NCBI GenBank assembly: GCA_947627675.1 | Contig: CANQWY010000009.1 | Coordinates: forward strand, 1 to 37,202 | Origin: an uncultured Bacilli bacterium | GTDB lineage: Bacteria; Bacillota_I; Bacilli_A; RF39; UBA660 | DNA length: 37,202 bases | Direction of reading: 5' to 3' | Shown here: positions 1-37,202 of the stretch, in pieces | How positions within the stretch are numbered: the first letter of the stretch is position 1 | Layout: each line of letters begins with the position of its first letter | Translations under genes and position numbers: made by a program | Notes under the pieces: generated by a model | Told to the model about the DNA's origin: nothing | The model's database searches: none | Seen by the model: only the letters and a program-made list of their open reading frames with translations

Positions 1-1488
1 GTAAATAAAAAAGTAATAGTACCCCTAATAGGAATAATAACGTTAATAATACTAGTAATAGGAATAAGCTATGCAGCCTTCACCTATAGTGGAATAGGAG
101 CAAAAGAAAACGTAATAACAACAGCAAATATATCAATGGTATATAATGAAGGAGAAAACGGAATAACATTAGAAAATGCTATACCAATGGAAGATGAAGT
201 AGGAAAAAAGTTAATAGATGAAAATCAAATATTTGATTTCACAGTAAATATAAATATTGTCGGAAAAACAGCAATAGCCTATGAAGTAACAGCAGAAAAA
301 GATAATAATTCAACGTTACAAGATAATGAAGTAAGAATCTATTTAGAAAAGTCAAATGAAGCTGATAATTATAAAGAAATATTAGAACCAAATAAATATA
401 TCCCACTAACAGAAGAAGATGAATTTGGAGCAAAAGCAGGAGAAATGGTACTAGATACAGGAAGTACGATAGAAACAACAACATATTACTACCGCTTAAG
501 AATGTGGGTAAGTAAAGAGTACCAATTAGGAAGTGAAGCAAAACACTTTACCATAAAAGTAAATGTGTATGGAAGTGATGGCAAAGTAACATTAAATAAA
601 CCAACAGCACCAACAATAACAGGAGGAAGCGAAGAATACGCGTTAGAACGTACTATAAAAGTTTCAGAAGAAGCAAAATTAGCAAGTGGTATATCTAAAT
701 ACCAATATTATCTAACAAAAGATAAAGACCAACTAACAGGAGGAACTTGGAAAGATATAGAAAGTGATGATAAAAGCATAACAATCTCAGAAAAAGGAAC
801 ACACTATGTATATTTTAGAGCAATAGGAACAAATGGTTTAGCAGGAGATGTATCAAATAAAGAAGAAGTAAACATAGGAAAAGAATACGATATAGAGAAT
901 AAAATAGAAGATGGTTCATTTGAAAGCGGGACTACGGAAAAAATTACGCTAGGTGATGGTCAAGCAAATGATTTAGTAAGTTTTATAGTAGATAATAATG
1001 TAAAATATTCTGGTAATTATGGTGCAAAATTTGTAGTAAATGGCAGCTTTAGTTCTAATAATTTTATTGGTATAATGTATTATCAACTTCTTCATTTAGA
1101 AAAAAATCATATTTATTATGCAACTGAATTTGTATATTTACCAAGTACATATAATGATATTGGAGAATTTGATTTGTTAGCATCTTCTGTATTATTGAAT
1201 CAAGGTTTTTATGAGCGAGGTAATATAAAATTTAATTCTTTAGACAGAGAACAATGGAATAAGATAAGTTTTTCTTTTGAGGAAGAAAAAGAAACAAATG
1301 ATTATTACCATTTTCGATTGGGGTATAGTTGGAGCATAAATAATACAATATATTTTGATGATATAATGTTTATTGATTTAACAGAAGTATTTGGAAGTGG
1401 AAATGAACCAACAAAAGAATACTTAGATAAATACTTAAAATATTTTGATGGTACATCTAAAATTGTATATAAAGATGTAACAAGTTAG
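1..1488 (+). CDS. Secreted surface protein, 5' truncated by window edge: TasA/SipW-client-like N-terminal domain, Ig-like segment, C-terminal CBM/jelly-roll-like module
   Basis: Frame is open from base 1 (VNKKVIVPLIGIITLIILVIGISYAAFTYSG...), so the ORF-track start at 136 is internal. Hydrophobic signal plus ISYAAF cleavage-like site; N-terminal ~190 aa clearly paralogous to the 15274 protein; C-terminus has 'DLTEVFGSGNEPTKEYLDKYLKYFDGT', a motif common in phage/CBM-like modules. Confidence 0.75.
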   Translation, partial: VNKKVIVPLIGIITLIILVIGISYAAFTYSGIGAKENVITTANISMVYNEGENGITLENAIPMEDEVGKKLIDENQIFDFTVNINIVGKTAIAYEVTAEKDNNSTLQDNEVRIYLEKSNEADNYKEILEPNKYIPLTEEDEFGAKAGEMVLDTGSTIETTTYYYRLRMWVSKEYQLGSEAKHFTIKVNVYGSDGKVTLNKPTAPTITGGSEEYALERTIKVSEEAKLASGISKYQYYLTKDKDQLTGGTWKDIESDDKSITISEKGTHYVYFRAIGTNGLAGDVSNKEEVNIGKEYDIENKIEDGSFESGTTEKITLGDGQANDLVSFIVDNNVKYSGNYGAKFVVNGSFSSNNFIGIMYYQLLHLEKNHIYYATEFVYLPSTYNDIGEFDLLASSVLLNQGFYERGNIKFNSLDREQWNKISFSFEEEKETNDYYHFRLGYSWSINNTIYFDDIMFIDLTEVFGSGNEPTKEYLDKYLKYFDGTSKIVYKDVTS

Positions 1489-1578
1489 TAAAGAATAGTG
1501 AATAAATTAACTTCTTTTTAGTTGAATAAAAACAAAATAAGTGATAATATTTAGATATAAAATAGAAGGAGAAAGAAA

Positions 1579-3226
1579 ATGAAAAAAAGAAAAGATATAT
1601 TGTTAGTAATACCCCTAGTACTAACAATAGTTCTAATGGGGGGGGGTTACTTACGCCAAATATAGTAAGAGTATAGAAACAAAAAAGGAAATAACAATAA
1701 AAACAGGGACAAGATATATAGGAATATATGGAGTAAATGGAGCAAATAAAGAAAATATCGAATTAAATAAAGCGTATTCATTCACAATAGAAAACAGAGG
1801 AGCAGAAGATGCAAGTTATAGACTATATATCGAAGGTATAGAAAATAGTAGTATAAGTTATAGTTACACAAAAAGCGGAATAGCAACAACAGGGACATTA
1901 GCAAATAAAACAATAGATGAAAGTAATTTAAAAGTAGAAGAAAAGATAACTATAACAATAAAATTTACAGGGACAGGAAATTATAAAGGAAAACTAAAAG
2001 TAGAAACAAAAGACTATATGAATGAACCAAATACTCCAGTGTTAGTAGGAGATATGATCCCAGTAACATATAATGGAACAAACTGGGTAAAAGCAGATAC
2101 AGTAAATAATAACTGGTATGATTATAATAGAGGAGTCTGGGCTAATGCAGTAACTATAAAAGATTCATCTAAGAGAGCAGAATATAAAAATGCCCAAGCA
2201 GGAACAACTATAGATTTAAGTTATGTAAACTTAATGTTAGTATGGATACCAAGATACTCATATACATTAAGACAATCATATGGATATCAAATAGAAGGAG
2301 GATCAACACCAAGCCAAGCAACCCCCGGAGCATTTGATATCAAATTTGTAGATACAAACACAACCGAAAAAGGAACAGGAAAATACACCGGAACAACGCC
2401 GAGTAATTATTATACACCATCGTCATTTTGTTGGGGAAATACATGTGATACGACAAGAAGTGGAAATACAGAATTATCCGGAATCTGGATAAGTAAGTTT
2501 GAAATTACTGGAGATATTGAAAATATAACATCAATCCCTAATCAAGCCAGTTTAACAAATAAAAATATTTCATCACTCTTTAATGCTATAAAGAATCAAA
2601 TAAATGGAAGTAGTGGAACAACAAACTATGGCTTAAGTGGAACGAGTTATGATACTCACATGATAAAGAATACAGAATGGGGAGCCATGGCATACTTAAG
2701 TCAAAGTAAATATGGAAAATATGGGAATTCAAAATATACAAATGCCAATAAAGAAATATATCAAAATAAATCAAATGAATATAAAACAGGCTGTAGTTTT
2801 GGAATACCAAGTAATTCAGACACAAATTACGGATGCCAGTATACTTATGATATAGAGATAAATGGAACCGGAGCCAGTACCACTGGAACAATATATGGAA
2901 TATATGATACATCAGGAGGGGCTTTTGAAAGAGTAATGGGAAATTATAATGATGAAAAGGGACAATCAGGTTTTGAAGAAATGCCAGATGCTAAATATTA
3001 TAATAAATATACAAGTAATACAAGCATCAAAGGAGATGCAATAAATGTAGATGGAACAAATGGCTTTTATGGAGATTTTACAATATTTGTAGTTTCAGCC
3101 AGCCCTTGGTTCTATCGTGGAGCTAGATATAACTATGGTGTTGTCGCGGGTATCTTCGGCTTCGCCAGCACAGTTGGTGCTGCTGATCCCAGCTATGGTA
3201 CGCGTCTAGTTCTATCAACTTGGTAG
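1579..3226 (+). CDS. Putative DGR target surface protein (SipW-type signal, FGE/C-type-lectin-like C-terminus); currently frameshifted at a 9-G tract
   Basis: RBS-like agaagga then ATG 1579: MKKRKDILLVIPLVLTIVLMGG..., stop in the ninth-G frame. With 8 G the frame runs VTYAKYSKSIETKKEITIKTGT... without stops into the 2018..3226 ORF (548 aa). C-terminal part has GTIYGIYDTSGGAFERVMGNY and ASPWFYRGARYNYGVVAGIFGF...GTRLVLSTW. Confidence 0.8.
1638..1646 (+). repeat. Homopolymeric G9 tract within signal-peptide codons (candidate phase-variation switch)
   Basis: ttctaat-ggggggggg-ttacttacgcc. ATG 1579 is in frame 1 and the downstream ORF in frame 2; one fewer G joins them. No other G run of this length was noticed in the window. 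Confidence 0.85.
3104..3226 (+). other. Candidate DGR variable region VR1
   Basis: 123 nt; by manual count 62 G/C (~50%) and 21 A (~17%), in a gene that is otherwise A-rich and GC-poor. Encodes PWFYRGARYNYGVVAGIFGFASTVGAADPSYGTRLVLSTW, matching the classical DGR variable-protein C-terminal pattern. Confidence 0.7.
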
Positions 3227-3249
3227 TTGTATATAAGAAGATATAAAAA

Positions 3250-3290
3250 AGGGGCTGTCATAAGTGACAGCTCTTTTACAACTTTTTTAT
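3250..3290. terminator. Bidirectional intrinsic terminator between the first DGR target and the collagen-like gene
   Basis: aaaaaa-ggGGCTGTCA-taag-TGACAGCtc-tttt: ~9-bp stem with one G-U, 4-nt loop, A run upstream and T run downstream. Confidence 0.75.
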
Positions 3291-4069
3291 TAATCTAATA
3301 GTTTAACTGAAAGTGAAGCCTGATTAATACTACCTCCATCAGCTGATGTTGTAGAAATTAATACAAGTGAAAGAACAGCTCCATCATATAATTTAACGAT
3401 AGTACTTTTTGCTAAAGTTCCTGTACCTCCTGTAGTTAAGTTTAGTGTTCCTGTTGTTCCTTCTACCAATTGATTTTTATCTTTAACAGCGACTACTAGA
3501 TTTCCAGCACTTGTTAGAGTGGCAGAAATACTATAACTAACTTCGTAAATTCCTCCCTCAATTAATGTAATTGTATTGTCATTTTGAGTTACATCGTAAT
3601 CTTCCATAAAATTTTTTAATTCAACAGTGGTAGGAGTGTCTGGTAGTTGCTGAAAAGCTTGAGTTGTTGTTGAATAAAGTCCACCATAAGCGTTTAGTCC
3701 GGCAGCCGGTCCTGTAGGCCCAGTAGGTCCCGTTGGTCCTTCCACTCCTTGTATTCCAGCTATTCCCTGTGGTCCCTGTTCGCCGGTAGGTCCTGTAGGT
3801 CCAGTAGGACCAACTAGTCCGCTTGGAATAACGAAATCAAAAATAGCATTTGTACTGGTTCCTGTATTAGTAACAATAGCTTCTGAGCCAGGTGCTCCTG
3901 TTGTAATTGTTCCAATAGTAATAGTTGCTGTCGCTGGTCCAGTAGGTCCAGTAGGACCCGTAGCACCTGTTGGTCCTATGCTTCCAGTAGGTCCTGCTAT
4001 GAAACAATAATTACAATCCGGTTTACATTTTTTATTTTGTTGGAAGTTATTAAAATTTCGTGAGTTCAT
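3290..4069 (-). CDS. Collagen-like (Gly-X-Y) BclA-type exosporium/surface protein
   Basis: Repeats [20 protein letters not shown] and [36 protein letters not shown]-terminal BclA/C1q-like domain; RBS aaaggag upstream on the minus strand. Confidence 0.85.
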
Positions 4070-4193
4070 ATTTTTTTAGTCTTCTCCTTTCATGATATTA
4101 TATGAAAATATGAAAATTATAGATAATTAAACTAACTACATTATTAAATTAGTATTTAATTCTTAAAAGTAGTTCTAAAAAATATATGCCCAA

Positions 4194-4222
4194 TTGATCA
4201 TAAAGAAATTTTAATGTATAAT
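4194..4222 (+). promoter_or_regulatory. Sigma-A-like promoter for the R-M gene
   Basis: TTGATC-N17-TATAAT, followed by ggaggt RBS and ATG 4240. Confidence 0.6.
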
Positions 4223-4239
4223 ATATCTGGAGGTAATTT

Positions 4240-7200
4240 ATGAATATCCATGATTTAGAACAAAATTTTAAGAAAAATATTTTCAATAATGAAGATGATA
4301 TAAAAATTCATTTTCATTCTGATATTGTTAAGCCAATTCTCGATGAACTCAATCCGTCAATGGCAAACCAATATAAAAGCGAAGATAATTTATTGGCTGG
4401 TGGCCGTACAGATGCAACATTTCAGAATATATCATTTGAATTAAAAAAATATAATTATTTTTCAACTACTACTGGGATAAATGAAGCATTGTATGGACGA
4501 GATTACAAAGATCATGGATTATATGATTACATTATTAGTAATGCTAATATATCTGATGATGATAATGATATTACAATAACAAAAAAAATTCTTAGTGGTA
4601 TTGGAGTCGGTTTTGATGGGAAACAATTTATATTTGCACGATTTGTACCTATTCCAAATTTAAAAAAAATAAATACTGATAAAATTAAGATTGATATAAA
4701 TAATCCGTTATATATAGAATTTTCATATGAAATAAAAAATTTTTCATTGGGATTAAAAAGATTATTATTACTTCTAAAACAACAAGATAAAATAGCTTTA
4801 AATAAAAAAAATTTAATTTCAAAGATTAATCCAAAAAGTAGTTTTGTAAGAGATAATATTAAAATCATTTATGACGAGTTAATTTTTAACTTAAAAAGTT
4901 TGGACGGTAGTAATAGAGTTAGAACTCTATATAATGAATGGGATCACGTCTTTGGAACAATGTATGGTGATGACTCTGAAGCGACATGGTTTACTGAAAT
5001 ATCATCAATTATCAAAGAGACATATGGTTATGATTCCAATTTAGACATTGATAGTAAAATATATTTATTTGCCCTACAAACCTTTTTTAATATGTTCTTG
5101 AAACTTTTAATTTACTCTTTCTTAACTCAATTAGTTAGTCCTACATTTTCAATGAATTATACACTTGATAAATCTGAAATTGATAGTTTGTTTGATGGAG
5201 AATTAAATCGTTATGAAACATTAGTAAATAATTTCTTTGAATCCCATTTTATGGAATGGTTTACTTATACTTGTTCTGATAGTAATTTTGATACAGTTGT
5301 TGTTAATTCTATTTTAAATGTTATTAGAGAATTTGATTTAAGCACGTATATATTAAAACCAGAAGAAGTGCAAGATATTTTGCAAGAAGTTTATATGGAA
5401 TTAATTCCATCAAAGATGAGACATTTAATGGGAGAATATTTTTCTCCTGATTGGATAGTAGAACATGCTTTAGATATGGTTGAATATAAAGGAGATATTA
5501 ATAAAAAAATTATTGATCCTACAGCAGGATCTGGTACTTTTTTGACTCATGCAATAAGAAGAATTATAAAATCAAGAGGATTGCTATCTAAGAAAGATAT
5601 TTATAAAATAACACATAATGTTATTGGATTTGATATTAATCCTATTTCTGTAGTATCAGCAAAAGCAAACTACATTTTAATATTATTTTCTTCTTGTAAA
5701 GATGAGGTGTTTGAAAATTTTGCTGATTCAATAGATATTCCTATATATATTGCTGATTCAATTTTATCGCCGGTTGTTTATAGTGAGGAAAATGGCGATA
5801 CTCTTTCAATTAATACTTCTGTTGGAAAGTTTGAAATTCCTAAATTTAAAAATTATGAAAATGCCAGTGAATTCTTAAAGCAGCTAAGTATGGATATTAA
5901 TGATAAATGTAGTTTTGAACGCTTCTGGAATAAAGTCTCTGATAGATTAATAGATGAAAGTTACCAACAAGTTGTTAAAAAGCTTTTTGATAGATTATAT
6001 ACATTACATCGCGCTGGTAATGATTCATTCTGGCCCATTATTTTAAGAAATAGCTTTGCACCAATTTTGATTGGCGATAAGTTTGATTTTGTAGTTGGAA
6101 ATCCACCTTGGATAGCATGGAAATCTATGAGCAAGAGTTATCGTGAAGGAACATTAGAAGTATGGAAAAGTTATGGTATTTTTGAGAAAAATGCTTACGA
6201 TAAAAAAACTACCCATGATGATTTTGGAATGGCAGTTACTTATGTTGCAATAGATAAATATTTAAAAGATAATGGGAATATGTTGTTTTTACTTCCGGCA
6301 TCATTTTTGAAATCGACAAAAGGTGGCGAAGGCTTTAGAAAATTTTTTATTACAAGACATGGACAAAATATTCCTTTCTCAATAGAAGAAGTTGATGATT
6401 TTTCAAATGTAAAATTATTTACTGTTCCTACTGTAGCTGTAAAAATAAAAAAAGGGACAAAAATGAAATATCCTTTAAAAAATTATATAGTTTGGACTCA
6501 AAAAGGAAGGAAAAAAAATATTGATTCCCATGCAAAATGGATTGATGTCCAACAGAAATTAGATAAAAGTAAATTATTAGCACAACCTGTTGACAAAAAT
6601 AATAATCAATCTTCTTGGTTAACAATGGAGAATATGGAATTTGCAAATAAAGTATTAAATCCATTAAAAGAAAGAATATATAGTGGTAGAAAAGGAATCG
6701 AACCAGCGGGTGCAAAGGGCATTTTTATATTAAAACATCCCGTAAAATCTATGGATGGATTACTTTTGATAGAAAACTGTATAGAAAGGCAAAGAAGAAA
6801 AGACTTTATCAAAAAAGGAGTACATAAGGGAAAAATAGAAGAAGATTATATTTTCCCTATGTTAGGTGGAAGAAATATAGAAAAATGGAAAGTAAAATCA
6901 TGTGAATTTATGCTCGTTCCACATTCAATAGAATATAAATATGGTATACCAGAAAAAATACTTGAAAAAAAAGCTCCTAATACAGCTACTTGGCTTAATT
7001 ATTATCATGATGAACTTTTAGCGAGTAGGATTCAAAATGGTAAATTCTTTAATCCTAGTACACAACCATACTATCGATTAGATAATGTTGGCGAATATAC
7101 ATATTTACCATATAAAGTTTTATGGAAAGAACAAACAGGGAGTATGTCGGCAGTTGTAGTTTCATCATATTATAATTCTATTCCTAATGCAGATAAAAGT

Positions 7201-7521
7201 CTCTTTATGAAGGATAAAATAATAGTTGTTGATTCAAAAGTTTTAATGTTGGGTCTTAGAAATATTGATGAAGCCTATTATGTATGCGGAATATTAAATT
7301 CTAAAAGTATTACAAATATTATCGATAGTTATGCTATTTCAACTAATAGAGGAATAGATGTTTTGAAATATTTAGCTATTCCAAAGTTTAATAGTAATAA
7401 TAAATTGCATAAGAAAATATCGGAAGTATCTGAGGAGATTCATAATAATAAGAAATCTGGTATTGATGATATTAAAAGACTTGAAAACTTACTTAATGAT
7501 TTTGTTAGGAAAATATTTTAA
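4240..7521 (+). CDS. Type IIG-like single-chain restriction-modification enzyme (N6-adenine DNA methyltransferase with N-terminal PD-(D/E)XK-like region)
   Basis: MTase motif I DPTAGSGTFL, GFDINPISV, motif IV NPPWI; GEYFSPDWIV upstream; N-terminal GGRTDATFQNISFELKKY resembles D...ExK; long C-terminal TRD-like region; 1093 aa. Confidence 0.8.
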   Translation: MNIHDLEQNFKKNIFNNEDDIKIHFHSDIVKPILDELNPSMANQYKSEDNLLAGGRTDATFQNISFELKKYNYFSTTTGINEALYGRDYKDHGLYDYIISNANISDDDNDITITKKILSGIGVGFDGKQFIFARFVPIPNLKKINTDKIKIDINNPLYIEFSYEIKNFSLGLKRLLLLLKQQDKIALNKKNLISKINPKSSFVRDNIKIIYDELIFNLKSLDGSNRVRTLYNEWDHVFGTMYGDDSEATWFTEISSIIKETYGYDSNLDIDSKIYLFALQTFFNMFLKLLIYSFLTQLVSPTFSMNYTLDKSEIDSLFDGELNRYETLVNNFFESHFMEWFTYTCSDSNFDTVVVNSILNVIREFDLSTYILKPEEVQDILQEVYMELIPSKMRHLMGEYFSPDWIVEHALDMVEYKGDINKKIIDPTAGSGTFLTHAIRRIIKSRGLLSKKDIYKITHNVIGFDINPISVVSAKANYILILFSSCKDEVFENFADSIDIPIYIADSILSPVVYSEENGDTLSINTSVGKFEIPKFKNYENASEFLKQLSMDINDKCSFERFWNKVSDRLIDESYQQVVKKLFDRLYTLHRAGNDSFWPIILRNSFAPILIGDKFDFVVGNPPWIAWKSMSKSYREGTLEVWKSYGIFEKNAYDKKTTHDDFGMAVTYVAIDKYLKDNGNMLFLLPASFLKSTKGGEGFRKFFITRHGQNIPFSIEEVDDFSNVKLFTVPTVAVKIKKGTKMKYPLKNYIVWTQKGRKKNIDSHAKWIDVQQKLDKSKLLAQPVDKNNNQSSWLTMENMEFANKVLNPLKERIYSGRKGIEPAGAKGIFILKHPVKSMDGLLLIENCIERQRRKDFIKKGVHKGKIEEDYIFPMLGGRNIEKWKVKSCEFMLVPHSIEYKYGIPEKILEKKAPNTATWLNYYHDELLASRIQNGKFFNPSTQPYYRLDNVGEYTYLPYKVLWKEQTGSMSAVVVSSYYNSIPNADKSLFMKDKIIVVDSKVLMLGLRNIDEAYYVCGILNSKSITNIIDSYAISTNRGIDVLKYLAIPKFNSNNKLHKKISEVSEEIHNNKKSGIDDIKRLENLLNDFVRKIF

Positions 7522-7626
7522 AATTTGAGAAGAATATTTAACTTTCATTATTATTTTTTATAATAACTAAATCTTCTTCTAGCACTTTATATTTATTTAT
7601 GATTTTTTTATTGCTGGTATTAATGT

Positions 7627-7655
7627 TTGACAGTATATTCTTTTTGTGATAGAAT
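7627..7655 (+). promoter_or_regulatory. Sigma-A promoter of the rplU operon
   Basis: TTGACA (7627-7632) - N17 - TAGAAT (7650-7655). Confidence 0.75.
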
Positions 7656-7662
7656 TTAGTTG

Positions 7663-7745
7663 TTTGAAGCCTCATTCTTCAAACCGCATTGAAAAGGTTA
7701 AAACTTTATGTACCTTAAAAGCGAGTCTTAAGATAGAAAAAGGAG
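7663..7745 (+). ncRNA. Probable L21 ribosomal-protein leader
   Basis: Structured 5' UTR directly upstream of rplU: hairpin TTTGAAG-cctcatt-CTTCAAA, then ccgcattgaaaaggttaaaactttatgtaccttaaaagcgagtcttaag; position fits the Firmicutes L21 leader. Not verified with a covariance model. Confidence 0.6.
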
Positions 7746-7752
7746 GTATATT

Positions 7753-8055
7753 ATGAACGCTGTTGTTAAAGTTGGTGGTAAGCAATACTATGTTTCTGAA
7801 GGTAGTGAGATTTACGTAGAAAAGTTAGAAGCTGAAGTTGGAGATATAGTTAATTTTGATCAAGTATTAATGCTTGACAATAAAGTTGGTAGTCCTTACC
7901 TTACTAATGTTACTGTTAGTGGTGTAGTTCAAAAAAACGGTAAACAAAAAAAGATTAGAGTATTTAAGTATAAAAATAAATCTAGATCTAATCGTAAAAC
8001 TCAAGGACATAGACAACCTTATACGCAAATTAAAATTACAAAAATTAATGGCTAA
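7753..8055 (+). CDS. rplU: 50S ribosomal protein L21
   Basis: MNAVVKVGGKQYYVSEG...RKTQGHRQPYTQIKITKI. Confidence 0.97.
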   Translation: MNAVVKVGGKQYYVSEGSEIYVEKLEAEVGDIVNFDQVLMLDNKVGSPYLTNVTVSGVVQKNGKQKKIRVFKYKNKSRSNRKTQGHRQPYTQIKITKING

Positions 8056-8057
8056 TT

Positions 8058-8360
8058 ATGATTAAAGTTGTTGTCGTTAAAAAAGATAATAAATACTGTA
8101 CAATTTCAATAAATGGTCATGCTATGTATGATGATTTTGGAAAAGATATTGTCTGTAGTGCAGTCAGTAGTATAGTAATTACTACCATTAATGGTATTTT
8201 ATTACTTAATAGTGATAGTTTAAAATATGAGACATCTCAAGGAAAAGTTATAATTAATTATATAAGTGATGATGATATTACTCAAACTCTTATTAGTAAT
8301 ATGAATAATATGTTAAAGGAGTTAGAAGAAAGCTATCCAAATAATATACAAATAAAGTAA
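8058..8360 (+). CDS. prp: Ribosomal-processing cysteine protease Prp (YsxB family)
   Basis: Gene order rplU-prp-rpmA; conserved [22 protein letters not shown] motif with His and Cys. Confidence 0.93.
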
Positions 8361-8373
8361 GGAGGATGAAACT

Positions 8374-8664
8374 ATGAATTTTTTGAAACTTAATATCCAA
8401 TTATTTGCACATCATAAAGGGCAAGGTTCTACATCTAATGGTCGTGATTCAGCAGGACGCAGATTAGGTTCAAAAGTTGGAGATGGACAATTCATAACAG
8501 CTGGTTCTATTATATATCGTCAAAGAGGAACTAAAATATTTCCAGGGAAAAATGTTAGACGTGGAAATGACGATACTTTATATTCTACAATTGATGGTAT
8601 AGTTAAATTTGAACGTTTAGGAAGAGACAGAAAACAAGCTTCTGTATATGAAGTAGAAGAATAA
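8374..8664 (+). CDS. rpmA: 50S ribosomal protein L27 with cleavable N-terminal extension
   Basis: [39 protein letters not shown]. Confidence 0.97.
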
Positions 8665-8684
8665 GCCAGAAGGCTTTTTTTCTT
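8663..8684 (+). terminator. Intrinsic terminator after rpmA
   Basis: AAGCC-agaa-GGCTT followed by a T run. Confidence 0.65.
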
Positions 8685-8708
8685 TAAATACAAAAAAGGG
8701 GGGAAATT

Positions 8709-9869
8709 ATGAATATGGATCAGTTTATTAAACTATATTATCCAATTAACACTTTAATTGAAAATAAAGATTTAGTTTTTAAATATTATGTTAATCAATA
8801 TGGTAATAAATATAAAGATTTATTAAATGAAAGAATGGAAAATATTATTTATTTTTTTAATTCTACACCAGATTTTACTTTTTATTTTCTACTTCAAAAT
8901 CAAAAATATATTATAAATTTTGAAAATATGAAAAAAATGGAAATAGAATATAATGATTATATGAGTATAAAAAAAAGAATTAAAAGTGATATTATGAAAT
9001 GTAAATATATTCTTTTTTGCATTAGTCATAATATATCTTATACTGAATATTATTGCAAGTATGATTTAATTTTAGAACTTGCTAATTTATTTATTAATGA
9101 TATTTCCAAATATCAAGTTGAATGTTCCGACTTAGGAATTAGACCAGTTAGTGATAAAAAAATAAGAGATAGATTTAAAATAGAATTAAATTTGTTGATA
9201 AATAATATAGAAAATGAATCTATTAAAGAAAGTATTTGGTGGAAAAATTTAAGCCATTCTTTTAAAAGTAAAGGGATAAATATTTCTAGTATATATCATT
9301 TTTACGAAAGCATAAATAATAAAAATAATCTTGGTCCACATTGTAGTATTATTGGCAATAACACAGTTGTTTTTATCCCATTACTTGAATGTTATTATAA
9401 ACAATACTGTCTAGATAGAATTTTTTTACATGAAAACAGGCATGCAATTGAAACAAATATTAAAACAAATTATATAGGAATTGACTCTCTAGACAATAAA
9501 TTAGAAATTCTAAATGAAATTAGAACAGATATTCATGCTATAGATGATAATAATCAATTACCAGAGATTTTTTCTAAAGAAGATAATAGAGAACATATAA
9601 TTTACTATTATGAAAAAATTTTCCCTTATGTTGACGATTTATTTTTTAAATACGGGTATTTGTTTGATAAACTCATTATGGAAGGTAATATAGAAAAGCT
9701 TTATAAAATATTTGGTAAGAAAAAAATATTTGAACTTGAAAATATACTTTTAGAAATTTTAGAGATTATTAAATCAGATAATTTTTCTGCTATTCCAGAT
9801 AAGAGTGAAGCTTTAAAATTAGTAAAAAAAATGGAGCTTAGTTCTTTATTAAAACTTAAAAAAAATTGA
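8709..9869 (+). CDS. Uncharacterised protein with HExxH zinc-metallopeptidase-like motif
   Basis: 386 aa; LHENRHAIE (HExxH) with downstream NEIRTDIHAI; strong G-rich RBS; occupies the rpmA-obg interval. Confidence 0.6.
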   Translation: MNMDQFIKLYYPINTLIENKDLVFKYYVNQYGNKYKDLLNERMENIIYFFNSTPDFTFYFLLQNQKYIINFENMKKMEIEYNDYMSIKKRIKSDIMKCKYILFCISHNISYTEYYCKYDLILELANLFINDISKYQVECSDLGIRPVSDKKIRDRFKIELNLLINNIENESIKESIWWKNLSHSFKSKGINISSIYHFYESINNKNNLGPHCSIIGNNTVVFIPLLECYYKQYCLDRIFLHENRHAIETNIKTNYIGIDSLDNKLEILNEIRTDIHAIDDNNQLPEIFSKEDNREHIIYYYEKIFPYVDDLFFKYGYLFDKLIMEGNIEKLYKIFGKKKIFELENILLEILEIIKSDNFSAIPDKSEALKLVKKMELSSLLKLKKN

Positions 9870-9884
9870 AAGGGAGCACTTAAA

Positions 9885-11165
9885 ATGTTTGTAGATGAGG
9901 TTATAATTAAAGTAATAGCAGGTAATGGGGGCGATGGTTGTACTGCTTTTCGTAGAGAAAAATATGTAGATATGGGTGGCCCATTTGGTGGAAATGGTGG
10001 ACATGGTTCTAATATAATATTTAAGGTTGATGAAGGCTTACATACCTTACTTGATTTAAGATATCAAAAATTAATTAAAGGAAAAAAAGGTGAAAATGGT
10101 AAAGGCAAAAATCAACATGGTAAAAATGCAGAAGATATTATTATAAAAGTTCCTCTTGGAACAGTTGTTACTGATAATGATACTAATCTTGTTATTTGCG
10201 ATTTAAAACATAAAGATGATTTTGCAATTGTTTGTAAAGGAGGAAGAGGAGGAAGAGGTAATACAGCCTTTAAAACTCAAACAAATACAGCTCCAGATTT
10301 TTCAGAAAATGGCGAGCCTGGTGAGGAAAGAGAACTAAAAGTAGAAGTTAAAATGTTAGCAGATGTTGGATTGGTTGGACTTCCAAGTGTTGGGAAAAGT
10401 ACCTTTATTTCTGCTGTTAGTAGAGCAAAACCTAAAATTGCAGCATATCACTTTACAACATTAGTACCTAATTTAGGAGTCTCTCAAAGTAGAGATGGTT
10501 ATAGTTTTGTTTTAGCAGATTTACCAGGTTTAATTGAAAATGCTAGCTTAGGTGAAGGGCTAGGTGATAAATTTTTAAAACATATCGAACGAACTAAGAT
10601 TATTGCTCATGTAATCGATATGGGTAAAACAGAAGGAAGAGATCCATATAATGATTTTCTTCTTATCAATAAAGAACTTGAAAATTTTAATCCAAAGTTA
10701 TTAAAAAAACCAATGATTATTATTGCAAATAAAATGGATATGGGCGAAGCTGAACAAAACTTAATAGAATTTAAGAAAAAAATAAATAATGAAAAGATAA
10801 AAATATTTCCAGTTAGTGCTTTTACAAAAAAAGGTACAAATGAAGTAATAGATTATTTAGCAACTATCTTAAAAGAAATGAAAGATGAAGAATTATTTTC
10901 GACAGATGAGTTTGAAGACCATGTTTTATATAAGTTTCAAAAAGAACAGCCTTATACAATTTCAAAAGAAGATGATGTATTTGTAATTAAAGGAGAAAAA
11001 ATAGAAAAACTCTTTAAAATGACTAAGTTTACAAGCGAAGAAGGTCAAAGAAGATTTGCCCGAAAATTAACTAAAATGGGAATTGATGAAAAATTAGAAG
11101 AAATGGGAATAAAAGAAGGAGATATGGTTAGAATATTAGACTTCTACTTTGAATATAGAAAATAA
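9885..11165 (+). CDS. obgE: GTPase Obg
   Basis: Gly-rich N-terminal Obg domain (GGNGGDGCTAFRREKYV), GLPSVGKST, DLPGLIENA, NKMD, C-terminal OCT domain. Confidence 0.97.
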   Translation: MFVDEVIIKVIAGNGGDGCTAFRREKYVDMGGPFGGNGGHGSNIIFKVDEGLHTLLDLRYQKLIKGKKGENGKGKNQHGKNAEDIIIKVPLGTVVTDNDTNLVICDLKHKDDFAIVCKGGRGGRGNTAFKTQTNTAPDFSENGEPGEERELKVEVKMLADVGLVGLPSVGKSTFISAVSRAKPKIAAYHFTTLVPNLGVSQSRDGYSFVLADLPGLIENASLGEGLGDKFLKHIERTKIIAHVIDMGKTEGRDPYNDFLLINKELENFNPKLLKKPMIIIANKMDMGEAEQNLIEFKKKINNEKIKIFPVSAFTKKGTNEVIDYLATILKEMKDEELFSTDEFEDHVLYKFQKEQPYTISKEDDVFVIKGEKIEKLFKMTKFTSEEGQRRFARKLTKMGIDEKLEEMGIKEGDMVRILDFYFEYRK

Positions 11166-11170
11166 TCAAA

Positions 11171-11530
11171 TTATTTATTTTCTAAAAAAACTTTTTCATT
11201 ATTTGTATACTCAATATTTAATTTATCATTAATTTTTAAATCAATATTATTAGGAAGTTTTAAAATATAAATATATTTTGTTTTTTTAGGCGATATTAAT
11301 ATTTTTTCTGTAGAGACATTTTTTAAAAATTTAATTACATTATTATATTTATCGACAAAAATAATATCTGTTTTTTGGCAGAAAAAATAAGTACTTATTA
11401 TTTTTTTATTCAAAAAGCAAATTCCTTCATCTATTTCATCCAATTTAAATTTAAAACTTTTAAATTTTTCTATTTTAGTTTTTAGTAATTTGATAGATAT
11501 TTTATTATTTTTTGAAATTTTTAATAACAT
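11171..11530 (-). CDS. DUF192-like protein
   Basis: Pattern ...FFCQKTDIIFVDKYNNVIKF...YILKLPNNIDLKINDKLNIEY resembles DUF192 (WMKNT...DIIFVD...VLELPAG....GD); divergent. Confidence 0.5.
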   Translation of the reverse strand: MLLKISKNNKISIKLLKTKIEKFKSFKFKLDEIDEGICFLNKKIISTYFFCQKTDIIFVDKYNNVIKFLKNVSTEKILISPKKTKYIYILKLPNNIDLKINDKLNIEYTNNEKVFLENK

Positions 11531-11630
11531 TTTAATTCACCTGTTTAAATAATAGCATAAATATTAATATATAACTAGAAAAAATATATGTGATGTGATA
11601 TTATATATACAGTTAAAAGGAGGAAAAAAT

Positions 11631-12356
11631 ATGAGTGGACATTCTAAGTGGGCAACTATTCATAGAAAAAAAGGGGAACTTGATGCAGCACGTGGTAAAG
11701 TTTTTCAAAAACTTGCAAAGGAAATTTATGTTGCAGCGAAGAGTGGTAGTCCTGATCCTGATAGCAATGCTTCTTTAAGAATGGTTATTGAAAAGGCAAG
11801 AGGAGCCAATATGCCTAAAGATAATATTGAAAAAGCAATACAGAAAGCTAAAGGGTCAACGGATGCAGAGTCATATGATGCTATTAGATATGAAGGTTAT
11901 GGTCCTGGTGGAGTTGCTATTATGGTTGATTGTTTAACCGATAATAAAAATAGAACAGCTAGTGAAGTAAGAAGTAGTTTTACAAAACGTGGTGGTAATT
12001 TAGGAACTAGTGGTAGTGTAAGTTATATGTTTGAACGCCGAGGAATTATTGATATCCCAAGCGATTATAATGAAGAAGATATTATGTTAACAGCACTTGA
12101 TAATGGAGCTTTAGACTTTGTTACAATTGATAATGTATATGAGATTACTACTTTAGCTGAAGATTTTATAAAAGTAAAAAATGCTTTAGAAAGTATAGGT
12201 GTTCAAGAATTTATAACAAGTGAGGTTACATTTATTCCTACCAATACTATGCAAGTTGATGATCCTGAACAAAAAGAAAAAATTCATAATTTAATAGAAC
12301 AATTAGAAGAATTAGATGATGTACAAGATGTTTATTGTAATTTAAAAGAAGAATAA
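11631..12356 (+). CDS. yebC: YebC/PmpR-family transcriptional/translational regulator
   Basis: MSGHSKWATIHRKKGELDAARGKVFQKLAKEI; aaaggagg RBS places the start at 11631 rather than 11595. Confidence 0.95.
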   Translation: MSGHSKWATIHRKKGELDAARGKVFQKLAKEIYVAAKSGSPDPDSNASLRMVIEKARGANMPKDNIEKAIQKAKGSTDAESYDAIRYEGYGPGGVAIMVDCLTDNKNRTASEVRSSFTKRGGNLGTSGSVSYMFERRGIIDIPSDYNEEDIMLTALDNGALDFVTIDNVYEITTLAEDFIKVKNALESIGVQEFITSEVTFIPTNTMQVDDPEQKEKIHNLIEQLEELDDVQDVYCNLKEE

Positions 12357-12367
12357 TTTAATCATAT

Positions 12368-12393
12368 TAAGAGCTTGTTCATAGGCTCTTTTT
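12368..12393 (+). terminator. Intrinsic terminator after yebC
   Basis: aagagc ttgttcata ggctctt ttt. Confidence 0.5.
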
Positions 12394-12426
12394 AAGTTAT
12401 AATTATAGAAGAAATGAGGGTTATAT

Positions 12427-12987
12427 ATGTATGATTATATAAAAGGAATAGTTACAGAAATTAAAAGCAATGGTATAGTTTTAGAAAATAATGATATCGG
12501 TTATTTTATATATACTGCCAATCCTTATGCTTTTAATGAAAATGAAAATTATAAAGTATTTTTATATCAAGTTGTTAAAGAAGAAGAACTAACTTTATTT
12601 GGTTTTAAAAAAGAAGAAGAGAAAAGCTTATTTTTAAAATTAATTAATGTAAAAGGTTTAGGGCCAAGGATGGCGTTACCTATACTAGCAACGGGTTCAA
12701 TTAATGGTATAGTTGATGCTATTAATAGAGAAAATATTTTATATTTAAAAAAATTTCCAAAAATTGGTGATAAGCTTGCCAAACAAATAATTTTAGACTT
12801 AAAAGGAAAACTTAGTGATATTTCTGTTGATGCTATAGAAACTAATAATGGTGCTGTAGAATTACGTGAAGTATTAATTGGTCTTGGCTACAAAGAAAAA
12901 GAAGTTAGTGGGGTTATTAATAAGGTAGATTTAGAACTTAGCATAGAAGACCAAGTAAAAGAAGCTTTGAAATTACTGTTAAAATAA
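12427..12987 (+). CDS. ruvA: Holliday junction DNA helicase RuvA
   Basis: MYDYIKGIVTEIKSNGIVLENNDIGY...INVKGLGPRMALPIL; adjacent to ruvB. Confidence 0.95.
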   Translation: MYDYIKGIVTEIKSNGIVLENNDIGYFIYTANPYAFNENENYKVFLYQVVKEEELTLFGFKKEEEKSLFLKLINVKGLGPRMALPILATGSINGIVDAINRENILYLKKFPKIGDKLAKQIILDLKGKLSDISVDAIETNNGAVELREVLIGLGYKEKEVSGVINKVDLELSIEDQVKEALKLLLK

Positions 12988-13002
12988 AAGGAGTGGGTAT
13001 TT

Positions 13003-14019
13003 ATGGATAATGAGGATGTATTAAACAGCGAAGAACAAAAAGAAGATGAGGATCTTGAACAATCAATTAGACCAGATAGAATTGATGAATATATAGGTCA
13101 AAGTGATGTAAAAGAGAATATTAAAGTATTTGTTAGTGCTGCAAAAATGCGAGGTGAGGTTCTTGATCATGTTTTGCTATATGGTCCTCCAGGTTTGGGG
13201 AAGACTACTTTAGCTAATATAATTGCTAATGAACTTGGTAGTAATATAAAAACTGCAAGTGGACCTAGTATCGAAAAAAGTGGAGACTTAGCAGCAATTC
13301 TGTCTTCTTTAGAGCCTGGAGATGTCCTTTTTATTGATGAGATTCATAGAATGCCCCGTTTTATTGAGGAAATACTATATCCTGCAATGGAAGATTTTAC
13401 TCTTGATATTATTATCGGTAATGAGGGTAATACTAGAAGCATTAAAATAGATTTACCCCCTTTTACTTTAGTAGGAGCTACTACTAGAGCAGGTGATTTA
13501 ACAGCTCCTCTTAGAGATAGATTTGGTATTGTTTGTAAACTGCAATATTACACTAATGATGAATTATCTTTAATAGTTGAGAGAACTGCAAGAGTACTAG
13601 GTATAGGGATTAGTAAAGATGCTGCTTTTAACCTTGCAAGTAGGAGTCGTGGTACTCCAAGAATAGCTAATCGCTTATTTAAAAGAGTTAGAGATTTTGC
13701 AATAGTTGATAAAAAAGATACAATTGATAAAGAAATCTGTGATGTTGCACTTGATAGATTAAAGGTTGATAAATATGGTTTGGATGATACAGATCATGAA
13801 CTTTTACTAGCTATTATTAAAAAATTTAATGGTGGACCTGTTGGAGTAGAAGCAATAGCTTCTGCAATAGGCGAAGAAGTAACTACGATTGAAGATGTCT
13901 ATGAGCCATATCTAATGCAAAATGGCTTCTTAAAAAGAACAGCTAGAGGAAGAGTTGCAACTTCTAGAGCATATGAAGTTTTGCAAATAGATTATCAATC
14001 TAAAATATTTGATGATTAA
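13003..14019 (+). CDS. ruvB: Holliday junction DNA helicase RuvB
   Basis: [12 protein letters not shown]-like start, [42 protein letters not shown]. Confidence 0.97.
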
Positions 14020-14034
14020 AATGGATGTGATTTT

Positions 14035-15063
14035 ATGAAAGTAGATGATTTTGATTATAATTTACCGGAAAAATTAATTGCTCAATCTCCTTTATTAAAA
14101 AGAGATGAAGCTAGATTAATGGTCCTTGATAAAAAAACAGGCACTATAGAACATAAAAAGTTTTACGATATAATAGACTATTTAAACGAAAATGATTGTT
14201 TAGTTTTAAATGACACAAAAGTTTTGCCTGCTCGTCTAATTGGAGAAAAGGAAGATACCCATGCTGTTATTGAAGTTTTACTTTTAAAAAATATTAATGA
14301 TAATATTTGGCAGTGTTTAACAAAGCCGGCAAGAAGAATTAAAATTGGCACTATTGTAAGTTTTGGTAATGGTTTATTAAAAGCAAAGTGTATTAAAATA
14401 GAAGATGATGGTTTACGTCAATTTGAATTTATTTATGAAGGCATCTTTTATGAAATTTTAGATAAATTAGGAACAATGCCTCTTCCTCCATATATCCATG
14501 AAAAATTAGAGGATCAGTCTATGTATCAGACTATTTATGCCAAGGAAATAGGAAGTGCTGCAGCTCCTACTGCTGGTCTACATTTTACCGAAGAATTATT
14601 AGAGAAAATAGCTAAGAAAAAAGTTAATATATGTTATGTAACTTTGCATGTTGGACTAGGAACGTTTAGACCTGTAAATGTACAAAATATTGAAGATCAT
14701 GTGATGCATAGTGAATTTTATACAATGAGCAAAGAAGTTGCTAATATATTAAATGAAACGAAAAAAAAGAAGGGTAATATTATTAGTGTAGGAACAACAT
14801 CTTCCAGAGTACTTGAAACCATTGCTTCAAAGTATGATGGCAGATTTGTAGAAGAGAGTGGTTTTACTAATATATTTATTTATCCAGGCTACAAGTTTAG
14901 GGGAGTTGATAAATTAATTACAAATTTTCATTTGCCAAAATCAACTCTTATTATGTTAGTTTCAGCTCTTGCTGGGCGAGAAAATATTATAAATGCCTAT
15001 AATATAGCCGTTAAAGAGGAATATAGATTTTTCTCATTTGGTGACGCAATGTTTATAAAATAA
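14035..15063 (+). CDS. queA: S-adenosylmethionine:tRNA ribosyltransferase-isomerase
   Basis: [36 protein letters not shown]...[14 protein letters not shown]...[15 protein letters not shown]. Confidence 0.96.
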
Positions 15064-15181
15064 ATTTTATTTTAAGTGAAAAGGAAAAAGTTAGGATAAC
15101 CTATCTTTTTTTTGTTTACAAAATTTTACAGATTAATGAGTAGTTAATATATAAATTAATAAAATATATTTAAATAAGTTA

Positions 15182-15210
15182 TTTACAATACCCTTAAATT
15201 AAGATAAAAT
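15182..15210 (+). promoter_or_regulatory. Promoter of the second DGR target
   Basis: TTTACA-N17-TAAAAT; followed in the 5' UTR by an inverted repeat TATGAGTA...TACTCATA (15223-15253). Confidence 0.6.
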
Positions 15211-15273
15211 TTAAATATAAGATATGAGTATAATAATAAAAAAAGTACTCATAATAAGTAGTAAGAGGTGTTT

Positions 15274-17141
15274 ATGATGAATAAAGAAAAAAATAAAAAA
15301 GTAGCATTAACGATATTAGGAATAATAATATTAGTAGTAATGGTATTAGGAATAAGTTATGCGGCATTTAATTACACAGGAAAAGGAGAAGTAGAAAATG
15401 CCATAACAACAGGAACAATAACAATGGTATATACAGAAGGAGATAATGGAATAACTCTAAGTAATGCCATACCAATGGAAGATGAAGTAGGAAAGCAACT
15501 AAAAGATGATAACCAAATGTTTGATTTCACAGTTCAAATAAATATTGTAGGAAATACAACAATAAGTTATGAAGTAACTGCTGAAAAACAAACAGATAGT
15601 ACATTACAAAATAATGAAGTAAGGATCTATTTAGAAAGATCAACAGATAAAGCAAATTATAATGCAGTATCAAATGAAGTAACAGGATATGTCCCATTAG
15701 AAGAAGCAGATAGTTTTGGAGCGAAAGTAGGGGAAATGGTGTTAGATACAGGAAGTACAAGTACAACAGCAACATACTATTATCGCTTAAGAATGTGGGT
15801 AAGCAAGAGTTATGAATTAACAGAGGAATCAAAGCACTTTACCATAAAAGTAAACGTCTATGGAAGTGATGGAGTAAAAGTAACATCAAGATATTTAAAA
15901 GAATTTGGAAAAGACACATCAAATGCCAATAAACCAGAATTAGTAGGAGATATGATTCCAGTAGTATGGGATGAAAAAAATAAAACATGGGTAAAATCCC
16001 CAACTAATCAAAATAATTATTATAATTACGAAAATCAAAATTGGGCCAATGCCGTAACGATAAAAGAAACAGATAAAAGAGCAGAATATAAAAGCGCACC
16101 AATAGGAACAGAAGTGAAGATGACTGATATAAACACAATGTGGGTCTGGATCCCAAGATATTCATATGCTTTAAAAGGAGATTATGGAACACAAATAGGA
16201 GAAACTACTCCAAATCAAAATACCCCAGGAGCTTTTGATATTAAGTTTGTGAATACAAGTACAACTGATACTGGAGCCGGCAAATATACAGTAGATAATC
16301 CAGGTGGATATTATTATACACCATCAAGTTTTTGTTGGGGCAACACATGTGATGATGAAGGTCAAAGAAGTAATGAGAATACAGAATTATCTGGAATCTG
16401 GATAAGTAAATTTGAGATGACTGGTTCATTAACTGAAATAACATCAAAACCAAACGAAACGAGCATAACAAATCAAACAAATCAATCATTCTTTAATGCC
16501 ATTCAAACACAAATGAATAATACAAATGGTTCTACAAATTATGGTTTTAATGGAAATAATTATGATACGCATATGATAAAGAACACAGAATGGGGAGCGA
16601 TGGCCTATTTAAGTCAAAGTAAATACGGCAAGTATGGTAATAAAAATTATACAGGGGTTAATAAAGAGATTTATATAAATGATTATAGTGGATTACAAAC
16701 AGGATGTAGTAAAGGAGCGCCAGGAAGTGGAACTAGCGGTAATTCAAACAAATCAGATACATGTGAACATCAATATATGGAACCGGAGCCAGTACAACCG
16801 GGACGATATATGGAATCTACGATACTGTGGGAGGAGCCTGGGAACGTGTTATGGGAAATTACAATGATGAAAAGGGACAATCAGGATTTGAACAAATGCC
16901 CGAAAGAAAATATTATAATAAATATACAAATGAAACGGGAATCAAAGGCGATGCCACAAAAGCAGAAGGAACGAATGGATTTTATGAAGATTATCAAGAA
17001 TTTATAACTTCTTCTGCCCCTTGGTTTACCTGTGGCGGTCTCTATTCCGATGGTGTTCGCGCTGGTGTTTTCCGCTTCGGTAACGGCAATGGTTCTGCTA
17101 ACATCAACTCTGGTTCGCGCCTTGTTTTAGCTACCTGGTAG
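15274..17141 (+). pseudogene. Second putative DGR target surface protein; TasA/SipW-like N-terminus + FGE/C-type-lectin-like C-terminus, interrupted by a single-base frameshift near 16771-16780
   Basis: ORFs 15268..17007 and 16827..17141 are the two halves. Paralog 1 has (at)aaatggaaccgg where this copy has caatatatggaaccgg; adding one A gives a 622-aa ORF with NGTGASTTGTIYGIYDTVGGAWERVMGNYNDEKGQ...PWFTCGGLYSDGVRAGVFRF...SRLVLATW. Confidence 0.75.
17019..17141 (+). other. Candidate DGR variable region VR2
   Basis: 123 nt; by manual count 64 G/C (~52%) and 15 A (~12%); encodes PWFTCGGLYSDGVRAGVFRFGNGNGSANINSGSRLVLATW; same length and scaffold as VR1 with many substituted residues between scaffold positions. 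Confidence 0.7.
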
Positions 17142-17181
17142 GCTCTCTTTGATATATAAAAGGTTAAGTTATATTTTTACC

Positions 17182-17223
17182 AAAAAGTTTATCTTATAAA
17201 AAAGTTAAACTTTTTCTTTTTCT
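17182..17223 (+). terminator. Intrinsic terminator after the second DGR target
   Basis: AAAAAGTTTA ... TAAACTTTTT inverted repeat with T-rich tail. Confidence 0.55.
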
Positions 17224-17264
17224 AAAATAAACTAATTAATCATATGATTATATTGGTGAAGAAT

Positions 17265-17504
17265 ATGTATAAATATCTAAGAGAATATATAGATAATAAT
17301 GAATTTAAACTAACTCTTTTAAACGAAAGAGTAAATATTCTAAATTATGATAAATTAATCCAAATTAACGATAAAGAAATGGTTATTGCTATTAAAGATA
17401 AGAAAATTGTTATAACCGGTAATAATTTAGCAATTAGTAAATTATTAGATAGAGAATTATTAATTACTGGTAATATAAATGTAATAGAGGTAAAAAATGG
17501 ATAG
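17265..17504 (+). CDS. yqfC: YqfC-like (YabP/YqfC family) sporulation protein
   Basis: MYKYLREYIDNNEFKLTLLNERVNILNYDKL...ITGNINVIEV; directly upstream of yqfD. Confidence 0.8.
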   Translation: MYKYLREYIDNNEFKLTLLNERVNILNYDKLIQINDKEMVIAIKDKKIVITGNNLAISKLLDRELLITGNINVIEVKNG

Positions 17505-18645
17505 ATATAAATTACAAATAACAGGATATTCTCTTAGATATTTTTTAAATAACTTAATAAAGAATAAGATTCAGTTATATTATATAAATCAAACTAATGA
17601 TAGACTTATAATAATAGTAAATGAAAATGATTTTAATAAAATAAAGAAAATGAAAACAACTTGTAAAGTAAAAGTACTAAATAGATTTGGAATTGAAAAA
17701 ATTAAATATTTAGTATATAAATATCGTTATCTGCTACTATTTTTTTTAATAGGACTTTTTTTAATTTTAACATTATCAAATATAATATTTGAAATTGAAG
17801 TTGTACATCCAAAAAAAGAAATTAGAAATATGATATATGATGATTTAAAAAAATATGGTATAAAAAAATATACCTTTACCAAAAATTATGAAGAAAAAGA
17901 AAAAATAAAAGAAAAAATTTTAAAAAAAGAAAAAAATAAAATTGAATGGTTAGAAATAGATAAAATAGGTACCAAGTATATAGTTAACGTTGAAGAAAGA
18001 AAAAAGAAAATAACCTCCAATGATAATACTCCTAGAGATATAATTGCTAAAAAAGATGGTATGATATTAAAAATACAGGCAAATAATGGTGAAATAGTAA
18101 AGAAAAAATATGATTACGTAAAAAAAGGAGATATAATAATAAGTGGAACAATTAAAAATAAAGAAGACGAAGTAAATAAAATAAAAGCAACAGGAGTAGT
18201 ATATGGAGAAGTATGGTATAATGTAAAAGTCGAAATTCCAATAAAGTATCATGAAGAAATAGAAACTGGAAGAGAAAAGCAAGTCTTAGCCTTTAGATTT
18301 CTAAATAAAGATTTGTTTTTTGAATTTAATAAATATAAAGAATATAATAGAACTGATAAATATTTAATTAGAAATGAAATATTACCTATTGGCTTCTCAA
18401 TTGTTACTAAAAAAGAAAAAATATCATCTGATAAAATATACAACATAAATAATATTGATAAAAAAGCTATTGAACTTGCAGAAGATAAATTTAATAAAAA
18501 AAATATAATATTCGAAAAAGTTTTGAAAAAAACGCTTAATGATAGTACAATAACAGTAGAGGTATTTTTAAAGGTTAAAGAAAATATTACAGCATATCAG
18601 AAAATAGAAAATTTAGAATTAAAAAAGGAGGAAGATGATGAGTAG
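17497..18645 (+). CDS. yqfD: Sporulation protein YqfD
   Basis: N-terminal region + TM segment + IVNVEERK-like, RDIIAKKDGMILKIQANNGEIVKKKYDYVKKGDIIISG. Confidence 0.85.
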   Translation: MDRYKLQITGYSLRYFLNNLIKNKIQLYYINQTNDRLIIIVNENDFNKIKKMKTTCKVKVLNRFGIEKIKYLVYKYRYLLLFFLIGLFLILTLSNIIFEIEVVHPKKEIRNMIYDDLKKYGIKKYTFTKNYEEKEKIKEKILKKEKNKIEWLEIDKIGTKYIVNVEERKKKITSNDNTPRDIIAKKDGMILKIQANNGEIVKKKYDYVKKGDIIISGTIKNKEDEVNKIKATGVVYGEVWYNVKVEIPIKYHEEIETGREKQVLAFRFLNKDLFFEFNKYKEYNRTDKYLIRNEILPIGFSIVTKKEKISSDKIYNINNIDKKAIELAEDKFNKKNIIFEKVLKKTLNDSTITVEVFLKVKENITAYQKIENLELKKEEDDE

Positions 18646-19225
18646 TATTATAAATAGCGTTATATCATCAACTTGGCCTATGATATTAGTAAGTGTCGTT
18701 GTAGCATCAAGCCTAAGAATTGCATATCTAATAAGAAATAATCTTCATTTTACTCTTTATAAAGAATTGTTTACTTTAATTGCGATTATTTATGTATTAG
18801 AACTCTTCCAAATAGTTACTAGTGGCGATGTTGTTAGTTGGTCAACTAATAATATAGTTCCTTTTAAAGAAATTTTTAGATATAAAATAGGTAGTAGATT
18901 ATTTCTAAAAAATGTTTTAGGAAATATTTTATTGTTTATGCCCTATGGTTTTTTTGCAGCTTTTTATTTAAAAGAAGATCATCCAAAACTTATTGTATTT
19001 TTAACACTTGTTATATCTCTTACTATAGAATTAGTTCAAATGAGTATAGGAAGAGTTTTTGATGTTGATGATATTATATTAAATACTATTGGAGGTTTCT
19101 TAGGATTTAATTTTTATTTATTCTTTAAAAATATATCAGATATAGTACCATCATTTTTCAAAAATGAAATATTTTTAAATACAATTACTGCTATATTTTT
19201 ACTTGGACTTTTAAGTTTAATATAA
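18635..19225 (+). CDS. VanZ-family membrane protein
   Basis: NNIVPFKEIF...NVLGNILLFMPYGFFAAFYL...ELVQMSIGRVFDVDDIILNTIGGFLGF. Confidence 0.88.
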   Translation: MMSSIINSVISSTWPMILVSVVVASSLRIAYLIRNNLHFTLYKELFTLIAIIYVLELFQIVTSGDVVSWSTNNIVPFKEIFRYKIGSRLFLKNVLGNILLFMPYGFFAAFYLKEDHPKLIVFLTLVISLTIELVQMSIGRVFDVDDIILNTIGGFLGFNFYLFFKNISDIVPSFFKNEIFLNTITAIFLLGLLSLI

Positions 19226-19243
19226 TAAAGAATGGAGAACTAT

Positions 19244-19693
19244 ATGAATAAGGTAGAAATAAATAATTTAACTAATGAAAATATTAAAGAATTGGATAAA
19301 GTAAAAGAAATTTTAATGTATGCTCTTGATAAAGAAAAATTAAAAAATACTTATTTTTCAGTAATAATAGTTGATAATTCTTATATTCATAATTTAAATA
19401 AAACTTATAGAAATATTGATAGAGAAACAGATGTTATAACTTTTGCTCTTAACGATGATAAGTTGGTTATGAATGGTAGTGATGTAAATATTTTAGGAGA
19501 TATTTATATTAGTCTTGATAAAGCTAGAGCACAAGCAGTTTTGTATAATCATTCGTTTTTAAGAGAAATTTGTTTTTTAGCAGTACACGGTTTTTATCAT
19601 TTATTAGGATATGACCATATGAAAAAAGAAGATGAAGAAATTATGTTCCAAAAACAAAGGGAGGTCTTAGAAGAATATGGAATTACTAGGTAA
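19244..19693 (+). CDS. ybeY: Endoribonuclease YbeY
   Basis: NLNKTYRNIDRETDVITFAL...LGDIYIS...HGFYHLLGYDH. Confidence 0.94.
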   Translation: MNKVEINNLTNENIKELDKVKEILMYALDKEKLKNTYFSVIIVDNSYIHNLNKTYRNIDRETDVITFALNDDKLVMNGSDVNILGDIYISLDKARAQAVLYNHSFLREICFLAVHGFYHLLGYDHMKKEDEEIMFQKQREVLEEYGITR

Positions 19694-20084
19694 GAAGTTT
19701 CATAGAAATAAGAAGTTTGGAATTAGAAAAATAAAAAAAAGTATAATGAATTCATTAGAAGGCTTAATAAAAGGTTATAGTGAAGAGCAAAGCTTAACTA
19801 TTCATTTTGTGATGAGTAGTATTGTTGTATTATTAGGAATATTTTTTAAAATAAATAGATATGAATGGGTTTTTACTATTATTTTAATGGGATTAATTTT
19901 ATGTATAGAATTATTAAATACTGCAATAGAAGCAAATGTTGATTTAACAACTGCTAGAATACATCCACTTGCTAAAGAAGCTAAAGATGTTGGAAGCGCA
20001 GCTACATTTATTATGAGTATTTTTGCTCTGATTGGTGAAATTATTATATTTTATCCATATTTTATAGAATTTTTTAATATATAA
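19677..20084 (+). CDS. dgkA: Diacylglycerol/undecaprenol kinase family protein
   Basis: EQSLTIHFVMSSIVVLLG...CIELLNTAIEANVDL...HPLAKEAKDVGSAA. Confidence 0.93.
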   Translation: MELLGKKFHRNKKFGIRKIKKSIMNSLEGLIKGYSEEQSLTIHFVMSSIVVLLGIFFKINRYEWVFTIILMGLILCIELLNTAIEANVDLTTARIHPLAKEAKDVGSAATFIMSIFALIGEIIIFYPYFIEFFNI

Positions 20085-20094
20085 GAGGTGTTTT

Positions 20095-20481
20095 ATGAAA
20101 GAAAAATTAGATTTATTATTAAATAGAAGTCAAAGTTCATATTTCAATTATCCAGTTGCAGCAATATTAGAATGTAAAGATGGTACTTATTTTTATGGAG
20201 TAAATGTAGAAACTGCTTCTCCTGCTGCTGGGATATGTGCGGAAAGAAATGCTATATATAGTGCAATTAGTAATGGGTATTTAAAAAAAGATTTTAAAAG
20301 GATACATTTAAAGGCCAGAAGTGATAAAGAAATTTATCCTTGCTTTATATGTAGACAAGCCTTAGTAGAGTTATGTGATTTGGATATGGAAATAGTTATC
20401 TATTATGAAGATAAGCAAAAAAAAGTTACGGTAAGAGATCTAACACCATACAGCTTTTCAAATACTGATTTAGAAAAATAG
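20095..20481 (+). CDS. cdd: Cytidine deaminase
   Basis: GVNVETASPAAGICAERNAIYSA...PCFICRQALVEL. Confidence 0.92.
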   Translation: MKEKLDLLLNRSQSSYFNYPVAAILECKDGTYFYGVNVETASPAAGICAERNAIYSAISNGYLKKDFKRIHLKARSDKEIYPCFICRQALVELCDLDMEIVIYYEDKQKKVTVRDLTPYSFSNTDLEK

Positions 20482-20494
20482 AGGAGAATTTAAC

Positions 20495-21379
20495 ATGAAA
20501 GTAGGATTTGTAAGTTTAATAGGTAGACCTAATGTTGGAAAATCAACTTTAATGAATTCAATCTTAGGTGTAAAACTTGCTATTACAAGTGATAAGGTTG
20601 GTACAACTAGAAACATTATAAATGGAATATATAATGATCAAGATAGTCAAATTATATTTGTAGATACACCGGGTATCCATAAACCTATAAATAAACTAGA
20701 TAGTATGCTAAATAAAAAAAGTTATACTAATACAGATGGAGTTGATTTAATATTGTTTCTAGTAGATGGATCAACAGGTATAGGTAGGGGTGATAAATTT
20801 ATTCTTGATAAAATAAAAAATGAAGAAATTCCCGTTTTTTTAGTAATAAATAAGATAGATAAAATAAAAAAAGAAAAGTTAATAAAATTAATTGATGACT
20901 TTAAAAATATGTACGACTTTAAAGAAATAATTCCAATATCAGCTTTAGAAAAAAATAATATAGAAGAATTAAAAAAAGTTATAAAAAAATATTTAAGTGA
21001 ACAAGATAAAATTTTTAGTGAAGAAGAGTTAACAAATGTGTCTCAGAAATTTATAGCAAGTGAAACTATTAGAGAAAAATTACTAGAACTTACAAATAAT
21101 GAGATACCTCATACTATAACTTGTTATACGGAAAATTTTAAAGAAAAAAAGAATATTATAAATATAAGTGTTTTAATAGTAGTAGAAAGAGAAAATTTAA
21201 AGAAGATAATTATTGGTAAAAGAGGGTCTTTATTAAAAGAAGTTGGAATAAGAGCAAGAAAAGATTTAGAAAGTTTTTTTGGTAAAAAGGTTTTTTTAGA
21301 GACATATGTTAAAACTATGAAAAATTGGCGTGATGAAGAAAAGTTATTAATTGAATTAGGGCTAAAGGAAGATGAATAA
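20495..21379 (+). CDS. era: GTPase Era
   Basis: MKVGFVSLIGRPNVGKSTLMNSILGVKLAITSDKVGTTRN; KH-domain IIGKRGSLLKEVGIRARKDLE. Confidence 0.96.
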   Translation: MKVGFVSLIGRPNVGKSTLMNSILGVKLAITSDKVGTTRNIINGIYNDQDSQIIFVDTPGIHKPINKLDSMLNKKSYTNTDGVDLILFLVDGSTGIGRGDKFILDKIKNEEIPVFLVINKIDKIKKEKLIKLIDDFKNMYDFKEIIPISALEKNNIEELKKVIKKYLSEQDKIFSEEELTNVSQKFIASETIREKLLELTNNEIPHTITCYTENFKEKKNIINISVLIVVERENLKKIIIGKRGSLLKEVGIRARKDLESFFGKKVFLETYVKTMKNWRDEEKLLIELGLKEDE

Positions 21380-21421
21380 AAAAATATAAAAGTTACCATT
21401 ATATTAATAGAGGTGATTTTT

Positions 21422-21523
21422 ATGAAAGAGCTATCTTGGCGTTTATTTAAGGAAACAGGGAATATAAAGTATTATTTGTTTTATTTAAAACTTAAAGGTG
21501 AAGAGGATGAAGACAAAGATTGA
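21422..21523 (+). CDS. YqzL-like small protein (33 aa)
   Basis: RBS agaggtg; MKELSWRLFKETGNIKYYLFYLKLKGEEDEDKD; between era and recO as in Bacillus; below the ORF-track cut-off. Confidence 0.75.
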   Translation: MKELSWRLFKETGNIKYYLFYLKLKGEEDEDKD

Positions 21524-22256
21524 ATGTGTTGAAGGAATTATATTAAGCGAAGTTAATTACAGTGAATCTAGTAAAATATTGAATATTTTAACAAAAGAAT
21601 ATAATTTGATTGCTGTAATATCCAGAGGATGTAGAAATATTAAAAGTAAATTAAGAGGAGTAAGTCGAAAACTGATTTATGCTAAATTTAATATATATTA
21701 TAAAGAAAATGGTTTGTCTACTTTAATTAGTGTAGATATAATAGACAGCTATAAAAATATATTGTTAAATTTAAGTAAAATAAGCTATGCTACATACATA
21801 TTAGAACTTACTAATCAAGTAATTAAACAGTCTGATAATAATAATATTTTTAATATTTTAAAGAGTAGCCTTCAAAAAATAAATGATGGATTTAATGAAG
21901 AAATTATAACAAGTATTGTAGAAATAAAATATTTAGATTATTTAGGAGTAAAACCTAATATTGATAATTGTAGTATTTGTGGTTCTACCAAAGATATTAT
22001 AACTTTAAATAGTGATGTAGGTGGTTTTCTTTGTAAAGAGTGTTTAACTAATCAATATATTGTTAAAGAAATTACTATTAAGCTAATTAGAATGTTTTAT
22101 TATGTTGATATAGATAAGATTACAAAATTGGCTATAAAAAAAGATAATATGAAGGAATTAAATGAATTTTTACAAGAATATTATGAGAAATATACTGGTA
22201 TTTACCTAAAAAGCAAAAAAATATTAGAAAAAATTGAAAATTTAGTAGAAAGTTAA
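21507..22256 (+). CDS. recO: DNA repair protein RecO
   Basis: MKTKIECVEGIILSEVNYSESSKILNILTKEYNLI; CSICGS...CKECL zinc finger; after era. Confidence 0.9.
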   Translation: MKTKIECVEGIILSEVNYSESSKILNILTKEYNLIAVISRGCRNIKSKLRGVSRKLIYAKFNIYYKENGLSTLISVDIIDSYKNILLNLSKISYATYILELTNQVIKQSDNNNIFNILKSSLQKINDGFNEEIITSIVEIKYLDYLGVKPNIDNCSICGSTKDIITLNSDVGGFLCKECLTNQYIVKEITIKLIRMFYYVDIDKITKLAIKKDNMKELNEFLQEYYEKYTGIYLKSKKILEKIENLVES

Positions 22257-22305
22257 AACTATCTGTGTTAATATTATATATAGATAGAAGATAGGTGATA
22301 CTTTA

Positions 22306-22908
22306 ATGAATGATAAATTTAGTTTTAAAAATTTAAAAGATAGCGATAAGAAACAGATTATGTCTTTAGTATTAGTTATATGTTTAGTTGGTATTGTACT
22401 TCTTGGGACAAGCTATGCTTGGCTTACTGTTACTAAGAGTAGTACTAATAGTATAGGTATAACAGCAGGTACACTGAATTTACAATTTAGTGATACTGAA
22501 AGTAGTACTATAACTTTGACAGATAATGTTCCAATTAGTGATAGTGAAGGTTTAGCCTCAACCCCTTATACTTTTACTATTACTAATAAGGGAAATGTAA
22601 AATCAAATTATACAATTTATCTTGATGATGTTAACTTAGATAGTGGTGAAACTAAATTAGATGATAAATATGTTAAGTATAGTTTAACTAAAAATAGTGG
22701 TACTGCTACTACAGCATTAATAAATTCTTTAACTCCAGTTAGTAATTCTACATCACTACAGTTAACTACTGGTACTCTTGAAACAGAAAATAGTCAAGAT
22801 ACTTATACTTTAAGAGTATGGTTAGACGAAGATAACTTTAATAAAGAAGCTACAAGCAAAACATTTAAAAAGACACTAAGAATAGAAGCAACTCAAGAAT
22901 TTAAATAA
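22306..22908 (+). CDS. Secreted TasA/camelysin-like (SipW-type signal) protein
   Basis: LVLVICLVGIVLLGTSYAWLTVTKSSTNSIGITAGTLNLQFSD; beta-rich TasA-like pattern (FTITNKGN..). Confidence 0.7.
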   Translation: MNDKFSFKNLKDSDKKQIMSLVLVICLVGIVLLGTSYAWLTVTKSSTNSIGITAGTLNLQFSDTESSTITLTDNVPISDSEGLASTPYTFTITNKGNVKSNYTIYLDDVNLDSGETKLDDKYVKYSLTKNSGTATTALINSLTPVSNSTSLQLTTGTLETENSQDTYTLRVWLDEDNFNKEATSKTFKKTLRIEATQEFK

Positions 22909-22920
22909 TAGTTATAATAG

Positions 22921-22948
22921 AAAGTCTGTAAAAACAGATTTTTTTATT
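22921..22948 (+). terminator. Intrinsic terminator
   Basis: agTCTGT-aaaa-ACAGAttttttt. Confidence 0.6.
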
Positions 22949-22961
22949 ATAATTATATTTT

Positions 22962-22978
22962 TTCGACAAAATTCGACA
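22962..22978 (-). promoter_or_regulatory. Tandem Spo0A-box-like sites
   Basis: TTCGACAAAATTCGACA; minus strand TGTCGAATTTTGTCGAA = two exact TGTCGAA copies with 10-bp periodicity. Confidence 0.55.
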
Positions 22979-22995
22979 CTTTTTTCAAAAAAAGT

Positions 22996-23031
22996 TTGCT
23001 AATATGCTAATTATGTGTTATACTATAACAC
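22996..23031 (+). promoter_or_regulatory. Promoter with palindrome overlapping the -10 box
   Basis: TTGCTA-N17-TATACT; perfect inverted repeat GTGTTATA-C-TATAACAC at 23015-23031. Confidence 0.6.
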
Positions 23032-23056
23032 GTCTTGAAAAAAGGGAGGAATTATT

Positions 23057-23686
23057 ATGAATAAAAATAATATTAAAAAAATAGTTTATTTTGATACTAA
23101 CGGAAACTTAATTGGAGTAAAAGCAAATTTAGAAAAGAAGAATATAGATTTATTTGTTTCAATGTTATCAAGAGTTGAAATGCAAAGTAGTTATTCTACT
23201 AGTACAGCTGCTTTCCAAAATAGTGCTATTCCAAATTTAAGAAATTATTTGTATGATGTAACTGATAAAAATGAATATATTGAATTAATGAGTATTCCGA
23301 ATTTTTACGGAAAAGATATAAATTATATCATAAGCATTATTAATGACATAGATAAGTCAAAAGACCAAAATGTATCAAGAAAACAATTAGACAAAATTCA
23401 TTTAGAAATTAGAAAATTTAAAATTATAGCTTCTAGTATTAAAGAATTTATGACTCAAGCATTTAATCTTCAATCTCCAGAGATAATCGCTAGTAGTGAT
23501 GCACTTAATACTCTAGCTCCAATTATGGAGAATGGTGAATTAAAAATTTTTGAGAAATCTTTAAAAAAAGTAGAAAAATATTCAATTATAAATAGCTTAG
23601 TATTAGAAGCAATGAGAAAAGTAGGTGTTTCTTTATTTGAAGATACTCTTACTAAGAATACCGAAAAAAGTTATATAAAAAAATAG
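23057..23686 (+). CDS. Uncharacterised 209-aa protein
   Basis: Good RBS (gggagga), promoter and terminator; no family recognised. Confidence 0.75.
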   Translation: MNKNNIKKIVYFDTNGNLIGVKANLEKKNIDLFVSMLSRVEMQSSYSTSTAAFQNSAIPNLRNYLYDVTDKNEYIELMSIPNFYGKDINYIISIINDIDKSKDQNVSRKQLDKIHLEIRKFKIIASSIKEFMTQAFNLQSPEIIASSDALNTLAPIMENGELKIFEKSLKKVEKYSIINSLVLEAMRKVGVSLFEDTLTKNTEKSYIKK

Positions 23687-23720
23687 AGACTACTGAGAAA
23701 TAGTAGTCTCTTTATTTTTA
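23685..23720 (+). terminator. Intrinsic terminator
   Basis: AGAGACTACT-gagaaat-AGTAGTCTCTttattttt. Confidence 0.8.
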
Positions 23721-23724
23721 GGGG

Positions 23725-23753
23725 TTGTAAAATAAATGTATTTGCGATAAAAT
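23725..23753 (+). promoter_or_regulatory. Promoter of tRNA-Gln
   Basis: TTGTAA-N17-TAAAAT. Confidence 0.55.
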
Positions 23754-23766
23754 TAATTTGTTAGTT

Positions 23767-23841
23767 TGCTCCATAGCCAAGTGGTAAGGCAGTGCGCTCT
23801 GACCGCATTATGCGCTAGTTCGAATCTAGCTGGAGCAGCCA
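23767..23841 (+). tRNA. tRNA-Gln(CUG)
   Basis: Acceptor TGCTCCA/TGGAGCA-G-CCA; anticodon arm GTGCG-CTCTGAC-CGCAT; T arm GCTAG-TTCGAAT-CTAGC; encoded CCA. Confidence 0.9.
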
Positions 23842-23906
23842 ATTAGCAATTACTATTTATAGTTTACATAAGAAATGTGCTTGGACACATTTTAATTTTG
23901 GTAAAA

Positions 23907-24077
23907 TTAGAAATTTCCATTATTTCTATTTCCGCCACCCCAAAATAAGAAGAAGAGTATAAATATTATTATAATAATCCAAAGCCAGCTAGTTCCTGTA
24001 TTATCACTATTATTTCCATTTCCATATCCATATCCATATCCTGGACAGCAAAAAGCTGGATATCCATACACATACAT
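23907..24077 (-). CDS. Small Gly/Tyr-rich single-TM protein (56 aa), YjcZ-like
   Basis: Minus strand with AAGGAG RBS: MYVYGYPAFCCPGYGYGYGNGNNSDNTGTSWLWIIIIIFILFFLFWGGGNRNNGNF; absent from the ORF track. Confidence 0.65.
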   Translation of the reverse strand: MYVYGYPAFCCPGYGYGYGNGNNSDNTGTSWLWIIIIIFILFFLFWGGGNRNNGNF

Positions 24078-24315
24078 AAGAATATAACTCCTTTCAATAT
24101 ATTATATTAGAGAGATTATAAATTAATTATAATAGATACCTATTATAAAAATTGGAAAATGCTGTATAAAATATTAAAGATAATACTATATTTTAATAAT
24201 CATAATAATTGGTCTTTATTGACTTTTAAAATTATAAATGATAAATTATATAATGTTAAATAGATACTTAATAAGTAATCTAAATTAGTAATTTATTTAT
24301 AAAATGGAGGTTTAT

Positions 24316-25953
24316 ATGAGTTTAGAAGAAAGAAATTATCTAGCTGAATTAATATTGCCAAATATAAAAGAAACTCCAGATGATATAGAAAAAAGATATC
24401 CTGAAAGAACTTTAAAAGAAGGAGCAAAAGTAACACGTTTTGGACCAAGCCCAACAGGTTTTATGCATATAGGTAATTTAGAAAGTGCCTTTTTAGATTA
24501 TATTTTTGCCATTCAAAGTAATGGTGTTTTCTATGTAAGATTAGAAGATACAGATCAAGAACGTCTTGTTGAAAATGCTAGTGAATTGATAAAAGAAACT
24601 TTAACTGATTATAAGATTATGCCATCTGAGGGGGCGTTTTCATCAGGAAAATATGGGCCATATGTTCAAAGCCTACGTAAAGAAATTTATCAAGTATATA
24701 TTAAAGATTTAATAAAAAAAGGATTAGCTTATCCTTGTTTTATGAGTAAAGAAGAACTACAGGAAATAAGAGAAGGCCAAGAGTTACGAAAAGAAGCTAT
24801 AGGTGTTTATGGTTATTATGCAACAGATCGCGATCTTTCACTAGAAGAAGTAAAAAAACATCTTGAAAATGGTGATAGCTATGTAATTAGAATAAAATCT
24901 CCAGGTGATATGTCTAAGCAAATTGTATTACACGATTTAATAAAGGGAGATATTACTCTTCCAGAAAATATTATTGACGAAGTAATTATGAAAAAAGATG
25001 GTCTTCCTACTTATCATTTTGCCCATGTAATAGATGATCACTTAATGCATACGACAACTGTTATTAGAGGGGATGAGTGGGTACCAAGTTATCCGAAACA
25101 TTTACAATTAGCTCAGATTCTAGGATTTAAAATGCCAAAATATGCTCATTATGCTCCACTTACTAAAAAAGAAAATGGCAATATAAGAAAATTAAGTAAA
25201 AGAAAAGATCCTGAATTTTCGGTTAGTTTTTATAAAGAAGAGGGAATACCACCTGAAGCTGTAAAACTTTTCTTAGCAACAATAATTAATACGAATTTTG
25301 AAGAATGGTATTTACAAAATAGTGATAAATCATATTTAGATTTTAAATTTTCATTTAAGAAGATGCCGACTGGTGGTACACTTTTTGACACTGATAAATT
25401 GAATAATATATGTAGAACTTATTTTTCTAGGCTTAGTGCATTAGAAATATATAATCAAAGTTTAGAATATTATAAAAATCATGATAATGTTTTTTATGAG
25501 CTAATGCTTTCAAATAAAAATATTTTGGTTTCATTTTTAGATATTGAAAGAAATGGGAAAAGACCTAGAAAAGATATTGCAACTTATAAAGATATAAAGA
25601 AAGAATCAAGTTATATGTTTTCTGAATTGTTCTATAATAAAAATACCTATGATTGTGTAGAAAAGAATATTAATTGTACTATTTTATTAAATTATTTAGA
25701 AATATATAACGAGAATGATACTCAAGATGAATGGTATTTGAAAATGCAAAAATTTGCTGAAAAAAATAATTACGCTTCTACTGTCAAAGAATATAAAGAA
25801 AATCAAACTAAATATGAAGGTCATATAGGTACTATTTGTGAAAATTTAAGACATGTTATAACAGGAAGATTACAGACTCCTAATCTTTATGATATTTTAA
25901 AAATACTTGGAAAAGAAGAACTTAAAAAGAGAATAGAATTTTATCAAAAATAG
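24316..25953 (+). CDS. gltX: Glutamyl-tRNA synthetase
   Basis: VTRFGPSPTGFMHIGNLESAFLDYIFA...RLEDTDQERLVENA...RGDEWVPSYPKHLQL...KLSKRKDPEFS; RBS tggaggt favours start at 24316. Confidence 0.93.
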   Translation: MSLEERNYLAELILPNIKETPDDIEKRYPERTLKEGAKVTRFGPSPTGFMHIGNLESAFLDYIFAIQSNGVFYVRLEDTDQERLVENASELIKETLTDYKIMPSEGAFSSGKYGPYVQSLRKEIYQVYIKDLIKKGLAYPCFMSKEELQEIREGQELRKEAIGVYGYYATDRDLSLEEVKKHLENGDSYVIRIKSPGDMSKQIVLHDLIKGDITLPENIIDEVIMKKDGLPTYHFAHVIDDHLMHTTTVIRGDEWVPSYPKHLQLAQILGFKMPKYAHYAPLTKKENGNIRKLSKRKDPEFSVSFYKEEGIPPEAVKLFLATIINTNFEEWYLQNSDKSYLDFKFSFKKMPTGGTLFDTDKLNNICRTYFSRLSALEIYNQSLEYYKNHDNVFYELMLSNKNILVSFLDIERNGKRPRKDIATYKDIKKESSYMFSELFYNKNTYDCVEKNINCTILLNYLEIYNENDTQDEWYLKMQKFAEKNNYASTVKEYKENQTKYEGHIGTICENLRHVITGRLQTPNLYDILKILGKEELKKRIEFYQK

Positions 25954-25985
25954 ATTCTATCTCAGATTTTAGAATTATTATTAAT

Positions 25986-26876
25986 ATGTTTTTAAATGTA
26001 AGTGGTAGAACTGATATAGTAGCTTTTTATTCTGAATGGTTTATAAATAGATATAGAAAAGGCTTTGTAGATGTTAGAAATCCCTTTTATGAAAACCAAG
26101 TAAGTAGAATATACTTTAAGTCAGTTGATGCAATAATTTTTTGTACTAAAAATCCTATTCCAATGATAAAATATTTATCTGAAATAAAGAAACCTATTAT
26201 TTTTCAAGTAACAATTACACCATATAAAAAAGATATTGAGCCTAATGTCATTTCTAAAAAAGAGATAATAGAATCTGTAAAAAAAATATCTAATAATATT
26301 GGAATGGACAATATTTATATTAGATATGATCCTATTTTTTTAAGTCCTAAATATAATATAAATTATCATATAAAAGCTTTTAATAGACTTTGTTCTTTAT
26401 TATCTGGTTATGTTAAGAAAATAATAGTATCTTTTATTGACGATTATAAAAATGTTCAAGTAAATAGTAAAATATTAAATATAAAGAGTTTTACAGAAGA
26501 TGATTATATAAAAATAGGCCAAAACTTTTCTAAGATTGCTAAAAAGTATAATATGACTGTTCAGACTTGTTCTGAAGAAATAAGATTACTAGAATATGGC
26601 TTTATTAAGGATGATTGCTTGTCAAGAAATCTTGCTTTTAAGTTATCCGGCAAAACAAAATTTAAAACATGGCGTGGAAGAAATAATAAGAACTGTAATT
26701 GTGTTGAAATGGTTGATATAGGTGTCTATAATACATGTAAACATTATTGTAAATATTGCTATGCTAATTTCAATGAAAAAGAGGTTGACAATAATTATAA
26801 AAGACATAATAAGGAATCATCATTATTAATAGGTAATTTAAAAGAAAATGACATTATAAAAGAAAGAAAAGAATAA
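25986..26876 (+). CDS. DUF1848 family protein
   Basis: NVSGRTDIVAFYSEWFINRYRKGFVDVRNPFY; C-terminal VYNTCKHYCKYCYANFNE Cys cluster. Confidence 0.85.
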   Translation: MFLNVSGRTDIVAFYSEWFINRYRKGFVDVRNPFYENQVSRIYFKSVDAIIFCTKNPIPMIKYLSEIKKPIIFQVTITPYKKDIEPNVISKKEIIESVKKISNNIGMDNIYIRYDPIFLSPKYNINYHIKAFNRLCSLLSGYVKKIIVSFIDDYKNVQVNSKILNIKSFTEDDYIKIGQNFSKIAKKYNMTVQTCSEEIRLLEYGFIKDDCLSRNLAFKLSGKTKFKTWRGRNNKNCNCVEMVDIGVYNTCKHYCKYCYANFNEKEVDNNYKRHNKESSLLIGNLKENDIIKERKE

Positions 26877-26910
26877 AATAAAAGAAGCATATAAATTATT
26901 GCAAAATTTA

Positions 26911-26939
26911 TTGTCAAAAAAATATATCTATGTTACAAT
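26911..26939 (+). promoter_or_regulatory. Promoter of tRNA-Glu
   Basis: TTGTCA-N17-TACAAT. Confidence 0.65.
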
Positions 26940-26968
26940 TTAAATGTCTTTAAATGAAGGCATTACTT

Positions 26969-27045
26969 GGTCTGTTGGTGAAGTGGCTTAACACATTGCC
27001 CTCTCAAGGCAACATTCACGGATTCGAATTCCGTACAGACTACCA
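26969..27045 (+). tRNA. tRNA-Glu(CUC)
   Basis: Acceptor GGTCTGT/ACAGACT-A-CCA; anticodon arm TTGCC-CTCTCAA-GGCAA; T arm ACGGA-TTCGAAT-TCCGT; encoded CCA. Confidence 0.9.
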
Positions 27046-27055
27046 ATAGTAAATT

Positions 27056-27080
27056 AAGCAACTTGATGTTGCTTTTTTAT
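27056..27080 (+). terminator. Intrinsic terminator after tRNA-Glu
   Basis: AGCAAC-ttgat-GTTGCT-ttttt. Confidence 0.75.
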
Positions 27081-27093
27081 ATAAAGTATTTAC

Positions 27094-27122
27094 TTGCGTT
27101 TTTACTAATATTATGTTATAAT
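27094..27122 (+). promoter_or_regulatory. Promoter
   Basis: TTGCGT-N17-TATAAT upstream of ATG 27147. Confidence 0.6.
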
Positions 27123-27146
27123 ATGCTCATCGATAGGGGGAATATT

Positions 27147-28541
27147 ATGATTTTATTTAGAAAAAAAGAAGAAAAGAAAAATTTAAGAAAAGAGTATGGA
27201 AAACGCTTACCTTTAGTTCCTTTCTTTAAAATAAAGTATAAAAAACTAGCTAAAAAGAATTATAAATCTTTTTTAAAGGAACTTAAAGAAGTTAAAAAAA
27301 ATATTCGTTATGATAAAAAAGAGCTTAAAAAAATTAACAAAGTATTGACATATGATACAGAGTATTCTGATGATATTACTCAAAAAGTGAATTTAACAAA
27401 TAGAAAAGTAGAATTAATAGAAGACCTTGACAATCAACAAATTAAATTAAGTAACAATATAATTCCTGAACTTGAAAAATATACTTGGGTTCTTAGAAAA
27501 CCAAAGAAATTTATAAGGAAATATTATCTAGAAGAATATCCATATACATTTGATGATTTATCTGAGGATAATGAAAATATAGATGAAGAGGAACAATATG
27601 ACGATGATAATCAAAATGTACAAAATGAGTTGTTAGAAAAAGCAAGATATTTTGTTGAGAAGTATGGAGATAATTTTGCCTACAATGAGGATGGTCAAGA
27701 AAAGACGATCGAACAAATTGTAATGGATGGTATGCATTGTGAGGATATGGAACAAGCTTATAAATATATTGGCAAATATGGAAATGATTTTGCATATAAT
27801 GAAGATGGTAGTGCCAAAACATTTGAACAGATAATAATAGATGGAATTCAAAGAGAAGAATTAGAAAAATTAGCAGCAGAGCAAAAATATTTTTATAATA
27901 AGGATAATTTCGAATCAAACTTAGATGAAGAAGGTAAATATTCATTAGTTGGAGATCAAATTATAGATAATAAATACTATTTTGAAACTAAGAAATTAGC
28001 AGTTAATAATATAATGACTACTGATGATATTATAAGAGAATCATATGTTAACGAAAATTTTGATAAATTTGCTGAACTATTTAATAATATATTAGATAAT
28101 AGAATGAATATAGATGATATTCTTTTACTAGTAAACACATTTATCAATTCAAATCTAAAAGAAGAAAAAATAATTGTTGATGACGTAAATAATGTAAATA
28201 TTAAAAAAAATGATAATATTATAGTAGATGATATTGAACTTGTTAATACAGATTCTATGTCTAAAAGTACTGCTGATATATCAAAAGAAGATCACACCGA
28301 TACATCAAAAGGGAATTTGTCTATTGATGAAATTATAGAAATTTTAGAATCTCTTAGATCTTATAAAAATGTAGATAATACTGATGAAATTACAAGCAAT
28401 AATATGATAAACGATGCAATTAATAAACAAATCCAAGTAGAACAAGCAATAAAGGAAGATGTAGTAGACCATTATGTAGAAGCTGAAAGCGTAAGTAGTA
28501 CTGATTCTATAAATGATGCTATATCAATATTTAGTAAATAA
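27147..28541 (+). CDS. Uncharacterised protein with internal tandem repeat
   Basis: RBS aggggg, start MILFRKKEEKKNLRKEYG; repeats VEKYGDNFAYNEDGQEKTIEQIVMDGM / IGKYGNDFAYNEDGSAKTFEQIIIDGI. Confidence 0.75.
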   Translation: MILFRKKEEKKNLRKEYGKRLPLVPFFKIKYKKLAKKNYKSFLKELKEVKKNIRYDKKELKKINKVLTYDTEYSDDITQKVNLTNRKVELIEDLDNQQIKLSNNIIPELEKYTWVLRKPKKFIRKYYLEEYPYTFDDLSEDNENIDEEEQYDDDNQNVQNELLEKARYFVEKYGDNFAYNEDGQEKTIEQIVMDGMHCEDMEQAYKYIGKYGNDFAYNEDGSAKTFEQIIIDGIQREELEKLAAEQKYFYNKDNFESNLDEEGKYSLVGDQIIDNKYYFETKKLAVNNIMTTDDIIRESYVNENFDKFAELFNNILDNRMNIDDILLLVNTFINSNLKEEKIIVDDVNNVNIKKNDNIIVDDIELVNTDSMSKSTADISKEDHTDTSKGNLSIDEIIEILESLRSYKNVDNTDEITSNNMINDAINKQIQVEQAIKEDVVDHYVEAESVSSTDSINDAISIFSK

Positions 28542-28610
28542 TATATCTAAAAAAGTAAAAGTTAAATCTGACTTTTGCTTTTTATGTTATAATAGAAATG
28601 GTGATTTGTT

Positions 28611-29156
28611 ATGGGGAATTTCTCTAAACATATTAAAACAGTTAATAAACATAGGTTTTTAGTATTTATATTATGCTTTAAATCTGGTATACCTTTTAGA
28701 GGCCTTGTTCACGATTTATCAAAGTATAGTAAAACAGAATTATCGGAAAGCATAAAATATTATAATGGTAAAAATAGTCCTATAATAAATTGTAGAAAAG
28801 AAAATGGTTATTCTATTTGTTGGTTACATCATAAAGCTAAAAATAAACATCACTTTGAATATTGGTATGATGAAGCAAGTCCTAATATTGCAATAATGCC
28901 ATATAAGTATGCTGTAGAAATGATTTGTGATAGAACGGCAGCATCTATGACATATAAAGGTACTAAATATACTGATAGCGATCCTTATGATTATTTTTTA
29001 ATTGAAAATAAAAGATTTTCCTATATGATTAATCCTAAAATAAATAAATTTATGGAAACAGTTTTTTTGGATTTAAAAGAAAAAGGTCACAACTATGTTT
29101 TTAATAGAAAATATTTTAAAAGAACATATACTAAAATAGTAGGTGATAATAAATGA
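28611..29156 (+). CDS. DUF5662 family protein
   Basis: GLVHDLSKYSKTELSESIKYY...HHKAKNKHHFEYWYD. Confidence 0.75.
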   Translation: MGNFSKHIKTVNKHRFLVFILCFKSGIPFRGLVHDLSKYSKTELSESIKYYNGKNSPIINCRKENGYSICWLHHKAKNKHHFEYWYDEASPNIAIMPYKYAVEMICDRTAASMTYKGTKYTDSDPYDYFLIENKRFSYMINPKINKFMETVFLDLKEKGHNYVFNRKYFKRTYTKIVGDNK

Positions 29157-29890
29157 TAGGTGTTTTTGATTCGGGAATTGGAGGAGTTACAGTTTTAAGA
29201 GAACTTTTAAAAATATTACCTAATGAAAATTATTTATATTATTCGGATTCTATTCATTGTCCATATGGTGATAAATCAAAAGAAGAATTAGAAAGTTATA
29301 CATCTTATATAGTTGAATATTTAATTAATAAAGGTTGTAAAATAATTGTAATTGCTTGTAATACAGCTAGTGCGATATGTAAGCAATACTTAAGAGAAAA
29401 ATATGATGTCCCAATAGTTGCGATAGAGCCTGCCTGTAAAATGGTTTATGATTTGGAAGATAATAGTAAAACAATAATAATGGCAACAAGTGGAACAGTA
29501 AATAGTAGAAAGTTTATAGAACTGTATCAAAAATATGATAATAATAATATGGTGATATGTAATTGTCAGGGCTTAGCAGAGTTAATTGAGAAAGGTGATA
29601 AAGAAAAAATAATTTCTTATTTAACAAATAAATTTGAAAATTATATTAATATAGAAAATGTAATACTAGGATGTACTCATTATCCTTTAATAAAAAATGA
29701 GATAAAATCTGTTTTGGGAAATGTTAATTTTTTTGATGGTAGTATCGGTGTAAGTAAGCAAGTAAAACGAATTCTTCAAAATAAGAAAATGTTATCTAAT
29801 AATTCTGGTAAAGTTACTTTTATTGACTCTAGTAATAATAAAGATAAAGAAAAGTTGTTTTTTTCTATTGCAACTTCTGATTATATTTAA
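29153..29890 (+). CDS. murI: Glutamate racemase
   Basis: MIGVFDSGIGGVTVLRELLK...IACNTASA...LGCTHYPL. Confidence 0.96.
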   Translation: MIGVFDSGIGGVTVLRELLKILPNENYLYYSDSIHCPYGDKSKEELESYTSYIVEYLINKGCKIIVIACNTASAICKQYLREKYDVPIVAIEPACKMVYDLEDNSKTIIMATSGTVNSRKFIELYQKYDNNNMVICNCQGLAELIEKGDKEKIISYLTNKFENYINIENVILGCTHYPLIKNEIKSVLGNVNFFDGSIGVSKQVKRILQNKKMLSNNSGKVTFIDSSNNKDKEKLFFSIATSDYI

Positions 29891-29904
29891 TATAATAAAA
29901 AATA

Positions 29905-30020
29905 TGAAGTGATGATGAAGCTTGGAAACTTCTAGCTATATATATAAAAGTGATTCTATTAGAATAATTAAGGTGGAACCGCGGTGTAGACCGTCCTTAA
30001 ATATTTATAGAATCTTTTTT
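29905..30020 (+). ncRNA. T-box leader (glycine), unusually short, with intrinsic terminator
   Basis: Core aaggTGGAaccgcggt...accgtcctt; UGGA complements tRNA-Gly UCCA; terminator arms GATTCTAT...ATAGAATC + TTTTTT; upstream of glyS. Confidence 0.85.
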
Positions 30021-30040
30021 ATAATAAAGGAGGATAGATA

Positions 30041-31411
30041 ATGGAAAATTTAACAATGGAAAAATTGGTTAATTATTGTAAACAATATGGCTTTATATTT
30101 CAAGGAAGTGAAATATATGGGGGTCTTGCTAATACTTGGGATTATGGGCCTTTAGGCAGTAGATTGAAAAATAATATAAAAGATACTTGGCGTAAGAGGT
30201 TTATTCAAGAAAGAAAAAATGCGTATGAAATAGATGCTGCAATTCTTATGCATCCTAAGGTTTGGGAAGCAAGCGGTCATGTAGCTAGTTTTTCAGATCC
30301 ACTAATAGATTGTAAAGAGTGTAAGGTTAGACATAGAGCTGATAATTTAATAGATGAGTTTGATCCTATGGTTGTTGCAGATACTATGACAAAAGAAGAA
30401 ATGATGGAATATATTAAGAAAAATAATATTCCATGTCCAAATTGTGGTAAAAGTAATTTTACCGATATTAGAGAATTTAATCTGATGTTTGAAACTCATC
30501 GAGGAGTAATTGAAGACGGAAAAAATAAAGTATATTTAAGACCAGAAAATGCTCAAGGGGAATATGTTAATTTCTTAAATGTTCAAAGAAGTATGAGAGC
30601 TAAGCTACCTTTTAGTATAGGACAAATTGGTAAGGCCTTTAGAAATGAAATAACTCCTGGGAATTTTACTTTTAGAACAATAGAGTTTGAACAAATGGAA
30701 TATCAAACTTTTTGCATGAAAGGAAACGATTCTGAGATATATGACTATTTTAAGGAATATGCAAAAAAATATTTTTTAGATTTAGGGTTAAAAGAAGAAA
30801 AATTAAGATTTCATGATCACGAAAAATTAGCTCACTATGCTAAAGAAGCTTGTGATATAGAATATAAATTTAATTTTGGCTGGGGAGAAATAAATGGTAC
30901 ACATAATAGGACTGATTATGATCTATCTCGTCATGAAGAATATTCTAAAACAGCGCAAGAATATTTAGATCCTGATACTGAAAAAAAATATATTCCTTAT
31001 ATAATTGAATCAACAATTGGTTGTGATAGATTATTATTAGCAATATTGGATAATTCTTATTGTGAAGAAAAATTAGAAAATGGGGAAACAAGAGAAGTGA
31101 TGAAATTTATTCCTGCTCTTGCACCATATAAAGTTGCAGTATTGCCGCTAAATAAAAAATATCATAGCGAAAAAGCTTTAGAGATTTATGCTAAATTAGC
31201 AAATAAATTTATGGTTAGTTATGACGAGACTGGTAGCATTGGAAAACGCTATAGAAGATGTGATGCTGTAGGGACCCCATTTGCTATTACTGTTGATGAT
31301 GAGACTATAAATAATGATACAGTAACTGTTAGAGATCGTGATACTATGAAACAAGTAACTCTAAAAGTTGATGAAGTATTTGAATATGTTTCAAGAAGGA
31401 TGGAATTTTAA
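30041..31411 (+). CDS. glyS: Glycyl-tRNA synthetase (single-chain dimeric type)
   Basis: [46 protein letters not shown]-like; [38 protein letters not shown]. Confidence 0.96.
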   Translation: [456 protein letters not shown]

Positions 31412-32136
31412 TGAAAAAACCTATTATTGGTATAATGATGAGAACTGATATTTCAAAAGATAATCGTTCAATTCAGTATATATATGATACAGCACGGAGT
31501 GCAATTATCGAATGTGGAGGAGAACCATTATTGTTATGCCCTCCTAAAAATTTAGATTATTCCAAAACTAAATTTGATGAATATCCAGATTTTACAAATG
31601 AAGAAATAAAAAATATAAACTTTTGGTTAGATATGTGTGATGGGCTGTTTTTACCAGGAGGAAATAAATATTCAAAATATGATTGTTTAGTATTTGAATT
31701 AGCTTTAAAAAGAGATTTACCCATATTAGGTGTCTGCTTAGGTATGCAGATTATGTCTAATTATAAAAAAGAATTTAAGTTAGAAAAGATAAATTCTTCT
31801 ATAAATCATTATGATACTAATAAAAAATATTGTCACCAAGTAAAAATTAAAAAAGATTCATTACTTTATAAAATAATTGATAAAGAACAAATAGAAGTAA
31901 ATAGTTATCATAAAATCCAAGCTTTTCCTAATAATTTATTTGATATAGTTGCCGTAGCACCAGATGGGGTTATTGAAGCAATTCAAATGAAAGAAAAAAA
32001 ATTTGTTTTAGGTGTGCAATGGCATCCTGAAAAGATGGTTGAATATGATAAAGATGCTTTAAAATTAATGAATTATTTTATCAATGAAGCCATAATTTAT
32101 AAAGAAGATAAAGATAAAAAAGTAATTAGAGTTTAA
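31411..32136 (+). CDS. Class I glutamine amidotransferase-like (peptidase C26 / gamma-glutamyl-GABA hydrolase family)
   Basis: PIIGIMMRTDISKDNRSIQYIYDTARSAIIECGGEPLLL; GVCLGMQIM; GVQWHPEKM. Confidence 0.85.
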   Translation: MKKPIIGIMMRTDISKDNRSIQYIYDTARSAIIECGGEPLLLCPPKNLDYSKTKFDEYPDFTNEEIKNINFWLDMCDGLFLPGGNKYSKYDCLVFELALKRDLPILGVCLGMQIMSNYKKEFKLEKINSSINHYDTNKKYCHQVKIKKDSLLYKIIDKEQIEVNSYHKIQAFPNNLFDIVAVAPDGVIEAIQMKEKKFVLGVQWHPEKMVEYDKDALKLMNYFINEAIIYKEDKDKKVIRV

Positions 32137-32205
32137 TTATTTTTTTTAATATTTATATTATATTTATGGTTTTATGATATAATATTAAACCAAGGGGGAA
32201 TTATA

Positions 32206-33168
32206 GTGGACGAGTTTAAAGATGAATTTGGCTATTTTTCAGATATAGACGCTATTTTAGATAGTTCTATGTATAAAGATTTAGATATTAAAGGAAGAAA
32301 CGATTTACTTCTTGAAATAATTATGAATAATAATAAAATAGCCAATAGTATTAATAATGAGGTTGAAAAAAGCAATAAAGAAAGATTTGTAGTAAATCAT
32401 AATGAAAAAAAATCTAAAGAGAAATATGATAAAATAGATAAAGGGAAAAATAAATTTACAATAGATTCTTCACTACTTGAAAATAGCAGCGATATAGAAT
32501 TATTTTTACCTGAAAAAGATGATGTTTATTTTTCAGAAAAAATAAATTTATTAAAATGTAATTTGTATTTAATTATTGATAAATATAATACTATGCTAAG
32601 AAATATTAAAAATAATGAAGATAGAGATATCGAAAATTATATTTTGGAATGTATAAAAAATACTGAAGATAAATTAGAAATTGTAAATAATTATTGTACA
32701 GAAGAAATAGAACTTAAACCAGTAGAAAATCTAAATATATTATATTTTAAATATAAGGGTACTAATTTAGTATTAAAAGATATATTAGATGAGGATATCG
32801 ATAAATATGATGTATATTATAATTTAATTCAATCTCTTAAGGAACAGAAGTTTAAATCAATAAAAAAACTTAAGATTGGAATATATGAACTTAGAGCATC
32901 AGAACAGAGACTAATTTTTGATAAAATAGATCAATCTACGATAATTATAATTTATTTGTTTACCAAAAAAATATTTTCCAGTAAGAAATATAGATATGAT
33001 ATAGATAAAAGGTGTCGAGAATATCAGTCCGTTAAAGAAGAAATAAAAACAAATTTAAAAGAAAAAAGAGAGACATTACTTGAGGAACACTTAAAGGATG
33101 ATGAATTATTAATTAATATATTAAAAACAAAAAGTAAAAAACTAATAAAGGAATTAAAAAAAGTATGA
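32206..33168 (+). CDS. Uncharacterised 320-aa protein, possible RelE/HigB-like C-terminal domain
   Basis: GTG start with ggggga RBS; -10 TATAAT at 32178-32183; LKIGIYELRASEQRLIFDKIDQSTIIIIYLFTKKIFSSKKYRYDIDKRCREYQ resembles RelE/Gp49 toxins. Confidence 0.55.
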   Translation: MDEFKDEFGYFSDIDAILDSSMYKDLDIKGRNDLLLEIIMNNNKIANSINNEVEKSNKERFVVNHNEKKSKEKYDKIDKGKNKFTIDSSLLENSSDIELFLPEKDDVYFSEKINLLKCNLYLIIDKYNTMLRNIKNNEDRDIENYILECIKNTEDKLEIVNNYCTEEIELKPVENLNILYFKYKGTNLVLKDILDEDIDKYDVYYNLIQSLKEQKFKSIKKLKIGIYELRASEQRLIFDKIDQSTIIIIYLFTKKIFSSKKYRYDIDKRCREYQSVKEEIKTNLKEKRETLLEEHLKDDELLINILKTKSKKLIKELKKV

Positions 33169-35087
33169 AACATATAATTGAGAAGTATAAAAATAGTTTT
33201 AGTTATATAGATTATTGTTTAATAGAAGAAAAATTAGAATTGTTACAAAGTTTATATGATGATATAAAAAAGTGTTATTCTAATATTTCATCAATAAAAG
33301 ATAGATTACAATTATTAGAAGCATATAAAAATATAGATTTGGAGAAAATTATTAAATTGTATTTATTAATAGAATATGAATTTAGTATTGATGAGTTAAA
33401 CAAAATGACAGCATATATTCTAGATCTTTTAAGTTATGATGTAAATAAAAAAATATTAGTAGAAAATATTGGATATTTAGATAAAGAAGAAAGTAATAAT
33501 AAAAAAAAGAATTTTTTATCAAAATTTGTTGATGTTATTTTATTTATGGCTAAGCATTTTGTAAAAGATTTTGAGAATAATTTGAATATTCTTATTAATC
33601 TTTCTAAAAATAATGATTTTAAAGAAACCATTGATATTTTTGATAAAATGTTTAATTGCAAAGAACAGTTGAATATTTTAATAAAAAACTCTAAAGTTAT
33701 GAAATATTCTAAAGAAAGTATTATAAAAAATAAAAAGGCTAATTGTATATTAGAGGAATTAATTAGTTCTTTTAAAAAAATCTATGAAGAAAAAGAATAT
33801 ATGATAAAGGATAAATTATATAATTATTCATCTTATATCAAAAAAGCTCAAAAAAATAATAATTATTTAAAAGAAGTAGATAATAATATTTTAAAGATTA
33901 CAAGTATTTTAGAAAAAGAATATATAGCTTATTTCGAAATATTAAAATTAAAAGATATTATTAAAGATGATACTCTATTTAATGAAATTTTAATATATAT
34001 TTTAAAAAATACAAAATTTTCTGTTAATAATAAATATAAAAATAAATTAGAAATAATGTTTAGAAATTTATTTAATAAATATAATTATAATTATGATATT
34101 CTTGATGAAACAATAAAATTATCTATAAAAGATAGATATGATGAAATAGATGAATTATTATCAGTAACTTCTAAAAATGGTATATTATTATCTAATACAA
34201 ATTTAGAAAAAGTCTTAATAGATGGTAATATTAGTTTAATCTGTAATATTAAAGGATTATTTAGTAAAGGGTATTTAAATAATAGCTATATTAATAATAA
34301 CATACAATTATTATGTGATTCTGAGTACCAAAGCGCTTTTTTAAAAAATATTGATTATTTCTTATCTATGAAGATTAATATTTTACAATTAATTAATAAT
34401 AACGTTCAATTAGGAATAATAGATAGTGACTTATTAAAAAGAAATTTGGAAATATATAATATGTACAATATTAATTTTAAAGATAAACAATTTCATAATT
34501 TTTCATTTCTAACTAATCCAAAATGTTTTTCTGTAATAGACGGCTTTATAGAAGAAGGATTATTATTTGTAATTAAGGAACATCCTGAATATATAAAAGA
34601 AGAGAATAAAGATATGATAAAAAGGATTCATATTAATAATCTGATTAATAGTGAAGTTTTAAAAGAAGATAGAATAGATTCTAAATTAGTATATGCTGAA
34701 AAATATTTTATAGAAGATTCATCTTTAGATAAATATTTGTGTAGTCATACGATTGAATACCAAGATAAGAATATTAAAGATATTCTTGATAAAAGCGTTA
34801 TTAATAAAATATCTAATGAACTAGAAGAAAATACTATAGTAAGGACATTAGATAATAAATATAAAAATAAAACTGGAGAATTATACATTATTAATGATAT
34901 TTTAATATCTAGAATAAAATTTTTAAGAAATATGGAAGCTTTAAAAGATTATGATTCTTTTTCATTAGATAGTATTGTATTTAACTGTTTAATTAATAAT
35001 TCTTATTTAATAGATGATGAAATAATTGAAATAAAAGATATAGTTGATGATATTTTAGTAAAAGGTAAGATCCTAAAGAAGGAGTAG
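33165..35087 (+). CDS. Uncharacterised large protein, paralog A
   Basis: 640 aa; overlaps the preceding gene by 4 nt; C-terminal half clearly similar to the 35091 product. Confidence 0.8.
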   Translation: MKHIIEKYKNSFSYIDYCLIEEKLELLQSLYDDIKKCYSNISSIKDRLQLLEAYKNIDLEKIIKLYLLIEYEFSIDELNKMTAYILDLLSYDVNKKILVENIGYLDKEESNNKKKNFLSKFVDVILFMAKHFVKDFENNLNILINLSKNNDFKETIDIFDKMFNCKEQLNILIKNSKVMKYSKESIIKNKKANCILEELISSFKKIYEEKEYMIKDKLYNYSSYIKKAQKNNNYLKEVDNNILKITSILEKEYIAYFEILKLKDIIKDDTLFNEILIYILKNTKFSVNNKYKNKLEIMFRNLFNKYNYNYDILDETIKLSIKDRYDEIDELLSVTSKNGILLSNTNLEKVLIDGNISLICNIKGLFSKGYLNNSYINNNIQLLCDSEYQSAFLKNIDYFLSMKINILQLINNNVQLGIIDSDLLKRNLEIYNMYNINFKDKQFHNFSFLTNPKCFSVIDGFIEEGLLFVIKEHPEYIKEENKDMIKRIHINNLINSEVLKEDRIDSKLVYAEKYFIEDSSLDKYLCSHTIEYQDKNIKDILDKSVINKISNELEENTIVRTLDNKYKNKTGELYIINDILISRIKFLRNMEALKDYDSFSLDSIVFNCLINNSYLIDDEIIEIKDIVDDILVKGKILKKE

Positions 35088-35090
35088 AAT

Positions 35091-37106
35091 GTGGAAATAG
35101 ATGAGATACTTAAACATTATAAAGAAGTTTTTGATATAGGTATTGATTATAAAGAAATAGAGAATAGATATAAATATATAAATTTTATTACTGAAAAGTT
35201 ATTAACAATAAATTATAGTCTTTTATTTTTTGATATGGGAATAAATGAATTACATACTGAATTAAATTCTTTTAGTATAGACGATATTATTAAGTTACTG
35301 CTTTTAGTTTATTATGATTTTTCAATTGAAGAGGCTGATAAAAGGTGTTATTTAATAAAATTATTTTTTGCCGATAAAACATTTTCTCGTGAAGCTAAAT
35401 ACTTTTTAGTACAAAAAATATTTGAAAATTATAATCAAAATAAAGATAGTTATGACATTAAAGAATTATTAATAAAATCTTTATTTAGTGAAAAAGCTGA
35501 AAATAATTCTGATTTTATAATAAAAGTTAATGAACTTATTGTTGAAAATATTTGTGAATTATTAAAAAATGATGCAATTATTGATCTTTATTCCACTTTT
35601 GAGATTTTATGTAATGAAATAGGTGATTATCCTAAGTTGGATAAAGCAACACTTAAATATAGTGCTTTAAAAGTTAGCAAATATAAAATTATTAGTATAG
35701 AAAAACTAAGAAATAAACCAGATTTTGTTCCAATAGTTTATATATGTTTAATTGAAAGTTTAGTAAAATATAATATTAATTTTATATCGAAAAAATTAGA
35801 GGAATACAAGAAAAAGGCTTCTAAATTAAAAAAAGATTATTATAAAGTTTTAAATAAACAAAGAGAAAATGAGCAATTATTAAAGAGAATATTAAAAAAA
35901 GATTTTATTTCAGAAGAAGATATATTAAAGTTGCAGGAAATAATTAAAGATGAGATATTGTTAAATGAATGTTTAATATATATAATTACTCATAACTGTA
36001 AATATATAGATAAAAATTTACATACAGATAGCAATAACATAAAAATAAAGGATTTATTTAGAAAATATAACTATAATTTTGATGAAATAGAAGAAAAAAG
36101 AAATTTTATATTATCGATGAATTATCAGGACTTACTTAAGATATTAGAAGAATTAAATAATAATCAAATTAGATTAACTTATGAAAATTTAGAAATTGTT
36201 TTGTGTAATTCAAGTGTAGATAGCATAAAGAAAGTATCTAACTTAATAAGTAAAGAATATATTAATAATAGTTATATTAACTCACATATAAAGATATTAT
36301 ATGATGAATGTTATCAGATTAATTTTTTAAACAATATTAATAGTTTATCAGATAGTAATATAAATCTTGATAAAGTCTTATTAAATACTGATTTAGGAGA
36401 GTTGGATTATAAACTTTTAAGAAAAAATTTATATATGGTTAAATTGTATAAGATAAATTTTAAAGATAAGTTATTTAGTAATTTTGAATTTTTAAGTGAT
36501 AGTAGATGTTTAAATATAATAGATAGTTTTATAGAAGAAGGATTAAGTGAAACTATAATGAATTGTCCTGAATATATAAGAAAAGATAATATAAATACTA
36601 TAAAAAGGGTACATATCAATAATTTAATCGGTAGTAATGTAATGAAATCAAACAGATTAGATAAAACAGTATTATATGAAAAAAATTATTTTATAAAGGA
36701 TGTATATCTGGATGAATATTTATGTAGTCATACTTATGAATATGTTGATAATAATATTATTAATATTTTAGATAATGAAGCAAGAAATTTTATTGATGAA
36801 AAAATATTAGATAAAGAAATAGTCAATAAATTAGATAAAGAATTTTTGGATAAAGACAATTACACATTTGAAAGTTTTATAATCTCGCGGATTAAATTTT
36901 TAAGGAATTTAACAGCGTTAGAAAAGTATTATAATAAGTTTGATGAAAAGAGTATAATATTTAACAGTTTAGTATACAATTCCTATTTATCATATGAAGA
37001 AATTAAAGTTATTAATAATATAATAGAAAGTATATATTCTAAAGAAACAAACAAAAAATTAAAAAAAAATATAAGAATTAATTACATTAAATTTTCTGAT
37101 ATATAA
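35091..37106 (+). CDS. Uncharacterised large protein, paralog B
   Basis: 671 aa; shared blocks NNSYIN, INFKDK.F.NF.FL...C...ID.FIEEGL, KR.HINNLI.S.V, DEYLCSHT.EY, ISRIKFLRN..AL. Confidence 0.8.
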   Translation: MEIDEILKHYKEVFDIGIDYKEIENRYKYINFITEKLLTINYSLLFFDMGINELHTELNSFSIDDIIKLLLLVYYDFSIEEADKRCYLIKLFFADKTFSREAKYFLVQKIFENYNQNKDSYDIKELLIKSLFSEKAENNSDFIIKVNELIVENICELLKNDAIIDLYSTFEILCNEIGDYPKLDKATLKYSALKVSKYKIISIEKLRNKPDFVPIVYICLIESLVKYNINFISKKLEEYKKKASKLKKDYYKVLNKQRENEQLLKRILKKDFISEEDILKLQEIIKDEILLNECLIYIITHNCKYIDKNLHTDSNNIKIKDLFRKYNYNFDEIEEKRNFILSMNYQDLLKILEELNNNQIRLTYENLEIVLCNSSVDSIKKVSNLISKEYINNSYINSHIKILYDECYQINFLNNINSLSDSNINLDKVLLNTDLGELDYKLLRKNLYMVKLYKINFKDKLFSNFEFLSDSRCLNIIDSFIEEGLSETIMNCPEYIRKDNINTIKRVHINNLIGSNVMKSNRLDKTVLYEKNYFIKDVYLDEYLCSHTYEYVDNNIINILDNEARNFIDEKILDKEIVNKLDKEFLDKDNYTFESFIISRIKFLRNLTALEKYYNKFDEKSIIFNSLVYNSYLSYEEIKVINNIIESIYSKETNKKLKKNIRINYIKFSDI

Positions 37107-37167
37107 ATTTTTATCTAAAAAATAGTGTCAATAATTTTTGAAAATGTCTTAAAAAAAACTAAACATT

Positions 37168-37192
37168 AACGGGAATTTTTAACCCGTTTTTA
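37168..37192 (+). terminator. Intrinsic terminator
   Basis: AACGGG-aatttttaa-CCCGTT-tttt. Confidence 0.75.
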
Positions 37193-37202
37193 TTTACTTT
37201 CT

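Follow-up and report, generated by a model that had tools for sequence, protein, structure and literature searches.

DGRs have their prototype in the element of phage BPP-1, which comprises a template repeat (TR), a reverse transcriptase (RT), Avd, adenine mutagenesis and a variable region (VR) at the 3' end of a binding-protein gene. Elements with several targets are already known. In Treponema denticola one TR/RT is accompanied by 2-7 target genes, some of them remote (PMC4891356), the remote targets of cyanobacterial DGRs, 76 in 21 genomes, are for the most part signalling proteins of the cytosol (PMC7517822), and the DGRs of Thiohalocapsa PB-PSB1 form nine loci with 15 targets (PMC10907252). 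Moreover, atypical elements with non-A substitution were reported by one survey to have far larger numbers of TR-VR pairs (PMC6642488). As pointed out by Roux et al. (PMC8144416), surveys on short contigs seek VRs next to the RT; the number of DGRs with many remote targets is therefore probably underestimated.

The stretch of DNA analysed here in its full length of 37,202 nucleotides (the window) is contig C9 of the MAG of an uncultured Bacilli bacterium (1.57 Mb, 94 contigs, 94% complete). A segment of this window, VR1, is very likely one of the remote variable regions of a cellular DGR, its gene belonging to a very large surface-protein family which, according to the same reading, is both diversified by the DGR and subject to phase variation; none of current activity, switching or function has been demonstrated. 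The system resembles that of T. denticola in its single TR and RT, in the combination of a cis target with dispersed paralogous targets, in the presence of some VRs with “excessive mutations” and in the surface nature of the encoded proteins (PMC4891356). It differs by 41 VR-bearing ends compared to 2-7 targets and by a MutS-domain-I protein plus Avd in contrast to an HRDC accessory; furthermore, a poly-G switch, as inferred for the present genome, is not mentioned in the sections of that paper bearing on it. With the cyanobacterial DGRs (PMC7517822) the system shares the expansion of paralogs, remnants of TR-VR homology and the location of remote VRs at the 3' end of CLec genes, the CLec-like nature being inferred here from the sequence pattern, whereas about 40 secreted-type targets lie within one genome here. 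As in Thiohalocapsa PB-PSB1 (PMC10907252) there is evidence of trans-diversification by an RT/TR located elsewhere, yet one cassette and one surface-protein family contrast with several DGR loci and conflict-system sensors. TR, RT, Avd, adenine mutagenesis and the VR position at the 3' end of the target are common to the BPP-1 element, which, unlike the present one, is not cellular and lacks both the many remote targets and the extra MutS-domain-I protein. Finally, in the pili of the gut commensal Bifidobacterium breve an intragenic G tract (9-12 G) likewise joins or breaks the ORF of a surface structure (PMC9187656), albeit at two loci without a DGR, compared to tens of tracts on DGR target genes here. 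No tie between DGR targets and poly-G tracts was found in the open-access literature searched, most subscription papers being outside this search. One small genome seems to join two routes to surface variety, namely DGR hypermutation and a poly-G on/off switch, which suggests that DGR targets may double as contingency loci and would unite two diversity mechanisms usually studied apart.

Table 1. Coordinates of the features within the window.
Feature	Position	Strand	Remarks
Full VR1 target gene	1579..3226	+	signal peptide MKKRKDILLVIPLVLTIVLMGG plus 402+ aa surface-type protein with VR1 at its end; frame interrupted in the assembly by the poly-G tract
Poly-G tract (9 G)	1638..1646	+	within the signal-peptide coding region; out of frame; 8 or 11 G would join the frame; phase switch inferred
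Mechanically called ORF	2018..3226	+	begins at an internal ATG, not at the gene start
VR1, DGR variable region	3101..3223	+	register set by TR C26:17236-17358(-); agrees with it at 75/92 non-A positions and differs at 19/31 adenines
13-bp hairpin with T run	3248..3277	+	just 3' of VR1; terminator; possibly a VR-proximal hairpin as in other DGR targets (inferred)
Second target gene	15268..17141	+	two ORFs, frameshift before about 16827
VR2, variable region of the second target	17016..17138	+	agrees with the TR at 79/92 non-A positions and differs at 19/31 adenines; p=7.3e-6 for codons 1-35

The cassette on contig C26 and its relation to VR1

The final 41 codons (stop included) of the ORF at 2018-3226, which correspond to positions 3104-3226, encode PWFYRGARYNYGVVAGIFGFASTVGAADPSYGTRLVLSTW followed by the stop. 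Adenine makes up 21/123 bases of this segment and 42.6% of the remainder of the ORF. A is the third base in 6/41 of its codons versus 172/361 in the gene body (p=4e-5), and C in 12/41 versus 37/361 (p=0.0015). The original prediction had described this segment as a candidate DGR variable region, poor in A (21/123) within an A-rich gene and with codons ending mostly in C or T. All of this held, the A content exactly, and the register was corrected to that given in Table 1. It had also anticipated an RT and a template of about 100-140 bp elsewhere, with mismatches concentrated at TR adenines; RT and template were both found on contig C26, and the adenine bias is strong in VR1 although some non-A bases differ as well (see below).

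The only RVT_1 match in the whole genome is located at C26:15265-16302(-). Profiles and motifs, without a tree, identify it as a DGR-type RT (RVT_1 1.2e-19; PHROG reverse transcriptase 2.1e-108; motifs GNYTSQ and YMDD). Upstream of it, on the same strand, lies an Avd gene, whose product matches bAvd PF22296 above cut-off (3.5e-20) and the PHROG “Avd protein of DGR” (1.2e-26), while scoring 75.4 bits against NCBIfam DivGenRetAVD (cut-off 80). A 123-amino-acid protein with MutS domain I (PF01624, 5.6e-10) is encoded upstream of the RT on the same strand, too. MutS-like accessory proteins occur in published DGR surveys. We would like to note that this protein (L001:2657-3028 (-)) consists of the mismatch-recognition domain alone and that the Glu of the usual FYE motif is apparently replaced by Leu (GIFYLF). 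The non-coding TR of 123 bp (C26:17236-17358(-)) is situated between the accessory genes and the adjacent cis target (C26:17674-18888(-)), giving the ordinary DGR layout of target, TR, accessory genes and RT. The VR of the cis target deviates from the TR at 20 positions, all of which are adenines (20/31 A, 0/92 others). Hence, with RT, Avd, a non-coding TR by the RT and a 3' VR with mismatches at TR adenines, the genome meets the criteria for a DGR. A search for a second TR in the genome, with the TR itself as query, returned nothing except coding VRs and chance matches of very short length. Viral contigs scanned for RT and target gave no relatives, leaving a prophage origin without support.

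Scanning the TR across the whole window reveals 75/92 non-A matches at 3101 and 79/92 at 17016, against a plus-strand mean of 18.5 (sd 4.2) and next best values of 36 (plus strand) and 40 (minus strand). Some homology of VR1 to the TR reaches upstream to about 3095. Over the full length of VR1, 19/31 adenines and 17/92 other bases differ from the TR. When the last six codons, in which remote VRs consistently depart from the TR, are omitted, the numbers amount to 18/30 adenines and 10/75 non-A bases (codons 1-35; p=3.2e-6). This departure would be expected if the 3' end escapes overwriting. For VR2 the corresponding full-length values are 19/31 and 13/92. The single RT/TR of the genome and the adenine-biased mismatch are thus established. 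In contrast, a currently active target should show few or no non-A mismatches to the present TR, which VR1 does not fulfil (17/92, or 10/75 without the 3' tail). While the original prediction had left open whether VR1 is active or a relic, it turns out to be a drifted copy, and comparison with the 0/92 of the cis target indicates that the DGR left a recent-looking product there while VR1 was not recently rewritten. Almost certainly VR1 was written from the C26 TR or an ancestor of it and has drifted since; as its non-adenine bases have changed by about 13-18%, its last rewriting lies well in the past.

The frameshift in the second target of the window is located outside any G tract and cuts VR2 off from the rest of the gene, pointing to either a pseudogene or an assembly error.

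A graded family of VR-like 3' ends

A search of the genome with the VR1 protein gave 44 matches, from which 41 VR-like ends could be aligned. Across all of them, 45-74% (about 60%) of the adenine sites diverge from the TR, and saturation at these sites extends to VRs that have kept nearly all of their other bases. Divergence at the other bases forms a smooth gradient from 0 to 52% (non-A identity 100% down to 48%). The adenine excess is significant at p<0.05/41 in 19 of the 41 VRs, VR1 among them, and at p<0.01 in 26, while the worst dozen is indistinguishable from ordinary homologs. Each remote VR of this genome carries at least seven non-A mismatches to the TR; present activity in trans is therefore not shown.

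With falling non-A identity to the TR, third-base A in the VR rises (Spearman -0.75, p=1e-8). At the top of the series 0% of the VR codons end in A and 49% in C, and these shares drift towards those of the bodies (A 38-50%, C 6-14%). The gene bodies, by contrast, lie at about the same distance from the cis target whatever the state of the VR (mostly 70-77% identity, fourfold sites mostly 45-64%). We interpret these observations as copying from one template and subsequent decay, at different times in different genes. The third-base C/T pattern of the template has been transferred into remote VRs. At its 13 AAY codons, where the choice between C and T is not seen by protein selection, the best VRs match the TR in 10-13 of 13 third bases, VR1 does so at 10/11 C/T positions, and all VRs pooled reach 320/461. 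Yet, the best of 10,000 permutations of the TR pattern equals the observed 320, albeit under a weak null as few patterns exist and T dominates. Since the agreement does not exceed every permutation, it is to be regarded as supporting evidence only.

Alternatively, the 41 ends could merely have been inherited by duplication of one ancestral target, the cis target being the sole real DGR target and the remote ones never having been rewritten afterwards. In favour of this, the targets are paralogous over their whole length (62-75% amino acid identity), there is a modest correlation between non-A and body identity (rho 0.47), and a nearly identical stretch of about 680 bp shared by C79 and C52b indicates that duplication or gene conversion does move VRs. 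However, whether a VR ranks among the best or the worst, its gene body is equally diverged from the cis target (C49 0.77, C12 0.73, C13 0.70), despite a twofold difference in VR non-A identity. In addition, fourfold-site identity among the top 11 is higher in the VR (0.74) than in the body (0.63), with the reverse in the others (for VR1 alone, 8/12 versus 40/75 does not decide the matter), and the saturation of adenine sites where other VR bases are nearly intact also argues against mere inheritance. A VR with near-zero non-A mismatches at the end of a strongly diverged body and far from the cassette is seen in a relative (G302), but not in the genome studied here. While the cis VR of G302 differs from its TR by 16 adenine mismatches and one other, a VR on its contig C35, which yielded no match to the TR, shows 17 adenine mismatches and one non-adenine mismatch. 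Rewriting in trans is the simplest reading of the latter, although retrohoming was not observed. Altogether, we consider inheritance by duplication alone unlikely.

The paralogs L025 (C79) and L054 (C52, C52b) are nearly identical over the mentioned 680 bp, including most of the VR, and diverge beyond. Gene conversion, recent duplication or strain mixture are all conceivable causes, and some VRs have probably also spread by gene conversion.

According to the rewriting-and-decay reading, the C26 cassette (target, TR, MutS-I-like protein, Avd and RT) would make adenine-mutated cDNA from its one TR, and this cDNA would rewrite the 3' end of the cis target. Formerly, it would have rewritten many dispersed paralogs as well, including both targets of the window; such retrohoming in trans is inferred and was not seen happening. 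The remote VRs would then decay at non-adenine bases, VR1 having been rewritten long ago. Since the adenine sites saturate whereas the remaining bases go on decaying, every VR may serve as a rough clock of its last rewriting, and with a family of 41 ends both the frequency of DGR action in trans and a preferential renewal of cis targets become testable.

Poly-G tracts in the leaders of target genes

In the frame of the VR1 target a TAA directly precedes the poly-G tract, so that the 529-codon VR1 frame lacks its own start at this place. The gene does not begin at 2018, as in the mechanically called ORF; its leader starts at 1579 and is split off by the frame-breaking tract. The tract, the true start and the family size had been missed in the original prediction. 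The genome contains 38 G runs of at least eight. After duplicates of one place had been removed by hand, 27 tracts were assigned to leaders of the VR1-gene type (class A), 26 with 9 or 10 G out of frame and one with 8 G in frame (1/27, p=3e-4 against 1/3). Eight further tracts reside in a second leader type (MKKINNCSN-GGG-YFRRTVNKK), five with 9 G in frame and three with 10 out of frame, and the cis target has none. The skew towards out-of-frame lengths may possibly come from slippage bias rather than from selection. A frame-setting homopolymer at a conserved place, the criterion for a slipped-strand phase-variable locus, is present in the 27 class A leaders, in which only 8 G is in frame.

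The broken frame at 1638-1646, together with the non-A divergence of VR1, might suggest that VR1 is a dead relic, i.e. a pseudogene with a random frameshift at a G run and a decayed VR. This appears very unlikely, as the tract occupies one site in 27 genes with lengths of 8, 9 and 10, and 400-550 downstream codons are open in almost all of them. Pseudogenes would gather scattered stops, yet the VR1 ORF is intact for 529 codons.

A further objection is that the G runs are sequencing or assembly artefacts, or are bypassed by transcriptional slippage or ribosomal frameshifting, and do not act as switches. The tract lengths are MAG consensus, in which homopolymers are error-prone, Illumina reads stop at G runs, several contigs of this genome end at or near a tract, and the work on B. 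breve shows that annotated lengths can be wrong (PMC9187656). On the other hand, the tracts recur at a single site in dozens of genes of one family. Furthermore, runs of 9-12 G are common in 10 of the 11 related genomes searched. In one of these (G301), 33/38 G tracts are followed downstream, at a distance of 0.4-1.6 kb, by a target homolog in the same orientation. In G301 and other relatives the run, outside the coding frame, is often placed between a -35 TTGACA and a -10 TATAAT-like hexamer, 13/28 examples scoring at least 9/12 compared to 126/1200 control positions (10.5%). Frameshifting would make no sense at such a position, whereas an effect on promoter spacing would. It is these two placements, coding and promoter, on one gene family which favour phase variation. 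The artefact explanation thus remains possible, while phase variation is the likelier reading, albeit an inferred one as no length change was observed. Under the phase-variation reading, slipped-strand change in the leader tract would gate target expression, and the VR1 gene is in the OFF frame in this assembly; switching and expression are both inferred, without read-level data.

A bolder reading, which we put forward with more doubt than conviction, is combinatorial antigenic variation. Poly-G slippage would choose a few of about 40 paralogous surface proteins (1/27 class A leaders being in frame), one DGR would slowly rewrite their binding ends in trans, and silent genes would constitute an archive of past VRs; this pairing would be common to related gut Bacilli, with the G tract in the promoter there.

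Target proteins and related genomes

The leaders of the target family are SipW-type signal peptides, and the C-terminal region shows the FGE/C-lectin-like pattern which the original prediction had recognised as a C-type-lectin/FGE-like scaffold. Pfam FGE-sulfatase matches only weakly in 2/14 family members (best 7e-4) and not in the VR1 protein, a PDB search with the family profile returns merely a marginal 5vf4 (E=0.58), and one with a single sequence returns no match. An AlphaFold model of the VR1 protein from a 7-row alignment was discarded as unusable (mean pLDDT 37). From signal peptides and pattern we infer that the targets are likely secreted or surface-anchored proteins with a C-terminal ligand-binding domain, the binding itself being inferred. 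The neighbour at 1-1488 of the window possesses the leader module of the targets (ISYAAF signal peptide) along with an unrelated C-terminus and no VR, indicating that leader modules are common to different C-terminal domains. Convergent with the VR1 gene, a collagen-like (GPTGPT) protein with a BclA C-terminal-like domain is encoded at 3290-4069 (-).

Relatives of the RT with 56-63% identity are present in 17 Bacilli MAGs (one Candidatus Onthousia; the others uncultured Bacilli, Erysipelotrichaceae or Tenericutes), representing gut Bacilli known almost only from MAGs. An automatic TR/VR search revealed a clear pair in four of them (L131, L132, L134 and L135); the repeats it returned for L119, L120, L122, L123 and L125 were rejected as many local repeats and not TR/VR pairs. 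Homologs of the target, not all of which need be DGR targets, number 72 in G301 and 35 in G304, and at least one occurs in 106/294 family genomes. In G302, the genome of L135, several TR-like copies are found (C15, C23 and C53), including an exact 77-bp piece of the TR at C15:29727-29803.
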